DNA of 64,000 bases from Candidatus Peregrinibacteria bacterium (GTDB taxonomy: Bacteria > Patescibacteriota > Gracilibacteria > UBA1369 > LOWO2-01-FULL-3), in NCBI GenBank assembly GCA_030592015.1, contig JAUUZY010000001.1:62001-126000 (forward strand), written 5' to 3'. Shown one piece after another: positions 1 through 64,000 of the stretch. Under the pieces are notes generated by a model. That model saw only the letters and a program-made list of their open reading frames with translations, did not search any database and was not told where the DNA came from. Within the stretch, counting starts at the first letter, position 1. Each line of letters opens with the position of its first letter. A program made the position numbers and the translations under genes.

Positions 1-348
1 CTTCACGCAGAAACAGAAGAACAAACAATCGAAAATTATTGTACTTTTTTCAGCGAAAAAGTAGCAAACGTAGTCAAAGGAGGAAGAGTCTTTGCAAATC
101 TCGCATACAGCACCGACTGGGAAGCATTAACCGTAGAAGACCCATCAAGCACAAAAGACAGAAAAGGCAGACATATCACTAAAATCAACGGAATGTCCAA
201 AAGTGTAGCAGTAGCTGTTTCAAAAGCACTAACATTTGAAGGCTTCACTCAAAAAGGAAAAGACGAATTCAACCCAGCTGATGTAAATGCAGAAATTGAC
301 CACGCAAAACTAGCAAAAGGATTGGACTTGGTAAAAACCGCAAATTAA
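1..348 (+). CDS. 3' part of an unidentified protein (start outside the window)
   Basis: Frame 1 is open from the first base to a TAA at 346-348, giving the last 115 residues of a protein. The visible part is soluble, with a Gly-Arg turn (KGGRVFAN), a short KDRKGRH stretch and an Ala/Val-rich helix (SVAVAVSKAL), and it ends in LDLVKTAN. There is no membrane segment, signal or metal motif. The residue pattern resembles the end of a cytoplasmic NAD(P)-type enzyme, but I do not recognise the family and assign no function. The next gene, groL, is convergent. Confidence 0.75.
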   Translation, partial: LHAETEEQTIENYCTFFSEKVANVVKGGRVFANLAYSTDWEALTVEDPSSTKDRKGRHITKINGMSKSVAVAVSKALTFEGFTQKGKDEFNPADVNAEIDHAKLAKGLDLVKTAN

Positions 349-470
349 ATCGGCTCTATCCCCGCAAGGGGCATTGTCCCCTAAACTTGTCCCAAGGAAG
401 AAAACCTTAGACACAAGCCAAAAATTCACCCCGCCATCAATTCTCCGGGGACAGGTTTGAAATTATTCAA

Positions 471-513
471 CAAATACAAAAAGAGGCCATTCTGTAAAGT
501 ATGGCCTCTTTAA
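471..513 (-). terminator. Rho-independent terminator of the rny-groS-groL operon
   Basis: On the minus strand a 10-bp stem (AAGAGGCCAT / ATGGCCTCTT, loop of 10) is followed by a T5 run and further A/T sequence. It begins 20 bp after the groL stop codon, so it is the natural end of the operon. Confidence 0.85.
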
Positions 514-532
514 ATTGTATAAAATCACACCA

Positions 533-2194
<1,662 letters not shown>

Positions 2195-2206
2195 TTAACT
2201 GTTAAT

Positions 2207-2497
2207 TTATTGTAATTTTGCGTAAATGTCTGAAGCAGCAAGTATCAAAACTTCCTTTCCTTCAACCTTTACTTCTGTTGGACCATATTTAGAAAAAAGA
2301 ACTACGTCTCCTTCACTCACTTCCATACTGGATCTTTTTCCATCATCCATCATTTTTCCGGGACCTACCGCTATAACTTTACCCTTCATAGGTTTTTCCT
2401 TTGAAGCATTATCGGGAATGATGATACCTGAAGAACTCACTTCTTCTTTAACGGGCTCAACTACAATATTATCACTCAAAGGTACTATTTTACTCAT
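2207..2497 (-). CDS. groS: Co-chaperonin GroES (10 kDa)
   Basis: GroES forms the heptameric lid of the GroEL cage. The 96-residue length and the start (plsDnivVEP), the mobile-loop region followed by IIIPDNASKEKP, the central GKVIAVGPGK and the end VLILAASDIYAKL are typical of the family. It starts 26 bp after the rny stop codon and lies 21 bp before groL. There is no CIRCE inverted repeat between rny and groS, so heat control by HrcA is not evident here. No Shine-Dalgarno sequence precedes the ATG. Confidence 0.98.
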   Translation of the reverse strand: MSKIVPLSDNIVVEPVKEEVSSSGIIIPDNASKEKPMKGKVIAVGPGKMMDDGKRSSMEVSEGDVVLFSKYGPTEVKVEGKEVLILAASDIYAKLQ

Positions 2498-2523
2498 ATT
2501 GTTTTGCTTTAATTAAATATAAA

Positions 2524-4050
2524 TTATTGTGCAACCCCTTCTGATCGCACTTCTCTTATCACATGCACTTTAACAGGTCCAGGGTTTTGTAAATCATGCT
2601 CGATCTTCCTAGCTATAGAATGAGACAGCTTTATAGACGCTAAATCATCCAAAATTTCAGGATTTACAAACACTCTTACCTCAGTCCCGGCTTGAATCGC
2701 ATAAGATTTCTTCACTCCTTCTATAGTGTTACAAATATTCTCAAGCTCCATCAATCTTCTGATATAGGTATCAAGATTCTCCTTGTTTGCACCAGGTCTT
2801 GAATTTGAAATCAAATTTGCAGCTTGTACCAACTGAGCCTCCAAAGTCGTTGGCTCAGGATCACCATGATGCGCTTCAATTGCATGTACAACTTCTTTTG
2901 ACAAACCAAACTTACGCGCAATATCAGCACTAATATGAGCATGATGTCCCGGAACTTCATGATCCACGGCTTTCCCGATATCATGTAAAAGACCCGCTTT
3001 TCTACAAACATTCGCATCTGCCCCCAATTCAGAAGCCAAACTTGAAGCAATAAAAGCAACTTCCATAGAATGCTTCAAAGCGTTTTGCCCATGAGTAACT
3101 CTAAATTTAAGTCGTCCAAGAATTTTCACAAGATTAGGATGGAAGCCGGTAATACCAGTCTCCAATAATGCTTTTTCACCAAGCTCCTTAATCAAAACAT
3201 TAACCTCATCCTTTACCTTCAAAACAGTCTCTTCGATTCTGGCAGGATGAATACGACCATCTTCTATAAGTCGCCCCAAAGCCACTTTCGCAATATACCT
3301 TCTAACAAGATCAAAACCTGAAATCACGATGGAACCGGGAGTATCGTCGACAATCACATCAACACCGGTAATTTGTTCAAAAGTATTGATATTTCTACCT
3401 TCACGACCAATAATTCTTCCCTTCATCTCATCATTTGGAAGATTCACAATCGTAGCAGTAGATTCCGCTGTAGTTTCAGATGCACAACGCACAATAGCAT
3501 CGGCAATAATCCATCTAGCCTTCTCTTTTGCCTGTTCCTTAAGATCAGCCTCAGACTTTTTTATCTGAGCAACAATATCTTCCTTTGCCTCTTCTTCAAC
3601 CTTTTTCAGAAGTAATTCCTTAGCATCCTCCTTTGACATTGAAGCAACCTTCTCAAGCTCACTGGCCTGATGTTTATAAATAGATTCAACATCATCCCTA
3701 AGCTTCTTTACCGAACTGATCTTCGTATCCAAATCAACCCTCAGCTTCTCAACATTCTCATTTCTCTGATCCAAACTTTGCTCCTTACTAAGAAGCCTCT
3801 CCTCAACCTTATTAAATTCTATTTGTTGAGTTTTTTCCTCCTTTTTTATCTCATCCTGCATTTTGAAACTCTCATTTCTAGCTTCATACAAAATCTCCTT
3901 TGACTTTGCCTTAGCATCAATAAGAATCTTTTCAGCCTTCGAAACAGAGTTTTTATTCCTCTCCTCAACCTGCTTCTTTTTGTAAACATATCCCCCAGCA
4001 CCACCAAGCGCCACCCCCACTACTGCAAATAAAATTGTTATAGTCCACAT
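2524..4050 (-). CDS. rny: Ribonuclease Y (endoribonuclease, membrane anchored)
   Basis: RNase Y starts mRNA decay at the membrane in bacteria that lack RNase E. The domains appear in family order. There is an N-terminal membrane helix (about 2-22) and a long Lys/Glu-rich coiled coil (about 25-190). A KH RNA-binding domain with GREGRN follows, then an HD phosphohydrolase domain with the metal motif HDIGK and a downstream HHGD. The length of 508 aa is close to the usual ~520. It is the first gene of a probable rny-groS-groL operon, an unusual partnership. The divergent upstream gap (4051-4294) holds a minus-strand TTGACA at 4234-4239, but no convincing -10 sits 17 bp from it. Confidence 0.97.
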   Translation of the reverse strand: MWTITILFAVVGVALGGAGGYVYKKKQVEERNKNSVSKAEKILIDAKAKSKEILYEARNESFKMQDEIKKEEKTQQIEFNKVEERLLSKEQSLDQRNENVEKLRVDLDTKISSVKKLRDDVESIYKHQASELEKVASMSKEDAKELLLKKVEEEAKEDIVAQIKKSEADLKEQAKEKARWIIADAIVRCASETTAESTATIVNLPNDEMKGRIIGREGRNINTFEQITGVDVIVDDTPGSIVISGFDLVRRYIAKVALGRLIEDGRIHPARIEETVLKVKDEVNVLIKELGEKALLETGITGFHPNLVKILGRLKFRVTHGQNALKHSMEVAFIASSLASELGADANVCRKAGLLHDIGKAVDHEVPGHHAHISADIARKFGLSKEVVHAIEAHHGDPEPTTLEAQLVQAANLISNSRPGANKENLDTYIRRLMELENICNTIEGVKKSYAIQAGTEVRVFVNPEILDDLASIKLSHSIARKIEHDLQNPGPVKVHVIREVRSEGVAQ

Positions 4051-4294
4051 AATCTTTTGAAGTCGTTAGACTGCACTCGAGCTCGGTAAAAGCAACCTTC
4101 GATCTAATAATTTTTAGATGGCCTTTTATGGCCTAATATATCTTTCAACTATCGTTTTTCGTCTTTAAATAAGTGTTTACCTCTCTAATGCATAATTAAT
4201 AATTCCACTCCAATCTACTGGAATTACAAAAAATGTCAAACTCACATTCCCCAAATTTAATGAAAATTTAACAATTCATATATTTAATAAAACT

Positions 4295-5536
4295 GTGAAA
4301 AAAACAAAAGTTCTCATAATAGTTTTTCTAAGTCTAATCTTACTCCCAAATCAGCTCACCCATGCTCAATTTTTATCAAAAATAGCTCTCAAAGATAAAA
4401 ATAGTGACTGGATAGAAATTTCCATCCCTGACGGATTAAAACAAGAAATAGAAATAAAAGACGACTCGCTCATAAGCAAAATATCTCCGGAACAAATCAC
4501 GGATGAAAAAATAATAATAATTCACTTCAAATCAAAAAGCGAAAAAACAGAAAGTTCCAGCGGCATATTTCACGTATATACAAACAAAAATGGTCTCACC
4601 GGAACAAGTGAACAAATCACAATCGAAACTGATGAAGGAATCATCGACACGGTGTGTTGGCAAGATTCAAGCCCTACAGCATCAGAAAAAACAGACATCG
4701 CAGAACTAAAAAAAGTAAAAGCATGGCAAGGCAACTGCATCAACAGTGAAAAAATCCAAAAAAATGAAAGAATCGAAAGAATTAAAAACTCAAACACAAA
4801 AGAGAGCTGGAAGATCGTAAAGCTAGAGACAGATGGAGACCTCTCACAAAAAATAATAATAAACGAAATATTCCCAAACCCCGCAGGCAAAGATTCAGGC
4901 AAAGAATGGATAGAACTCTACAATGCATCAGAAAAAAAAGTAAACCTGGGCAACTGGAAAATAAAAGATCTAAAACTTTCAAATAAAATAGAAATTCCTC
5001 CACATCAATTCATAATAATAAGCGATCTAAGCTTAAAAAATGAAAACGAGATCATAGAGCTCAAAGATTTTCAAAACACTCTTATATCAGAGCTAAGATA
5101 CAAGAAAGCTGAAGAAGGACTGGCCTTAAGTCTATCTTCAATAAAGAAAGGAAATCTAAGAAAAAAATCATGGATATGGACCACTCCATCCAAAAACACG
5201 AAAAACCAAACATTCTATGAACTAACAGGGAAAATTTCCAAAGAACCGGAAATAAACAAGGAGTATTATTTCCAAATCACAAACGACCAAGACAGACAAA
5301 CAAAAATCATAATAGATGAAAACCTACACAACTTCCTATTACTACAAAGTATTTTCAAAAAAGGAAGCAAAATAAATGTATTAGCCAAAAAAGAAAGCGC
5401 CTACATCCTAGAAGACTTCAAAATCATCGATCCTGAAATAACAGAAACAGAAGCAAATACTGCCACGCCAAAATGGACCTATTACCTACTGATTCCAATA
5501 TTTCTAATGACCTTTGTGCTTATAGCAATCCTTTAG
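4295..5536 (+). CDS. Secreted, C-terminally anchored lamin-tail-domain protein
   Basis: The likely start is GTG at 4295, because the hydrophobic signal sequence (KVLIIVFLSLILL) begins at once. A lamin tail domain lies near residues 185-285, with the typical NEIFPNPAGKDSGKEWIELYN opening, and a partial copy of the same fold is visible near residues 25-45 (KDKNSDWIEI). The region around 300-390 looks like an OB-type beta domain. A C-terminal membrane helix (YYLLIPIFLMTFVLIAIL) anchors it. LTD proteins are extracellular and often occur with nucleases or adhesins; no nuclease motif is visible here. Its 3' end overlaps the convergent SLH gene by 17 bp. Confidence 0.85.
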   Translation: MKKTKVLIIVFLSLILLPNQLTHAQFLSKIALKDKNSDWIEISIPDGLKQEIEIKDDSLISKISPEQITDEKIIIIHFKSKSEKTESSSGIFHVYTNKNGLTGTSEQITIETDEGIIDTVCWQDSSPTASEKTDIAELKKVKAWQGNCINSEKIQKNERIERIKNSNTKESWKIVKLETDGDLSQKIIINEIFPNPAGKDSGKEWIELYNASEKKVNLGNWKIKDLKLSNKIEIPPHQFIIISDLSLKNENEIIELKDFQNTLISELRYKKAEEGLALSLSSIKKGNLRKKSWIWTTPSKNTKNQTFYELTGKISKEPEINKEYYFQITNDQDRQTKIIIDENLHNFLLLQSIFKKGSKINVLAKKESAYILEDFKIIDPEITETEANTATPKWTYYLLIPIFLMTFVLIAIL

Positions 5537-6383
5537 CAACCATCGCATTGTATACCATCTGCACAAACTCAGCTCGACTCAACTCATAACCCGCACTAAA
5601 GAAAGCACTATCAGCAATAACGGCATTTTCTTTCGCAACCTGAGCATAAGGAGCAAACCATTCAGAGATATGAACATCACTAAAAGGAGACTGCGTAATC
5701 ATTTCAGGAATTTCAAATTCAAAAGTTTCCAAAACAATCTTCAATGCTTCAGCTCTGTTTACAGTCTGGGAAGGCCGGTACGAACCATCTTCAAACCCAT
5801 TAACCCAGCCATATTGCTTTGCATAACAAACAAAAGGAGCAAACCACTCAGTTTCAACGTCTGTAAAACAATGGTCATAACTTCCTCCTGAAAAATCCGC
5901 ATCAATAGCATTGGTCAAAACTGTCAAAAGCTCTGCCCTATTCAAAGTATTTTCAGCCTTAAAGCTACCATCGGTGTACCCATTGATAATTCCAGTATTG
6001 TATAAAGTCTCAATAGCCCTCGCATGTCTATGCTTTGAAGTAACATCTGAAAAGATTTCATATTCTTCCTCTTCCTCAACATCCTCAACTACAGCACAAA
6101 CAGACGCACAAATTGGGAATGGTGGACATGTCTGACAGTCAGGCGGCACAGACGCAAGCAAATCGGGACTAGCAATACTATCGATCACAGAAGCCTGGTA
6201 GTTATCTAAATATTGATTTGTTGAATTGAAAAAGGAAAAAAGTGCATATACTGTAAAACCTGCAAAAAGAACCAAAATAGTCAAAAAATGAAAATGTTCA
6301 GACTTATCACTCTTCTTAGTAACTTTTCTTTTCATTGGAGCCTTCTTCTTAGTAATTTTCTTAGTAGTTTTTTTAGGGGGCAT
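5520..6383 (-). CDS. Membrane-anchored SLH-domain protein
   Basis: The protein has a strongly basic N-terminus (MPPKKTTKKITKKKAP) and one membrane helix near 35-52. A short Cys-rich segment (CQTCPPFPICASVC) and an acidic linker follow, then three S-layer homology repeats recognisable by GYTDGSFK..NRAE, GFEDGSYRP..NRAE and the final SRAEF. SLH repeats bind cell-wall polymers or the S-layer, so this is probably a cell-surface protein held by an uncleaved N-terminal helix. The Lys-rich tail is shared with the next gene upstream (AI-2E exporter) and may serve membrane orientation. The partner of the Cys segment is unknown. Confidence 0.9.
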   Translation of the reverse strand: MPPKKTTKKITKKKAPMKRKVTKKSDKSEHFHFLTILVLFAGFTVYALFSFFNSTNQYLDNYQASVIDSIASPDLLASVPPDCQTCPPFPICASVCAVVEDVEEEEEYEIFSDVTSKHRHARAIETLYNTGIINGYTDGSFKAENTLNRAELLTVLTNAIDADFSGGSYDHCFTDVETEWFAPFVCYAKQYGWVNGFEDGSYRPSQTVNRAEALKIVLETFEFEIPEMITQSPFSDVHISEWFAPYAQVAKENAVIADSAFFSAGYELSRAEFVQMVYNAMVAKGLL

Positions 6384-6402
6384 ATTGATATGTTAAAAAA
6401 AA

Positions 6403-7572
6403 TTATCTTTTAAGAACTTTTTTATATTCAGTTTCATAAATTGTCAAAAATGACATCAGAATCATCAAAACCAACGGTCCAACTACAACGCCCTTGAAAT
6501 CCATTTGCCAAACTCCACCCAAAATCACAAAGAACATAAGCAAAGGATATGTTCGCACTTTTCCACCGATCAAATAAGGCCTAGCCAAATTATCAATAGA
6601 TCCAACAAGCAAAAAGCCCCACAAGAAAATAAATATCGCCGCACCATAATTACCTAACATCAACAAAACAATCGCTGCAGGAACCCATATGATCGCAGTT
6701 CCAAAAACAGGCAATAAAGACAGAAAAGCCATGGCAGTTCCCCAAAACACAGGACTAGAAATTCCCGCAATCGCAAAACCTATACCTCCTACAACTCCCT
6801 GCAAAATCGCAGTAAAGAATACTCCAAAAACAATGGACTTCACCATAGAAGCTATATTAGAAAAAAGTTTCACTTCATGAGAAGTCGGCAAAGGACTCAA
6901 GGCCCCAATCCTTTGAACTAATTTATCTCCATCCTTGAAGAAATAAAACATTGAGAAAAGCATAATAAAGAAACCAACCAAGAACGAGAAAAAACTTCCA
7001 ACAAAAGCAGCTGCCTGATCACTAAGCCACCCACTGGTCGTTTTCGCTAATTCAATAATATTATCCTTAAGATTTAACTCTGACAAATCAACAACAGAAG
7101 ACACCTCTTCTTTAAACTTTTCATAAGTATCAAAAATTATACCTCCATCCTCCCATTGCAAATAAGCATCAAAAACACCGGACTCAAATTGCTCCTGAAC
7201 TAATACATATGTCTCCGCGCCTTCACTTGCCACTAAAAAACCAAAAAAAGTAAGCGGTGCAACTATAACCAAAACAACAAGTATGCAACTAACAAGGGAA
7301 GCAATTCTGCTCCACCCCTTAAAAAACTTTAAAATCCTCCTATACAGAGGATAAAAAGCAATCGTAAAAACTGCCGCCACCATAATAGCCGTAGCAAAAG
7401 GACTAAGAATCCAAAACAAAAGCAATATCATCACCGACAAACACAAAATCAGAAAAACAGCAGGCAATCTATACAAAACCATAATTCCACCAAACTCATG
7501 ATCAACCTTAACTTTGCGAGTAGTCGTAGTTTTTTTAGTTACCTTTTTCGCAGACGCTTTTGTTCTAGGCAT
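6403..7572 (-). CDS. AI-2E family transporter (PerM/YdiK-like permease)
   Basis: This 389-residue polytopic protein has the family layout. Paired N-terminal helices (LPAVFLILCLSVMILLLFW and the next), a charged middle region and a C-terminal block with GVVGGIGFAIAG and an LPVFGTAIIWVPAA-like stretch are all present. Members export AI-2 or act as Na+/H+ antiporters; the substrate cannot be told from sequence. An unusual Lys/Thr-rich N-terminal tail of about 25 residues precedes the first helix and resembles the tail of the SLH gene 19 bp downstream, suggesting co-transcription. Confidence 0.9.
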   Translation of the reverse strand: MPRTKASAKKVTKKTTTTRKVKVDHEFGGIMVLYRLPAVFLILCLSVMILLLFWILSPFATAIMVAAVFTIAFYPLYRRILKFFKGWSRIASLVSCILVVLVIVAPLTFFGFLVASEGAETYVLVQEQFESGVFDAYLQWEDGGIIFDTYEKFKEEVSSVVDLSELNLKDNIIELAKTTSGWLSDQAAAFVGSFFSFLVGFFIMLFSMFYFFKDGDKLVQRIGALSPLPTSHEVKLFSNIASMVKSIVFGVFFTAILQGVVGGIGFAIAGISSPVFWGTAMAFLSLLPVFGTAIIWVPAAIVLLMLGNYGAAIFIFLWGFLLVGSIDNLARPYLIGGKVRTYPLLMFFVILGGVWQMDFKGVVVGPLVLMILMSFLTIYETEYKKVLKR

Positions 7573-7654
7573 AAAAATAAAGTCAAAAAGATAGCTAATT
7601 TATACCATATTACGAACTAAGCCCATGACTAAAAGAACTTGACGTTTTTTGTTT

Positions 7655-9883
7655 CTATATTAGTGGAGCTTCAAAAACAGGTTCAATATCACCCTGCATA
7701 GCCCCAAGATTTTCAAATTCCCCAGCTTCATCCCATTTATTGAGCATCTCTTCTACACCTACCTTTGGCATACAATATTTCGCTCTTGAAGTCTCAATAA
7801 TTTGATTTACGAAGCTATCATCTACCTTTGGTACAGTAATAGTTCTACCTGAAAAAGCCTCCCTTATCTCACCATTCACAGACATTTTACAATAAAACTC
7901 ACGCACCCCCAGGTTGATAATATCTCTTTCCTTAAACACCGGAGTATATTCCTCCGCCAAAAACTTCGCATCATCCGCCCCAACTCTAAAACTAACCATC
8001 GATCCAACATTACCAAACACTGTTTTTCTAACCTTGTCGGACAACTGTCCCATATACTGATGAGCAATAGTCAAATTCAATCTATACTTTCTCGCCTCAG
8101 ACAAAATTTCCGCAAACATATCCGTAGCAAAATTCTGAAACTCATCTACATAGAAATAAAAGTCACTTCTATCCTCCTCCTTCATATCTGCCCTACTCAT
8201 AGCAGCCTGATAAAGCTTTGTAATAATCATCGCTCCCAAAAGCGAACTGTTTTCTTCCCCCAAAAGCCCCTTAGACACTTTCATCAAAAGAATTTTCTTA
8301 TTGTCCATAACATCACGAATATCAAATTTATTCGTAGGTTGACCAATAATATTCCTAATCATATTTGTAGAAACAAACTGCCCCACCTTATTCAAAAGCG
8401 GAGTTATCGCCTCAGCATCAAATTTCTCACTCCATCCGGCAAACTCAGAAACCCAGAAATTTTTCACAACATTATCCTGAATACGAGAAACTATCGTCTG
8501 TCTATAGTTCTTATCCGTCAACATCTTCAAAATAGACAAAACAGTCGTATTGTCACTATCCAAAAGAGCCAAAACCGTATACCTAAGCACGTGCTCCAGT
8601 CTATCGGTCCAATTACTACCAAATAATTTCTTAAAAATCTGAATAAAACCAATAGTAACCTGCATTTTGTAAGCCTCATCCACATTTTCCAAAGGATTGA
8701 AAGAAATCGGGAAATTAGTATCTGAAGGATCAAAATAAATAACATCCTTGATTCGATGCTCCGGAATCATAGCCAGAACATTATCAACCAAATCTCCATG
8801 AGGATCCAAAATCCCAACACCATGACCATTATCCAAATCCTCCTTGATAAGCAATTCCAACAATTTAGATTTTCCTGAACCGGATTTTCCAACAGCATAA
8901 AGATGTCTACGCCTATCGGCTCTCCTAATCCCAAAGGTCTCAAAATTATTATGATAATTTGTAACCCCAAACAAACTCACCCCCTTCTCCCCTATCTTCG
9001 GTAGATCCTGAGGCGGCTCCGCTTTTCGCGCTAAAACATGCACAATATGAGAAACATTATCCGAATTCGGCAAATGATAAAGAGTAGCAATCTCCTTTGG
9101 ATTCAATAAAAAAGGAACAACCAATTTTCTGGCACGATACTCAGCAAGAAAGACCTTTTCTGAAAGTCTCAAAGGCTTAAATTCCTGAATATCTGTCTTA
9201 TTAAATTGATAAAAACTATTTATAATCGCTTCCAACTTTCTTCTTGCATCCTCTGGGGTCTTTGCAATATAAGCCAAACGCATATTTGCAAAAAACGGCT
9301 CAGTTTTCACCTTTTCAACAGCCAAGACATGTCGAACTTTTATCACACTATTCTCATCCTTCATTCTCATACGATCTCTCAAACTAAATATTTTTTTGAA
9401 TTTATTCCATCGAAGATTCACCCTTCTTTTCAAATGATGAACCGCACTTTCCTCACGTGGATTAATTACAATCTGAACCCAAACCTGCTCACCCGAAGCA
9501 ATTTTTGAAATAACAGAGAAAAGCCTACTCTGACTATCCTCATCAAACTCATCATAAGTCTTGATCGGATAAACATCTCCAAAACGAAATTTCATCCTAA
9601 CACCAGCAATAGCCTCCTTACTCGAGTCATATTTCGCAGAATAATCCAAAACTTCCCTTATTTCACAATCAGGATATGAAGAATACAAAAGACCTTCAAT
9701 AGTCTCAAAAAGCTTAGTTGGAACAGCGATAAAGAAGTAGGTATATTGCTCAAATCCTAGGCATTCAAGGGAAATAGAAGCGTTCTTCACAGTATTATGC
9801 AAATTCATCAAAAGCTCCTGAAAAATGCTTTCTTTTTTCTTTACATCATCTCCCTGCGGAACTATCACTTGAAAATACTTCAT
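7655..9883 (-). CDS. VirD4/TraD-like DNA-transport or secretion ATPase
   Basis: The protein has 742 residues. The N-terminal ~300 residues form an unassigned alpha/beta domain. A RecA-like motor follows, with Walker A GKSGSGKS (332-339), GILDPHGDLVD just after it, and a Walker B-type FYFYVDEFQNF. The layout matches the type IV coupling-protein/TraG family common in Patescibacteria, thought to move DNA or protein at the envelope. No relaxase, pilin or VirB gene lies nearby. It is the last large gene below the three Cys-rich paralogues, separated by a 123-bp gap that contains a short hairpin (TAGTCCT/AGGACTA at 9939-9955). ATPase assignment is firm; the cargo is unknown. Confidence 0.9.
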   Translation of the reverse strand: MKYFQVIVPQGDDVKKKESIFQELLMNLHNTVKNASISLECLGFEQYTYFFIAVPTKLFETIEGLLYSSYPDCEIREVLDYSAKYDSSKEAIAGVRMKFRFGDVYPIKTYDEFDEDSQSRLFSVISKIASGEQVWVQIVINPREESAVHHLKRRVNLRWNKFKKIFSLRDRMRMKDENSVIKVRHVLAVEKVKTEPFFANMRLAYIAKTPEDARRKLEAIINSFYQFNKTDIQEFKPLRLSEKVFLAEYRARKLVVPFLLNPKEIATLYHLPNSDNVSHIVHVLARKAEPPQDLPKIGEKGVSLFGVTNYHNNFETFGIRRADRRRHLYAVGKSGSGKSKLLELLIKEDLDNGHGVGILDPHGDLVDNVLAMIPEHRIKDVIYFDPSDTNFPISFNPLENVDEAYKMQVTIGFIQIFKKLFGSNWTDRLEHVLRYTVLALLDSDNTTVLSILKMLTDKNYRQTIVSRIQDNVVKNFWVSEFAGWSEKFDAEAITPLLNKVGQFVSTNMIRNIIGQPTNKFDIRDVMDNKKILLMKVSKGLLGEENSSLLGAMIITKLYQAAMSRADMKEEDRSDFYFYVDEFQNFATDMFAEILSEARKYRLNLTIAHQYMGQLSDKVRKTVFGNVGSMVSFRVGADDAKFLAEEYTPVFKERDIINLGVREFYCKMSVNGEIREAFSGRTITVPKVDDSFVNQIIETSRAKYCMPKVGVEEMLNKWDEAGEFENLGAMQGDIEPVFEAPLI

Positions 9884-10006
9884 TCCAATTAGTAATAAAT
9901 AATGGCTACATACTTTACCACAAAAGCGAAAGCCTGTCTAGTCCTTGTAGGACTAAAAGCAAGCTCATTCAAACTAGACATAAAAAAGCAATAAATCAAG
10001 AAAGCA

Positions 10007-11659
10007 CTAATAAACAGTTTCCAGATAACATTTATCACAATAAACAATTTCTCGTCTTTCAGGAGCGTAACTTGTAACAACCTTGGCAGCACATTTAGCA
10101 CATGATCTATCAAAACTTATTATAGGGTTTCTCATAGCCAATCTAAGAGCATTTCTAGTTTCCGGAGCATAATGAGGAATAGGAACTCCCATCTTCTTAT
10201 ATAACTCCAATTCCCGAGGAATAATTTTGTATGGACGTCCTGTTTTCTCGCACACCAAAGGCTTCCCTACAATATCGTCACTCACATCATTAATAGAATC
10301 AGGAATCACATAGTCACTCTGCATTTCACGAACTTCCTCATCAAGCCACTTCAAGCCCTGAGACAAGGCCTCTGACTTAGTCATAGGAAAATAGTCCTGA
10401 GCCACAGTTTCATTATACGCAAACAATGAATCCTTCATGGGACAAAATTCCCCCCATTCGCCGGTAGACTTCATATGTTCAACAATTCTTGCACGAAGAT
10501 CAAAATACTCATCTTTTGAATATTGTTTATTCAAAATACAATACTCCCCTCTATTCAGGCACACACAGCCAAAAAGATCATGACCATTGGAAACAAGATC
10601 ACAATAAAAAACATCATTCGACCACCAAGAACAAGCGCTGAGAGCATTGTGATAACCATCAACAGAGCCAGTCATTTCATAAAAAAGCTCAGGTTTATGC
10701 CCCACATGATCACTACTCAAAATATCCTTTGCCACCCATCCACCAAGAAAGACATCCTTCATATCTTCTGCCGGCCCCTCAATCCCAAAAGAATTACTAA
10801 CATTATTCGCATTACTAAGATAATCCCCAGTACAACCTTCACAATTCACAGTACTGGCAAACTTATGAGGGTATTTTAATTTAAATTCAGCAAACTCCTT
10901 CTTCATTTTTTCTACAGCAGTCCAGCTATCCAACCGATATCCCTTAACTTTCCTCTCATAATCCTCCTTTGAATATAGCTTATTAAAAATATGATAGCGC
11001 TTACTTCTGAGGCCAACACACCCAAAACAATCATCACAATTTCTACATTCAAAAAGAAAAGAACTGTCCTTACAGTTATGACTATTTTGACAATACTTAA
11101 GATTATAACATTTCGTACAATCAGTACTGTCATAAACAAGTTCACTTTCATTCACCCAATAAACATCAACATTATCCTTACAGTACATGCAAAAAATACT
11201 ATACATGCAGTCCTCACTATAATCCCCACCAAAAACCAAATAACAATTCTTATTTGAAAGACTCATATTGCAATACTCACTATTCTCGCCCTGAGAATTC
11301 ATCAAGGACAAACGCGGAACAACCTGCCTAAGCTCATGAAACTGCTGAAAAAAAGGCTTCGAAAAGTCATAATCACACCCATAGTCCTTTGCATCCCATT
11401 TATCACTCCACCAAGCATCCTGAGAATAAACAGTACAAGGGCCACCAGGAGAATACAAAGAAACTATCGGCTCCCCTGTCAGATCACATTTAGCATTATA
11501 TATTTTTCTTTCATTACGATGAGAAAGCCGCCTCCTATGCCTTTCTTCTATACAAAGAGTAGGCAAAGGTAGCCCAAACTTTTGAAGAAAATCTTGCTCC
11601 CACTCTGTAACTACAAATTCCTTTCCTGTAATTCTGCATGTCTGAGTAAGCTCGGGCAT
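10007..11659 (-). CDS. Cys-rich repeat protein, third of three tandem paralogues
   Basis: This 550-residue protein is homologous along its whole length to the two genes upstream. Shared blocks include RNERKIYNAKC, the WWSDKWDAKDYG segment and DFSKPFFQQF. It also has a Cys-spaced central region ending in CDDCFGCVGLRSKRY, a second copy of that block (DLFGCVCLNRGEYC) and the C-terminal CDKCYLETVY. Unlike its paralogues, the N-terminal zinc ribbon is degraded: CxxC has become CRIT and CIEE, so it has probably lost one metal site. No enzyme motif or signal peptide is visible. It is the last of the trio, with an 8-bp gap to the previous gene, so the three are surely co-transcribed. Function unknown. 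Confidence 0.85.
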   Translation of the reverse strand: MPELTQTCRITGKEFVVTEWEQDFLQKFGLPLPTLCIEERHRRRLSHRNERKIYNAKCDLTGEPIVSLYSPGGPCTVYSQDAWWSDKWDAKDYGCDYDFSKPFFQQFHELRQVVPRLSLMNSQGENSEYCNMSLSNKNCYLVFGGDYSEDCMYSIFCMYCKDNVDVYWVNESELVYDSTDCTKCYNLKYCQNSHNCKDSSFLFECRNCDDCFGCVGLRSKRYHIFNKLYSKEDYERKVKGYRLDSWTAVEKMKKEFAEFKLKYPHKFASTVNCEGCTGDYLSNANNVSNSFGIEGPAEDMKDVFLGGWVAKDILSSDHVGHKPELFYEMTGSVDGYHNALSACSWWSNDVFYCDLVSNGHDLFGCVCLNRGEYCILNKQYSKDEYFDLRARIVEHMKSTGEWGEFCPMKDSLFAYNETVAQDYFPMTKSEALSQGLKWLDEEVREMQSDYVIPDSINDVSDDIVGKPLVCEKTGRPYKIIPRELELYKKMGVPIPHYAPETRNALRLAMRNPIISFDRSCAKCAAKVVTSYAPERREIVYCDKCYLETVY

Positions 11660-11667
11660 AAAATATA

Positions 11668-13254
11668 CTAATACAGTTCTTTAAGATAACATTTCTCACA
11701 GTACACAATCTCAGGCTGATCTGGAGAATAAGTGCTACGTATCCCTAGACCACAGTTATCACATTTCCTGTCCCAAAGTTTGCGAGAATTTCTCTGCAAA
11801 AACCTAGCTCTATGCCTACAATCAGGACATTTTTTCGGTACAGGAAAGTCTTTTGCTTTATAAAACTTCAATTCCTGAGCAATCATCTTATAATTTCTCC
11901 CACAATCTTCACATGATGGAAGTTTAGAATTTATAGCCTTTTCCTCAATATCCCGCCACTTATACCCTCGGTCCAAAGTCTCCTCCTTAGTTAAAGGGAA
12001 ATATTCACAGGAAAGAGTCTCATTGTATGCGAAAGGTGAAATACTAACAGGAAAATATTCTCCATATTCCTTACTTTCCCTCATAGACTCAATTATTTTC
12101 GCAACTAGCTTTTCATATTCCTCCTTGGAATATTGTTTATTAAAAACACAATATTGCTTACGGCGTAAACCAAAACATCCAAACAAATCCGAAGAAAAAT
12201 AACAATGCTGAGAATACTGAGTATCGTTAATTTCACGGCAATAATAAAGAAACTTAGAATTATTAGAAGCAGTAACACCATTCATTTCATAGCAACACTC
12301 AGAGCCCATTCCAACATTAGTGCAATCATAAAGATCACGTGAATTAAACCCAGCCAAATCACAATAAGCACTACCTTCCAAAGCAAGACCGTCAAAACAG
12401 TCCTTCAAATTCTTACTATTCTCCACATAATCACCAGTCACATCTTCACTCGCAATAACATGCATAAATTTCTTTGGAATTGTCAGAGACAAATCATTCA
12501 ATTTTTTCAACCATTCCCTTATAGAATCATGATTAAAACGAATGTCATTTAAACGACGTTTATACTCTTCCTCAGACAATTGTTCATTCATAAATACATA
12601 CTCAGAATTCCTCAAACCAACAGAAGAAAAACAGTTAGTACAAGCCATACAATCCTTCAAGAAATAACTGTCATTACAATTCAAACAATCCTGAGAAAAA
12701 GCAAGATTGTAGCACTTCATACAATCCACACATTCGTAACAAAGCTCACAGGAAAGAACCTTAGTACAATCAACACAAGATTTAGACTTTATAGCTCCAT
12801 AACTGTAATAAACATCCTCACAGTAAGCACAAAGAGCAAGATAACAATTTTTATTCTCAACCCCAAAATTCACATATTCACAGTTTTCAGAACTCCCATC
12901 CTGAAATAGTGCAATATGAGGAATAGCCTTATCCAATTCGCTAAATTGTTCAAAAAAAGATTTGGAAAAATTATATTCCCTTGCATAGTCCATAACATCC
13001 CATTTATCACTCCACCAACAATCATAACAGTAAACTATGAACTCAGAATCCTTAGGGAACACAGAAATCACCGCCACTTCACACAAATCACAATGCCTAT
13101 TGTATAAATGCCTCTCATTCCTCAACGCAGAACGCCGCTGCCTCCTACAATCAGGACAAAAAGTCGGCTTCGGCAAAGAATTCCTATCATAAAAATCCTG
13201 ATCCCTCTGATCAATTTCAAATTGAACACTACATTGCGTACAACTTCGATTCAT
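11668..13254 (-). CDS. Cys-rich repeat protein, second of three tandem paralogues
   Basis: The 528 residues open with an intact four-Cys ribbon (CTQC...CPDCRRQ). The family block RNERHLYNRHC..WWSDKWDVMDYA follows. Next comes a ladder of closely spaced Cys (CVDCTKVLSCELCYECVDC) that ends in DCMACTNCFSSVGLRNSEYV and an EEYKRR helix. The ladder recurs in the second half before LFGCFGLRRKQYCVFNKQ. A C-terminal double ribbon (CEDC, CPDC, CDNC, CEKC) ends the protein. I infer a soluble Zn- or Fe/S-binding scaffold with an internally duplicated core. There is no signal sequence, so it is probably cytoplasmic. It lies 8-9 bp from both neighbours. Confidence 0.85.
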   Translation of the reverse strand: MNRSCTQCSVQFEIDQRDQDFYDRNSLPKPTFCPDCRRQRRSALRNERHLYNRHCDLCEVAVISVFPKDSEFIVYCYDCWWSDKWDVMDYAREYNFSKSFFEQFSELDKAIPHIALFQDGSSENCEYVNFGVENKNCYLALCAYCEDVYYSYGAIKSKSCVDCTKVLSCELCYECVDCMKCYNLAFSQDCLNCNDSYFLKDCMACTNCFSSVGLRNSEYVFMNEQLSEEEYKRRLNDIRFNHDSIREWLKKLNDLSLTIPKKFMHVIASEDVTGDYVENSKNLKDCFDGLALEGSAYCDLAGFNSRDLYDCTNVGMGSECCYEMNGVTASNNSKFLYYCREINDTQYSQHCYFSSDLFGCFGLRRKQYCVFNKQYSKEEYEKLVAKIIESMRESKEYGEYFPVSISPFAYNETLSCEYFPLTKEETLDRGYKWRDIEEKAINSKLPSCEDCGRNYKMIAQELKFYKAKDFPVPKKCPDCRHRARFLQRNSRKLWDRKCDNCGLGIRSTYSPDQPEIVYCEKCYLKELY

Positions 13255-13263
13255 ATTGCTATT

Positions 13264-14919
13264 TTAATACATTTCCTGCAAATAACATTTTTCACAATAC
13301 ACAGTCTCAGGACAATCAGCCACATAAGTACTACGTATACCTACATCACATTTATCACATTTCCTGCTCCACAACTTTCTTGAATTTCTCTGAGAAACCC
13401 TAGCCGCATTACGACAATCCGGGCATTTCTTCGGCACAGACAAACCCTTTCTACGATAAATATTCAACTCCTGACTAATCACCTTATAGTTTTTCCCACA
13501 ATCTACACATGCAAGAACTTCATTCACAATACTATCCGGCACATCCTTTATTCTATTAGGAAAATCACAGCTCGCAGGCCTATACTCCCTTTTATCAGTA
13601 TCCCGCCAAGCATAACCATCCTCCAAAGCTTTCTCTTTACTCAAAGGAAAAAACTCCTGAGCCATAGTTTCGTTATATGGAAAAGGTGATATTGCAATTG
13701 GAAAAAATTCACCCCACTCCCCCATTTTCTTCATATGCTCAACAATACGAGGCATAAGCTCCTCGTATTCCTCCTTTGTATATTGTTTGTTCAAAATACA
13801 ATATTTCTTATGCAGCAAACCAACACACCCAAAACAATGAGCACAATGACGACAATTATCAGAATAAAAATCATTACTACCATCCCAACACTGACTACAA
13901 AAAGCAGTAGCAGTCTGTCTTATTGGAGAATAGACCTCATAGGTCATCTCAGACCAACCGGTATGATATCCATCCAAACAATTCTTTACCTCAGAGTCCT
14001 GAACATACATACAATCCTCTGAACGATAAACCTGATAACAATCATGACAATTCTTAGACTCAAAGATGTAATCCCCACTGCAATTTTCAGTCTTATCCTG
14101 TATCGAATAAAGATGAGGCACCTGTAACTTCAAACCCTCAAGCCTCTCTTGAACTTGCCGCACTTGCTCCTCGTCCTGCAAATCAAATTCCTTAATCCGC
14201 TTCTCGTATTCCTCCTTAGTAAATTGCTCGTTAAACAGGCAATAAGACTTATCCCTAAGCCCAACACATGCAAAACAATCTCTGCATCTCCTACAATCAT
14301 ACAAGTAGTAAGAATCCGAACAGTTATGAGATAAAACACAGTAAAAACAGTTATATGAATGATTAGAATCAAGACATCCCACACAATTCTCCGTTTGAAA
14401 GCAATAACTACAATCAATACAACTCTTGCACTCCAAAAGCCAATAGCAATACAAGAGAGCCTCCCCCCTATAAACACACTGACTCAAATAACAATCCTTA
14501 GCATCAAAAGCAAAATTGCAATAATCACTATTCTCCGTATTTTGACCATTTAAGGCAGGGCGTGGAACAGTTGACAACAATTGCTCAAATTGTTCAAAAA
14601 AGGGCCTACTGAAGTCAAAGTCAATTCCATAGTTCAATGCATCCCAATCATCCTTCCACCACTCAGATCTCTCATACACAGGGAATTTCACGCCTTCCGG
14701 ATATCCAGAAATAATCTGCTTTCCGGTTTTACTGCAATTCCGATTATACAAAAACCTCTCATTTCTAAAACTCATCCTCCTTTGCATTCTACAATCTGGA
14801 CAGTGAGTTGGAGCTGGCACAACTCCAGTTTCAAAATGTGAAGAAATTCTATTTCTGAGTTCAGATTCTTCAGAAACAATTTGAAAATTTATCCCACAAT
14901 TTTTACAAGTTTTTTCCAC
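13264..14919 (-). CDS. Cys-rich repeat protein, first of three tandem paralogues
   Basis: The start is GTG at 14919. About 45 of 551 residues are Cys. Order: an N-terminal ribbon (CKNC and CPDC), the block RNERFLYNRNC..EWWKDDWDALNYG..DFSRPFFEQFEQ, and a Cys ladder (CKSCIDCSYC, NCVGC, CRRCRDCFACVGLRDKSYC) closed by FNEQFTKEEYEKRI. A linker leads to a second ladder (CRHCAHCFGCVGLLHKKYC) with ILNKQYTKEEYEEL, then a C-terminal ribbon pair ending in CEKCYLQEMY. The two ladders are clear internal repeats. Such proteins are, from memory, frequent in Patescibacteria and poorly named; I assign no function. It heads the trio. The 237-bp gap upstream (14920-15156) holds nothing I recognise. Confidence 0.85.
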   Translation of the reverse strand: MEKTCKNCGINFQIVSEESELRNRISSHFETGVVPAPTHCPDCRMQRRMSFRNERFLYNRNCSKTGKQIISGYPEGVKFPVYERSEWWKDDWDALNYGIDFDFSRPFFEQFEQLLSTVPRPALNGQNTENSDYCNFAFDAKDCYLSQCVYRGEALLYCYWLLECKSCIDCSYCFQTENCVGCLDSNHSYNCFYCVLSHNCSDSYYLYDCRRCRDCFACVGLRDKSYCLFNEQFTKEEYEKRIKEFDLQDEEQVRQVQERLEGLKLQVPHLYSIQDKTENCSGDYIFESKNCHDCYQVYRSEDCMYVQDSEVKNCLDGYHTGWSEMTYEVYSPIRQTATAFCSQCWDGSNDFYSDNCRHCAHCFGCVGLLHKKYCILNKQYTKEEYEELMPRIVEHMKKMGEWGEFFPIAISPFPYNETMAQEFFPLSKEKALEDGYAWRDTDKREYRPASCDFPNRIKDVPDSIVNEVLACVDCGKNYKVISQELNIYRRKGLSVPKKCPDCRNAARVSQRNSRKLWSRKCDKCDVGIRSTYVADCPETVYCEKCYLQEMY

Positions 14920-15156
14920 CTCTTATGAATACAGAAAAACAACTTGAATGTAAAACACAGTCCAAAAAAGCAATAAAAAACAAGAAGAACGATCAATTTT
15001 TTTGTGCGGCCAGAAACCGGTCAATACAGCCACAACTCTAGAAACACAAAGTAGAAAACAACAAGGAATAAAGACCCCAAGAAAAAAATACAAAATTGCC
15101 GAAAGAACCAAACAATGATAAATTAATTAGGCAAACAAAGAACAGTAATAATTATC

Positions 15157-15987
15157 ATGAAAATTGTTATTCTAATTCCAAAACTTCACGCTGGATCAGA
15201 GCTGGCGCTGAACAAATTGCTACAAAAAAAAGACTTAAATATAGTTGGAATTGTTCGCTCAGATATTTCCCCATTAACAAAAAAATACTGGCGATATTTT
15301 AGATATGGTCTACGTCGAGCAGGAGCATTTTATGCAATCATAATAGCACTGGTAGCATATCTACATTTTATAGGCTTAGGACTGGCAAGCCTCTTTATAT
15401 GGAATAGAAAACGACGCTGGTTGCACATCACAAAGCTTATAAAGAAACACAAGCTGGCAATTCACGACACAAGCAACATAAACTCCAAAGAGAGCATAGC
15501 TATAATCAAATCATGGGAGCCGGATGTGCTTGTTTCAATCAATTTTGACCAAATACTAAAAAAACGAGTAATCAAAATTCCAAAAATCACAACTTTGAAC
15601 ATGCACCCGGGACTATTGCCCAAGTACAAAGGCGTTTGGCCTAGCTTCTGGAAGCTACACAACGGAGAAAAATACGCCGGAGTAACAATTCACCACCTAA
15701 ACGAAAAAATCGACGAAGGAGCCATAATTGCCCAGAGAAAATTTAGAATCCATAAAAACGAAACAAGTTTTCACCTTGCACTTAGATCTGCTCAACACGG
15801 AAGCCAATTATTGATCAAAACACTACAAAAAATGAAAAAAGGTATCAAACTACCAACTATAAAGATAAAAGCAAAACCTTCATACTATTCCCTACCATCA
15901 AAAGTAGAATTTGACGCATTCCACGCAAAGGGAAAAAGGATCTTCTCCGGACTAGGGCTATGGAAAGAATTCAAAAGACGATTCTAA
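15157..15987 (+). CDS. Formyltransferase-domain protein (Fmt-like)
   Basis: The family mark is the hydroxymethyl-/formyl-transferase core: WEPDVLVSINFDQIL, then the active-site strand NMHPGLLPKYKG, then GVTIHHLNEKIDEGAIIAQ. These are the N-x-H and D residues used to transfer a formyl group from 10-formyl-THF. The N-terminal half differs from true methionyl-tRNA formyltransferase: it is short and has a hydrophobic stretch (about 60-90) where the substrate loop is expected. The C-terminal tRNA-binding domain is absent (276 aa against ~310). A sugar-amine or other formyltransferase is therefore as likely as Fmt. Its 3' end overlaps the VKOR gene by 4 bp, convergently. Confidence 0.8.
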   Translation: MKIVILIPKLHAGSELALNKLLQKKDLNIVGIVRSDISPLTKKYWRYFRYGLRRAGAFYAIIIALVAYLHFIGLGLASLFIWNRKRRWLHITKLIKKHKLAIHDTSNINSKESIAIIKSWEPDVLVSINFDQILKKRVIKIPKITTLNMHPGLLPKYKGVWPSFWKLHNGEKYAGVTIHHLNEKIDEGAIIAQRKFRIHKNETSFHLALRSAQHGSQLLIKTLQKMKKGIKLPTIKIKAKPSYYSLPSKVEFDAFHAKGKRIFSGLGLWKEFKRRF

Positions 15988-16415
15988 ACTGCTTTTCGAA
16001 GCTTTAGATGCTCAAATATAAAAACACCAAGCATCACCAAAGTGATACCAAATGATCCCCAACACCAAATACAAATGTCACCTATTTTGGCAAATTCCAA
16101 ATAGCGTAGATAAACTCCAAACAACACTCCCCAAACTATCAAAATACCAAGAAACAAATCTAAAAGTTTGTGCTTTATAAGACTTCTTTCAAAAGCAAGA
16201 AACCACACACCCACATAAAAGAAAAACCCATAAACAGCCATAGGAACACCAAGTATTTTCCCATATTCACTATTCAAAACAGTCTCGCACCCATCATCGG
16301 TACAAGGAACAATAGTGTCAGATACCTGAATCCACCAGAGATAAGCGCAAAGCAACATCCCAACAATGCTCAAAAGCAATATAATCCTATTTGTCCACAA
16401 CTTTAAATCTTTCAT
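15984..16415 (-). CDS. Vitamin K epoxide reductase (VKOR) family protein
   Basis: Bacterial VKOR re-oxidises periplasmic disulfide oxidoreductases and passes electrons to quinones. The protein has 143 residues, four or five membrane helices, a first Cys pair (C38, C43 in PCTDDGCETV) before LNSEYGKILGVP, and the quinone-side redox motif CIWC (115-118). All are diagnostic. It stands alone without a fused thioredoxin domain. A functioning disulfide pathway fits the many Cys-containing secreted proteins in this window. A possible -10 (TAGAAT) lies a few bases before the ATG. Confidence 0.93.
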   Translation of the reverse strand: MKDLKLWTNRIILLLSIVGMLLCAYLWWIQVSDTIVPCTDDGCETVLNSEYGKILGVPMAVYGFFFYVGVWFLAFERSLIKHKLLDLFLGILIVWGVLFGVYLRYLEFAKIGDICIWCWGSFGITLVMLGVFIFEHLKLRKAV

Positions 16416-16482
16416 AACAGCCCCATTCTATACAACTCTCTCTCAAAATGCTATAAAATTAACAACGAAAATAATTAGCAAA

Positions 16483-17604
16483 ATGTCAGCACAAGTAAAT
16501 ATAATTGGGCTTCTATACCGAAAATTGGTCAAACCAGTTGTTTTTTTAGCAAATCCGGAACACGTACACGATGCATTTACACAAATAGGAAGCTTCCTTG
16601 GAAAAAACTTCCTAAATAGAAAATTCACAAGAATTCTACTCCACTATAAAAACGAAAAACTCGAACAGGAGATAGCGGGAATAAAGTTCTTGAACCCTGT
16701 AGGGCTATCCGCAGGCTTCGACAAAGATGCCCACTTACAAAACATTCTACCCGAAGTAGGATTCGGATTCATGCAGGTAGGATCAGTAACACTCCATCCA
16801 TATGGGGGAAACACAAAACCCAGACTAACAAGACTCAAAAAATCTAAAGGAATAGTTGTAAACTACGGATTAAAAAATATAGGAGTAGATAAGATCATTC
16901 CTAGAATAAAAAATCACAATAACCCAGACTTTCCACTAAGCATCTCCATTGCAAAAACAAACTGCAAAGACACTGCCAGCACAGAAGAAGCTATCCTAGA
17001 CTACTATGGATGTATAAAGAAGTTGGAGAAAAGCGATGTCGGAGATTTCTACACCATCAACATATCCTGCCCTAACACTTTCGGGGGAGAACCCTTTACC
17101 ACAGCGGCAAAACTAGAAAAACTACTCGCAAAAATTATGACTTTAAACATAGAAAAACCGATATTTGTAAAAATGCCAATCAATATGGAATGGCATGAAT
17201 TCAAGGAACTATTGGAAATAATAATTGAACACAAAATCACAGGTGTCATCATCGGGAACCTAAATAAAGACAGAAAACTAGACACAATAAAAGACCACAT
17301 TCCAAAAGATCTAAAAGGAGGAATTAGCGGAACCCCAACAAAGGAACTCTGCAACAAGCTAATATCAAAAACCTACAAACATTACGGCAAAAAATTAATC
17401 ATAGTTGGAGTAGGTGGCATATTCTCCACCGAAGACGCCTATGAAAAAATTAAACTGGGATCAAGCCTAGTACAACTAATAACCGGCATGATCTTCCAAG
17501 GCCCACAATTAATAGGCGAAATCAACCGCGGACTTGTAAAACTTCTCGAAAAAGATGGATTCAAAAATATCCATGAAGCGATCGGCTCATTTAGTGAAGA
17601 GTAG
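16483..17604 (+). CDS. pyrD: Dihydroorotate dehydrogenase
   Basis: The enzyme oxidises dihydroorotate to orotate in pyrimidine synthesis, using FMN. The barrel shows NPVGLSAGFDKDA, GSVTLHPYGGN and KPRLTRL, then NYGLKN, GGISG and GVGGI. I chose ATG 16483 over the in-frame start 117 bp upstream. The family N-terminus (YRKLVKPVVFLANPEHVHD) starts right there, and a TATAAA sits near 16453. The N-terminal helix pair is typical of the quinone-linked class 2 enzyme, but the catalytic segment reads NISCPN, with Cys as in class 1, where class 2 normally has Ser. The 3' end overlaps the next gene by 14 bp. Confidence 0.92.
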   Translation: MSAQVNIIGLLYRKLVKPVVFLANPEHVHDAFTQIGSFLGKNFLNRKFTRILLHYKNEKLEQEIAGIKFLNPVGLSAGFDKDAHLQNILPEVGFGFMQVGSVTLHPYGGNTKPRLTRLKKSKGIVVNYGLKNIGVDKIIPRIKNHNNPDFPLSISIAKTNCKDTASTEEAILDYYGCIKKLEKSDVGDFYTINISCPNTFGGEPFTTAAKLEKLLAKIMTLNIEKPIFVKMPINMEWHEFKELLEIIIEHKITGVIIGNLNKDRKLDTIKDHIPKDLKGGISGTPTKELCNKLISKTYKHYGKKLIIVGVGGIFSTEDAYEKIKLGSSLVQLITGMIFQGPQLIGEINRGLVKLLEKDGFKNIHEAIGSFSEE

Positions 17605-17899
17605 TCCAAGTATTATTATTGGTATCAAATACCATATTCACAACAGTATCATCAGCACTTTCTGCAGAACCTTCATTGTCAGGTGATTTAGAAGCAGCAG
17701 TAACAGCATCAAGCTCTTCAGCAGAATCATCTGCAAACGCTGCTATAACTTTTGCGGACTTATCACCCAATTGCTTATGTCTACCTAAAAGTTTACTAAT
17801 AAGAGGATTACCAGCAAGTTTTCTCTCAACAACCGGCTCAGCCTCAGTCCGAGACTCACCATCAGGAAGGTCAAATTGTGCTAATGCTTCTACTGACAT
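17591..17899 (-). CDS. Small hypothetical protein, acidic
   Basis: A 102-residue open frame converges on pyrD. It is rich in Ala, Glu, Asp and Ser, with a short basic centre (LLGRHKQLGDKSAK) and no membrane segment or metal motif. It resembles no family I know. The opposite strand has an equally long frame with a less protein-like, Ser/Ala-biased composition, so I favour this one. The leader lacks a Shine-Dalgarno sequence, like most genes here. It could be a structural tail or a disordered regulator; no function is assigned. Confidence 0.5.
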   Translation of the reverse strand: MSVEALAQFDLPDGESRTEAEPVVERKLAGNPLISKLLGRHKQLGDKSAKVIAAFADDSAEELDAVTAASKSPDNEGSAESADDTVVNMVFDTNNNTWTTLH

Positions 17900-18032
17900 A
17901 GTTTATTTGTTTATTAAGCCACTTAAATTATAGAGTATTTTCTAAAAAAGTAAAGCCATAAAGACCACTAAACATAGACTTTAAAAGTCAAACTCATTAA
18001 GTTATGCGGGAAAAATTTAACCCCTCAAACAT

Positions 18033-19232
18033 ATGAAAAACCCATCAAATAATCCAACAAGATCAATAGAACAGGACTTAACCAGAAATTTTGTTGACAG
18101 CTACACCATTGGAAATATTAAGAAGGCATCATTAATTCCTATGGCAAGAAAACACCTAGTTGATTCAAGAATTATTTTACCTCAAGAATTTAGGCAAGAT
18201 GCAATAGAAGGATTGAGTGACTTACTACAAGAAATAGCTTCAGAATCAACAAGAGGTCAAATAAATCTTCATAAACTATTTGAGGCAGTAAGAGCAACAC
18301 GTGGAGGAGAAAAACATGTAAGAGAAGGAACAAGAAGTCGAGTAGAAATGGTAATACAATGCTTATCAGATATGTCAGATATAAGAAAAAGCATGGCTAT
18401 TAGCACAAGTGGACTAGCAAGAGCAGCTAGCTTTATGGGGGGACTAAGCGAGCATGACAACATCGAAAAAATACAATTGGTGGAAGCAGGAATAGACAGA
18501 GCAATGGACTTCCTATGGGACACAAGCCCAAAACAAATATCGAACAGAACAACAAGAAAGCAATTAGAAGACAGTTCATCAATAGATATAGTTCTCGCTC
18601 CAGCCTCACTAGCTCAGCATATAGGAAAAGCATCAATGGCAGAGGCAATAGGACAAAAAACACAAGAGACAGTGCAATATGTAATAGCTACTGCAATTAT
18701 TGAAGAAAGGGTACTAAAAAATGGTCTTGAAGAAGCAAAAGAAGTAATACAAGAAGCAAGAATAAAGAACGAAATGACTTATCTACAAAGTGTTGAATAT
18801 CTCATGACCCTAGCCACTATATATTCAGCTAAATACGGAATGACTATTGAATTCTTTCTCATACCATTTCTAAAACTTCTCGCAAGAGAAATGGAATATG
18901 AAGAAGATTTAAAAGACGACAAAGCAAAAAAACTAAAAAGCAAAGAAAAAATAAAGAAATGGCAAAAACCACTTGAAGAAGAGGCAAAAACAAGAGCAAA
19001 AGAAGATGAAAATAAAACAGCCCTGGGAAGAATTCTACCAATAAGAAGAACAAGAAGATTATCAGCAAGAGAAAATGCAAGCGTTAGACTAATAACAGGA
19101 GAAACAAAAGTAATAGCAAAAACAGAAGAAAGAATAAAAGCCACTAAAGCAAGAATAGAAGCCCTTACGATCAAGGAAAAGGCAAATGGAAAGGGCATAA
19201 TAAGAAAAAGAAACAAAAACGACAGAAGATAG
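18033..19232 (+). CDS. Hypothetical protein, mostly helical, basic C-terminus
   Basis: The protein has 399 residues and no signal peptide. Residues 1-290 are predicted helical with alternating charged and Leu/Ala positions. The only semi-hydrophobic stretch (SVEYLMTLATIYSAKYGMTIEFFLIPFLKLLA, given here as its start SVEYLMTL near 248) is amphipathic rather than clearly membrane-spanning. From about 290 the chain is very rich in Lys, Glu and Arg, suggesting a coiled coil or nucleic-acid contact, and it ends KRNKNDRR. I do not recognise the family. It is a single-gene unit between pyrD's partner gene and the CsoR operon. Confidence 0.75.
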   Translation: MKNPSNNPTRSIEQDLTRNFVDSYTIGNIKKASLIPMARKHLVDSRIILPQEFRQDAIEGLSDLLQEIASESTRGQINLHKLFEAVRATRGGEKHVREGTRSRVEMVIQCLSDMSDIRKSMAISTSGLARAASFMGGLSEHDNIEKIQLVEAGIDRAMDFLWDTSPKQISNRTTRKQLEDSSSIDIVLAPASLAQHIGKASMAEAIGQKTQETVQYVIATAIIEERVLKNGLEEAKEVIQEARIKNEMTYLQSVEYLMTLATIYSAKYGMTIEFFLIPFLKLLAREMEYEEDLKDDKAKKLKSKEKIKKWQKPLEEEAKTRAKEDENKTALGRILPIRRTRRLSARENASVRLITGETKVIAKTEERIKATKARIEALTIKEKANGKGIIRKRNKNDRR

Positions 19233-19262
19233 AAAGTTTGACTTCTCTCATATTCTTAATTA

Positions 19263-19277
19263 ACCTACCCCCTAGGT
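19263..19277. promoter_or_regulatory. Operator-like inverted repeat before the csoR-like gene
   Basis: ACCTA-CCCCC-TAGGT is a perfect 5-bp inverted repeat around a C5 core, ending 19 bp before the csoR-like ATG. Known CsoR/RcnR-type operators are GC-rich inverted repeats with G/C tracts in AT-rich surroundings, so this is the likely autoregulatory site. The site stands out sharply from the AT-rich flanks. Confidence 0.6.
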
Positions 19278-19296
19278 GCAATTTTGACAATTTATT

Positions 19297-19566
19297 ATGA
19301 TCGAACCATTTCAAAAGAAATCCCTAAGTCAGCTAAAAAAGGCAGAGGGCATGCTTAAAAAAGTTATAAGAATGATCGAATCAGGAGATTACTGTATCGA
19401 CATTCTACAACAAAGCCTCGCTACAACCGGGCTTCTTAAGGCAGCCAACAAAACAATATTGGAAAATCATCTAAATTCCTGTTTCAAAAAAGGAATGCTC
19501 ACTAAAAGTCCTAAAAAACAACAAGAACTAATAGAAGAAGTTTTACATATCATTAACAAAGCTTAA
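19297..19566 (+). CDS. CsoR/RcnR-family metal-sensing repressor
   Basis: This 89-residue, all-helical regulator has the family fold marks: QLKKAEGMLKKVIRMIESGDYC, then an Ala-rich helix and NHLNSC. The ligands C33, H58 and C62 keep the exact spacing of the copper sensor CsoR (Cys-x24-His-x3-Cys), which favours Cu(I) over persulfide or nickel sensing. A G/C-core inverted repeat lies just upstream. It leads an operon with a DUF1573 lipoprotein (2 bp downstream) and a DUF302 protein, so these are likely its targets. No copper ATPase is nearby. Confidence 0.88.
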   Translation: MIEPFQKKSLSQLKKAEGMLKKVIRMIESGDYCIDILQQSLATTGLLKAANKTILENHLNSCFKKGMLTKSPKKQQELIEEVLHIINKA

Positions 19567-19568
19567 AT

Positions 19569-20450
19569 ATGAAAATTAATAAAAAAATCAGTCTACTGTC
19601 GCTTATTATTACAACTCTGATATTGACAGGCTGCACAGCAAACACCACAGACAATAGTCCCACAACAAACACAGTGGGAAGTATAACGGCACTTGATGAA
19701 CTTTTCTACGACTGGGAAGATATCAGTATAGAGGGGGGAGATGTAGAGCACGGATTCCACTTCAAAAACAATTCCGACTCAGATCTCACATTAACAGGAG
19801 GAGTGACGTCATGCATGTGTACAATAGTAAAATTCGAGCTCCCAGATGGCTCATTATCACCGGATTTCGGAATGCACAACAACGAAGAAAAATGGTCATA
19901 CACAGTAAAACCAGGAGAAGAATTTGAGGCAGAAGTAATATTCGACCCAATGGCTCACGGACCTGATGCAGTAGGGCCAATACAAAGAAACATTACCCTA
20001 TTCACCAGCGCTGGGGAAACAGAATTGGAAGTGCAAAGCAATGTTCTATACCAAGAGGAATACGAAGAAAAGTACGGAGACATGGACTTTGTTTTTGAAG
20101 AAACAGAATTTGATTTCGGCCTATTGAAACAAAGTAGCGGAATAATCTCCTATGACTTTGAATTTGAATACAAAGGAAATGATCCAATAGTGATAACTGC
20201 AGTACCTGCAAGTTGCGCATGTACAAAAGGAAAGGTATCGCAAACTAAATTCGAAAAAGGTGATAAAGGATTTCTCACAGTAGAATTCGATCCAAATCTA
20301 CACGAAGAACCGGAAGGAGTATTCTTCAAAACAGCAAGCATGCTCACCGAGCCAAAATTGGAAAAACAACCGGAAGTAAAAATATGGGCAGAAATAGACC
20401 TAGATCTGGGACCGGAAGCATATAAACTAAAAGAAGCACATATAAATTAA
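19569..20450 (+). CDS. DUF1573 lipoprotein with two domains
   Basis: The signal peptide ends in a lipobox (LTGC, Cys near 22), so this is a lipid-anchored surface protein. Two DUF1573 immunoglobulin-like repeats follow, each with the hallmark S-C-x-C-T strand: SCMCT near residue 82 and SCACT near residue 217. The paired Cys could bind metal, which would fit the CsoR-type regulator 2 bp upstream. DUF1573 proteins are common in Bacteroidota and Patescibacteria with unknown function. It is translationally close to csoR and precedes DUF302 by 10 bp. Confidence 0.87.
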   Translation: MKINKKISLLSLIITTLILTGCTANTTDNSPTTNTVGSITALDELFYDWEDISIEGGDVEHGFHFKNNSDSDLTLTGGVTSCMCTIVKFELPDGSLSPDFGMHNNEEKWSYTVKPGEEFEAEVIFDPMAHGPDAVGPIQRNITLFTSAGETELEVQSNVLYQEEYEEKYGDMDFVFEETEFDFGLLKQSSGIISYDFEFEYKGNDPIVITAVPASCACTKGKVSQTKFEKGDKGFLTVEFDPNLHEEPEGVFFKTASMLTEPKLEKQPEVKIWAEIDLDLGPEAYKLKEAHIN

Positions 20451-20460
20451 CCCTAAAAAC

Positions 20461-20847
20461 ATGTCTAACTATGGATATACAAAGAAAGTAGATTATGACT
20501 TTCAAACAGCAACAGAAAAAACTAGGGAAGAACTAGGCAAGGAAGGATTCGGAATCCTGACAGAAATAGACGTAAAAGCCACGCTAAAGAAAAAGCTGGA
20601 TAAAGACGTAGAAGACTACGTCATCTTAGGAGCATGCAATCCCCCATTCGCAGCACGAGGACTAGAGATAGAACAAGAACTCGGACTACTACTACCCTGC
20701 AATGTTATTGTTTACAAAAAGGAAGAAGAAATATTTGTTTCCGCTCTAAAACCAACAATAGCAATGTCATTCATAGGAAATGAGCAAATGAGAGAAATCG
20801 CAAATACAATTGAAGGAAAATTAAAAACTGCGATCGACAAGGTTTAG
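20461..20847 (+). CDS. DUF302 domain protein
   Basis: The 128 residues cover a complete DUF302 domain: the N-terminal strand YGYTKKV, GFGILTEIDVKATLKKKL, the conserved ILGACNPPFAARGLE loop with a single Cys, LLLPCNVIVY and a C-terminal helix. Family members often travel with redox, sulfur or copper genes, which matches the CsoR-like regulator at the head of this operon. The paired Cys (GACNPP and LPCN) could bind a metal or thiol. There is no signal peptide, so it is cytoplasmic. It overlaps the convergent release-factor gene by 4 bp. Confidence 0.88.
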   Translation: MSNYGYTKKVDYDFQTATEKTREELGKEGFGILTEIDVKATLKKKLDKDVEDYVILGACNPPFAARGLEIEQELGLLLPCNVIVYKKEEEIFVSALKPTIAMSFIGNEQMREIANTIEGKLKTAIDKV

Positions 20848-21257
20848 TCCCCTCTTTCAATATTCACAGACGCACGCTGCTTCTTTACAGCGCTCCTGTG
20901 AGACTTATCATGCAAAATCTTCTCTTTGGCACGCTTTGATCGTTTCTTCTTCTGCTTACGCAATTTAAAGATCCTCTTCGCCCGATCCGATTTCGCCCCC
21001 TTCACCTGATCCTCAATTTTCAAAATCAGCAATTTATAGGCAGAAAGCTTATTCCTACTCTGCTCTCGATGTTTTTGACACTTAACAGTAGTCCCTGTCG
21101 GAATATGCTTCAACATCGCACAACTGGCAGTCTTATTGATCTTTTGACCTCCCTTGCCTCCACCAACAACAAACTTTTCAGAAATATCCTCAGGCTTGAC
21201 ACCCAATTCACGCGCCTTCTCGACTATAACCGGAGATAAATCCTGTGGAAAATTCAT
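20844..21257 (-). CDS. Peptide-chain-release-factor-like protein with GGQ (ArfB/RF-1 domain)
   Basis: The domain that triggers peptidyl-tRNA hydrolysis is present, with GGGKGGQKINK (GGQ at 36-38 from ATG 21257), followed by the basic, QKHREQSRNK-type helix and a Lys/Arg-rich C-terminal tail as in ArfB/YaeJ. There is no codon-recognition domain (137 aa). It is probably a stalled-ribosome rescue factor. Start choice: an extended -10 (TATGCTACAAT) ends six bases before this ATG. The 13 extra residues of a longer frame would lie inside the promoter, so the mRNA is probably leaderless. Confidence 0.88.
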   Translation of the reverse strand: MNFPQDLSPVIVEKARELGVKPEDISEKFVVGGGKGGQKINKTASCAMLKHIPTGTTVKCQKHREQSRNKLSAYKLLILKIEDQVKGAKSDRAKRIFKLRKQKKKRSKRAKEKILHDKSHRSAVKKQRASVNIERGD

Positions 21258-21263
21258 GGCTGC

Positions 21264-21274
21264 ATTGTAGCATA
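21264..21274 (-). promoter_or_regulatory. Extended -10 promoter of the ArfB-like gene, leaderless configuration
   Basis: The minus strand reads TATGCTACAAT, a TGn extended -10 hexamer. Six bases separate it from the ATG at 21257, so transcription should begin at or next to the A of the start codon. Confidence 0.7.
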
Positions 21275-21334
21275 AACTAACAACACACAATCCCAAAATA
21301 GAGTTTTAAAAGAAGGGAATAAGACCTCAGTCAG

Positions 21335-21363
21335 TTGACAAAACAGCCTAATTGTTGTACAAT
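21335..21363 (+). promoter_or_regulatory. Sigma-70 promoter of the PH-like membrane protein
   Basis: TTGACA at 21335-21340, a 17-bp spacer and TACAAT at 21358-21363 preceded by TG. Both boxes match the housekeeping consensus. The ATG at 21384 lies 20 bases downstream. Confidence 0.85.
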
Positions 21364-21383
21364 TAGAGAAGTCATTAAAAATT

Positions 21384-21968
21384 ATGAAAAACAAAAAAAG
21401 AAAAAAATACAGCTTAGCTAGGTACTTATTCAAGAATTATCTAGAAAAGGAGGAACGTATTAAATACATAGTACGTCCACATCCATTTACATATCACATG
21501 AAATTTTCTAGCATTAAATTATTGTTCTTTTTCGTGCCACTATTGATTTTCATATTCATACCACAATATAAAACCATTGGCTTCATATTAGTAGCTATTG
21601 GCTTAATAAAAACATTCCTAGTTTATTTTGATTGGAATTACAATGTATGGCTAGTCACAAACAAGGGAGTGATCAGCATCAGGGCAAAGAGTATTTGGCA
21701 CAGACATCAGGCAAGGGTGGAACATGATATGATAGCAGGAATATCCTACGAAATTAAAGGTTTCGTCGGTGCTATGATCAATCTAGGACACATAACACTT
21801 GAAAAAGCAGGAAGTTCTGTAGATATTATGAAATTTGAGAAAATTTACAATCCACGAAAAGCCGAACACAATATTGTAAAATGTCAAAAAGCATACATAC
21901 AGAAAAAATCAAAAATCAAGCGTGAAGGATTATTAGAAACAATGTCACAAAAGTTAAACTACGCATAA
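21384..21968 (+). CDS. Membrane protein with bacterial PH-like domain
   Basis: The protein has 194 residues. After a basic N-terminus, two adjacent membrane helices (about 45-85) precede a region with WLVTNKGVISIRAKSIWHRHQARVEHDMIAGISYEIKG. This is the pattern of the bPH (DUF304) beta domain that follows a helical hairpin in YdbS/YdbT-like proteins. The C-terminal tail is basic. Its role is unknown; such proteins are membrane-associated scaffolds. A perfect -35/-10 promoter lies just upstream. It ends 10 bp inside the convergent four-helix protein gene. Confidence 0.75.
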   Translation: MKNKKRKKYSLARYLFKNYLEKEERIKYIVRPHPFTYHMKFSSIKLLFFFVPLLIFIFIPQYKTIGFILVAIGLIKTFLVYFDWNYNVWLVTNKGVISIRAKSIWHRHQARVEHDMIAGISYEIKGFVGAMINLGHITLEKAGSSVDIMKFEKIYNPRKAEHNIVKCQKAYIQKKSKIKREGLLETMSQKLNYA

Positions 21969-22315
21969 AAAGAACTTCTAGCACACACAACTCCAAGATA
22001 GATAACAACAACACTGACAGATAAAGTTATAAACAACCAAGCTTCATACGTTTTATCAACAATCATACCTGAACCAAATCCCAAAATACAAAAAATCGCA
22101 ACAGCCAAAGAAAGATTTACTGCCCAAATCTTCCCCTTCAGAACTTGAAAAGCAATAAACAATAGCCCGAATGCCATAAAAAGTTCATAAGGAAGCTCTC
22201 TTACATTAAAAACAACAAATGTATTTGCAATAATATAAATACCCAAGACAAAAAAGAGAACAGCAAGAACAAGTCCCTGCCATGGCCTCTTTGTTTTTGC
22301 TGGTTTGTTACTCAT
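21959..22315 (-). CDS. Small four-helix integral membrane protein
   Basis: The 118 residues form four hydrophobic helices after a short basic start (MSNKPAKTKRPWQG). I see no conserved polar site in the helices apart from one Gly-rich turn. Not a family I recognise. An extended -10 (TATGCTACAAT at 22322-22332) sits six bases before the ATG, so its mRNA is probably leaderless, as for the ArfB-like gene on the same strand. Confidence 0.75.
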   Translation of the reverse strand: MSNKPAKTKRPWQGLVLAVLFFVLGIYIIANTFVVFNVRELPYELFMAFGLLFIAFQVLKGKIWAVNLSLAVAIFCILGFGSGMIVDKTYEAWLFITLSVSVVVIYLGVVCARSSFYA

Positions 22316-22321
22316 GGTTAC

Positions 22322-22332
22322 ATTGTAGCATA
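22322..22332 (-). promoter_or_regulatory. Extended -10 promoter of the four-helix protein gene, leaderless configuration
   Basis: The minus strand has TATGCTACAAT, identical to the element at 21264-21274, and again exactly six bases separate it from the ATG (22315). Confidence 0.7.
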
Positions 22333-22358
22333 AGCTTATTTTGCTATAATCCTAGCGT

Positions 22359-22409
22359 ATGAAACAACTCAGCAAAGAAAAAACAGGAGAACTACTCCGT
22401 ACACCCTAA
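22359..22409 (+). pseudogene. Truncated 5' copy of the EamA transporter gene
   Basis: The frame encodes MKQLSKEKTGELLRTP and a stop. Its first 36 bases match the first 36 bases of the transporter gene at 24876 with only two substitutions, and an upstream TTTGCTATAATCC matches TTTGCTATACTCC before that gene. Homology stops at about 22394, precisely where the stop codon of the minus-strand lipoprotein gene (22392) lies. It is a remnant left by a duplication or rearrangement, not a functional gene. Confidence 0.75.
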
Positions 22410-23072
22410 GTCTTCTAAACAAGATTGTCTCTCACCAGAAGGCAACATGTCACAAAGAGAACAATCAACCAAGGCATACATATCTGTAAATTCTATATTG
22501 TCAGGTACTTCAAGATAGTAATCATCAGGCTCCCAAGCAACACAATCAGTCATTGGCATACTGTAATCAAGATATTCAGGCATTCCATCATTAGATTCCT
22601 CAACACCAGTGCCTATAGCAACTTTAAACCCACTCATTGTGTTTCCCAAAAAACTATCACCCCACATATACATATATTCGCCATCACTCACGATATATAA
22701 ATCTCCTTGTCCTTGAATTGGCGGAGTCAGTACGTATTCAAGTCGCATTCTATTCCCAGCAATATAGGTGGTAGTCGTAAGCTCACTTTCCGCAACAGGA
22801 GAAGAAAAGTAACAAACAATATTAGCCTCCTCAACATCACCATGCATAAAATCAATCAAAACAGTATCAGCATAACTAATATTTTCATGAAGATCTTCCA
22901 TAGCACTTTCAGCATCAGTAACAGCATTTTCAAGAGGCTCTGGTCCACCACTACAAGCAGTAAACACAAGCGAAGAAATCAGTAGGAATAGAAAGGTGAT
23001 TTTTTTAGAATTCAATTGAAAAATGGTTAAAATTATTCTGGCTGGGGTCGTGAACGACGTCAGAACTCTCAT
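22392..23072 (-). CDS. Lipoprotein of unknown function
   Basis: A hydrophobic signal (KKITFLFLLISSLVF) ends in the lipobox TAC, so the mature protein is lipid-anchored. The rest (about 185 residues) is acidic. It has a central beta-rich region (ANIVCYFSSP, then YIAGNRMRLEY, then GEYMYMWGD) reminiscent of outer-membrane lipoprotein carrier (LolA)-like folds, and Cys near the end (VDCSLCDML). The ATG at 23072 is 8 bases from a TATGAT -10. A TTG at 23015 would give a normal signal-peptide length, so the start is uncertain. Function unknown. It is part of the segment bounded by the duplicated transporter 5' end. Confidence 0.75.
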   Translation of the reverse strand: MRVLTSFTTPARIILTIFQLNSKKITFLFLLISSLVFTACSGGPEPLENAVTDAESAMEDLHENISYADTVLIDFMHGDVEEANIVCYFSSPVAESELTTTTYIAGNRMRLEYVLTPPIQGQGDLYIVSDGEYMYMWGDSFLGNTMSGFKVAIGTGVEESNDGMPEYLDYSMPMTDCVAWEPDDYYLEVPDNIEFTDMYALVDCSLCDMLPSGERQSCLEDLGCTE

Positions 23073-23226
23073 CGAGACCCATCATACAGAATTTAATGTC
23101 TTTGCGAAAACGGTTTTAAATGAAAAATATTCTGCAAACATGAGGGCACCTGAAACATTAAATATTTCAGTATAAAATAAATAAATAAAAACAAAAGCAA
23201 ACTGAGAAAACCTAGGTTATAAATTT

Positions 23227-24786
23227 TTATCCAACACTCTTTATATTTTCTCTGAGAGCATTTTTTTGTGTTCTGGCATTTTCCTCGTCAACACAACCCA
23301 ACTTAGCAAGTTCATCTACTGCATGATCAAAAAGTTTTATTAAATCTTCGCCCGGCCCTGTTGGATTAATGACCCCTCTATATAAATGATAACAACCACT
23401 TTCCACTAAATCGCCTGCCATATTTGAGATTGTACTATAAACCCATTCATAAGGAGAGCTTGAACTATTTATACCAACAAGAACAGAGTCAGGAGCCATC
23501 CTCATTATTTCTTTTATATGTTTTTTTACCAATAAAAACCCTCTACTAACAAACTTTACTTCTACCTCACCAAGTATTTCAAGAACTTTGCTGATTTCTT
23601 TTGGTGGAAACACTTTCTTTCTTTTAAAAGTGTTGAAATCTTCTAAAAATAAATTTATATCAAACATCTTAGATTCACCTATATACCCACTTTTTTCACA
23701 ATGCAATAATTCATCGAGTAGAAATAATACTCTACCGCCATGGGTTTGCTGAATTGCTATTCGTATCCTTTTTGAACAATAAACGGCATAAGTGTCTATA
23801 TAGAATTGTTCAAAGGCTTTGAAGTATTCCAATTGAAGAATAAATTTGTATAGAGTTTTATAGATACATACATTCTTAAGTGATCCCTGTATTGTTCTTT
23901 TTGTTGATGAACTTAATCTTTCACATGATCTAATTAATTTCATAAGAACGTCATGTTCTAAGTAATCTTCTTCCATCTCATCCTCTTCTTCACCGAAACC
24001 ATTTAACCAATATTTCTCTTCCCATTCTTCATGTTTTAATTCATCATCTTCATCATCTTCATCTTCATCTTCTTCGTCTTCATCGTCTTCGTCAAATACA
24101 TCGCCTTCAACCCAATCTTCGCTACCACCTTCGACCTCCACATAACTGTATTTTAAACTATTCAAAGCTTCAGAAACCCCATCCAGCGATGAAAGATATA
24201 TGTTATACACATCTCCATAGACTTTATCTAATGAAATCCCATCATATCCACTTAGTATATACTTTGGAAAAAATTCAGAAAGAATCCATTGTGCAATTTC
24301 CTCTTCCTGTTTAGTAAGCGAATTGTTTATTTTATTAATCATCTCCTCGGTATATAGCATGGTTTGCTTAAAGGTTGGCAAAAGAGTTTCATCTTGCAAT
24401 TCCATCCACCTCTTCATTAATTGTCCAGTGGTCATTTTTAGCTCAATCTTATTTCCTTCACTATCCAAATATTCACCAAACTCTCTCTCTTCTTCAATTT
24501 GTTGTACAATAATCTTTTTATACTCCTTGCTACCAACTCTTACATTATATGTACTTGCTATTTTTTCTTGAATTGCATTTACAGCTGATTTTATACCTCT
24601 ATCCTTTTGCTCAGTTAGTATGACTGATTCTTTTTGCCATTCAGCTATAAAACGTGCCTTATCTTGTCCATTTGATTCAAATAAGAATTTAAATAAAACA
24701 TTGAAACCCTTTACCCACTCGTAATGATCGAGCAGTTTTTCAACTTCATCTAGTCTTGCTTTTTTCTTGTTTCTAAAGAATTTCAT
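23227..24786 (-). CDS. Hypothetical protein with a central acidic tract
   Basis: The protein has 519 residues from ATG 24786. An earlier GTG (24825) is unlikely, since a TATACT -10 (24828-24833) lies only two bases from it. The N-terminal half is helical (ARLDEVEKLLDHYEWVKGF). Near 240-290 an unusually long run of Asp/Glu (about 35 residues) forms a disordered hinge, and the C-terminal half is again helical with no catalytic motif visible. No family is recognised. It lies between two copies of a transporter 5' end and may be an inserted accessory gene. Confidence 0.75.
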   Translation of the reverse strand: MKFFRNKKKARLDEVEKLLDHYEWVKGFNVLFKFLFESNGQDKARFIAEWQKESVILTEQKDRGIKSAVNAIQEKIASTYNVRVGSKEYKKIIVQQIEEEREFGEYLDSEGNKIELKMTTGQLMKRWMELQDETLLPTFKQTMLYTEEMINKINNSLTKQEEEIAQWILSEFFPKYILSGYDGISLDKVYGDVYNIYLSSLDGVSEALNSLKYSYVEVEGGSEDWVEGDVFDEDDEDEEDEDEDDEDDELKHEEWEEKYWLNGFGEEEDEMEEDYLEHDVLMKLIRSCERLSSSTKRTIQGSLKNVCIYKTLYKFILQLEYFKAFEQFYIDTYAVYCSKRIRIAIQQTHGGRVLFLLDELLHCEKSGYIGESKMFDINLFLEDFNTFKRKKVFPPKEISKVLEILGEVEVKFVSRGFLLVKKHIKEIMRMAPDSVLVGINSSSSPYEWVYSTISNMAGDLVESGCYHLYRGVINPTGPGEDLIKLFDHAVDELAKLGCVDEENARTQKNALRENIKSVG

Positions 24787-24875
24787 GAACTTAAAATTTT
24801 TTATTGATAGGTTAAAAATCCACACCTAGTATAGCATATTCAGCCTTTGCTATACTCCCAATTGTAATTACACAA

Positions 24876-25781
24876 ATGAAACAAATCAGCAAAGAAAAAA
24901 CAGGAGAATTAATGGTTTTGGGCGAAACTTTGATGTACTCACTTTTTCCCATAATAGTGGCTCACACAACCAAAATAATGCCACCAATCCTCTTTGCAGG
25001 ATTGAGCACTTTAATGGCTTCCATAACCCTATTTTTTTACATTCTATATAAAAAAGATCTAAAAAGTCTAAAGGACAAAGATACAATCAAATACACCCTC
25101 GGAATTACTTTGTTCATAATAATAATCCCATCAATACTAATATTTACCGGAAGCAGTAAAACCTCAGGGATCAACACAACAATTCTCCTACAAAGCGAAA
25201 TCCTATTCACATTCATAATATTTGGGCTATTCACAGCCGAAAAAATTACACTAAAAAAACTTATCGGAGCACTTATAGTAATGACCGGAACATTATTCAT
25301 CATCTACAACGGAAGCCTCGAAATAAACACAGGTGACTTGCTAATAATTGCAGGAACATTCTTCTACCCAATAGGACATATTTTCGCAAAGAAAGCACTG
25401 AAGATAAGTTCAACATCAACAATTCTATTCATAAGAAGCTTCCTCGGAGGAATTGTACTAATCTGCATAAGTTTGCTTTTCGAAAATCAAGACAGCAGCT
25501 TAACCAAGATCGCAATCTACTGGCCCTTAATTCTATTCAACGGAATCTTCATCTACCACCTATCAAAAGTTCTCTGGTATGAAGGAATAAAAAGACTAGA
25601 CATCAGCAAAGCCATCCCAATAGGCGTAGGAGGATATCCCGCATTCAGCCTCCTATTCGCAATAGTCTTCCTAAAAGAAATCCCAACAATCTACCAACTA
25701 ATAGGATTAGGAACAATCGTGATCGGAATATTTATTCTGATACGGAAAAGTAAGGTAGTAGAGCCTGTGGGAGTGGAGTGA
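24876..25781 (+). CDS. EamA/DMT-family transporter
   Basis: The protein has 301 residues and ten membrane helices in two EamA halves. The first half holds LMVLGETLMYSLFPIIVAHTTK and the second holds GDLLIIAGTFFYPIGHIFAKKAL. The final helices have the family ending (PAFSLLFAIVFLKEIPTIYQLIGLGTIVIGI). Drug/metabolite transporters export amino acids, nucleotides or other small molecules; the substrate is not shown by sequence. An extended -10 TTTGCTATACT lies 19 bases upstream of the ATG, divergent from the TATGCTATACT of the previous gene. A damaged copy of its 5' end is found at 22359. Confidence 0.92.
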   Translation: MKQISKEKTGELMVLGETLMYSLFPIIVAHTTKIMPPILFAGLSTLMASITLFFYILYKKDLKSLKDKDTIKYTLGITLFIIIIPSILIFTGSSKTSGINTTILLQSEILFTFIIFGLFTAEKITLKKLIGALIVMTGTLFIIYNGSLEINTGDLLIIAGTFFYPIGHIFAKKALKISSTSTILFIRSFLGGIVLICISLLFENQDSSLTKIAIYWPLILFNGIFIYHLSKVLWYEGIKRLDISKAIPIGVGGYPAFSLLFAIVFLKEIPTIYQLIGLGTIVIGIFILIRKSKVVEPVGVE

Positions 25782-25800
25782 TAGGAATAGATACTTGAAA

Positions 25801-26856
25801 TTAAAGTTTTTTTATCTCTTCCATTAAAGCTAATCTAACAACACGCTTCAAAAAATGCCAAGTAGGCATCAGTAAAAAATATACATTTTTAAACTTATCC
25901 ACATCTTTCGGTGTAACAAGAGAAATAACTTCATGAATATCAATATCATCCCCCTCTTGGTATCCACCTGGTCTAAAACTCTTCATATGAGCAGACGCAA
26001 CAGACTGACCCAAATAAGCAGTTCCATCATCCTTTTCCAAGTCAACAAATACTTTACCAATAGAAGGAAACGGAAACCCTTGATGAACAAACTTACTTCT
26101 ATATTGATAGGCGCTATAAAAACACGCAAAAACAAAACGATCATGCTTATCAAATCGCGCCATAGTAGAAAAGCACTTCCATTTTTTGACTTTCGCTAAT
26201 TTCAAACAATCACTAAATAAATTCTCTGCAATTACTATTCGGGACCTATAGGACCCAATTTTACGTATTTTTTCATATATTTCTCTATTCCAATCATTCG
26301 ACAAATTAGCAACATTCATTGCAAAATCATATCCACTCCAACCATTGCTAATAGAATCTAATATTCTCATCAATGCAAGATAACTATCGTTATAAAAATT
26401 TGGATAAAGCAATCTAGCACTATTATAAGCATCAAAAAGATGAGTAAGCTTTATAGCATTCAATTCTTTAGAATTATCGCCAGATTGGTAATAGTCATTA
26501 ATTTTAGTATAAATTTGCTCTAACAATTCATCATCGAAATCTTCCTGTAGAATCTCCTTAGTAGACTGTGGAGACCGAATTAATTTTGTACCAAAATAAA
26601 AACCATCACCATGAGTAAGTTGTTTTTCCCTCTGTATACCTATATCTAAAACAAAACCAAGAAGCGAATCAATCCTTGCAAATTTTATATCTACATCAAC
26701 ATCCCAAGCAATCAAATCAAAACTAGCATCAACAACCAAAGATAATTTGCCATCATCACTTCGAAATATCTTAACTAACCCACATTTCTCATTCAGATCA
26801 ATTTTTTTAGAGCCTAAATTAAATTCCGTAAGCTCAAATGAATTAAATTTTTGCAT
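25801..26856 (-). CDS. HEPN-motif protein (candidate RNase effector), last gene of a three-gene operon
   Basis: The 351 residues have a beta-rich N-terminal ~110 residues and a helical remainder. Near the C-terminal third the sequence CFYSAYQYRSKFVHQG carries R-x4-H (R253, H258), the active-site pattern of HEPN-type endoribonucleases such as ApeA-like proteins. A long helix pair precedes it as in the HEPN fold. HEPN proteins act in toxin-antitoxin and abortive-infection systems by cutting RNA. It lies 18 bp after the second gene. The assignment rests on a short motif plus helix context, so it is inference. Confidence 0.65.
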   Translation of the reverse strand: MQKFNSFELTEFNLGSKKIDLNEKCGLVKIFRSDDGKLSLVVDASFDLIAWDVDVDIKFARIDSLLGFVLDIGIQREKQLTHGDGFYFGTKLIRSPQSTKEILQEDFDDELLEQIYTKINDYYQSGDNSKELNAIKLTHLFDAYNSARLLYPNFYNDSYLALMRILDSISNGWSGYDFAMNVANLSNDWNREIYEKIRKIGSYRSRIVIAENLFSDCLKLAKVKKWKCFSTMARFDKHDRFVFACFYSAYQYRSKFVHQGFPFPSIGKVFVDLEKDDGTAYLGQSVASAHMKSFRPGGYQEGDDIDIHEVISLVTPKDVDKFKNVYFLLMPTWHFLKRVVRLALMEEIKKL

Positions 26857-26874
26857 ATCAATTATTTGTTTCCA

Positions 26875-27609
26875 CTACTCAGGTCTAGTACCCTCTCGAG
26901 GTTTAATAAAAAACTGAAAACGCTTCAATGCATTTTCATCCTCTTTATATTCGTCAGTTTCACCAATATCAATTCCAGCTTTTAGTAAAAATCCAGTCCT
27001 CAAAAAGCAAACAAGAATTTCTTCAATTGCTTTCCAGCAATTCTCAAAAAATAGTCGTGCCGAATCCAAATTTAAGTAAGATTCAATATCTGTTTTTGGA
27101 ATTTCCTTATGCTCCAAATATTTATTTCTAATCATGCTTAAGGTATTTTGCCAACTTTTTCTTTCATCTCTAAACATATCAATTACTTCCATTCCACGCC
27201 CCGCTAAATCAGTTTTACAAATAAAAACTTTGGCGCCTTCCTCAAATTTTTTCTCATTTTGAAAAAGAAACCCAATATCAAACCCCATATTTTTTACAGC
27301 TATTTGCATACCATTCTTGTAAGCCACCCAAAGATACTTAAATAAGTCAAAATAATTCTTTTCCAAATCTACAATTACTTTCTCAACCTCACCAGACTCC
27401 ATTTTTCGAATCTCCCTTAAAGATAAAAAAGCTGGCATCAAGCCTTCAGTCAAAATTTCCATAATAGAATCTCTAACTTTTGCTTTTATATCATCACCAA
27501 AAGTTGTACCTTCCAAAAGATCAAACAAGCTCCATAGCCTACTAAGAAACGGCTCACTAATCCCAATATCTGAGTACTTCTGTATTTTTAGCATACTTTT
27601 ACTCTTCAT
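26875..27609 (-). CDS. Second HEPN-motif protein in the putative defence operon
   Basis: The 244 residues are almost all helical. The segment MIRNKYLEHKEI near 160-170 has R161-x5-H167, matching the R-x4-6-H signature. It overlaps the upstream membrane-protein gene by 11 bp, implying translational coupling. With the HEPN-like gene downstream it forms a pair, an arrangement that could make a hetero-oligomer. No family is recognised beyond the motif. A second Met at residue 6 (27594) is an alternative start. Confidence 0.6.
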   Translation of the reverse strand: MKSKSMLKIQKYSDIGISEPFLSRLWSLFDLLEGTTFGDDIKAKVRDSIMEILTEGLMPAFLSLREIRKMESGEVEKVIVDLEKNYFDLFKYLWVAYKNGMQIAVKNMGFDIGFLFQNEKKFEEGAKVFICKTDLAGRGMEVIDMFRDERKSWQNTLSMIRNKYLEHKEIPKTDIESYLNLDSARLFFENCWKAIEEILVCFLRTGFLLKAGIDIGETDEYKEDENALKRFQFFIKPREGTRPE

Positions 27610-28219
27610 TTAAAGTCTTTACGTCACAATTGCTATTATCATCCTCATCAATAGTTGAGCTCCCACTATAGTCCTTTTCTACTGTGTCACATTGCGAGAA
27701 TGAATTGTCATCATCTTCTAGTTCCTGATATGAGTTCATATTTGAATGGATTACAAAAATAAATAACAATGTTATTGAAATCATAAAGACAACAAGCCCT
27801 ATTTTACACAACTTTGACTTACGTCGAAGCCTATCAGCATTTGTCTCATATGCCTCTTTATATGCATCAATTAAAATGCCTATTGTTGTTTCCTTAGCCT
27901 CCAAAAATTTATCCTTTTCATATGACGCCTTAATTTTACCAGGATCTTTATAGGTAACAGGGTAAAAAGCAGCAATCAAAACAAGTACAGCAACTAATCC
28001 AGAAATTAATGCTAAAAGAAATAATACACTTGAAAGTAAGTATGGCCTTTCTATAGCTAGCATGATAATACCAACAAAATACAAAGCAAAAAAACCAAGT
28101 ATCATACCCATTTTGGCATCGAACGAACTATTATCAACCGACTGACGATCAAACTTCCTATATAAATCTTTGAGTAGAATTTTCTGACTCACATATTTTG
28201 TTCTCTTATCTTCATCCAT
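27599..28219 (-). CDS. SLATT/PycTM-like membrane protein, first gene of the putative defence operon
   Basis: The 206 residues show a helical hairpin near 35-85 (MGMILGFFALYFVGIIML, then a Leu/Ala-rich helix), a soluble helical section with ETTIGILIDAYKEAYETNADRLRRKS, and a third membrane helix near 143-165. An acidic, Ser-rich tail follows. The order hairpin, cytoplasmic helix ending 'n..l..K', third helix is typical of SLATT and PycTM effector proteins, which are proposed to damage the membrane in CBASS- or Pycsar-like defence. No cyclase gene is present. The match is by topology only. Confidence 0.55.
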   Translation of the reverse strand: MDEDKRTKYVSQKILLKDLYRKFDRQSVDNSSFDAKMGMILGFFALYFVGIIMLAIERPYLLSSVLFLLALISGLVAVLVLIAAFYPVTYKDPGKIKASYEKDKFLEAKETTIGILIDAYKEAYETNADRLRRKSKLCKIGLVVFMISITLLFIFVIHSNMNSYQELEDDDNSFSQCDTVEKDYSGSSTIDEDDNSNCDVKTLNEE

Positions 28220-28329
28220 ATTTTTATAAATTAGTTAGTTAGGACCAATGTTTTTACACTTTCGTTAACCCCACCATCACCAAAAGCCCGTAAAGCTGAG
28301 CTAGAAGCCAAGAAATCAGTATTTACTTT

Positions 28330-28397
28330 AGTATGGTTATACTTCCGCCGCCCACCCTACTACCAACATCTGATGACAGCGGAAGTATAACCATACT
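28330..28397. repeat. Perfect 19-bp inverted repeat with a 30-nt loop
   Basis: The left arm (28330-28348, AGTATGGTTATACTTCCGC) is exactly reverse-complementary to the right arm (28379-28397), and the 30 bases between them are unrelated. The arms contain a nested GTAT/ATAC pair. It lies in a 577-bp non-genic stretch (28220-28796) just beyond the end of the defence-like operon. The rest of that stretch holds a doubtful ORF (28333-28632), a GC-rich repeat and a hairpin terminator. Confidence 0.85.
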
Positions 28398-28632
28398 GAA
28401 AGAGTTTGTCAATAACCATAGTAAAGAGGTCACTCCCAAGAGTAATTTTGACATACCTGATTTGAGTGACTTGCTTGAAATCATAAGAATTCTTATTAAA
28501 CAAATTATATCAAGAAACCGCAAAGGGATCAAGAAAACAAGACGTTTAGCCCTTGATTTTATTGCTAAAAAAACTATATTTTCAACAAAGCTCCAGAGCC
28601 ACTTTCAAGGAAAAAAAAAGATACCCCCATAA
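28333..28632 (+). CDS. Doubtful small ORF starting inside the inverted repeat
   Basis: This is a 99-residue frame whose ATG lies within the left arm of the 19-bp inverted repeat. Its N-terminus is Pro/Ser-rich, and only the middle (DLSDLLEIIRILIKQI) looks like an ordinary helix. No promoter or Shine-Dalgarno sequence is seen. A bidirectional hairpin terminator follows at 28767-28795. It may be non-coding; low confidence. Confidence 0.25.
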   Translation: MVILPPPTLLPTSDDSGSITILKEFVNNHSKEVTPKSNFDIPDLSDLLEIIRILIKQIISRNRKGIKKTRRLALDFIAKKTIFSTKLQSHFQGKKKIPP

Positions 28633-28639
28633 TACCCAA

Positions 28640-28770
28640 AAACTTTGCGAGAATCTGCCATTCGCCAGGCGTAGTATTTTTTCTGCGGGTCTCGGGGGCC
28701 CCGCAGGCAAAAAAATGCGAGCCAAGGCGAAGGCTGTTCGAGCAAAATCCGATATTTTGGAAGCGTAGAA
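28640..28770. repeat. GC-rich palindromic intergenic element
   Basis: In an otherwise AT-rich gap, bases 28665-28735 become GC-rich. A core CTGCGGG (28683-28689) pairs with CCCGCAG (28700-28706), and the outer T6 and A7 tracts extend the symmetry. Both strands can be read through parts of it without stops, giving odd Ala/Arg-rich frames that are probably not genes. This looks like a mobile or REP-type palindrome; whether it recurs elsewhere in the genome cannot be judged here. Confidence 0.5.
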
Positions 28771-28795
28771 ACCTTTCTTAAAGGTTTCTATTTTT
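28767..28795 (+). terminator. Hairpin terminator before tRNA-Gln
   Basis: A 10-bp stem AGAAACCTTT / AAAGGTTTCT with a three-base loop is followed by ATTTTT on the plus strand. It ends two bases from the encoded CCA of the minus-strand tRNA-Gln. On the minus strand it could aid 3' processing of the tRNA rather than termination. Confidence 0.6.
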
Positions 28796-28796
28796 C

Positions 28797-28870
28797 TGGC
28801 TGGGGTGGAGGGACTCGAACCCCCGGTGACGGGACCAGAACCCGTTGCCTTACCACTTGGCCACACCCCA
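28797..28870 (-). tRNA. tRNA-Gln (anticodon CTG)
   Basis: Read on the minus strand, TGGGGTG at the 5' end pairs with CACCCCA near the 3' end. The D arm contains GTGGTAA, the anticodon loop TTCTGGT gives CUG (Gln), and the T arm has GGTTCGAGTCC. The CCA end is encoded. It lies 19 bp after the end of gmk on the same strand, so it is probably co-transcribed with it. Confidence 0.93.
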
Positions 28871-28889
28871 TCAATTTTCGAACACTACC

Positions 28890-29501
28890 CTAATACAAAT
28901 CCTCAATCTCAGCAAGAATAATTTTCTCCACTTCCCTTACACAAGTATCAATCTCGCCCCAGACATTCTCTACCTGATAATTACACGAATCCGCTTGCGC
29001 TATCTCTTTTTTCGCACTTTTCATTCTTCGCTCAACTTCCTCCTCAGGCAACTCCCCTCTCCTCAAGATCCTCCCTCTCAAATCATCCTCATCACTAACC
29101 TTCATAAAAATCGAAACCAAATTCTCTTTCGGAATAATTTTCTCTATCGAATGAAAGCCCTGTATATCAATTTCTCTCATAACAACTGCACCCCCTTTAA
29201 GCGCATCAATTATCTCTTTTTTTGAAGTTCCATAATAATCACTTGCATGAACTGTCGCATATTCTAATAGTTCACCCTCAGCTATCATGCGCTCAAACTC
29301 CTCACGACTCACAAAATGATAAACCTCACCCTCCTTCTCCCCTTCCCTAGTATCCCTAGTCGTATAAGAAACAGGATAAAGAAACCCTGGATAATGGCTC
29401 TTTAAAGCCTCAATCACAGTCCCCTTTCCAGACCCGGAAGGGCCTACTATCAAAAACAACTTTCCTGTGAACTCTGATTGTAGATTGGCCTCTTCTGTCA
29501 T
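28890..29501 (-). CDS. gmk: Guanylate kinase
   Basis: Gmk phosphorylates GMP to GDP with ATP. The P-loop LIVGPSGSGKGT near residue 15, the GMP-binding SYTTRDTREGE, the VYHFVSREEFERMI motif and GTSKKEI are all conserved, and 203 aa is normal. It is transcribed toward tRNA-Gln. The leader carries several TATA-like stretches but no Shine-Dalgarno sequence. Confidence 0.97.
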   Translation of the reverse strand: MTEEANLQSEFTGKLFLIVGPSGSGKGTVIEALKSHYPGFLYPVSYTTRDTREGEKEGEVYHFVSREEFERMIAEGELLEYATVHASDYYGTSKKEIIDALKGGAVVMREIDIQGFHSIEKIIPKENLVSIFMKVSDEDDLRGRILRRGELPEEEVERRMKSAKKEIAQADSCNYQVENVWGEIDTCVREVEKIILAEIEDLY

Positions 29502-29580
29502 ACTTGCTTAATTACTTAAAATATTGTATAATATATAGAAGGCAGTTTTTCAAAAGAAGTATACAAAAACGAGTTAACAA

Positions 29581-29609
29581 TTGAAAGTCTAATGAAGATC
29601 TGCTATAAT
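29581..29609 (+). promoter_or_regulatory. Sigma-70 promoter of the structured RNA
   Basis: TTGAAA (29581-29586), 17-bp spacer, TATAAT (29604-29609) with a TG extension one base before. Predicted start near 29616. It points away from gmk and toward the RNA element at 29612-30132. Confidence 0.8.
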
Positions 29610-29611
29610 AC

Positions 29612-30132
29612 TCTAATTTGATCCTTAAAAATTAGCCTCCCAAAAACGAAAAGTGGGGACTGAGAGAATAGAAGACTTCAAACAATTTCTTCCAATTCTA
29701 GTCCCTCACTCCCTACTTTTCGATGGTAGACCCAACTCCTACCACCGTTAAGTTCCCTCATCACCTAATATAACTGGTGACCGATGGGATAAAACAAAAA
29801 TAAAATCGACAAAAAAAACTGTCTCTCCCCTCAAAAGGAGGACAACCAAAAACAAAAATAAAAATGAACGGCTGGTGATATCCCGTTCTAAAATAAAACA
29901 CCAAAGAACGGTAGGGAGGCCGATTACCCCTTTAATGGTAATCAACACTCGTAAGAGAGATAAATAGTTGGCATCTCTTACACCCACCGCTCTTTAAAAG
30001 GATTGTATCTCGGCGAATTCGTTCGCCGCTAGACACCTTACTGAGCAATACGTTGGGGCATCTAGTCCACCTCTGACAGTCGTTTCTTAGAAAACATGTC
30101 ATGTGTCCCTGACCAGGTGCCCCTTATTTTAT
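29612..30132 (+). ncRNA. Unidentified large structured RNA gene (about 520 nt)
   Basis: No plausible ORF covers this 631-bp gap. The plus strand has its own promoter and a 3' hairpin (GGGGCA 30055-30060 with TGCCCC 30118-30123) followed by a T-rich tail. Inside are a 13-bp helix (29647-29659 with 29710-29722), TGGTAG/CTACCA (29724-29744), a pseudoknot-like pair (GAACGG..GGTG..CCGTTC..CACC) with a second GAACGG that could compete, and GATTACC/GGTAATC. Further hairpins are GTAAGAGA/TCTCTTAC and CGGCGAA-TTCG-TTCGCCG. A-rich linkers separate them. I could not match it to tmRNA, RNase P, SRP or 6S by eye. Read on the other strand, the 13-bp hairpin followed by T5 could also end ssb transcription. 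Confidence 0.6.
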
Positions 30133-30609
30133 TTAGAATGGCAAATCGTCGATCTTCACATCATCACCTTTAGCAACAGCTTCTCCTTTAGTAGCCGGAG
30201 CTTCACTTGAAGCATCCAAACCAGCCGGCGCTCTACTCACATCTGCACCAGGAGCTCCTCCCATAGGAGCATCTCCTTTTTTGTCGAGCATAATCATATT
30301 ATCAGCAACAATTTCAGTTCTATATCTCTTCACTCCATCTTCACCTTCCCAATCACGAGTTTGAAGCCTTCCTTCAATATAAATCTTGCTTCCCTTTTTC
30401 AAATACTGCCCGCAAATTTCAGCCAATTTTCTCCATGCAACAATATTGTGGAATTCAGCTTTGTTTTGCTTCGCTCCACTCTGATCAGTCCAAGTAAGGT
30501 TTGTAGCTATTCCAAAACTAGTAACTACTTGCCCTCCAGGAATCTGTTTCATTTCCGGATCACGAGTCAAATTACCAATAAGTTGAACTTTGTTTAGTGA
30601 CATTGCCAT
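30133..30609 (-). CDS. ssb: Single-stranded DNA-binding protein
   Basis: The OB-fold (MSLNKVQLIGNLTRDPE, then TSFGIATN, then EFHNIVAWRKLAEICGQYLKKGSKIYIEG) and the acidic C-terminal tip DDLPF, which binds partner proteins, are intact. Length 158. A Gly/Ala/Pro linker lies between. It stands without the usual rpsF and rpsR neighbours. Its stop codon abuts the U-rich tail of the plus-strand structured RNA. A hairpin lies in its own leader (30657-30697). Confidence 0.97.
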   Translation of the reverse strand: MAMSLNKVQLIGNLTRDPEMKQIPGGQVVTSFGIATNLTWTDQSGAKQNKAEFHNIVAWRKLAEICGQYLKKGSKIYIEGRLQTRDWEGEDGVKRYRTEIVADNMIMLDKKGDAPMGGAPGADVSRAPAGLDASSEAPATKGEAVAKGDDVKIDDLPF

Positions 30610-30656
30610 ATTTCGTTTGGTTATTAATTAGTTCAGCTAGACAATAACTACTAAAC

Positions 30657-30697
30657 AGGGCAAACTCAATGAGATCTGTTAACGAATCTCTTGCCCT
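30657..30697 (-). promoter_or_regulatory. Structured leader hairpin upstream of ssb
   Basis: AGGGCAA (30657-30663) pairs with TTGCCCT (30691-30697), and inside GAGAT pairs with ATCTC. The two-part hairpin begins 48 bases before the ssb ATG and would be in its 5' leader. It may serve for autogenous or attenuation control; there is no U-tract directly after it. The rest of the 249-bp gap shows nothing clear. Confidence 0.4.
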
Positions 30698-30858
30698 AAG
30701 AGGGAAGAAATGGCAAAATCCCCTACTTCCATAGGACTCTTGCAAACTTCTATCTGCCAGTAACGAAAAACGACATAGCCGAACAAAAAAGATAGTAGAA
30801 TGGTTAACAGATACACAATAATTACAAAATATTTTTCTCGAGACATAACAATAAATTA

Positions 30859-32010
30859 ATGAAACTCTACGGATTCGAACTAGGAAGACAAAAAGAACTC
30901 TCACTCGCAGAGCTATACACAGTATTCGGCAAAGAAAGCTTTGTCGAAAAAAGCGCCGACATAGCAATCTTTAAGCTAGAGGAAGTAGATATTCCACAAA
31001 AGCTACAAGATAGGCTGGGAGGAACAATTAGAATCATAGAAATATTTAAACAAACAAATAAGGAATCAGTTAAGAGTGAAATACAAAGTCATCTAGAGGA
31101 AGACTTCAGCGACAGCAGTGGAAAAATTCCATTCTCCATCAGCCTATTCGCTCCAAAAAAGTACAAAGACATTAATATCAAAGACTTATTAAATTTTTCT
31201 AAAAAAATTCTTAAATCCCTAGGGCTAAACAGCCGTTTCGTAAACAAAGACTTAGACCGCCCAAAATCCTCAACCATATACAAAGCAAAGGTTGTCGAAA
31301 AAGGCGTCGACATATGCCTCATACAAATAGATGAGATGCTATTCATAGGAAAAACCGCAGCAATTCAAAATATAGACGCATATTCAAAAAGAGACTACGA
31401 CAAACCTGGCAGAGACCCAAAAGTAGGAATGCTCCCACCAAAACTCGCACAAATAATGATAAACATAGCCGGAGAAAGCTCAGTAATATACGATCCCTTC
31501 TGCGGAACAGGAACGGTACTGACAGAAGGACTATTGATGGATAAAGAAGTAATCGGATCAGACATGGATGAAAGAATGGTAAAATACTCAAACAAGAACT
31601 GTGAATGGCTGCAAAAAGAATTCTACAAAAAAGGAAAATTCGAAGTATTCGAAAAAGACGCACGATTCCTCACAAAATCAGACATAAAAACGCCAATAGA
31701 CGCAATAGTGACTGAAGGATACCTCGGTCCCCCACTCATAGCCCACCCATCAGAAGAAGAAACAGAGACAATATTCAGAGAATTGGCAAACCTGCACCTG
31801 AACTGGCTAACAGCAATAAGTGAACTCATAAAGAAAGGTACCATCATCGTAATGTGCCTAGCAGCCCACAAAGCAGCAAAAGGAGTAAGAGAACTCACCC
31901 GCTTCAAAGAAATAGCTGAGATGGCCGGATTCCAGATAAATAAGAGCTATAGATATCAAAGATCAGACCAAATAGTGCTAAGAGACATAAAAATACTGGA
32001 GAAAATCTAA
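30859..32010 (+). CDS. Trm11/Trm-G10-like RNA methyltransferase (UPF0020 family)
   Basis: The 383 residues comprise an N-terminal THUMP-like half and a Rossmann methyltransferase with motif I DPFCGTGT (212-219) and the preceding GMLPPKLAQIMINIAG helix typical of UPF0020. Such enzymes make m2G or m2,2G in tRNA. Motif IV, normally (D/N)PPY, reads TEGYLGPPL (285-293). The altered catalytic site may still methylate RNA or mark a distinct CPR subgroup. AdoMet-binding is clear; the nucleotide target is not. tRNA-Asn starts 61 bp after it under a separate promoter. Confidence 0.85.
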   Translation: MKLYGFELGRQKELSLAELYTVFGKESFVEKSADIAIFKLEEVDIPQKLQDRLGGTIRIIEIFKQTNKESVKSEIQSHLEEDFSDSSGKIPFSISLFAPKKYKDINIKDLLNFSKKILKSLGLNSRFVNKDLDRPKSSTIYKAKVVEKGVDICLIQIDEMLFIGKTAAIQNIDAYSKRDYDKPGRDPKVGMLPPKLAQIMINIAGESSVIYDPFCGTGTVLTEGLLMDKEVIGSDMDERMVKYSNKNCEWLQKEFYKKGKFEVFEKDARFLTKSDIKTPIDAIVTEGYLGPPLIAHPSEEETETIFRELANLHLNWLTAISELIKKGTIIVMCLAAHKAAKGVRELTRFKEIAEMAGFQINKSYRYQRSDQIVLRDIKILEKI

Positions 32011-32017
32011 AAAATGG

Positions 32018-32046
32018 TTGATATACAGCAACATCTCTCGTATATT
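32018..32046 (+). promoter_or_regulatory. Promoter of tRNA-Asn
   Basis: TTGATA (32018-32023), a 17-bp spacer and TATATT (32041-32046). The tRNA begins 25 bases downstream, a normal distance for a tRNA leader. Confidence 0.75.
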
Positions 32047-32071
32047 AGGCATACTTGAAAAAGTTCACTGA

Positions 32072-32146
32072 TCCCGGGTAGCGCAGTGGTAGCGCAGTTG
32101 GCTGTTAACCAATTGGTCGCCGGTTCGAATCCGGCCCCGGGAGCCA
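32072..32146 (+). tRNA. tRNA-Asn (anticodon GTT) and insertion target
   Basis: The acceptor TCCCGGG pairs with CCCGGGA. The D arm contains AGTGGTAGCGC, the anticodon loop CTGTTAA gives GUU (Asn), the T arm has GGTTCGAATCC, and CCA is encoded (32144-32146). The last 16 bases plus the next T (CCGGCCCCGGGAGCCAT, 32131-32147) recur exactly at 33241-33257. The 3' end is therefore the likely attachment site of the cassette array downstream. Confidence 0.95.
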
Positions 32147-32171
32147 TAAAAAACAGAAATTAGAACTACAG

Positions 32172-33116
32172 CTATACAACATCACTAATTAGCATTTTCC
32201 CCCAACCATGTTTCAAAATCTTCCTTAAATTACTAATAGGACAACGAGTGCGCTTATTAAGATAAGGTAGTCCTTTTATGCAAAGATCAAGCATTTCTTT
32301 ATCTTTTTCTAATAATGTCATACCCCTAAACACTTTTAGCAATGGTTCAACATCTTCCCAACCCCTCATTACTTGAGACAGCCTAGAAGGGCAAACTGGA
32401 GCACTAGCTGATAGATCAACAATTTCATCTACAACATCCATAAGAATTGCTTTAGCTTCATCACTAAAAGGCACACTTTCCTGATACTCTCTACACTTAG
32501 CAAGCAAGAGACGACGGGCCTGTGATGGAGTAAGTGGTTTTTGACTAATTTCATAAAAAACAGGTTCGAGATGAGAATAAACTTCAGACAAAACCCTAAT
32601 CTTTTGCTGATTATGAATACGCCCTCCAACTGCAGCAAGAATTTTATGTCCATGATTTAAAAATCGATCAACAACAGTCATACTTAATGAATCAGCAGCA
32701 AGTTCATCAAAAACTAAGACCTCAGAAGAAGAAAGAGACTTTAGTATTTCAGCTTCAATACATTTAATTTCATATTGAATAGTATCTGGAGATTCACGAT
32801 GATCAGGAAAAGGAGTAAAAAACAGTTGGTGATAGACAGCTTCAGATATCTGTTTCACCATGGTCGTTTTACCCGCACCAGTCGGCCCTACCAAAACAAC
32901 AAAAACATTTTCCTTAATTAAGGCACAAATATCTTCTATTTCCCTCACTCTCAAATTCTCAACATACTCAGGACCATCAGGATCTTTCTCCTGAAGCTCT
33001 TGAAATAAAGGCTCTCCATCAGACGCTAAAACTTCAATTAAGGCATTATACGGAAAAACACTTTCTGGAGTAACCTCATCAACCTGAATCTCACGAAATG
33101 TATTTCTAAAATGCAA
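32172..33116 (-). CDS. Cassette-borne P-loop AAA ATPase
   Basis: After an N-terminal helix, the protein shows Walker A GPTGAGKTT (near 77-85 from this start) and Walker B VLVFDELA, then a sensor-like DRFLNHGHKILAAVGG strand. The C-terminal half is helical. It looks like a stand-alone AAA/STAND-type ATPase with no recognisable partner domain. I start it at TTG 33116, because the longer frame (to 33170) begins inside the promoter (TTGACT at 33170-33175, TATACT at 33146-33151). It is the sole gene between tRNA-Asn and the first copy of its 3' end, so it is probably a mobile-island gene, perhaps for defence or element mobility. Confidence 0.75.
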   Translation of the reverse strand: MHFRNTFREIQVDEVTPESVFPYNALIEVLASDGEPLFQELQEKDPDGPEYVENLRVREIEDICALIKENVFVVLVGPTGAGKTTMVKQISEAVYHQLFFTPFPDHRESPDTIQYEIKCIEAEILKSLSSSEVLVFDELAADSLSMTVVDRFLNHGHKILAAVGGRIHNQQKIRVLSEVYSHLEPVFYEISQKPLTPSQARRLLLAKCREYQESVPFSDEAKAILMDVVDEIVDLSASAPVCPSRLSQVMRGWEDVEPLLKVFRGMTLLEKDKEMLDLCIKGLPYLNKRTRCPISNLRKILKHGWGKMLISDVV

Positions 33117-33145
33117 AATAAATAAATTATAAAAAAATAGACAAA

Positions 33146-33175
33146 AGTATAGTAAACATCCCATTAACAAGTCAA
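33146..33175 (-). promoter_or_regulatory. Promoter of the cassette ATPase gene
   Basis: On the minus strand TTGACT (33170-33175) and TATACT (33146-33151) with 18 bp between. It lies 66 bp inside the boundary repeat, so the cassette carries its own promoter. Confidence 0.6.
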
Positions 33176-33202
33176 AACCTTGTCATCAGGCGCAATTTGA
33201 AC

Positions 33203-33222
33203 CGCCTGCCGGCAGACAGGCG
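33203..33222. repeat. GC-rich inverted repeat next to boundary site 2
   Basis: CGCCTG and CAGGCG are the arms of a 20-base palindrome with an eight-base loop, 18 bp before the second boundary repeat. GC-rich and unlike the flanks; it may be a recombination or REP-like signal. Confidence 0.5.
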
Positions 33223-33273
33223 AGAATGTAAGAGTATCCCCCGGCCCCGGGAGCCATCGGAAGCATCAAAAAC

Positions 33274-34470
33274 TCACAATTCCCCCTTCATCTTCTGATA
33301 TCTAAAATTTTTCACACTACTCTTAGTCCTTACAATTTCACCTTCGTGAAATACTCTATTCAATTCATCTGCAATCGCTTGGATATCAGTACAGACACGA
33401 CTTCCAACCGAATACTTAAATCTATCATCCTGCCATAAACGAATACAATAATTGTGCTCATCTAGACACGTTTCAGAATCAAATCTAAAATTCTCCCATG
33501 GTATCTTTCCACATGCAATTATGGCTAACCTGGAAGCTTCCTTCCTCTCCTCAATCGTCCTCAAAGCCAAAGCATTTGTAGCTTCAAGTTTTAAAATACC
33601 ATATTTCCTATTGAAATTTTCAATACTACTTCCTTTTCTAACATCCTCTCCCCCATAAAATACATCATTAATCACCCCCGCAATTAATTGTGACTCTATC
33701 ACTGCTTTCCCATCTATAGTTCTCCTTTGATATTTAGGATCATTTATTAATTTAGCACAATAATCATATTCCCCTAATCCAGATTTCGTATCAATATTTT
33801 CATTATTCCAAGGAACCACACCACGAGCTGCCATAGATAATTTAGCAACTTCCTTTCTTTTCGCATCATCAAATCCATGTATTCCCGCCTTTAGCTCCTT
33901 AGCTTTCCCCCCCCACGCACGCAACTCCTCAGAACTTGCAGAACCAATACCTTTTCCTTCCGCATATTGCCTACGCGCCTTATCACTTCTTTCTTCAGTA
34001 GTCATAGCATGTATCCCAACTTTCATATCTCTCGCTCTACTCCCCCATTCGCTCAATTGTTCAAAAGTTGCAGCATGTACACCTTTTTGAAGTTCAACAA
34101 CTTTCCTCCCAGCTTTTACTGCTGACTCATGCCTTTGTTCAGGTGTAAATGCATGCACTCCTATACCAGCCTCAACTGACCTATTTCCTACATCAACATA
34201 GTGACTATAAGCCAGCTCTTCTCTTTTCTCTACATCAGGAATCAATATTTTTAGAGCATTATAAATTGAAGTCCTTGCCATACCTCTTGTCCTACAAATA
34301 TCCATTAAATCATAGAGCTCTGCAATCTCTTCATGAGTAAATCCAGCCTCATATGCTTCAGCAATTTCAGGATATTCGCGAGCAATTTCTTTACCTAGCT
34401 CTTTAGCATACCGTATAGCAGCAATCTGATTTAGGGATAGACTTCTGTCATCTTTTTTTTCCACAGACAT
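33274..34470 (-). CDS. Cassette-borne protein with HTH-like start and internal repeats
   Basis: The 398 residues split into three parts. Residues 1-80 are helical with a helix-turn-helix feel (FTHEEIAELYDLMDICRTRG). Residues about 100-200 carry four imperfect ~27-residue repeats of GIHAxTxEERxxxA followed by a Lys/Gly turn. Residues 215-398 carry a duplicated ~75-residue domain (VPWNNENIDTKSGLGEYDYC and IPWENFRFDSETCLDEHNYC). The G-(I/V)-H-A-x-T repeats recall the short modules found beside homing endonucleases. I infer a DNA-binding protein of the mobile element. It is followed by a TA pair in the same cassette on the same strand. Confidence 0.7.
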   Translation of the reverse strand: MSVEKKDDRSLSLNQIAAIRYAKELGKEIAREYPEIAEAYEAGFTHEEIAELYDLMDICRTRGMARTSIYNALKILIPDVEKREELAYSHYVDVGNRSVEAGIGVHAFTPEQRHESAVKAGRKVVELQKGVHAATFEQLSEWGSRARDMKVGIHAMTTEERSDKARRQYAEGKGIGSASSEELRAWGGKAKELKAGIHGFDDAKRKEVAKLSMAARGVVPWNNENIDTKSGLGEYDYCAKLINDPKYQRRTIDGKAVIESQLIAGVINDVFYGGEDVRKGSSIENFNRKYGILKLEATNALALRTIEERKEASRLAIIACGKIPWENFRFDSETCLDEHNYCIRLWQDDRFKYSVGSRVCTDIQAIADELNRVFHEGEIVRTKSSVKNFRYQKMKGEL

Positions 34471-34540
34471 AGTATCCTGAGATTACGGAAAATAAGCTAA
34501 AAACTATAACGCCTTTTCGTAAACATGTCAACACCCACTG

Positions 34541-34813
34541 CTAAATTTCTTGATAAACCTCCCTCCTATGCTTCACAGCCAAAACCAATAATACTTTTAT
34601 ATTTCCCTTTTTATCCACATCAAAAACAACTCGATAATTACCAACCCTAAATCGATAATTGCCTAAAATAGCCCCCTTTAGCTTTTTAGCAAACTCTAAA
34701 GGATCTTTTTGCTTTGAATAATGAAAAACTTTATCAATTATCCTTTGAGCGACCTTTAAATCAATAGATTTTAAATCTTTTCGAGCCTTTTTGGTATATA
34801 CCACCTCATGCAT
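34541..34813 (-). CDS. RelE/ParE-superfamily toxin (cassette B)
   Basis: This 90-residue protein starts with the family strand HEVVYTKKARKDLK. It then has LKGAILGNYRFRVGNYRVVFDVD with two Arg, the usual ribosome-dependent mRNase surface, and ends VKHRREVYQ. It follows its antitoxin gene by 3 bp in the same operon, as typical for type II systems. The catalytic residue set is partial, so a distinct cutting preference is possible. It sits between boundary sites 2 and 3. Confidence 0.85.
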   Translation of the reverse strand: MHEVVYTKKARKDLKSIDLKVAQRIIDKVFHYSKQKDPLEFAKKLKGAILGNYRFRVGNYRVVFDVDKKGNIKVLLVLAVKHRREVYQEI

Positions 34814-34816
34814 AAT

Positions 34817-35068
34817 CTACAATAATCCAAATTCCTTCATGACTTCTTCTTGTGTATACACCTCCCCTCTTTCCACCTGTTCTCTAGCTTCAGTGATATC
34901 CTTAGCCAAATTCTCCAAAACCAATTCCTTTTCATCAATCGGATTAACCTCCATTATTGGAGTAGAATGATACATCACAATATAGCGAATTTTCTTTTTC
35001 TTCGCCTCCTTCCAAAGAGAAGTAATGTTCTCTCTAAATTTCTTAATTCCAATAATTTTCGTAGTCAT
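34817..35068 (-). CDS. Phd/YefM-like antitoxin (cassette B)
   Basis: The 83 residues match the Phd/YefM fold. An N-terminal DNA-binding part (KFRENITSLWKEAKKKK) with RYIVMYHSTPIMEVNPI follows the start, and an acidic helical tail (EAREQVERGEVYTQEEV) wraps the toxin. It precedes the RelE-like toxin, with a 3-bp gap. A perfect 18-bp palindrome overlies its -10, so the pair probably represses its own operon. Confidence 0.82.
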   Translation of the reverse strand: MTTKIIGIKKFRENITSLWKEAKKKKIRYIVMYHSTPIMEVNPIDEKELVLENLAKDITEAREQVERGEVYTQEEVMKEFGLL

Positions 35069-35090
35069 AATAACAATTTAAATATTACAC

Positions 35091-35123
35091 CTAAAGTGTA
35101 CACTTTAGAGCGCTACCTGTAAA
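35091..35123 (-). promoter_or_regulatory. TA promoter with an 18-bp operator palindrome
   Basis: On the minus strand TTTACA (35118-35123), 17 bp, TACACT (35095-35100). The perfect palindrome CTAAAGTGTACACTTTAG (35091-35108) covers the -10, a classic position for the antitoxin operator. Confidence 0.75.
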
Positions 35124-35184
35124 GTAAAAAGTTCGGACAGCGTCCAGTCTGGGGAGCCATAATTTCAAAAATCATTTTTTTGTC

Positions 35185-35213
35185 TTGCAACAACTCAAAA
35201 TACTATTTATAAC
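35185..35213 (+). promoter_or_regulatory. Promoter of the second TA module
   Basis: TTGCAA (35185-35190), 17 bp, TATAAC (35208-35213), 27 bases before the antitoxin ATG. The -10 is flanked by an imperfect inverted repeat (AATACTATT at 35199-35207 and AATAGAAGTATT at 35218-35229), a likely operator. Confidence 0.72.
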
Positions 35214-35240
35214 ACTAATAGAAGTATTAACAAAAGTACT

Positions 35241-35498
35241 ATGAACAATATTATTACAGCCAACGAATTAAAAACAAAGGGGATATCAATCGCTGACAAT
35301 CTAGCAGCACAAGGGCTAGAAACAATAGTTACAATAAGAGGAGAGGCCAAATATGTAATTCTCCCTACAAAACAATATTACGCACTCAAAGAACATGAAT
35401 TAATGTCCGCACTTGCAGAATCCAAAAAAGACCTAAAAGATGGTAAGTACAAAAAAGGATCTATAGAAGCCCACATAAAAAGAATTAGCAATGCCTAA
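35241..35498 (+). CDS. Type II antitoxin, Phd/YefM-like (cassette C)
   Basis: The 85 residues start with ITANELKTKGISIADNLAAQG, a DNA-binding module. TIVTIRGEAKYVILPTKQYYALKEHEL follows, and a charged tail (ESKKDLKDGKYKKGS) ends the protein. It overlaps the toxin gene by 8 bp. Transcription is plus-strand, opposite to cassette B, and the pair lies alone between boundary sites 3 and 4. Confidence 0.82.
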   Translation: MNNIITANELKTKGISIADNLAAQGLETIVTIRGEAKYVILPTKQYYALKEHELMSALAESKKDLKDGKYKKGSIEAHIKRISNA

Positions 35499-35763
35499 AT
35501 TAGTGTTCACTGAAAGCTACGAAAAAAAAGCAAAAAAATTCATCAAAAAACACCCTGAGCTAAGAGATAAATACATAAAAACTCTTAAATTTCTTCAAAC
35601 AAACCCCCAGCATCCATCACTAAAACTACACAAATTAACAGGAAAATTGTCAAAACTTCACAGCATTTCCATAAACCTGTCTTATCGAATAACGATTTAC
35701 TTCATCATGAAAAAAGACACAATAATCCCTATCGATATTGGAACTCACGATGAGGTATATTAG
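35491..35763 (+). CDS. RelE/YafQ-like mRNA interferase toxin (cassette C)
   Basis: The 90 residues contain TESYEKKAKKFIKKHPEL, then PSLKLHKLTGKLSKLHSISINLSYRITIYF, and end DIGTHDEVY. The PxLxxHxLxGxL..SI pattern, Arg in strand 3 and the terminal GTHDEVY are typical of YafQ/RelE-type ribosome-dependent endoribonucleases. It is coupled to the antitoxin by an overlapping start. It carries its own promoter in the cassette. Confidence 0.88.
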   Translation: MPKLVFTESYEKKAKKFIKKHPELRDKYIKTLKFLQTNPQHPSLKLHKLTGKLSKLHSISINLSYRITIYFIMKKDTIIPIDIGTHDEVY

Positions 35764-35853
35764 TAAAGTAACCTTAGCTCAGACCAAGTTCGGACAGCGT
35801 CCAGTCTGGGAAGCCATCGAAACATTAAGATCCATGATACCTAACTTATTTAC

Positions 35854-36099
35854 ATGCTTACGTATACCTACCAAATAAAAGGACAAAATTTCCAAACATC
35901 ATTTTTCACCTATCATATTGAGAATGAGGTAAAAAAAAGCAGGCACCATGGAATAACAATTCGTATAAGCAAACACTCCAGCGACTCATTAAACGTGGTC
36001 TTAAGCCACTCAGATAGCGGCAAAATTCAAAAATTTGCTGATTGGCTTAAAAATGCTAGCAAAGGTTCCTCAAAAGTTACCAGCATTCGTAAACTATAG
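35854..36099 (+). CDS. Small cassette protein, acylphosphatase-like fold possible
   Basis: The 81 residues alternate beta strands and two helices (TYTYQIKGQNFQTSFF, a helix, ITIRISKHSSDSLNVVL, a helix). The pattern recalls acylphosphatase but lacks its catalytic Arg/Asn, so no activity is proposed. It is the only gene between boundary sites 4 and 5, with 36 bp before and 16 bp after. It is likely a cassette cargo of unknown role. Real coding is supported by its compact position; otherwise uncertain. Confidence 0.55.
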   Translation: MLTYTYQIKGQNFQTSFFTYHIENEVKKSRHHGITIRISKHSSDSLNVVLSHSDSGKIQKFADWLKNASKGSSKVTSIRKL

Positions 36100-36192
36100 T
36101 CTAGAAACTTGTCCACTGGGGAGCCATATGAAAGATGAAAATTCTCATGTAAAGTATTGTTGTCCGAAAAATAATAATTAAAAATCAACATC

Positions 36193-36285
36193 ATGGGAAA
36201 AGGAACTAGCCATAAGAAGGCTGCTAAAAAAGCACCAGCAAAAACAAAGAAGGAGAAAAAAATGGCTAAAAGATTAAAAAAATAA
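36193..36285 (+). CDS. Very small Lys-rich protein
   Basis: A 30-residue frame (start MGKGTSHKKAAKKAPAK, end RLKK) of which about half is Lys. It lies 65 bp after boundary site 5 and 13 bp before the VF530 gene. Its composition resembles the Lys-rich tails of the 5520 and 6403 proteins. It may be a nucleoid or ribosome contact peptide, but it may also be a chance frame. Confidence 0.4.
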   Translation: MGKGTSHKKAAKKAPAKTKKEKKMAKRLKK

Positions 36286-36298
36286 GTCATCTCTTTAA

Positions 36299-36520
36299 AT
36301 GGACAATTTTAACAATCATTTGCATGGGGTTAAATTGGTGGATATTTTAGAAGCGTTAGTAGAGCATTATAGCTGGGAACAATTAGCAATAAAAATTAAC
36401 ATCAATTGTTTTAAAAAAAAACCTTCAATTAAGTCATCCCTTAAGTTTTTAAGAAAAACACAATGGGCTAGAGATAAGGTTGAAAAACTTTATCTTGAAT
36501 TAGATACTATCAAAAAATAA
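36299..36520 (+). CDS. VF530-family DNA-binding protein
   Basis: The 73 residues match the VF530 family (COG4628). [32 protein letters not shown] leads into the diagnostic [21 protein letters not shown]. The protein is a helical, probably DNA-binding dimer known from many bacteria with unknown detailed role. No SD sequence; the ATG follows the small Lys-rich frame. It lies just downstream of the cassette array and may be the conserved flank. Confidence 0.88.
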
Positions 36521-36544
36521 ACTTCGACATCACCTAACAACAAC

Positions 36545-38401
36545 TTATAAGCAAAGTTCATATTTCGATTTAGCTGAAAACAAAGCAGTTGCATGTTTTC
36601 TAAAGAGTCGATACTCATTTCTTTCGTTGGCATCCTTACTATTTTCTAAATAATAAGCAGAAGGTACTAATTGGAGTAAATAGTTAAAACTTTGAATAAC
36701 TGCTTCACAGTCACCAATTTCATAATAATAATCTACAGCAGCTGTCGGAACTTCGGGAAGATGAGGAGTAAGAATTAGAAGCTGATCATAGCTTTGGTCA
36801 AAGCGCTCACGATCATTTTTTAGATAAGCAAGCTCGAGGTTTGTAAGATGGTATATGAAATTCTCGTTATTAATTTTCGCTACACGATCGAGGTTTTTTT
36901 CAAGTTTATCTATCTCATTTTGATTACCAGTATAGAATCTTGAAAGAAGTTTGATTGTGAATTCTTGTGGATACGAAAAGAAAAAAGAACTATCTGCTGC
37001 TTCATGAAAGTGATGAGAAGCTTTGTCCAAATCTGTAATGAAAACATCAATTCCTTGTCGAAGCTCATAGTCCATTTTATAAAGAGAGTAAGCTCCAAAG
37101 AAGGAGAAAGCCATCATTAGATTCAAAAGTATTAAAATAACAATCTTAAACAAAGGATTTCTGAAATTTATTTTTTTCTCTGAAAAATGGATAACACTAT
37201 TGATCAATATTGCCCAGAATGCTGCAAGAAAAACTAAATGTTCTATTGTTGAAAAACTAAATAGAACAGAAATCATGTACGCAAGTAACGCAAAAGGAAC
37301 TGCTAAACTTAAGTTCTTTTTATTCTTTTTCCAAAAACTTGAGAGCAGGAAGCCAATCATCAATAAATATGTAAAAATCCCTAACAAGCCTCTTTCTACA
37401 AAAATATGCAGGAATTCATTATGAACATTGCTTGGCGTCTTATAGAATTGTTCATACTCAAAAATTTCTTTTGGCATCACGTGAAGATAGCCCTGTTGAA
37501 AAGTCTCTAGTCCAGTCCCAAACCAAATATTTTTAACAGTGATGATATCTAAAGCTCCTTGCCATAGCGAAAGTCTTACCTGAAAAGACCTGAATACAAG
37601 GTCAAAAGTAAAGAAAGAAATAATTGGAACAGAGAAAAGAAGAATAGTGAAAATCCACTTATAAAGAACTCGTATTTTTATTTTTCTGAGTAGGAAAAAA
37701 TAACTGCAAAACATCAAGGCTAGCCATGTTGCTCGGTTTTTAGTAAGAAAAATCGTAATCAATACTAGTGAAAAGAGTAAAAAGCTAGGAAGCAGTTTTT
37801 TGAGGTTTTTCTTTGATAATTTTTTATCAAATTCAAAAAGTAGAATGAAAAAGGGGAAAATCAAAAACTGTCCAAGGAAGTTAGGTTGGCCAATTGTACT
37901 ATAGACTCGGAAAAGGTATTCGGCGTTATCAACATCTAAAAAAGGATCAATGTTAAAAAATTGCCCAATGGCATGTAGGCACATAAATAATGTGATCCAT
38001 TTAATGATTTTGAAGAAAATTTCAATAGTCTCTTTCTCTCGAAAGATTCTTAGGCAAACAAAAAAGTGCAACAAAACCAAACTAAGCAAAATCATGCCTT
38101 GAGGGTTTTCAAAATGGCCATAAACACTCTGAACTGGTGAGAGAGAGAAAATAGTCGATACAATCAGAGAAAGGAATATTACGGCAATAAAACCATAAAG
38201 CTTCCTGTTATAAGTCAGCTCTAGATGGTTGTTTTGCATGACCTTCCAAGCCGTTGCACCAAAAGCAAGTCCCATAAAAAGCAAAAACCAAATGTTCTTT
38301 GGGAGAGAATAAAATGTAAAACCCCAAGGGTTGATAAGCAAAGGAATGAAAAATATTCCAAGATAATAATGTTTATAGAGCTTTCTAATAATGGGACTCA
38401 T
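36545..38401 (-). CDS. O-antigen ligase/Wzy-like membrane protein with TPR tail
   Basis: The protein has about 618 residues and ten or more membrane helices. It has a large periplasmic loop with WQGALDIITVKNIWFGTGLE and the Wzy_C-type motif NVHNEFLHIFVERGLLG, followed by a soluble TPR-like tail (DRVAKINNENFIYHL and repeats). Such proteins polymerise or ligate surface polysaccharide or modify surface proteins. Start: the longer frame to 38464 runs through a strong terminator hairpin (38416-38450), so ATG 38401 is preferred. It shares its strand with three SLH proteins, which may bind the polymer. Confidence 0.85.
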   Translation of the reverse strand: MSPIIRKLYKHYYLGIFFIPLLINPWGFTFYSLPKNIWFLLFMGLAFGATAWKVMQNNHLELTYNRKLYGFIAVIFLSLIVSTIFSLSPVQSVYGHFENPQGMILLSLVLLHFFVCLRIFREKETIEIFFKIIKWITLFMCLHAIGQFFNIDPFLDVDNAEYLFRVYSTIGQPNFLGQFLIFPFFILLFEFDKKLSKKNLKKLLPSFLLFSLVLITIFLTKNRATWLALMFCSYFFLLRKIKIRVLYKWIFTILLFSVPIISFFTFDLVFRSFQVRLSLWQGALDIITVKNIWFGTGLETFQQGYLHVMPKEIFEYEQFYKTPSNVHNEFLHIFVERGLLGIFTYLLMIGFLLSSFWKKNKKNLSLAVPFALLAYMISVLFSFSTIEHLVFLAAFWAILINSVIHFSEKKINFRNPLFKIVILILLNLMMAFSFFGAYSLYKMDYELRQGIDVFITDLDKASHHFHEAADSSFFFSYPQEFTIKLLSRFYTGNQNEIDKLEKNLDRVAKINNENFIYHLTNLELAYLKNDRERFDQSYDQLLILTPHLPEVPTAAVDYYYEIGDCEAVIQSFNYLLQLVPSAYYLENSKDANERNEYRLFRKHATALFSAKSKYELCL

Positions 38402-38415
38402 ATTTGCATTTAAAT

Positions 38416-38450
38416 TAAAAAAAGCAGATGAGCTTATTGTCCCATCTGCT
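38416..38450 (-). terminator. Terminator of the eight-repeat SLH gene
   Basis: On the minus strand AGCAGATG and CATCTGCT (8 bp, 12-nt loop) are followed by a T6-7 run. It lies 17 bp after the SLH gene stop and before the ligase-like ATG at 38401, so the two genes are separate units. Confidence 0.82.
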
Positions 38451-38467
38451 CTTAATATTTTCAACTG

Positions 38468-40423
38468 TTATCTGTTCAGTAGGTAATGATAAATCGCTAC
38501 TGCTATTTCATCACGCGTAAGCAAACGCTCCGGTCCTAGAATAGTCGATGATCTTTTTGGTAGCAGATCATACTCTGGAACGATTCCTGCGTACTGATCA
38601 AACCAAACATTTGACGAGAAATCCGTAAAGGCATGATCAAGATTAAGTTCAAGATCGAAAGTCAAAGTAAGCATTTTTAGGAATTCTGCAGTATTAACAG
38701 GATCCGCTGGTCTAAAGTAACCATCATCGTAACCATTGATGATTCCAATCATTGCTGCCTTTACAACAAATCTTGTGTACCATTCACCGTCGATAACATC
38801 AGGAAATTGCCCATTGTTTTCTAGGTTTCCCACAAAACCAAATCTTGCAAGAAGTAGAAATTTAGCAGCTTCCGCTCTGTTTACTGTTTTATAACCTTTA
38901 AATTCTCCATCAGGATATCCACCAATAACAGCTCTTCTATAGAGTTCTGCCGCTGCAATCCCTTCTAGGGAAGTAATATCGGTGTCTGGGAAAGGGTTAT
39001 CTATATAATAAGTTCTCACGTCATCCTCATAACCTGCAGGAGGTTCATTTTCACCAAGTGGTGAAGTTAAACGCCAATTGCTATGGGTAAAATAGAGCTC
39101 TTTACAATCAGAGGGTTCGCTGACGGAACCAAATCGTGATGTCCAATCTCCTTCATCCCAAAGCTCTTTTACAATTTCACACCTATCAATTGATGGTTCA
39201 TCATTATAAAGAGTTTGCCCCCACCATTTATGGCCCCAGTAAAGGTTTTTACATGTGCTAGTTTCATTTGACGCAACCAACCAAGGAGAAAATCTTGCAG
39301 TAAAATCATTTGCCTCCCAAAGTCTTTTTACCTGTTCGCATCTATTGATGGATGGACTGCTGGTTCCAAAAGTATCTTGATCCCATTCTGAATAACCAAA
39401 ATACAATCTCTTGCAAGCAGAAGCTTCACTAGTTGAACCAAATCGTGATGTCCAATTCCCGTAATCCCACCACCGCTTTACTTGCTCACATCTATAGTAA
39501 CTAGGGTCATCATAACTGCGTGGGTAAACTTCAACATCCCAATTATAAGAGTAATAAGCTTCTTTACAACTAGATGCCTCGTTCAAACTTGCAAGGTGCG
39601 GAGTAAATAGAGCAGTAAAACTTCCCGTCTCCCACATTATTTTGATCTGCTTGCATCTTTCAGCATTAATTGTCGGATCAATAGGGTTTTGAATTGTTGT
39701 CCAAGTTGAATGCGAGAAATAATTATCCTTACATGCTTTGGGTTCTGATGTTGATCCAAATCTTGAGGTCCAGTTTCCTGCATCCCAAAGATCTTTTACC
39801 GCCTCACAGCGATCCCAGCTTGGAGATGTTGGTTGGTAAAGAGTAACACTCCACCAAACATGGCTCCAGTAATTGTATTTACAGCTTGAAGCTTCATAGC
39901 TGCTAGCTAGCGATGGCACAAATCTTGAGGTGTAATTATCCAGTTCCCACAACTTTTTAATTTGTATACATCTTGAACCAGAAAGTAAAGAAGAGTCGCT
40001 AGTATTGTTGCTCCATTGACCAGCAGTATAGAAGCTTTCCTTACATTGACCAGGTGTTAACCCTCCACTTGGCAGATTACCTAGTGTTGAGGTCCAATTA
40101 CCTAAATCCCACCATCGTTTTACCGTTCGACAACGATCCCAGTCATCATGAACGCTTCCTGAGGTATTTGTATACCAGTCTGCAAAATGATATTCATTTT
40201 TACAAAGTGAAGCTTCATTGAGTGTAGCTAGATTCGCAAAACCAGAAGTAAAATTTCCTGTGTCCCACATTCTTTTAACTTGCTCACATCTATACTCAGA
40301 TGGAGTAAGAACTACTGCGGAAACATCATTGCTAGAATCAGATGATAATAGGCTTGGTGCCAGAAAAACTGCAGCACAAAGAGTAATCACCAAGGTGAAA
40401 TAAGAAAGGTTTTTCAGTTTCAT
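38468..40423 (-). CDS. SLH surface protein with eight Cys/Trp-rich repeats
   Basis: Signal peptide at residues 1-35. Eight tandem modules of about 45-55 residues follow. Each has an RC-x2-(V/I)K-x2-W(W/E) helix, GN(W/F)TS(R/A)F and, 10-20 residues on, a second Cys in ACK..YF or SCK..YW, so each module probably holds one disulfide. Long (SLA..EASSCK) and short (GSTSEASACK) types alternate. Three SLH domains end the protein (PDGEFKGYKTVNRAE and others). The repeat belongs to no family I know. It is probably a cell-wall adhesin or S-layer component, polymer-bound via SLH. Confidence 0.9.
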   Translation of the reverse strand: MKLKNLSYFTLVITLCAAVFLAPSLLSSDSSNDVSAVVLTPSEYRCEQVKRMWDTGNFTSGFANLATLNEASLCKNEYHFADWYTNTSGSVHDDWDRCRTVKRWWDLGNWTSTLGNLPSGGLTPGQCKESFYTAGQWSNNTSDSSLLSGSRCIQIKKLWELDNYTSRFVPSLASSYEASSCKYNYWSHVWWSVTLYQPTSPSWDRCEAVKDLWDAGNWTSRFGSTSEPKACKDNYFSHSTWTTIQNPIDPTINAERCKQIKIMWETGSFTALFTPHLASLNEASSCKEAYYSYNWDVEVYPRSYDDPSYYRCEQVKRWWDYGNWTSRFGSTSEASACKRLYFGYSEWDQDTFGTSSPSINRCEQVKRLWEANDFTARFSPWLVASNETSTCKNLYWGHKWWGQTLYNDEPSIDRCEIVKELWDEGDWTSRFGSVSEPSDCKELYFTHSNWRLTSPLGENEPPAGYEDDVRTYYIDNPFPDTDITSLEGIAAAELYRRAVIGGYPDGEFKGYKTVNRAEAAKFLLLARFGFVGNLENNGQFPDVIDGEWYTRFVVKAAMIGIINGYDDGYFRPADPVNTAEFLKMLTLTFDLELNLDHAFTDFSSNVWFDQYAGIVPEYDLLPKRSSTILGPERLLTRDEIAVAIYHYLLNR

Positions 40424-40512
40424 ATTCTCTCAATTAAATTATAAATAACATAAAACATACTCCCATGAGTATATAAAGAAGTCAATTTACATAGCACTAA
40501 AGAAAGGTCAAA

Positions 40513-42006
40513 TCAGAACACATCAAGGATCATTTCTGCTTCATGATCAAGCAAAATAGTTTTACTACTATCATACAAAACTACATTTATCCCATCTACA
40601 TATGCTTTAACTTCATCAAAATTCAAACCTGATATGGTCACAAGATCAGCAAAATCCCCCCATCCATAATGCATACAATAAATATTATTTTTATCCTGAT
40701 AAAAATGATGCCTAGAATGTGGATCTATACCAAAATTTCCTTCAACATGCTGAAATGTATCTAAATCGATTTCCAAGTCAACAATATTAAATTCATATTC
40801 TCCAGTCTGATAATTCACATCAATTAATTCATATAAATTATCATTATCTCTATAAAGTCTACTATATGCCCAGTGCACAGCATCAACTTTCTCAAATGAT
40901 TCTCGATCTACACCATCTATTTTATCAAGAAAATATTTATCCTCATCATAGCTATATTCATGTCGATAAATATAAATATTTAAATCATCAGCAAAAATCC
41001 GGCCACCAAAAAGATGTTTTTTTCCTTCCAAAGATATTATCGGACTAATACAGCTGTAATCGGTCGAATAAATATAATCTTTATCAAAAATTATATCCTT
41101 ATATCCATGAAAAGTTTCTGGATCAGCATCAGAATAAACAACTAACGAATTTACAACATCATCTCCACCCCCTGATGCCTTGCAATAAACGCTATTTTTA
41201 TCTCTAAACAAAGTAAAGGGAGACCAGAAAAATACACATGATCTCCCATAACAAGTTTGACCTCCTGCCGCATCCAAAATCATGGGAGTAAAAATATCAA
41301 AGGTTTCATAATCAATCTCATTAGATAATTCCTCAAGAGATGCTGGTAATTCATAAACCAATTCGAATTTTTTCAACAATTTCTCTTTTTGAGAACTAAT
41401 TTTACCAATTTGCTCTAGGGTTAAATAAGTATGAGAATAATAATATTCAATAACGTCGCTACGATATAGCATTTCCACAATCTCACCTCTGTTAACAAAA
41501 TGTTCAAATCCATTTAAACTAGGTGGGAGTGATTCTTTTTTAGCTAATGCATTTATGTAAGGTGCAAACCAAGTACCTCCAGTAGAATCAGAAAAATCAA
41601 GGCCCAGGGCAACTACAATAATTTTACTGGCTTCTACTAAATTAATTTCTCTTTCAGGATGAAAATATCCATCTGGATATCCCTCAATCCAACCCATTTT
41701 TTTTGCAGTACAAACATATGGAGCATACCAATCCTCTTTAACATCAGGAAAACAATTTGTCGATTCAGGATAATAATCCAAGTATTCAATCAAAATCTTC
41801 ACAAACTCCGCCCTATTAACAGTCTTATTAGGTTTAAAAGTACCATCCGAATATCCATCAATATAACTTTGTTCATAAAAATTATTAATACTTTCATAAT
41901 ATGGATGTACACCAGTCACATCATCAAAACCAGCCTCAACAATAAAAGAAAACAGCATGAAGAAAACTCCAAAACACACAATTACTATATAAAAAATTTT
42001 TTTCAT
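40513..42006 (-). CDS. SLH-DKNYY surface protein
   Basis: A signal sequence (MKKIFYIVIVCFGVFFML) is followed by three SLH repeats (GYSDGTFKPNKTVNRAE, GYPDGYFHPEREIN and a third), then a C-terminal ~280 residues with repeated DK(N/D)xxY strands (DKNSVYC, DKDYIY, DKNNIYC) typical of DKNYY beta repeats. There the SLH domains are N-terminal, unlike the two neighbours. It is an extracellular binding protein of unknown ligand. I start at ATG 42006; an ATG three codons earlier is possible. A small hairpin (ATACTC/GAGTAT, 40457-40472) lies beyond its stop. Confidence 0.87.
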   Translation of the reverse strand: MKKIFYIVIVCFGVFFMLFSFIVEAGFDDVTGVHPYYESINNFYEQSYIDGYSDGTFKPNKTVNRAEFVKILIEYLDYYPESTNCFPDVKEDWYAPYVCTAKKMGWIEGYPDGYFHPEREINLVEASKIIVVALGLDFSDSTGGTWFAPYINALAKKESLPPSLNGFEHFVNRGEIVEMLYRSDVIEYYYSHTYLTLEQIGKISSQKEKLLKKFELVYELPASLEELSNEIDYETFDIFTPMILDAAGGQTCYGRSCVFFWSPFTLFRDKNSVYCKASGGGDDVVNSLVVYSDADPETFHGYKDIIFDKDYIYSTDYSCISPIISLEGKKHLFGGRIFADDLNIYIYRHEYSYDEDKYFLDKIDGVDRESFEKVDAVHWAYSRLYRDNDNLYELIDVNYQTGEYEFNIVDLEIDLDTFQHVEGNFGIDPHSRHHFYQDKNNIYCMHYGWGDFADLVTISGLNFDEVKAYVDGINVVLYDSSKTILLDHEAEMILDVF

Positions 42007-42119
42007 ATTAATCATTTTTAACTTATACCTAACTCCATCAATAACTCAGTCCTTAAAACAAGGTTAGCCCCTTTTTATTTTTCAGTCAACTTCCTTCGGA
42101 TCATGAATTCAACTCAATC

Positions 42120-43613
42120 CTACCTCAAATTACTAACTATTTTCACAATTTCTGCACGATTTATCAAAGCATCTGGACGGAAGGTTTGATCAGGATAGCC
42201 ATCTATCGCAGCAATACCCAAAGCTAGTTGGATTTGATTACGATATTCATGATATGCAATGTCGCTTAAAGTATATTCATCAAATTGCGGAATATATTTT
42301 TCATCAAATTCAAAGAAAAGGTTCACAAACTCAGCTCGAGTAATTTTGCGATCAGGATCAAATGATACAGGGTCCACAATAATAGAAAGTTCCTTTACCA
42401 TAGCAGCCTTGAAGAACTCTTCCGCCCAATGCCCCACTAAATTTTCTGGAACTTGGACATCACTAAGATCAGGAGGATTATAATTAAATTTAAAAATACT
42501 TTTGTATGCAATTTTTAGAGATTCTGCAACTGTCAAATTATCAGCTGGTCCAAAATTCCCAGTTAGATTACCTGCTGCATCAGCGTAACCAGTGATGATT
42601 TCACTGGCTTGAAGTTCCGGTAAATAAGGATAATACCAAGAACTTACAGGAACATCAACAAAACGCGGAAGGGCTCTATTATAAGTAAACCTTGTAGATC
42701 TTGGCCCCCGGATATCATCAATAAGAGCATAAACTTCAAAACTGAACAGATCATCATTCTCAAGATATAAAGTAGCTTTTGTACCATCAATTTCAATACG
42801 CTCTACCTCTTCCCAGTCGCGACCAGGTGTAATATTAAAAGATCGAATGTTATAACTATTAGCACCGGAAACAGGATCCCACTCAACAATTACAGAACCA
42901 GAGTCAGCTTCTACAAATCTTAACCCTTCTACTGCCGCTGGTATAGGATATTCATCAATGTCAAAGCAAAGAGTAGAAATATTATTTTCCTCATCTTCTT
43001 CTTGAATATACCCAAATTCCAAAGCATTATGACAGTCTTCAAAGACACTGGCCTGATTACAAACGTTTGGATCAGCAAAACGGTCATGAATTTGATCAAT
43101 ACTCGCATCTACACAGAATTTTCCTTCATCTGTTTCGCTTAAAAATATATCGAACTTTTTCGCAATGGTATAGCTTTCACCAATTCCCATTGAATCAGCA
43201 AAGGAAAGCGTCTGTCCACTTAAGTAGTGGGAATCTTTACTTTCTGGAAGGTAAAAACTTAAATCAAGAAACGGACGTCTGTAATCATCATATTTATGTT
43301 CTTCCGGATAAAAAACCTCCCCTCCCACATTTGTAATTGTGACTCTAGAACAATATGTACGCTCCATTCCCATAAAAATATTATTATTATGGTCAAAATA
43401 AGTCCCATCTTCAGCCACGGCCACTAATCCTCCTTCCGGATTCGAAGTATTAACACCGTATACCTCACGCTGAATCAGATCATTGGTGCAGGGAATAAGC
43501 TCAAAAGTTGTAAGTTCAAAATCTGGGTACTCCACCGGTGTAATAGCTAATGCTACTGGCAATGTTAGAGAAACAAGCAAAGCAGCAAGCAAAAGTTTTG
43601 AAAAAATATTCAT
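42120..43613 (-). CDS. SLH surface protein with fibronectin type III-like domain
   Basis: The signal peptide (NIFSKLLLAALLVSLTLPVALA) starts at ATG 43613; the 29 residues upstream in the frame are not signal-like. A ~210-residue Cys-bearing beta domain follows, then an FnIII-like stretch (VIVEWDPVSGANSYNIRSF) near 235-320. Three SLH repeats follow. Likely an adhesive surface protein. It is the first of a run of three SLH genes, and the gap to the divergent membrane protein at 43701 is short. Confidence 0.87.
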   Translation of the reverse strand: MNIFSKLLLAALLVSLTLPVALAITPVEYPDFELTTFELIPCTNDLIQREVYGVNTSNPEGGLVAVAEDGTYFDHNNNIFMGMERTYCSRVTITNVGGEVFYPEEHKYDDYRRPFLDLSFYLPESKDSHYLSGQTLSFADSMGIGESYTIAKKFDIFLSETDEGKFCVDASIDQIHDRFADPNVCNQASVFEDCHNALEFGYIQEEDEENNISTLCFDIDEYPIPAAVEGLRFVEADSGSVIVEWDPVSGANSYNIRSFNITPGRDWEEVERIEIDGTKATLYLENDDLFSFEVYALIDDIRGPRSTRFTYNRALPRFVDVPVSSWYYPYLPELQASEIITGYADAAGNLTGNFGPADNLTVAESLKIAYKSIFKFNYNPPDLSDVQVPENLVGHWAEEFFKAAMVKELSIIVDPVSFDPDRKITRAEFVNLFFEFDEKYIPQFDEYTLSDIAYHEYRNQIQLALGIAAIDGYPDQTFRPDALINRAEIVKIVSNLR

Positions 43614-43700
43614 ATTTATTATTAAATAACAAAAACAAATTCTAAAACAATTAAAACTAATTGACAATAAAAACCTCCAATCCATGTTAGACTTCCACAC

Positions 43701-44288
43701 ATGGAACTAAAAATAACATTTGCCATACTTGCCTCCATTTGCGGAATTATTGGATTCTTTCCATATCTTTGGAGTTCGCTTTTCGGAAAAACAAGACCGC
43801 ATACATTTACCTGGCTAATCTGGCTAATAACCAGTGGTGTTGCAGTTACGGGACTCTGGTTTGGTGGAGGGGGTGTTGGATCTATCCCTTCAACAATATC
43901 ACTAGTTTTCATAGCCGCAGTTTTATTAGTATCGCTCCGATTCGGGAAAAAAGACATCAAGCTAAGTGATGTCATAATTTTAATCATTGCACTGTCCTCA
44001 ATTCTCATATGGTGGTTTTTAGACAATCCATTACTTGCAATTCTGCTTGTATCAGCCATCGATGTGATCGGATACATCCCAACTTTCAGAAAATCATATG
44101 CCGAACCTTGGACAGAAAATCTTATAACTTGGGCACTATTTGCGATTGCAAGCATATTCGCAATATTTGCTCTAGAGGAATACAACCTACTAACAATGAG
44201 CTACCTAAGTTCAATCTCATTTGTAAATTCAGTCCTATTTATATTCTTAATAATAAGACGAAGAAGCATACCTATGACCTCATCTTGA
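43701..44288 (+). CDS. Integral membrane protein of two SWEET/PQ-loop-like halves
   Basis: The 195 residues form about seven helices. Two similar motifs, GIIGFFPYLWSSLFGKTRPHTFTWLIW and DVIGYIPTFRKSYAEPWTENLITWAL, suggest a tandem duplication of three-helix units joined by one helix, like SemiSWEET or PnuC-type carriers. Substrate unknown. The gene ends with a TGA stop. The ATG follows a TGnTAGACT-like -10 by seven bases, so it may be leaderless. Confidence 0.72.
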   Translation: MELKITFAILASICGIIGFFPYLWSSLFGKTRPHTFTWLIWLITSGVAVTGLWFGGGGVGSIPSTISLVFIAAVLLVSLRFGKKDIKLSDVIILIIALSSILIWWFLDNPLLAILLVSAIDVIGYIPTFRKSYAEPWTENLITWALFAIASIFAIFALEEYNLLTMSYLSSISFVNSVLFIFLIIRRRSIPMTSS

Positions 44289-44380
44289 CAACTCCACAGT
44301 CTTCCAAGAATGAGCTCCAAACCCGTTACGCTTTCTATCAGTTGCCACATCTAACAGAAAAATACCCTCACAAATACAAC

Positions 44381-44833
44381 ATGAAAAAAACAATCTCCTC
44401 AAAACATACAGTTATTACAAAATTCTTAATACCCATCCTTTGGATTGGAGGATTTGGTTTAAAAACAATTACGTCATTCTATTACGAGGGATTAGCCATT
44501 AACGGCATTAAATTTCTCATCATAACAATAATTGGTGCACTATTTTTATCAATTTCTAAATCATTCAGTGTAAAACAAGTAAAAATTGATGAAAATAATT
44601 TGTATATATCAAATTTCATTAAAGAAATAAAAGTTAATAAGAAGAATATTACTAATATCACAGAACGCAAATTCACTTACCAAAAAAGAGTATGGATCCA
44701 TTTTAAACAACCTACAGAGTTTGGAAGAAAAATCATTTTTGTTCCAAAACAAAGATGGTATCTCTTCCATTCCTCACACCCAATAGTTTCAGAATTAAAA
44801 AAATATGCTAATCTCCGTAGAAATAACTATTGA
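44381..44833 (+). CDS. Small membrane protein of unknown function
   Basis: From ATG 44381 (the preceding frame overlaps the gene at 43701 and looks spurious) the protein has 150 residues. Two membrane helices (FLIPILWIGGFGL and INGIKFLIITIIGALFL) are followed by a small beta-rich soluble domain (KQVKIDENNLYISNFIKEIKVN) that resembles a PH-like domain. No family is identified. It converges on the four-helix paralogue at 44844. Confidence 0.65.
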   Translation: MKKTISSKHTVITKFLIPILWIGGFGLKTITSFYYEGLAINGIKFLIITIIGALFLSISKSFSVKQVKIDENNLYISNFIKEIKVNKKNITNITERKFTYQKRVWIHFKQPTEFGRKIIFVPKQRWYLFHSSHPIVSELKKYANLRRNNY

Positions 44834-44843
44834 AATTCAGTAG

Positions 44844-45221
44844 TTAAGCAATAAAACCGAAATATCCGAACACTACTCCCAAGAGAACAGCGCCAAATCC
44901 AATCACCGATAAATTTTTCAGTACAGGTCGAGAAATTTTTAGTAAAAATTCAGGTGCCAACATAAGCATCACCCCCTTTACCAATCCTCCCCAACCAAGA
45001 AGCGTAATCAATACAGTCCAATCCATTACCCAAACATTGTGCGCACTCACAATTACAAAACCGACAACCAAAGCCGCCATTCCACCATAAAACGCAACAG
45101 CAGGACTCTTGTACATATCTTCAAAAGCTTTCTTGAAGTAAGAAGCATTGAGAACAAGACCAAGCCCCATGAAGAAATAGACTACCGCAATTAGCTTCGC
45201 AATATAAATAGATGTTTCCAT
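44844..45221 (-). CDS. Four-helix membrane protein, paralogue A
   Basis: The 125 residues comprise four helices with conserved AHNVWVMDWTVLITLLGWGGLVKG in the third-fourth segment. It is homologous to the genes at 55335 (HNDWGYDWTVIITIIAWLTVAKG) and 61709. The ATG at 45221 was chosen because both paralogues begin METSIY/METTIF, and their leaders match too (AACCTC-TTC-ATG). Function unknown; a conserved Trp/His/Asp patch is visible. Confidence 0.75.
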   Translation of the reverse strand: METSIYIAKLIAVVYFFMGLGLVLNASYFKKAFEDMYKSPAVAFYGGMAALVVGFVIVSAHNVWVMDWTVLITLLGWGGLVKGVMLMLAPEFLLKISRPVLKNLSVIGFGAVLLGVVFGYFGFIA

Positions 45222-45286
45222 AAGAAAGAGGTTAGATATAAAAACATTTCTCATTCTACATCAAATAGCCATTATTTAAAATAAGA

Positions 45287-46798
45287 TCACCTAAATTTTG
45301 CTTCAACAATAGTGTTATCCTCATCTCCTTTAACATAATCTCTAACAAAAGTTTCAACATACCTTTTCACACCATCAACCTCGATAAAATCTAATGACAC
45401 TCCATTAGCCAATGCATTTCTTACAGCCTCAGGAGCAGCATAAAACCCTTCAGGAAGCCTTCTCTTATGTCCTGTCACTCTATGTGGTCTCACATCTCTA
45501 GGAGATATCCCCTCAGCTCTGGATGTACTGGTTTTATCAGTTCTAGGAAATACTTTAATACGAATCCTTTCGAAAGAAGGTTTTTTCCCACGCCCCTTTC
45601 GATGTTTTTTTCTACCCTCCAAAACTCTTTTTATACCTAAAACCTCGTCATCTTTATAATCTTCTAACAACAAAGATCTAAGTTTCAACAAAACATGTAA
45701 TCGCAAATACTCATACCAAGATTTTTCATTCTCAGCTAAAAACTCCTGGAAAGAAATATGCAAATTGGGAACAACCAACTCCCCATCAGACCAACGAACC
45801 CCAAGCACCATATTCCCAAGAACACTACTTGGAACAGATAGATTTTCCAGCCCTGATTCTTTAATTTCCGACTCACCCAAACAACCTTTTAACGCATCTC
45901 TAATACTAGAACCACTTAATAAAACATCAAGATCATCTTGCTCTTGAGCTAAGAATGCATCCCACAAGTCCTGGATACCTACTAAATGCACCAAAGCCAT
46001 GTTTTCAAAAACCACAGAATTATCAAAATTAGAGTTCTGATATAACACGGTCAATGGGCTTTTAGATTTTCCTAATTCATAATCTAAATTATATACAGTC
46101 TCTAAAGAATAATTTCTATTTGCAGTAATTTCAGAAAAAACTTCATTCGCAAGTGCACGAATTTGGTTTGCATCGCCAAGACTCAAATCACAAATACTCA
46201 ATTTACCTTCCGATCCTGTTCTAAACAATAAGTATTCATATAAATTAGCAAACTCATTATGAAGGAGTCTTGCACAATACAAAGAAGAGTGAACAAGTTC
46301 TGGACTAAGTTCGCCATGCATAGCATTCACATCACTCACAAAACCAGCATACATTTTCAAAGCTCCATCGATAGAGGCAGAAAATTCAGGATCATCTCTC
46401 AATGTTAAAATTAAAGACAAAGTAATTGAATCAGCCAATTGAGATCTAACTAAGAGTTCCAACGAGTTCGGTTTAACTCGCACATCTTCCCCATCTTTCT
46501 CATCAGGCCAGCCTAAACCTAACCCTACCCTCAATTTTTTTTTCAACCCTGATAGTCCATTAATTCTAGCATCATCAATCATCTCAGAAACAACGGGCCC
46601 CTTGGCAGATTGAATTCTGCTTTGTAATTCTTCAGACATATCCCTTCCCAAAGCAGGACTATTAACACATGCCTCATAGGTATATTCATCTTCTAGCCTT
46701 ACAACATCCAATATCTCTTCAAAAGAACCTGGAAAAGCCGTTTTCAATAGCTTCACATCAATACCTCTTTCATCCAAATATTCTTGAGATTCAGACAT
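45287..46798 (-). CDS. Hypothetical protein with basic C-terminal motif
   Basis: The 503 residues are mainly helical and acidic. The C-terminal ~110 residues are basic and contain PRDVRPHRVTGHKRRLPEGF, a PHxVxGHxR motif also seen at the ends of several uncharacterised phage-like and mobile proteins. I do not recognise the rest. A start at ATG 46798 removes five atypical residues (MLINK). The AT-rich leader again lacks a Shine-Dalgarno sequence. It stands between the A paralogue and typA and may be accessory. Confidence 0.7.
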   Translation of the reverse strand: MSESQEYLDERGIDVKLLKTAFPGSFEEILDVVRLEDEYTYEACVNSPALGRDMSEELQSRIQSAKGPVVSEMIDDARINGLSGLKKKLRVGLGLGWPDEKDGEDVRVKPNSLELLVRSQLADSITLSLILTLRDDPEFSASIDGALKMYAGFVSDVNAMHGELSPELVHSSLYCARLLHNEFANLYEYLLFRTGSEGKLSICDLSLGDANQIRALANEVFSEITANRNYSLETVYNLDYELGKSKSPLTVLYQNSNFDNSVVFENMALVHLVGIQDLWDAFLAQEQDDLDVLLSGSSIRDALKGCLGESEIKESGLENLSVPSSVLGNMVLGVRWSDGELVVPNLHISFQEFLAENEKSWYEYLRLHVLLKLRSLLLEDYKDDEVLGIKRVLEGRKKHRKGRGKKPSFERIRIKVFPRTDKTSTSRAEGISPRDVRPHRVTGHKRRLPEGFYAAPEAVRNALANGVSLDFIEVDGVKRYVETFVRDYVKGDEDNTIVEAKFR

Positions 46799-46880
46799 TT
46801 TATTAATTAACAAATAGTCAATATTAAAGCATCTTAGGCGGATAAAGTCAAGCCCTTCGATAAGTCTGATTACCTAATAA

Positions 46881-48674
46881 CTACTTAGATCTCTTCCTCT
46901 CAGTTTCAGTCAAAAGTTTCTTTCGCAAACGAACTTGAGTAGGTGTAATTTCCGCATATTCATCACCCTTTATATACTCTATCGCAAATTCTAGACTAAC
47001 CGGAACAATCTTGGTAAGGCTCAAAGCCTCATCAGCACCGGAAGAACGAACATTTGAAAGTTTCTTATTCTTATTTGGATTTACAGCCAAATCACTCCCC
47101 TGGTTATGTTCACCAATAATCATTCCCTCATAAACTTCAGTAGCAGCACCAATAAAAAGAGGACCTCTCTCCTGCAATTTCCAAAGAGAATAAGCCATTG
47201 TTGCCCCAGTTTCACCGGAAACCATAGAACCAACATTCCGCTTCTCAATCCCTCCCATATAAGGAGCAAACCGATCAAACGAATGGTAAAGAGTTCCTTC
47301 TCCACGTGTCAGAAGCAGGAAAATACTACGAAATCCCAAAAGTCCACGAGTAGGAACCTCAAATTCTAACAAAGTATTTCCATTTTCAGACCTCATATCC
47401 TTCAACTTTCCTTTTCTACGCCCCAAAGCTTCTATTACTGAACCGGCCATTTCATCCGGCACATTAACTACTGCAATCTCAATAGGTTCATGCTTTTCAC
47501 CATCAATTTCCTGCATAATCACCTCAGGCTGAGAAATCTGCAATTCAAAACCTTCACGCCTCATAGTCTCAATAAGTACTGCAATATGCATCTCTCCACG
47601 ACCATAAACCTTGATCGCATCACTTCCCTCAACAGGCTCAATCTTCAAACCAACATTTGTTTCCAATTCCTTTTCCAAACGATCTTTTATATGCCTACTA
47701 GTAACATACTTCCCTTCACGACCTGCAAAAGGAGAATCATTCACCATAAATTCAATCGCCAACGCCGGAGGATCAACTTTGATCGCCGGTAAAGGCTCCG
47801 CATCCACATCAGTTGTAATCGTTTCACCCACATAAATCTCAGGCAAACCTGCCAAAGCAACCATATCCCCTGCCTTAGCTTCATCAACTTCAACTTTATC
47901 CATGCCCTCAAAAGTAAAAATCTTACTCACACGACCTGAATATTTTTCACCATCAGATTTAATCACGGTAACAGATTCATTAGTTTTTAGAATACCTTCA
48001 TAAACCCTTCCAATCGCAATTCTTCCCAAGAAATTATCATATTTCAAAGTAGCAGGCTGCATTCTAAAAGCAGCATCTGTATTGCTTTCCGCCGGTTTTA
48101 CATTTTCAAAAATAAAATCAATCAAAGGATCAATATTTTTCTTCTCATCATCAAGTTCTTTGATCGCAACACCATCCTTAGCAATCGCATAAATATAAGG
48201 AAAATCCAATTGCTCTTCAGTAGCACCCAAAGTCGCAAAAAGATCAAAAGTTAAATCCACAACCGTATCCGGTCTCGCCATAGGCTTATCAATTTTATTA
48301 ACAACAACCAAAACCTTATGCCCAAGTTCCAAAGATTTCTTCAAAACAAACTTAGTCTGAGGCATCGGCCCCTCATAAGCATCCACAACCAAAATAACAG
48401 CATCTACTGTACGTAGCACACGCTCAACTTCAGAACCAAAATCGGCATGTCCGGGAGTATCAACAATGTTAATTTTCTTACCATTATGAGTAATCGCAGC
48501 ATTCTTCGCATAAATCGTAATCCCACGCTCTTTCTCCTGATCATTACTATCCATCGCTCTCTCACTCAAGCCTTTATGTGTATCAAAATCATCATTAGCT
48601 TTCAGAAGTGCATCCACTAAAGTTGTCTTTCCATGATCTACATGGGCCACAATTGCAACGTTATATATATCCAT
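46881..48674 (-). CDS. typA: GTPase TypA/BipA
   Basis: The ribosome-binding GTPase shows G1 AHVDHGKT, G3 DTPGHADFG, and G4 NKID in its first 140 residues. EF-G-like domains II and V, then the BipA C-terminal domain follow with [14 protein letters not shown]-type sequence ([14 protein letters not shown]). The 597 residues match the family. BipA helps 50S assembly and stress adaptation. It follows the DEAD-box gene on the same strand with a 57-bp gap, so both may be co-transcribed. The start is preceded by an AT-rich leader without a Shine-Dalgarno sequence. Confidence 0.97.
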
Positions 48675-48731
48675 AAATTATTTTAAAAAAATCTTGGGCG
48701 AGTTTAGCCTGATTAATACAAATCGGCAATG

Positions 48732-50444
48732 TTAATATCGCCTTCTTTTTCCTTTTCCTGGATTTCTACGAGGACGACCACGTCTTCCACGTCCACCTCC
48801 ACTACCTCCCTTCTTCGGAGCGCGAGTTGATTGAAGCCCAGTTGCTTCACAGGAGATTTTCACTTCATGTCCATCTACTTCAGCATCAGCAAAACTAGTC
48901 AAAAGCTTCTCCTTAAAAGTTTCATCAAGTTCAAAAACAGTATGCTCCTTCATTACGTCAATATTTCCAATTTCCACACCTTTAAGAGCAGGCTGCTCAT
49001 TCAAGAAAGCAAACAATTCCTTCAAGTTAAAACCTAAGTTACGTCCAACATTTATTCTAAATCGTGCAAATAACATCCCAGGTTTACCGGATCTCTCTCC
49101 TCCTTTATCACTACCTACACGCGTATTCAAATCAACAGAATTTTTGTAATATTCCAAAAATCTATTAAATTCCTCAGAAACCAATTTTTTTATCAACTCA
49201 TCCCTATCCATTCCCTCAAACTTCTTCTTAATCAAATCCAAATATTTCCCAATCTGATCCTCATTCACCTCAACATTACAAACCTTGTCCACCATACTAA
49301 ACAATTGCATCTCACAAATATCATCACCTGTAGGAATCTTACCTTGCTCAAAAGTTTTTCCAATTCTTCGTTCCAAATCTCTAACCTTATATTTCTCACG
49401 CATGTTCACAATAACCAATGAAATCCCACTACTACCGGCTCTACCTGTTCGCCCACTACGGTGAACATAAGCCTCTGAACGCTCTGGCAGATTATAATTG
49501 ATAACATGAGTCAATTTATTCACATCAATTCCTCTCGCAGCCACATCTGTAGCCACAAGTAGTTGAACTTTCTTCTCTTTAAATCTATTCATCACAAGAG
49601 TTCTTTGACTTTGAGAAATTTCACCATGAATAGCCTCTGCAGAATAATGATCTTGAATCAATTTATCAGCAATTTGTTGAGTTTCTCGTCTAGTTCTACA
49701 AAAAACAATCGCATGAATATCCGGATTCACATCAGCTATTCTTCGAAGTGCCTGATATCTATCCCTTTCATGTACAACATAGAAAAAGTGCTGCACATTC
49801 TCAGCTCCCTTATTCTTATTACCAACAGTAATATCATCAGGTTTTTTCATGTAATTACTCGCAATACGTCGAACCGGCGCGTTCATTGTCGCTGAAAACA
49901 ACAACACCTGCTTATCGTCCGGCGTTCCCTCCAAAATCGAATCTAGCTCCTCTTTGAATCCCATGTTCAACATTTCATCAGCCTCATCCAAAACAAGCCA
50001 TCCAAGTGACCCAACCTTTAGTACACGCCTTTTAATCATATCATTTACCCTACCAGGAGTACCAACAACTATCTGAGGTTTCCTTTTCAAAGCCCTAATC
50101 TGCGTAGTTATACTTTCTCCACCATAAACAGGAACAACAGAAACACCCGGTGAATATTTCACATATTTCTTGATATCATTCGCAACTTGAATCGCCAACT
50201 CACGCGTTGGGCATAGAATCAAAGCCTGAACACTATCATCATTATCGTTTAATTGCTGAATAATAGGCAAAGAAAAGGCAGCAGTCTTACCTGTACCAGT
50301 TTGTGCCAAAGCTACCAAATCATTTTCCGAATTAATCAAATGCGGAATAGTTTTAGCTTGTATAGGTGTAGGAGTCTCAAACCCCATCTCTGTAATAGCT
50401 TGGAGAATCATTGGATTCAAGCCAAGATCATTAAATGTAATCAT
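48732..50444 (-). CDS. deaD: DEAD-box RNA helicase (DeaD/CshA type)
   Basis: The 570 residues carry motif Q (NPMILQAITEMGFETPTPIQ), motif I AQTGTGKT, II VLDEADEML, III SATM, and V-VI ARGIDV and HRSGRTGRAG. A dimerisation-type helical segment and a DbpA-like RNA-binding domain (MLFARFRINVGRNLGF) follow. A Gly/Arg-rich tail (GGGRGRRGRPRRN) ends the protein. It unwinds short RNA helices in ribosome assembly and mRNA decay, and could act with RNase Y. Gene symbol is by similarity to DeaD/CsdA. Confidence 0.95.
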   Translation of the reverse strand: MITFNDLGLNPMILQAITEMGFETPTPIQAKTIPHLINSENDLVALAQTGTGKTAAFSLPIIQQLNDNDDSVQALILCPTRELAIQVANDIKKYVKYSPGVSVVPVYGGESITTQIRALKRKPQIVVGTPGRVNDMIKRRVLKVGSLGWLVLDEADEMLNMGFKEELDSILEGTPDDKQVLLFSATMNAPVRRIASNYMKKPDDITVGNKNKGAENVQHFFYVVHERDRYQALRRIADVNPDIHAIVFCRTRRETQQIADKLIQDHYSAEAIHGEISQSQRTLVMNRFKEKKVQLLVATDVAARGIDVNKLTHVINYNLPERSEAYVHRSGRTGRAGSSGISLVIVNMREKYKVRDLERRIGKTFEQGKIPTGDDICEMQLFSMVDKVCNVEVNEDQIGKYLDLIKKKFEGMDRDELIKKLVSEEFNRFLEYYKNSVDLNTRVGSDKGGERSGKPGMLFARFRINVGRNLGFNLKELFAFLNEQPALKGVEIGNIDVMKEHTVFELDETFKEKLLTSFADAEVDGHEVKISCEATGLQSTRAPKKGGSGGGRGRRGRPRRNPGKGKRRRY

Positions 50445-50506
50445 AATATTTTTTATACTCTTTATAATTCGACGCCCTAGGATAACAGATATCTATAAAA
50501 AAGCAA

Positions 50507-50531
50507 CAAAAAAGCACTTTTGGCAAGTGCT
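50507..50531 (-). terminator. Terminator of the L,D-transpeptidase gene
   Basis: On the minus strand AGCACTT and AAGTGCT (7 bp, 5-nt loop) are followed by T6, ten bp after the stop codon of the gene at 50541. Confidence 0.82.
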
Positions 50532-50540
50532 CAATTTTCG

Positions 50541-51134
50541 TTAAAGATAGTCAATCCCAACCTCTTCAAGAGCCAAAAAGTAAGAAGAAATATCAATACT
50601 CTTCTTTGTATCCATTCTCAAGCTCTCACCATTGGCAAGATAGCTGTTTTCAATCATATCAAGTACATCATCGGCTACCAAAACACATCCCAAGCTCAAA
50701 AACTTAGTACCTCTTTCAATTTCCATGTCAAAATACCCATATCCATGAATTCCATAAGAAGTACGTGTAGTTCCATTCGTAAACATTCTAAAAAATTCAC
50801 CACTTTTAGAGAAAACAACACGATTAGGCTGTATATTTTTCTGCAAAACAACCCACTCTCTTTCAGGAGTTGGCGTTCTCTTTGAACCTGTCATAATCGG
50901 AAAAACAGTATAATATTGAGTACTTTCATTGAGTAAATATCCCAACGCATTCTCAATATCAACAAGGAAGTAATCCCCTACTGAAGGATGAAAGTCCTGA
51001 TAGTAAACAGGAGTCCACACATCAGCGCTATCATTCCAGTTATCACCCCACCCTTCAGCACTGGCAATTCCTGTACTTACGAAGGTAAACAGACAGATAT
51101 ACAAAAGCCCAATTGTTCGAAATAGCTTATTCAT
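50541..51134 (-). CDS. L,D-transpeptidase (YkuD) family protein
   Basis: A secreted 197-residue enzyme that cross-links or modifies peptidoglycan. The signal peptide (NKLFRTIGLLYICLFTF...) begins at ATG 51134. The catalytic segment is YGIHGYG followed 15-20 residues later by LSLGCVLV, the H-x2-G...(S/T)xGC pattern, with the active Cys near residue 150. The usual R after GC is replaced by L, so activity should be checked. It stands alone with its own terminator. Confidence 0.82.
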   Translation of the reverse strand: MNKLFRTIGLLYICLFTFVSTGIASAEGWGDNWNDSADVWTPVYYQDFHPSVGDYFLVDIENALGYLLNESTQYYTVFPIMTGSKRTPTPEREWVVLQKNIQPNRVVFSKSGEFFRMFTNGTTRTSYGIHGYGYFDMEIERGTKFLSLGCVLVADDVLDMIENSYLANGESLRMDTKKSIDISSYFLALEEVGIDYL

Positions 51135-51240
51135 AATTAAATTTAAATTAGCCATGAATTCTACAGCAAACGAGTGTTTTGTCAAGGGCTAGAGCTCAGA
51201 TTTCGTGCTACTATGGAGGAAATAAATAACCATCAAACCC

Positions 51241-51939
51241 ATGAAAAAAAGCATACTATTAGTAGCCCTTGTCTTCTTGGTAGTAGGAACTTCCTGCGCT
51301 TCCTCAAGTGTAGACAAAGAAATAAATGAAGCCATCGACGAATCAAAAAAAGCATCAGAAGAAATAGCGGAAATTAGCAAGGACTTAAAGGAAGTTGAGG
51401 CAGAAGTTAATTCAAAATTTGATAATAATTCAAACAAAGACCTAACAGACTTCAGCAAAGATGACGAATTAGAGGAAGGCGAAAAAGACCTGGAAGACAA
51501 CGATGATGATTCGGAAATAAATGAACCGGAGGACCCTAAAGACTTGGGAATATTGAGCTATAAGGGAGTATATATGGGAACCTGGATCACACAGCAAGGA
51601 TTTGCAGCCCTTACATCAATGACAGTTTCCGGAAGTACTGTTACAGGAACTGCTGACTTTCACATGTCGGTACCGGGAGGCGAATCTAATAGTATAATAA
51701 TGTTCTCCGGCACAATCGATGACGAAGGGACTATGGAAGGTATACTAACAGGGACAGGCGTCTTAACAGGAAACAACATGGCATCCACAATGGAAATGAC
51801 AGGAACTTTTCTTGGAACAATCAAAGAAGACAACATGACCATCTCATATGAATCCACAGCACTTACATACATAAAAAGCTACGGAACAATAACAAACAAG
51901 GATGGAGGAATAATTCATCTAGAAAAAACACCCAGCTAA
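51241..51939 (+). CDS. Lipoprotein with helical stalk and beta domain
   Basis: The signal peptide ends in a lipobox (GTSC). Residues 25-110 are an acidic, Lys/Glu-rich coil (INEAIDESKKASEEIAEI). Residues 110-232 form a repetitive Gly/Thr-rich beta region (GTITGTGVLTG-like), possibly a small beta barrel. No family is recognised. It converges on the PhnA-like gene with a 4-bp overlap. Confidence 0.72.
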   Translation: MKKSILLVALVFLVVGTSCASSSVDKEINEAIDESKKASEEIAEISKDLKEVEAEVNSKFDNNSNKDLTDFSKDDELEEGEKDLEDNDDDSEINEPEDPKDLGILSYKGVYMGTWITQQGFAALTSMTVSGSTVTGTADFHMSVPGGESNSIIMFSGTIDDEGTMEGILTGTGVLTGNNMASTMEMTGTFLGTIKEDNMTISYESTALTYIKSYGTITNKDGGIIHLEKTPS

Positions 51940-52148
51940 GCCTTCTTCAGAAAACAAGTTTTGATAAAAATAGTCGATTTTCCCATACGACATTCAATAT
52001 TGTCAGGATCATCAGATATTAAACGAATATTCTTCACTTTATCCCCTCTTTTCATACTAAGAGAAGATCCTTTTACATCCAAATCTTTCGTTAGACGTAC
52101 AGTATCCCCATCATTTAACACATTTCCATTACAATCTTTCGTTTCCAT
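51936..52148 (-). CDS. PhnA/YjdM-like protein (C-terminal domain only)
   Basis: The 70 residues match the C-terminal half of YjdM/PhnA: CNGNVLNDGDTVRLTKDLDVKGSS, MKRGDKVKNIRLI and IFIKTCFLKKA. The N-terminal zinc-ribbon half is missing, so it is a short variant and not a partial gene cut by the window. YjdM function is unknown in general despite its old name in phosphonate utilisation. No phosphonate genes are near. Confidence 0.85.
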   Translation of the reverse strand: METKDCNGNVLNDGDTVRLTKDLDVKGSSLSMKRGDKVKNIRLISDDPDNIECRMGKSTIFIKTCFLKKA

Positions 52149-52169
52149 AATTTCTTATTAAAAAATAAA

Positions 52170-53240
52170 TTACCCCACAGTTTTTTCCCCATATTGAAAC
52201 TTATCGTCAATAATATCATTTTCCGCCCATTGCTTAACCCAATCACTAACATAGAAAACCTTATAACCACCATCCTTTAGCGAACAAATCACTCGCTTTA
52301 GCCCACAATTTATAAGCATTTTTTTGCAAATAAAGCACGGAAAAGCATCCAAAACGATTTCCTTATCATCTCCCTGGATTTTTCCATAAATATACATATC
52401 ACCATCCAGCAAGCTCACACCTGATCGCGCCGCATTGATAATCGCATTTTGCTCAGCATGCACACTCCTACACATTTCATAACGATGACCTGAAGGAATC
52501 CCCAACTTTTTTCTCAAACAAAAACCATGCATCTGAGAACTTTTTGTCCCCCTAGGCGCACCACAATATCCAGTAGAAATAACCTGATCATCACGAATAA
52601 TCGCCGCACCAATCTCCACTTTCGTACATGTAGACCTCTTGCAAACACTCCGCGCCAAATCCAGATAATATCTATCCTTTGAAGGTCGCTTCAACATATT
52701 GTAAAGATCATTAAACTTCGTCCCCAAATCCTCCAAACTTCCTTCATTTGCAATAACTCTATCAACTTTTTCCATACATTTCGCCACCTGCTGCCCGTCT
52801 TCAGGCTCCCCTTCACCTAATTCACGCTCAATTTTTCGTAAAATCTCATCTTTCACGGTCGGATCACTATCCCTACTTCTACTCAAAATCCTATCCACAA
52901 GCACATTCTTATCAGTATGAACTCCAACAATATAAACATCTTCACTATCACGCAAAGCATCTATCTCCGCAGGGTTTCGAATACCATCAATAACCCACAT
53001 ATCACAGTCAGAATCTTGAATTTTTTGAAGTGCACGCTTCCCCAAAACTCCTGCACCCCCCTCTTTTCTCATAGAATTCCCCACCTCCATCAATTTTTCA
53101 CGTTCATCCGCAATTCCCCTATTCTTAGCCTCTTCACGCACCATCGAAGACAATCTAATATAGTCAAACCCCCGTCCCTGCAATATATTAACAATTTCTC
53201 CTTTTCCAGACCCCATAGATCCAGTCAATCCAATAATCAT
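52170..53240 (-). CDS. Fusion of a P-loop nucleoside monophosphate kinase-like domain and dCMP deaminase
   Basis: The N-terminal ~190 residues have the P-loop GSMGSGKGE, an LID-like RILSRSRDSDPT stretch and VIDGIRNPAEID, so this is an AAA_18-type kinase (dephospho-CoA or deoxynucleotide kinase-like). The C-terminal ~165 residues are a cytidine/deoxycytidylate deaminase. Zinc ligands are in HAEQNAI and PCFICKKML, preceded by a GYCGAPRG substrate loop. Together they may convert dCMP or dCTP precursors into dUMP and phosphorylate a nucleotide in one polypeptide, feeding dTMP synthesis. The fused layout resembles phage-type deaminases; the kinase substrate is not shown. Confidence 0.88.
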   Translation of the reverse strand: MIIGLTGSMGSGKGEIVNILQGRGFDYIRLSSMVREEAKNRGIADEREKLMEVGNSMRKEGGAGVLGKRALQKIQDSDCDMWVIDGIRNPAEIDALRDSEDVYIVGVHTDKNVLVDRILSRSRDSDPTVKDEILRKIERELGEGEPEDGQQVAKCMEKVDRVIANEGSLEDLGTKFNDLYNMLKRPSKDRYYLDLARSVCKRSTCTKVEIGAAIIRDDQVISTGYCGAPRGTKSSQMHGFCLRKKLGIPSGHRYEMCRSVHAEQNAIINAARSGVSLLDGDMYIYGKIQGDDKEIVLDAFPCFICKKMLINCGLKRVICSLKDGGYKVFYVSDWVKQWAENDIIDDKFQYGEKTVG

Positions 53241-53322
53241 AGTTTTAAGTTAGAAAACAAAAGAAAAATAACAAAAGCACAGTGCAAAAGCAAATCACAG
53301 CTCATCTATACAAAACTTTAGT

Positions 53323-54180
53323 CTATTTGAAAAACCTTTCAAGCCTAGCCCTAAATCCATCAACTACAGAATTTACTTGTTCATCATCAGAAACTTCTTC
53401 CTCAGCCTCAACAAAATTTGGATTAGCTCGAACTATATCTCCCAATATTTGCCTTTTATTTTTAGAATCCAAAACAAAAGAAGACCCCAAAAGACTCTGC
53501 AACAAGTCATTATCCACATTAGGGTTAGAAGCAATGGCTTTTAGAATATCAAATCTCTTGGAAATATATCTTCTCTGCTCATCCGAATGATAGCTTGCCA
53601 CTGGATGATCATAACGATTTGCAATCTCAAGTATTTTTCCCAACTTCGTTGAACCGGTACTTGAATCTTCCGCCATCTTTAAAATCATACCTGCCGTAAT
53701 ATTGGGACTCTTAACCGATAATTTTGGAATATCAGACTCAAACAAATGCTTACTTACAGAAGCCCCATTCCGCAGAAAAGAACTACCTGACATCACAAAA
53801 TCATGGGCAATACAAGCAGGTAAGTTTACAAGGTCTCCATTGGGAAGCAGTCCTTCACTACTTAAAAACTTGATTATTCTACCAATAGCAACTTGATTAC
53901 TAGCATCCCTACACGCATCAAGAAGATATTTATAATTTTGATTATCTATTCCAGAATATTCCATACCCACACCGGAAAGAATCATCTCAGAATTAAGTCT
54001 TATTTCTATTCCTGCACCACGTTCACACAAAAATTCATCAACTGCAGACCTAGTATCACCACTATTCTCTGCAATATTTACGGCAGCATCAACAAAGTCA
54101 GGAGTAAAAGTAGAACGCAAATAAGCATCCAATCCTCCAAAATTCATATCCTCCGATGATTCACCTGTTAGCACTGACAT
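53323..54180 (-). CDS. Hypothetical helical protein
   Basis: The 285 residues are largely helical with several short HEAT-like pairs (YLLDACRDASNQVAIGRIIKF) and a C-terminal acidic patch (EAEEEVSDDEQVN). No signal, membrane segment or catalytic residue cluster is visible. No family is recognised. It stands upstream of the kinase-deaminase on the same strand, with an 82-bp gap. Confidence 0.65.
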   Translation of the reverse strand: MSVLTGESSEDMNFGGLDAYLRSTFTPDFVDAAVNIAENSGDTRSAVDEFLCERGAGIEIRLNSEMILSGVGMEYSGIDNQNYKYLLDACRDASNQVAIGRIIKFLSSEGLLPNGDLVNLPACIAHDFVMSGSSFLRNGASVSKHLFESDIPKLSVKSPNITAGMILKMAEDSSTGSTKLGKILEIANRYDHPVASYHSDEQRRYISKRFDILKAIASNPNVDNDLLQSLLGSSFVLDSKNKRQILGDIVRANPNFVEAEEEVSDDEQVNSVVDGFRARLERFFK

Positions 54181-54367
54181 ATTTTTTATTAAAAAAACTC
54201 AAGGGCAAATGGTACCCAGTTTTAAACAATATGTCAACGAGGCTCACATCTACAACACTATAAAAACTTCTTTTTTAAGGATATCGACAATTTTTTCCCA
54301 AAAATACTGGACTTCACAGCAACCGATTAGTAAAATCTAACAAATTAATAAATAAACTTTCAACATC

Positions 54368-54868
54368 ATGAAGAAACAAATTCTTATATTCATCGCTGCA
54401 TGCATAACATTAGCTACATTCACAGCATGTACAACAAGTATAGAAACAGAAGACACCATAGTAGGATATACCGACACAAGTTCTTCAGAATTAATAGAAG
54501 CCTCAGATGAATTCATGAACGCACTCGGCAACAATAAACTCGAAGAAGCATACAACATGACCTCCATAGAATTTAAAGAAGTAGCAACCATGGAAATATT
54601 CGAAAGTTTTCTAGGAGAATTTCCAATATTAACAAGTTACAGCAGCTATACACTTGATTATGATGAAGTATCAACTACCGAAGACATAAGCTCAGAAGAA
54701 ACATCAGTAATTACTTTGGGAATTACGTCAGGAACAATCATAGATTCAGAAGGAACTGAGAATCCACTTACAATCAATCTGGTAAATAGAGACGATACAT
54801 GGCAAATAGTAAACTTTAGCCTAGAACCGGAAGACGTACCGGAAGAGGCACTGTATCTAAATTACTAA
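54368..54868 (+). CDS. Small lipoprotein with NTF2-like fold
   Basis: A signal peptide ends with the lipobox TAC (residue 21). The mature part has a helix EFMNALGNNKLEEAYNMTS, then beta strands (YTLDYDEVSTTED) and NLVNRDDTWQIVNFSLEP, the layout of DUF4878-type NTF2-like domains. Function unknown, extracellular. Next gene is convergent msrB, with a 12-bp gap. Confidence 0.75.
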   Translation: MKKQILIFIAACITLATFTACTTSIETEDTIVGYTDTSSSELIEASDEFMNALGNNKLEEAYNMTSIEFKEVATMEIFESFLGEFPILTSYSSYTLDYDEVSTTEDISSEETSVITLGITSGTIIDSEGTENPLTINLVNRDDTWQIVNFSLEPEDVPEEALYLNY

Positions 54869-54880
54869 GACCAAATCTGC

Positions 54881-55240
54881 TTAAGCAGGTTTAAATTCCA
54901 TAGAAATCGAATTCACACAATGACGAACATCTTTTTTCGTATAGTTTTCCCCAACAAAAATATGACCAAGATGTCCACCACACTTAGCACAAGTGATTTC
55001 AACCCGAACACCATCAGCATCCACATTCTTTTTCACAGCAGCATAAATCTCATCATCAAAGCTTGGCCATCCACAACCAGCCTCAAACTTATGCTCAGAC
55101 TTATACAAAGGATTCCCACATTGCTTGCAAACATAAATCCCCTTCTCAAAATTATCATCATATTTCCCCATATAAGGCTCCTCCGTTCCCTTTTCAAGAA
55201 TAACTCTCTCCTCTTCAAATGTTAGTTTTTTTAGTTTCAT
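54881..55240 (-). CDS. msrB: Peptide-methionine (R)-S-oxide reductase MsrB
   Basis: The enzyme repairs oxidised methionine. All marks are present in 119 residues: the zinc CxxC pairs (CKQC, CAKC), [17 protein letters not shown] and the catalytic [11 protein letters not shown] with the active Cys near 107. It is a stand-alone MsrB without an MsrA fusion. Without a signal peptide it is cytoplasmic. A transcription terminator of the next gene precedes it. Confidence 0.96.
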
Positions 55241-55271
55241 ATATGCTCAATTTTACCGCATTTGCTTGTAA

Positions 55272-55308
55272 TAAAAAAAGGCAGAATCTCTCCCTTTCAG
55301 ATTCTGCC
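55272..55308 (-). terminator. Terminator of the four-helix paralogue B gene
   Basis: GGCAGAATCT pairs with AGATTCTGCC (10 bp, 9-nt loop) and is followed by T7 on the minus strand. It lies 27 bp after the gene stop at 55335. Confidence 0.88.
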
Positions 55309-55334
55309 CAATTATTCTTAAAAGAAAATAAGAC

Positions 55335-55724
55335 CTACGCCAAAAAGTAGAATCCCATATATGAAAGATATCCTCCAAGTACAAGCGCAAGTAACGCACC
55401 AAGCACATAGAAAGAGTCTCCTCCTGCAGACTTCACAAGAGTCTTCATCGCATCAGGTAAAACCACAAAAAAGATTCCTTTCGCTACAGTCAACCAAGCA
55501 ATAATTGTGATTATAACTGTCCAGTCATAACCCCAATCATTGTGGACAAAGACCATAATCAGTCCCATCAAAACAATAAACATTCCAGTCACATACATAA
55601 GAGCAGGATTCTTGAACAGGCCATCAATCAGCTTTTTGATGTTCTTGATATTCACCAAGATTCCCAATGCTGAGATCAGCATCATCATTCCCAGCAATTT
55701 TGCGAGAAAAATAGTTGTTTCCAT
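55335..55724 (-). CDS. Four-helix membrane protein, paralogue B
   Basis: The 129 residues start METTIFLAKLL and contain NDWGYDWTVIITIIAWLTVAKG. They are clearly homologous to the genes at 44844 and 61709. Four helices; the WTVIIT...W.TVAKG segment is shared. The ATG is chosen from the matching start and leader. A TGTGCTATAAA element about 32 bases upstream is a likely extended -10. Function unknown. Confidence 0.78.
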   Translation of the reverse strand: METTIFLAKLLGMMMLISALGILVNIKNIKKLIDGLFKNPALMYVTGMFIVLMGLIMVFVHNDWGYDWTVIITIIAWLTVAKGIFFVVLPDAMKTLVKSAGGDSFYVLGALLALVLGGYLSYMGFYFLA

Positions 55725-55859
55725 ACGAATGAGGTTAAAAAAACATATTTACTAATTTATAGCACAAATCCACAGATATTCACATATTAAAGCCAACAAA
55801 CTTTATTTTTCCCTTAATTTATGCTAAAATACTAAGATATTTATATATGAAGAAACAAC

Positions 55860-56705
55860 ATGCCCAACGACTTTATAGAGACACCTGCACCAATTCCGGA
55901 ATCCAAACCAATTGCTGTATTAAAAGAAGAAGAGCAAGGTAATATTCTAAAGGTTACACGTGAAGAACAATACAAAACAGTAAGCGAATTATTCGAACGT
56001 GCTCAACCAAACTCAATTTACTATAGCCTGCTGGTACTCTCCGTTTTCATAGTTGTCTGTGGACTTTTGCTAAACAACTCCCCAATCGTAATTGGAGGAA
56101 TGTTGGTTACTCCGGTACTTACACCAATACTTGTAATAGCACTGGGCATAACAGTAGGAGAATTGAAATCAATAAAAGCTCCAGGAATATTAATACTAAA
56201 ATCAATCTTAATCACAATATTAGTATCAGGAGCACTAACACTTGCTTTCGGAATTCAAGAAGTACCACAAATATTGGAAAACAGTTTGAGAACTGCACTC
56301 CTATATTTCATAGTAGCATCTACCTCAGGAATGGCTGCAACATTCGCATGGGTAAGAAAACAAGTAGCAGAAATTCTTCCAGGAATATCCATAGCAGTTT
56401 CATTGGTACCACCTTTAAGCTTGATAGGAATAGAAATGGGAGCATTAGACTTTGAAGCGGCACGATTCTATCTATTAATCTTCGTTTTAAACTTTGTAGG
56501 AATACTAATAGGAAGCATAATTGTATTTTCGCTCCTAAGATTCCAGAGAAGTGGATGGGAAGTAAAAAAGAAAGTAAAAGAAGGAGAAGAAATTCAAGCC
56601 TACAAAGAAGCCGAGAAAAAAGCTGAAAAAATAGGAAAAAAGATGGAACAGATCAAAAAGAATATCGAAGAAGTAGAAAAAGTAGAAAAAGAAAAAGGAC
56701 TCTAA
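55860..56705 (+). CDS. DUF389-family membrane protein
   Basis: DUF389 proteins are uncharacterised integral membrane proteins. The family part covers NSIYYSLLVLSVFIVVCGLLLNNSPIVIGGMLVTPVLTPI, with NNSPIVIGGM the hallmark. After several helices and a GISIAVSLVPPLSLIG loop, the protein ends in a charged coiled-coil tail of about 55 residues. An extended -10 (TGCTAAAAT) lies about 28 bases upstream. It overlaps the convergent lipoprotein gene by 4 bp. Role unknown. Confidence 0.9.
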   Translation: MPNDFIETPAPIPESKPIAVLKEEEQGNILKVTREEQYKTVSELFERAQPNSIYYSLLVLSVFIVVCGLLLNNSPIVIGGMLVTPVLTPILVIALGITVGELKSIKAPGILILKSILITILVSGALTLAFGIQEVPQILENSLRTALLYFIVASTSGMAATFAWVRKQVAEILPGISIAVSLVPPLSLIGIEMGALDFEAARFYLLIFVLNFVGILIGSIIVFSLLRFQRSGWEVKKKVKEGEEIQAYKEAEKKAEKIGKKMEQIKKNIEEVEKVEKEKGL

Positions 56706-57892
56706 TAGAAACCAAAACGTTTAGCCTCCGCAATAACCGATGGATTATCAGTTATGTGAGTTTCAATATATCCTTGAGAACTATAAGCCCCAGAATTCTG
56801 AATATATCCCTCATCCCTATAATACAAAGGCGTAGTTATATTATATCCGGGAACGCTATAGCTAGGTGAACTTTGAACATATCCTTCCACATACCCCTCA
56901 TTCCTAGAAGCAGAAGATTCACCAACATATCCTTGCCGCGTATTCACATCGAAGTTCTCCACATATCCTTCATGAACACCAAGATCAAAACTCTCAACAT
57001 AGCCCTGAGTTGAAGAAGATTCAAAGTTTTCAACATAGTTTTGTTCTTCAGAGTAAAAAGCCACTCTAATATACCCATCCTTTCCATGACCTGCACCATC
57101 AAGACTCTCCAAATACCCTTCAATTCGTTCACATTTTTCCTCATCCTTCTCTTCCTCATCCTCTTCATCTACACAATCTCTATAATAATATTCCAAATAC
57201 CCCTCGTCCTCACGACTATCATCAACATACTCTGTGTATCCCTCATCATCACGGTCACCATCGAGATACTCAGTATACCCCTCATCCTCTCGGTCATCAT
57301 CAACATGCTCCACATATCCATCATCACGATGATATCCAAAATTCTCAACATATCCCTGAGTTCTATAATCCAAAGGAAACCTATCAACATAACCTTCCTC
57401 CCCCCTATATTCAGCACCACTCGCCTCAGTATATTCTTCATCAGGAATATCAGTAACTATCTCAACACTTTCGATATATCCAAGCTCCGGAGAATAACGC
57501 ACTCCCATAAATTCTTCATAACTTAGCTCACGCTCCTCTTCATCTTCTTCAAAATTAACAACAAGAAGATCATCTTTTTCCTCAATCGGCTGATAATCAT
57601 AAAGAGTTCCACGACTAATCGGTTTCTCATATTTAGGCTTAGAAATAGGCAGCTCAGCAGATAAAGATCCGGAAACTCTTTCATGATAAACAACATGATC
57701 CTCAGGAAGTCCCCTATAAACTTTCTTCTCCTGAACAACTTCCTCATCCTTATATCGAGAGATTTTTTGCACTTCAATCTCCTCAACTTCAATATCGGAA
57801 GAATCCTCAACAATCGCTTCCTCCTCAAAACATCCAGTCAAAAGAACTGAAGTAAAAAGAAGCAAAACCGCCATAAACAACCTATTTTTCAT
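56702..57892 (-). CDS. Lipoprotein with about 17 GYVE-type repeats
   Basis: A lipobox (LTGC) follows the signal peptide. After an acidic stalk, residues about 135-385 are short repeats of roughly 10-16 residues, each holding (E/Q/D)-GY-(V/T/I/L)-E and a variable acidic or Ser/Thr-rich spacer, for example QGYVENFGYHRDDGYVEHVD. The composition is very acidic, with no Cys except the lipid site and two central residues. Such regular Tyr/Gly repeats could bind metals or coat the surface. The repeat matches no family I know. It overlaps DUF389 by 4 bp, convergently. Confidence 0.8.
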   Translation of the reverse strand: MKNRLFMAVLLLFTSVLLTGCFEEEAIVEDSSDIEVEEIEVQKISRYKDEEVVQEKKVYRGLPEDHVVYHERVSGSLSAELPISKPKYEKPISRGTLYDYQPIEEKDDLLVVNFEEDEEERELSYEEFMGVRYSPELGYIESVEIVTDIPDEEYTEASGAEYRGEEGYVDRFPLDYRTQGYVENFGYHRDDGYVEHVDDDREDEGYTEYLDGDRDDEGYTEYVDDSREDEGYLEYYYRDCVDEEDEEEKDEEKCERIEGYLESLDGAGHGKDGYIRVAFYSEEQNYVENFESSSTQGYVESFDLGVHEGYVENFDVNTRQGYVGESSASRNEGYVEGYVQSSPSYSVPGYNITTPLYYRDEGYIQNSGAYSSQGYIETHITDNPSVIAEAKRFGFY

Positions 57893-57955
57893 GAAAAAAT
57901 TGATAACAAATCAAGAGAGACATTAAACCAATTTTTCGCAAAGATGTCAAGCTTC

Positions 57956-58504
57956 CTACCTCCATTTCACTGAACAGCCCATAGATGGATTCTGTTCCTC
58001 TGCAGGAGACTCCCCCTTAAGTAGAGTAGAAATAGCCCCATCAAGCTCCTCTCTACTAACCTCCCCAGGATTCTGCCAATTATCATCCAATCGTCCATGA
58101 TAAGCCAATTTTCGCTCCTCATTATAAACAAAAATATCCGGCGTACACTGCGCTTTGTATTCTCGAGCAACATCCTGAGATTTATCCTGTAAATAAGGGA
58201 AATTCATTTTATATTCATCATGGTATTCTTTCATCTTTTCCAAACTATCCTCAGGGTAATCCGGATGAAAATTTGGATTTATACCAACAAACTGAACTCC
58301 ACTTGCAGCATATTTTTCCTGCAAACTCACCAATCGATCCCAAATAGCCTGAACATAAGGACAGTGATTGCACATGAATATCAAAACAAAAACTTTCTTC
58401 CCTTCAAAATCAGACAACGAATAAGTTTTATCATCTACCCCCATCAAAGAAAAATCAGAAGCCGGAGTCCCCATTGGGACAGTTATAGACTCAAGTAATG
58501 TCAT
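57956..58504 (-). CDS. Thioredoxin-fold protein (peroxiredoxin-like, CxxC)
   Basis: The 182 residues include the thioredoxin-like core FVLIFMCNHCPYVQAIWDRL, with a CNHC active site, and VQFVGINPNFHPDYPEDS, typical of the PRX_like1/redoxin group. The cis-Pro is in CTPDIFVY. It lacks a signal peptide and ends SMGCSVKWR, another Cys. Members act as thiol peroxidases or reductases in the cytoplasm. Its neighbour glnA is on the same strand upstream, separated by a terminator. Confidence 0.88.
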   Translation of the reverse strand: MTLLESITVPMGTPASDFSLMGVDDKTYSLSDFEGKKVFVLIFMCNHCPYVQAIWDRLVSLQEKYAASGVQFVGINPNFHPDYPEDSLEKMKEYHDEYKMNFPYLQDKSQDVAREYKAQCTPDIFVYNEERKLAYHGRLDDNWQNPGEVSREELDGAISTLLKGESPAEEQNPSMGCSVKWR

Positions 58505-58540
58505 AATGAAAAATTAATAATAACATCTAGCACTATAACA

Positions 58541-58568
58541 GAAAAACGCTGACCATTTTAGATCAGCG
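58541..58568 (-). terminator. Terminator of glnA
   Basis: CGCTGA (58547-58552) pairs with TCAGCG (58563-58568), with one mismatched pair continuing inward, and T5 follows on the minus strand. It starts 38 bp after the glnA stop codon. Confidence 0.72.
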
Positions 58569-58605
58569 CTTTTAGTATTCACCCCCTTCAGTTATACATT
58601 GTTAC

Positions 58606-60138
58606 CTAAAACTCAGACCAAAGCAATTGGTTTGTAACCTCATGATGATACAAAACTTCACCAGCCTTCACTTTATCCCCTAAAGCCCTTGGAGACCTAT
58701 CAGCGACAGACATTTTCAACTCATAATATTTCCTATGATTTGCATCACCCATAATAGTCATCATAAACTCACTTCTCTTAAAATAATTAATAGCAGAATA
58801 AATATCAGAAGATAATTTTTCAACATTCTCACCCGAAATTTTCCCCCTCCATTCTCTCAATTTTTCATCACTCGCATCAAGACCGGACAATCCAGCAGTA
58901 AGCAATGCATAGATATAAAGATATGGACTGGAATCAGGAGCAACAGTTCTCACCTCAATCCTAGCACTACTTTCATTACCAATAGGGATTCTAATCATAG
59001 ATCCCCTATCAACACTAGAACATTTTATCTCATTTGGAGCTTCATAGTGAGGATCCAAACGTCTATAAGAATTAACACTGGAATTTAAGACAAGACACAA
59101 ATCATTAGCATATGCCAGAATTCCCAAGATAAATTTGTGTGCCGTTTCTGATAAAGAATTTACTCCATTTTCTTCATAAAATATATTCTTGTCATTTTCA
59201 GACAAGGAAATGTTTGTATGCATACCACTTCCATTCATTCCCTGCACAGGTTTTGGCAAGAATGATGCAGTACAACCCATTTCACTGGCAATTTGACGAG
59301 CAAGTAGCTTATAGAGAAGAATTTGATCAGCAGCATCCAAAGCACTTGAATACTTGAAATTCAATTCAAATTGAGCAGGAGCAACTTCCGGATGATCCTT
59401 TTCGTTCTCAAAACCAAGAGCACGCTGAGCACCAGCCAATCTATCAATAAAAAGTCGAAGCTCATCCTGCGGCAAACAATTGAAATAACCACTCATAGTA
59501 GCCAATTCAAATCCCTCTTTTTCATCAAATGATTGTTCAGCCTTACGCCCCTTAAAAACAAATCCCTCAATTTCAGTAGCAAGATTCACAGTAATCCCCT
59601 GCTTGTCCTTAAGCTCATGACACAAAGTACTCAAGTGGCCTCTAAAGTCACCAGAATAAACACTCCCATCCTTGTCACAAACGTTTGAAAAAACCATAAC
59701 CTTCCCGGAACCAAATAAGTCTGAAGGAAGCCATCTAAAAGTGGTCCAATCCAAAGAAAGCCTCAAGTCTGACTCATGCTGAGCAGTGAACCCCTTGATA
59801 GAAGATCCATCAAAAGTTAAATTTTCATGAGATGAAACAATATGTTTCTTGTCATAATCAAGTAAATGCAAACGCCCCTCCAAATCTGCAAAACAAACAG
59901 TAATAGCCTTTATTCCATCCTCCTCACCCAAGTAATCTATAAATTTAAACCTCATCTCATCACTGGTTACACCATTCAAGCGCTCTCTCTTAACCTCCAA
60001 ATTCTTCTCCTCAAGCTCAGTATAGGAAAGCTCCAAAAAATCATCAGTCTTCTTGATAAAATCAGCATAGTCTCTCTCCTTCCCCTGAATTGTCTCCCCA
60101 GCCCCAATCTTGCTTACAGTTAATACGTCATCGATCAT
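58606..60138 (-). CDS. glnA: Glutamine synthetase
   Basis: The enzyme makes glutamine from glutamate, ammonia and ATP. Core motifs are GSSIKGF, the metal- and ATP-site segments VAPAQFELNF and GMNGSGMHTNISL, and then SVNSYRRLDPHYEAPN. The protein has 510 residues, with an N-terminal extension of about 70 residues before the usual start. The adenylylation loop with the regulatory Tyr is not obvious. This is one of few biosynthetic genes in the window and may imply nitrogen assimilation or glutamine-dependent synthesis. No glnK or glnR gene is near. Confidence 0.95.
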   Translation of the reverse strand: MIDDVLTVSKIGAGETIQGKERDYADFIKKTDDFLELSYTELEEKNLEVKRERLNGVTSDEMRFKFIDYLGEEDGIKAITVCFADLEGRLHLLDYDKKHIVSSHENLTFDGSSIKGFTAQHESDLRLSLDWTTFRWLPSDLFGSGKVMVFSNVCDKDGSVYSGDFRGHLSTLCHELKDKQGITVNLATEIEGFVFKGRKAEQSFDEKEGFELATMSGYFNCLPQDELRLFIDRLAGAQRALGFENEKDHPEVAPAQFELNFKYSSALDAADQILLYKLLARQIASEMGCTASFLPKPVQGMNGSGMHTNISLSENDKNIFYEENGVNSLSETAHKFILGILAYANDLCLVLNSSVNSYRRLDPHYEAPNEIKCSSVDRGSMIRIPIGNESSARIEVRTVAPDSSPYLYIYALLTAGLSGLDASDEKLREWRGKISGENVEKLSSDIYSAINYFKRSEFMMTIMGDANHRKYYELKMSVADRSPRALGDKVKAGEVLYHHEVTNQLLWSEF

Positions 60139-60222
60139 AAATCTTTGATTAAAAAATAATGACTACAAAGAAATACAGGGCAAAGCATTACAGCACAAGA
60201 GGCAAATACAAGGCAAAAAAGT

Positions 60223-60304
60223 ACTGTCGGAAAAACTATAAACAGCCTCAAGTCTCTAATCTTTGACCCTAAGAAAATGTAAAAAACTCCGACTGTCGGA
60301 AAAA
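60223..60304. repeat. Two copies of ACTGTCGGAAAAA
   Basis: A 13-bp direct repeat lies at 60223-60235 and 60292-60304, 69 bp apart, in the 207-bp gap between glnA and the MgtC-like gene. The second copy is part of the palindrome CCGAC-T-GTCGG (60289-60299). It may be a weak terminator of the MgtC-like gene or a binding site. Little else is visible in the gap. Confidence 0.5.
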
Positions 60305-60345
60305 GTTACAACTGGATTCGAATTGCACTCATCGTGCAAATATTG

Positions 60346-61602
60346 CTAAATAAACAAGAGTGAAACCCCGCCTGCAATTAACATCAAAGTAAAAACAACA
60401 GCTATTCTTATCGCAGCCTTTCTTGCACCAAAAACAAAAAACATTCCTGCCTTTGCGACTGTATTTGTCATCGCAGCAATAGTAATAGCGGTAACAGCAG
60501 ATAGCGTAGAAAGTTCACCCTTTGCCAAGGTCGCTACAGACACTGTAATAGCATCAACATCAAGTAGACCTGAAACAAAACTGGTAATATACAAGCCCTT
60601 ATCACCCATCGTCGCCTGAGCAAATTTAGCAAAAAACAGTATAGATGCAAAAAACATACCAAACTTCAAAGCCGGCCAAAGACTGAAAGGACTTTCAAGT
60701 TTCATAGGTTTATGTTTTACCTTTTTATGCGAACTGCCATCCTTCCCAAGTATAAAATAAAGAATTGCTATAGATCCAACTGCCGCCATTGACAGCATTG
60801 GAAGAAGCAACATCTTAACAAGAACAGGATTCAAAATTGCAACCTCAACTAAAACTCTCACAAACATGGCACTACTGGCAATAACCACAGCCACAACGTA
60901 TGGAGAAATTAAAGATTTGTTTTTCTTGCTCTGCCCAGAAAAGCTCAAAGTTAGAGCCGTACTAGAAATAAGTCCACCAAAAAATCCGGAAAACAAAATT
61001 CCTCTCTTCGCACCAAAAAGTTTTATAGCAATGTAACTTATAAAAGAAATACCAGAAATAAACACCACCATTAGCCAAATAATATATGGATTGAAGAATT
61101 CATAAGGCCCAAAAGCAGTATTCGGTAAAAGTGGCAAAACTATAAAAGCAATCAATACAAATTCAATAGTGGAAAGAATTTCCACATTCTTCACATCCTT
61201 AGCCCAATCATGTAGAGGTCTTTTGAAATGAAGAATGGCAACAGAGATCAAGGCAACCGAAGTAGCCAGAAGATAGTTTTCCATAGCACTCATGATTCCT
61301 ATTATATAAACCATAATTGCAGCAATTTCAGACGTTGCACCAACAACCTTTGATTTCATATTAGTCATCACATAGGAAGCAATCAAAAGCCCCAAGAATC
61401 CTGCAGTGAGTACCGCAAAAATCACAGGTGAATGAAGCGAAAGCATATAAGATAAAGCTCCCAGCAACCCAATCAAAGAAAAGGTTCTAATTCCTCCAAA
61501 GGATTTATATTCATGTAGTTGAGACCTTCTTTCACGCTCCAGCCCAATAAGGCCTGAAAGCACAACCGCTACACCTAATTGTTGAAATATAGAAAGTTCC
61601 AT
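60346..61602 (-). CDS. MgtC/DUF4010 membrane protein
   Basis: The N-terminal MgtC domain shows the signature SGLIGLERERR, and the rest carries ten or so helices of DUF4010 with FGAKRGILFSGFFGGLISSTA and VSGLLDVDAITVSVA. Such proteins occur in the envelope, often linked with magnesium or osmotic homeostasis; the transported substrate is unknown. Start ATG 61602 lies exactly six bases after TGCTATAAT, so the mRNA is predicted leaderless. It is divergent to the paralogue C gene at 61709. Confidence 0.9.
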   Translation of the reverse strand: MELSIFQQLGVAVVLSGLIGLERERRSQLHEYKSFGGIRTFSLIGLLGALSYMLSLHSPVIFAVLTAGFLGLLIASYVMTNMKSKVVGATSEIAAIMVYIIGIMSAMENYLLATSVALISVAILHFKRPLHDWAKDVKNVEILSTIEFVLIAFIVLPLLPNTAFGPYEFFNPYIIWLMVVFISGISFISYIAIKLFGAKRGILFSGFFGGLISSTALTLSFSGQSKKNKSLISPYVVAVVIASSAMFVRVLVEVAILNPVLVKMLLLPMLSMAAVGSIAILYFILGKDGSSHKKVKHKPMKLESPFSLWPALKFGMFFASILFFAKFAQATMGDKGLYITSFVSGLLDVDAITVSVATLAKGELSTLSAVTAITIAAMTNTVAKAGMFFVFGARKAAIRIAVVFTLMLIAGGVSLLFI

Positions 61603-61608
61603 CTGAGT

Positions 61609-61637
61609 ATTATAGCATTTTTAAGCAATTTACTCAA
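61609..61637 (-). promoter_or_regulatory. Leaderless promoter of the MgtC/DUF4010 gene
   Basis: TTGAGT (61632-61637), 17 bp, TATAAT (61609-61614) with TG extension, on the minus strand. Only six bases remain before the ATG, so transcription should start on the A of the start codon. Confidence 0.82.
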
Positions 61638-61708
61638 TGTTTCCAAAAAAGTGGTAAATTCAGAAGCCCTGCTATATACTTTCTTAATGACGATTAACCC
61701 AATTTCCC

Positions 61709-62122
61709 ATGTTTACACCACAACTATTATTGATAGCTATGGCCGTCCTAATGCTAACAATGTACTTACCGGCTATTGTATGTCCAAAAAAATTCCGCAA
61801 AGAATTAATAAACATGCTAGCAGATAGAAACAGAACAAGACTAGCAGGATTCATCTACATGCTTATATCCCTGTTTTTCCTCTCAGTTTACTGGAAAATA
61901 GACAAAAGCTGGATGACACTTGTATCAGTAATAGGATGGGGAACACTGCTAGAAGGAGTATTCTTAGTTTGGTTTCCAGAAAAAACAAAAAACCTTACAA
62001 AGAAGTTCTTCAGCTCTGACCAAAGCACCATCATATTAGCTGTAATAGCCATTATATTCGCAATAGCATTGCTATATATAACAATAAACCTATTTCAAAT
62101 AGGAGAACTAATAAGCGGCTAA
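61709..62122 (+). CDS. Four-helix membrane protein, paralogue C
   Basis: The 137 residues carry four helices and KSWMTLVSVIGWGTLLEGVFLVWFPE, the same layout as the genes at 44844 and 55335 but more divergent. Conserved are the W-T/M-x2-x-I-x-W-G/x-x2-x-G core and the hydrophobic C-terminus. It abuts the bL28 gene, convergent and with no gap. Function unknown. Confidence 0.7.
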   Translation: MFTPQLLLIAMAVLMLTMYLPAIVCPKKFRKELINMLADRNRTRLAGFIYMLISLFFLSVYWKIDKSWMTLVSVIGWGTLLEGVFLVWFPEKTKNLTKKFFSSDQSTIILAVIAIIFAIALLYITINLFQIGELISG

Positions 62123-62317
62123 TTATCTAGCATTCTTAGTTAAAGTACGTAAAGCGGAAGCAGAAATCTTCATCTTTACCATTCTGCCAGTCTTAGGGTC
62201 TAGAACCCTCTTCACAAACAAGTTTGGCCGAAAAGTACGTTTTCGTGCATTACATGCGTGACTTCGGTTATTCCCAGCAGATGTTTTCTTACCTGTAATT
62301 TGACAAACTCTAGCCAT
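62123..62317 (-). CDS. rpmB: 50S ribosomal protein L28 (bL28)
   Basis: This basic 64-residue ribosomal protein has the family start ARVCQITGKKTSAGNNRSHA and the end ISASALRTLTKNAR. The Cys near the start belongs to the usual zinc-less variant or partial zinc ribbon. Upstream lies TGCTAGAAT, an extended -10 about 27 bases before the ATG. The identity is secure. Confidence 0.97.
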   Translation of the reverse strand: MARVCQITGKKTSAGNNRSHACNARKRTFRPNLFVKRVLDPKTGRMVKMKISASALRTLTKNAR

Positions 62318-62407
62318 ATCAATTTAGTGAAAAAAGCAGAGCTATTCTAGCAAGTTAAAAAGAAAAAGCAACATATTTTCAAAAAGAAGGACCTATAAGT
62401 CACCACA

Positions 62408-62436
62408 TTGCAAAAGCATCAAAACTATGGTATAAT
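62408..62436 (+). promoter_or_regulatory. Sigma-70 promoter of the gene at 62463
   Basis: TTGCAA (62408-62413), 17 bp, TATAAT (62431-62436) with a TG before. The predicted start (about 62443) rules out the upstream in-frame TTG and supports ATG 62463. Confidence 0.85.
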
Positions 62437-62462
62437 TGAGGGAGTACTTAAGAAAAACAAAA

Positions 62463-63113
62463 ATGAATCACCAATTTATTTACAAATTCGTCAGCCCTGA
62501 AGCAATGAAAATTACGGCTGAAGCACCCAAGAAAACCCACGAGACAAGCCGTGATAGAGTTAAAAAAATTAACAATTACCTTCGAAAGAAGCTTGGAAAG
62601 GAAATCAAAAAAGGAGAGTCATATACAAAGACTCCCCGTCTTCAAGCTGAATACCTAGAGGATATTGCAGAAAAACAAAGGAAAAATCTAACAGACAAGG
62701 AAAAGGGCGTACTAGACAACATAAAATTGTACAATAAAGAAAGCTCTTGGGAATTTAAATATTCAAACAACACACTGTGGGACACACTTACTACCGCATA
62801 CAAAAAATTAGGAATAAAAAACAAGGCACTTAGAGGAAAATTAACAAATAGTACTTTAGCAGAAATCGCTAACGGAAATGGAATAAAATTAATCAGCGAT
62901 AAAGCAAAAGAAAAAGTAAAGACTGAAGACGGATATCACAATATATGGAAAATGCCACTTGCAAAACTTGGAATAGCAAAATTTAAGTACAACTCAGAGA
63001 AAGGAAATTTGGTAGCCATAGACAAAAAGAACAATGAAATACTTTCATTTGACACTTTTGTACAGCCGGTAATGTTTCATTACCAATTTGAAGAAGAAGA
63101 ATCTACAGTCTAA
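62463..63113 (+). CDS. Hypothetical basic protein
   Basis: The 216 residues are Lys-rich in the first half (RDRVKKINNYLRKKLGKEIKK), then mixed helix/strand (YNKESSWEFKYSNNTLWDTLTTAYKKLG), and end in an acidic tail (EEEESTV). No signal, membrane or enzyme motif is visible, and no family is recognised. Start ATG 62463 is fixed by a strong promoter. It converges on the next membrane gene, with a 4-bp overlap. Confidence 0.7.
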   Translation: MNHQFIYKFVSPEAMKITAEAPKKTHETSRDRVKKINNYLRKKLGKEIKKGESYTKTPRLQAEYLEDIAEKQRKNLTDKEKGVLDNIKLYNKESSWEFKYSNNTLWDTLTTAYKKLGIKNKALRGKLTNSTLAEIANGNGIKLISDKAKEKVKTEDGYHNIWKMPLAKLGIAKFKYNSEKGNLVAIDKKNNEILSFDTFVQPVMFHYQFEEEESTV

Positions 63114-63538
63114 GATTCTCTCTTTCGATGAAAGAACTTAATTGGCATAGTCGCAATGAAAGCTTCGACGACGCCATCTAAAGTCACAAGGATAAGAAGC
63201 CCCTCATGCGACCCCATAAGAAAAATGTCGATTACTGAGAATGCCAGTAGGGCAAAAATCCCATACAGAATAAAGAAAACTATCCCTTTAAACTCATGAA
63301 GCCCTTTTTCATCGCTGATACTTTCGTATGCAACAGAAAACAAAAACATCAAAATCATACCAACCAAAAAATTCTTCAAAAAAATTAAAAAATAAATATT
63401 CAAAGTTCCAAAGCCAAAAACGCTAATATCCACAGGGATATCCGGGAAAAAATCAAAAAGCCAAAAGACAAAGCTATTATAAGCAAGCGACATAAGACCA
63501 ATCAAAAGACCTACGATTAAATACCTACCAATTCTCAT
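63110..63538 (-). CDS. Four-helix integral membrane protein, unrelated to the other three
   Basis: The 142 residues hold four helices (YLIVGLLIGLMSLAY; YFLIFLKNFLVGMILMFLFSV; VFFILYGIFALLAFSVIDIF; LLILVTLDGVVEAFIA). A short basic tail follows. No family assignment; topology alone suggests a small carrier or scaffold. It shares its 3' overlap with the gene at 62463, and is divergent from the AspA-like gene. Confidence 0.72.
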   Translation of the reverse strand: MRIGRYLIVGLLIGLMSLAYNSFVFWLFDFFPDIPVDISVFGFGTLNIYFLIFLKNFLVGMILMFLFSVAYESISDEKGLHEFKGIVFFILYGIFALLAFSVIDIFLMGSHEGLLILVTLDGVVEAFIATMPIKFFHRKRES

Positions 63539-63581
63539 ATAAAAAACTTAATATATAAGCAATATATTTTCAACAAATAAA

Positions 63582-64000
63582 ATGAGTATACGTATAGAAA
63601 AAGATTCACTTGGAGAAGTAAAAGTCCCTTCAAAAGCGTATTTCGGAGCATTTACAGTGCGTGCAAACAATAATTTTCAAATAAGTGGAATAAGATCCCC
63701 GTTCATATTCGAAAAAGCCCTAGGAATAGTAAAACTCGCCGCAGCTCAAACAAATCTTGAATTGGGATTAATAGATAAAAAATATAAAAAAGTCCTTTTA
63801 CAAGCATGTAAAGAATTTATCGAAGGGAAATTTTCAACAGAATTTGAACTGGACGTATTCCAAGCAGGGGCAGGAACAAGCTACAACATGAACGCCAACG
63901 AAGTTATTGCAAATCGAGCAAATGAACTATTGAAAGTACAAAAAGGAAAATACACTCATATTCACCCAAACAATCACGTGAATATGGCACAATCTACAAA
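63582..64000 (+). CDS. aspA: Aspartate ammonia-lyase (AspA/fumarase superfamily), 5' part
   Basis: The frame runs off the window edge after 139 residues. The N-terminal part IEKDSLGEVKVPSKAYFGAFTVRANNNF and the substrate helix QAGAGTSYNMNANEVIANRANE match the aspartase branch (QAGAGTSxNMNANEVIAN) better than fumarase C, which has QTGSGT. The signature GSSxxNxK and catalytic Ser are beyond the window. The enzyme would deaminate aspartate to fumarate and ammonia. The start is preceded by an AT-rich leader. Confidence 0.85.
   Translation, partial: MSIRIEKDSLGEVKVPSKAYFGAFTVRANNNFQISGIRSPFIFEKALGIVKLAAAQTNLELGLIDKKYKKVLLQACKEFIEGKFSTEFELDVFQAGAGTSYNMNANEVIANRANELLKVQKGKYTHIHPNNHVNMAQST

Follow-up and report, generated by a model that had tools for sequence, protein, structure and literature searches.

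The question raised by this locus is how a series of short gene cassettes, each ending in a similar sequence, came to lie one behind the other downstream of a tRNA-Asn gene, and which enzyme placed them there. The window, i.e. the whole stretch of 64,000 nucleotides that was analysed, belongs to contig C64 of G000, a Patescibacteria genome that comprises 75 contigs (1.2 Mb) and is about 90% complete; the relatives of this genome are Peregrinibacteria MAGs. In the first-pass annotation the locus was read as the product of one site-specific insertion after another into a tRNA 3' end, giving an integron-like array with tRNA-derived sites rather than attC. The serial insertions and an array of small cassettes with tRNA-like sites were supported, and relatives have empty-site and single-cassette indel alleles. 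From the comparisons described below, the locus is probably a tandem array of small mobile cassettes, which a site-specific recombination of the large serine integrase (LSR) type has added one by one to the 3' end of tRNA-Asn.

The anchor of the array is tRNA-Asn(GTT) (32072..32146, +; ARAGORN), which corresponds to attB/attL and is the same in relatives. The left flank outside the array is formed by a methyltransferase gene (30859..32010, +; Pfam UPF0020) that adjoins tRNA-Asn in relatives too and belongs to an 11-member family outside arrays. The contents of the cassettes had been given correctly in outline, as judged from the ORF list and Pfam. Cassette 1 (32147..33256) holds an AAA ATPase ORF of 332 aa (32172-33170, -; Pfam AAA_14/AAA_5) and ends in site 1 (33228..33256, +), GTAAGAGTATCCCCCGGCCCCGGGAGCCA. 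The 3' end of site 1 is an exact copy of the end of its own tRNA: the 17-mer CCGGCCCCGGGAGCCAT at 32131-32147 recurs without change at 33241-33257, as had been noted. Given that its left half (GAGAATGTAAGAGYATCC, also present in G352) is not of the GTTC type, site 1 was placed in a separate class, type 3. Cassette 2 (33257..35159) contains a 398-aa ORF (33274-34470, -), a ParE toxin gene (34541-34813, -) and an antitoxin gene (34817-35068, -), all from the ORF list and Pfam. A worn site-like stretch lies inside it near 34516-34544, and cassette 2 is possibly two fused cassettes. It ends in site 2 (35131..35159, +), the type 1 sequence GTTCGGACAGCGTCCAGTCTGGGGAGCCA, with an attP-type half-site motif and a core. 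Cassette 3 (35160..35816, 657 bp) carries genes for a Phd/YefM-like antitoxin (35241-35498, +) and a YafQ/RelE-family toxin (35491-35763, +), also assigned with the ORF list and Pfam, and ends in site 3 (35788..35816, +), a type 1 site with one change (GGGAAGCCA); sites 2 and 3 were both defined by repeat comparison. Cassette 4 (35817..36126, about 310 bp) contains, according to the ORF list, an orphan 81-aa ORF (35854-36099, +) for which a Pfam search returned no match. The further core reported at 36116-36127 is real and forms the end of site 4 (36099..36126, +), a degenerate 28-nt type-2-like site (GTCTAGAAACTTGTCCACTGGGGAGCCA; compare GTTCTAAACTTGTCCACTAGCGGGAGCCA in G415) recognised by sequence comparison.

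Two 32-nt sites differing by one base had been described and were found again at 35129-35160 and 35786-35817, each with the T-arm-like GTTCGG motif attributed to it. Array sites and tRNA-Asn have in common the T-loop GTTCGAATC and the 3' end GGGAGCCA. The proposal that the sites are derived from the tRNA 3' end holds for the exact 17-nt copy at site 1 and fails for the 32-nt sites, which are not copies of the end of their own tRNA: they share with it only GTTCG and GGGAGCCA, which are 5 nt further apart than their counterparts in the tRNA. The GGAC-AGC-GTCC hairpin suggested for these sites was not borne out either, as the GG-CC pairing was present in just 21/51 site variants with no C-G covariation (p = 0.62). 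Given this lack of covariation, attC-like folding of the sites was rejected.

To define the site more broadly, 89 genomes of the order were compared. The site is a 29-mer with the consensus GTTCGnAnnnCnTCCAnnAnGGGGAGCCA, obtained from 51 distinct sites, in which AGCCA is nearly invariant. With a looser family pattern, sites were found with differing cargo in 29/89 order genomes compared with 2/89 for the reversed control, a tally that includes a few probable chance matches (e.g. one within a gene in G384). The type 1 site with at most three mismatches was present in 7/89 genomes, all of the same family as the window genome, and in a wider sample of 380 genomes of the phylum matches occurred only in the window genome and one genome of the same family. 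The 22-nt core has just 2 copies in the 1.2-Mb window genome (reversed control, 0). An exact 22-mer of the site was found on four other contigs of Peregrinibacteria or related MAGs, two of them with tRNA-Asn, and on none of the IMG/VR viral contigs. Wherever the contig holds tRNA-Asn, the sites always follow it downstream and share its orientation. When spans of GTTC and AGCCA pairs were counted downstream of tRNA-Asn, 29 nt stood out as a sharp peak on the tRNA strand, with 14 and 12 hits versus about 0-3 for other spans, and there was no 29-nt peak on the opposite strand. As judged from the genome count of the 22-mer, the order-wide pattern and the span peak, the site repeats are far beyond chance. 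The sequence 5' of the sites is merely A-rich and that 3' of the sites is not conserved.

In the arrays of G404, G415 and G411, sites of type 1 (GTTCGGACAGCGTCCAGTCTGGGGAGCCA) are intermingled with those of type 2 (GTTCTAAACTTGTCCACTAGCGGGAGCCA and similar), with no type 1/type 2 hybrid among the arrays of these three genomes, and each tRNA retains a 3' end complementary to its own 5' strand. The absence of hybrids and the intact tRNA stem together place the likely crossover in or just after GGGAGCCA, so that the 29-mer would move with the cassette as a unit. The same two observations excluded a mid-site crossover at TCC. A transposase that duplicates its target site was discarded because the site ends do not track the host tRNA. 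The type 2 sites read WLPLLDxxRT when translated on the reverse strand, but a coding origin was dismissed, since preceding in-frame stops mark them as non-genic.

The spacing of the shared motifs points to a class of enzyme. In LSRs, counting from the crossover, the zinc-domain motif occupies positions 16-24 of attP but 11-19 of attB, a shift of 5 bp (PMC3783163). In the array sites the start of GTTC is 29 nt before the CCA end versus 24 nt in tRNA-Asn. If the crossover is set at the AG of GGG-AG-CCA, GTTCGGACA in the site falls at 24-16 and the T-loop GTTCGAATC of the tRNA at 19-11, and with this predicted crossover the difference in spacing between site and tRNA is the published attP/attB shift. 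LSRs of the order were found at tRNAs for Asn, Gln, Gly, Ser, Pro, His, Phe, Met, Ala, Arg and Trp. At tRNA-His with a resident LSR, three predicted sites (two in G403 and one in G285) are at exactly +5 and end in the tRNA's own CACCCCA, with no site at +5 on the control strand for tRNA-His. The LSR element at tRNA-Met in the window genome has two sites ending in GGCCCACCA, its own at +7 and a second at +5. Among these predicted sites, the 5-bp rule extends to tRNA-His and in part to tRNA-Met. The cassette starts have no inverted P' half-site that is conserved, and a symmetric P' motif was seen only in some LSR elements (G436, tRNA-His in G403 and tRNA-Met in G000).

LSRs facing tRNA-Asn first surfaced in G423 and G436, when proteins of the array regions were compared. 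In all, eight LSR genes run antisense into tRNA-Asn (G423, G436, G435, G433, G310, G447, G448 and G004, the last represented by the end of one only). For four of these LSR elements the contig reaches the far end, which in every case is an array-type site, at a distance from the tRNA of 7.8 kb in G423, 9.3 kb in G436, 10.2 kb in G448 and 14.2 kb in G435. The LSR at tRNA-Asn in G310 is homologous to the A118 integrase (4kis) and has the resolvase, recombinase and zinc-ribbon domains (PF00239, PF07508 and PF13408) above cut-off; NCBIfam CcrB/CcrC were among its best matches, but at 65.8 bits compared with a curated CcrB cut-off of 900. In G410, C-terminal LSR remnants lie directly behind two type 1 sites, as would be expected if newer cassettes had entered at the tRNA. 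On these comparisons, the recombinase of the arrays is most likely a large serine integrase and not a tyrosine recombinase. No LSR at tRNA-Asn was found in the roughly 90% complete assembly of the window genome, in which the sole LSR detected sits at tRNA-Met, and the array of this genome may therefore be dormant.

The left flanks are conserved across relatives (gmk, ssb, methyltransferase) while the cargo varies and includes toxin-antitoxin pairs and restriction-modification genes as well as nucleotidyltransferase-like and transporter-like proteins, among others. Array cassettes mostly measure 0.3-2.6 kb and hold one or two genes, and most have no recombinase gene of any kind. In G415, compact cassettes of one or two genes (about 0.6-1 kb) follow one another with a site ending each. 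The toxin-antitoxin part of cassette 2 in the window is homologous to a G415 cassette flanked by sites on both sides, and the likeness stops at GGGAGCCAT. The homologue of cassette 3 is directly behind tRNA-Asn in G400 and behind a type 1 site in the window. Both kinds of allele expected for insertion were found. In the congeners G198 and G381, G198 has one extra cassette of 678 bp exactly between two cores, followed by a cassette that is 87% identical. An empty site is present in G424, of the same genus as G423 and with an identical tRNA-Asn, where the tRNA is directly followed by the flank that lies behind the site in G423 (84% over 161 bp).

Comparison between genomes thus established, at the level of sequence, that insertion takes place at the tRNA end and that sites bound the LSR elements, together with the 5-bp shift, the empty site and an exact cassette indel. 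Under the mechanism that we propose, each array site would be the far end (attR, with the attP left half of the element) of one insertion, in which GTTCGRAC, the zinc-domain motif, lies roughly 16-24 positions away from the crossover and precedes the core GGGAGCCA. The left half of attB would come from the tRNA, where the T-loop GTTCGAATC is the same motif and occupies 11-19. Every insertion would enter at the tRNA; older cassettes would therefore be pushed outward with the site of the newer cassette ahead of them, and the newest cassette would be nearest the tRNA. The crossover dinucleotide would be AG or GA within GGGAGCCA, and cassettes without an integrase gene would be mobilised in trans by the LSR of another element. 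Several observations speak against the LSR account: no LSR at tRNA-Asn was found in the window genome, the cassette starts have no conserved P' half-site and only some LSR elements show a symmetric one, most array cassettes carry no recombinase, site 1 is outside the GTTC class, and the own site of the tRNA-Met element is at +7. The unconserved right half-site at cassette starts would reflect either decay or recognition by the left half alone. In the latter case the B x P reaction would be the same both ways, so that cassettes could be captured and released at the tRNA without a directionality factor. We tentatively suggest, as a conjecture that is more doubtful than the insertion scheme itself, a serine-integrase integron operating at several tRNAs across the order, in which only the left half-site (the P motif of the cassette and the B motif in the tRNA T-loop) is recognised and the right halves are non-specific.

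Other explanations of the array were weighed against this scheme. It could be a fossil, in which LSR elements of ordinary size inserted serially at tRNA-Asn and decayed by deletion to stumps of cargo plus attR, without any mobility of small cassettes. Such a history would fit the absence of an LSR from most cassettes and from tRNA-Asn in the window genome as assembled, the truncated LSR C-termini in G410 and the worn state of some sites (36099-36126). It accounts less well for a type 1 site whose 29 nt are unchanged among several genera next to a cassette that is just about 76% identical, for the run of compact, site-ended cassettes in G415, or for the gain or loss of a single 678-bp cassette exactly at the cores, and we regard it as possible but rather unlikely. 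That the repeats act in RNA, as signals for processing or termination or as tRNA-like elements, and not in recombination is suggested by their resemblance to a tRNA 3' half ending in GCCA; yet genes lie on both strands while the orientation of the sites is constant, the hairpin shows no covariation and the sites match the boundaries of insertions and indels, which makes this reading extremely improbable.

Since tRNA 3' ends are classic targets of tyrosine integrases, the array could also have been built by a tyrosine recombinase, either of phage type or the integron integrase of these genomes, as in tRNA islands and integrons. An integrase family near IntI and XerA, with IntI4 as best solved relative, is indeed present in 47/89 order genomes; the window genome has its copy on another contig (C68) and not beside the array. 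The tyrosine recombinase envisaged in the first-pass annotation is nevertheless very improbable. Only one tyrosine recombinase above threshold was detected in each of the array-bearing genomes G442 (99% complete), G450 (98%), G436 (95%) and G381 (97%), while tRNA-Asn elements in relatives carry LSRs and none was found with a tyrosine recombinase at its tRNA end. The integron-type integrase is absent from G442, G450 and G402, and its occurrence across array genomes excluded it as the array enzyme. In G317, a complete genome, this integrase adjoins several typical integron cassettes, detected by a repeat search, whose starts (GTTRRRY) are complementary to their ends (RYYYAAC), whereas the tRNA-Asn locus of the same genome has no array sites. 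A strict attC pattern search of G317 gave no match, since the partner of each R'' box is the start of the cassette that carries it and not a neighbouring R'. Genuine integrons therefore exist in the order, separate from the tRNA-Asn arrays; a literature search for integrons in Patescibacteria found none described.

The arrays resemble integrons in having one anchor, small cassettes with a site at one end, mixed cargo rich in toxin-antitoxin genes, and gain and loss of cassettes. They differ in their short, tRNA-like double-strand sites and in a serine enzyme in place of IntI, and no complementary attC R''/R' pairs were found in the window array. Elements of the staphylococcal cassette chromosome (SCC) type have a large serine recombinase (Ccr), insert at the 3' end of a housekeeping gene, are flanked by direct repeats and form tandem composite arrays that include members without ccr. 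One study describes a mecA context without ccr (PMC3637587). The arrays share with SCC the large serine recombinase, 3'-end insertion, direct repeats and tandem arrangement, and the G310 LSR has weak CcrB/CcrC matches; they differ in having a tRNA anchor, far smaller cassettes and an LSR scoring far below the CcrB cut-off. For A118-type integrases (PMC3783163), the array site agrees with the attP window at 16-24 and the tRNA T-loop with the attB window at 11-19; the differences are the tRNA targets and the poorly conserved right half-site of the arrays.

The nearest known systems, together with SCC, are the ssrA islands of Dehalococcoides, which lie in tandem downstream of the tmRNA gene and use a CcrB-like serine recombinase, DsiB, whose gene is at the left end and antisense into the RNA gene; many islands have no recombinase, and a six-gene integration module encodes DsiB, DsiA, RecF-like, ParB and Mom proteins, among others (PMC3146451). 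Just upstream of the repeat of the RNA-gene 3' end is a 15-bp motif, TTCAGRSMGMRKCCA (PMC3146451), which TTCGGACAGCGTCCA in the window fits at 14/15. The antisense recombinase gene has its counterpart in the eight tRNA-Asn LSRs of relatives, and the tandem arrangement downstream of a small-RNA gene with many members lacking a recombinase is the same. In contrast, the anchor is ssrA (tmRNA) there and tRNA-Asn (also tRNA-His and tRNA-Met) here, the present cassettes are small (mostly 0.3-2.6 kb, one or two genes each) and belong to an order of Patescibacteria, and the insertion was placed in the T-loop in that work (PMC3146451) and in the 3' core by the present data. The tRNA anchors, the very small cassettes, the spread across a Patescibacteria order and the quantitative site rule are new relative to both Dehalococcoides and SCC, and no earlier description of such arrays was found in the open-licence literature.

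These findings tie tRNA-targeted serine integrases, SCC and the Dehalococcoides islands together by a single rule for the site, a 5-bp displacement of the T-loop motif, which predicts attP from any tRNA. The natural integrases for tRNA-Asn, His, Gly, Gln, Met and others are of interest as tools. If cassettes without an LSR are mobilised in trans, the arrays would represent integron-like gene capture that uses another recombinase superfamily. For the ultra-small Patescibacteria, in which gene flow is poorly understood, the locus offers a concrete site of cassette capture, rich in toxin-antitoxin and defence-type genes.

The genome containing the window carries a second array, built on the same plan as the one at tRNA-Asn, at tRNA-Met (locus L250, contig C43). 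Its resident large serine integrase (LSR) gene lies at 10558-12102 of L250 on the plus strand and the tRNA-Met gene at 12081-12156 on the minus strand, and the two sites of the array, of the form GTTCAAAATCT..GGCCCACCA, end at 5792 and 14745 (reverse-strand positions). Arrays at tRNA-His, with the LSR sitting at the tRNA, were found in the relatives G403 (C1, L328) and G285 (C2, L333), and their sites (GTTCGAACATCGTC...CACCCCA) are located 15-19 kb downstream and show the predicted +5 spacing, with the T-loop-like motif 5 nt farther from the 3' end than in the tRNA.

At tRNA-Asn a separate class of sites was observed, in which a GC hairpin is followed by GAGAATGKAAGAGNATCC and then by the 3' end of the host's own tRNA-Asn (window 33228-33256; L020 9881-9909; L188 60-88). 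In G352 (L020) an 83-bp stretch that starts in the tRNA-Asn T-loop and extends beyond the gene is duplicated (8998-9080 and 9892-9974, 78/83 identical), the second copy lying at the array's far end. Short tandem units 3' of tRNA-Asn in L057 (reverse strand 8973-9259), L059 and L061 terminate in a T-arm with a hairpin insert, GGTTCGAAGTTTACACCCGAAGGGTGAATCC plus the tRNA end. The tRNA-Asn gene itself is interrupted by group I introns in G399 and G408 (Rfam RF00028, 90 bits; L063 882-1132 and L064 2565-2805), and such introns appear to be present in other relatives as well.

Two tyrosine recombinase genes in opposed orientation recur as a pair in G415 (C77:48935-51273), G382 (C2:112080-113924), G390 (C64:7388-8975) and G411 (C56:6636-10043), and are possibly a separate mobile element. 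Typical integrons are also present in Peregrinibacteria, with an IntI/XerA-like integrase in 47 of the 89 genomes of the order (C68:254-1123 in the genome of the window) and cassette ends carrying the complementary boxes GTTRRRY/RYYYAAC. In G317 (L154, C1:525000-544900) the integrase is located at 7933-8826 of L154 on the minus strand and the cassettes span the region between about 8880 and 16716. Contig breaks fall exactly at the integrase in many MAGs. A literature search on integrons in Patescibacteria gave no describing paper.

At least eleven kinds of tRNA hold antisense 3' ends of LSR genes of the order, inside or at the tRNA (loci L213-L242 and L283-L312), and the tRNA therefore encodes the C-termini of some LSRs. 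The LSR set from these loci provides material for studying target specificity.
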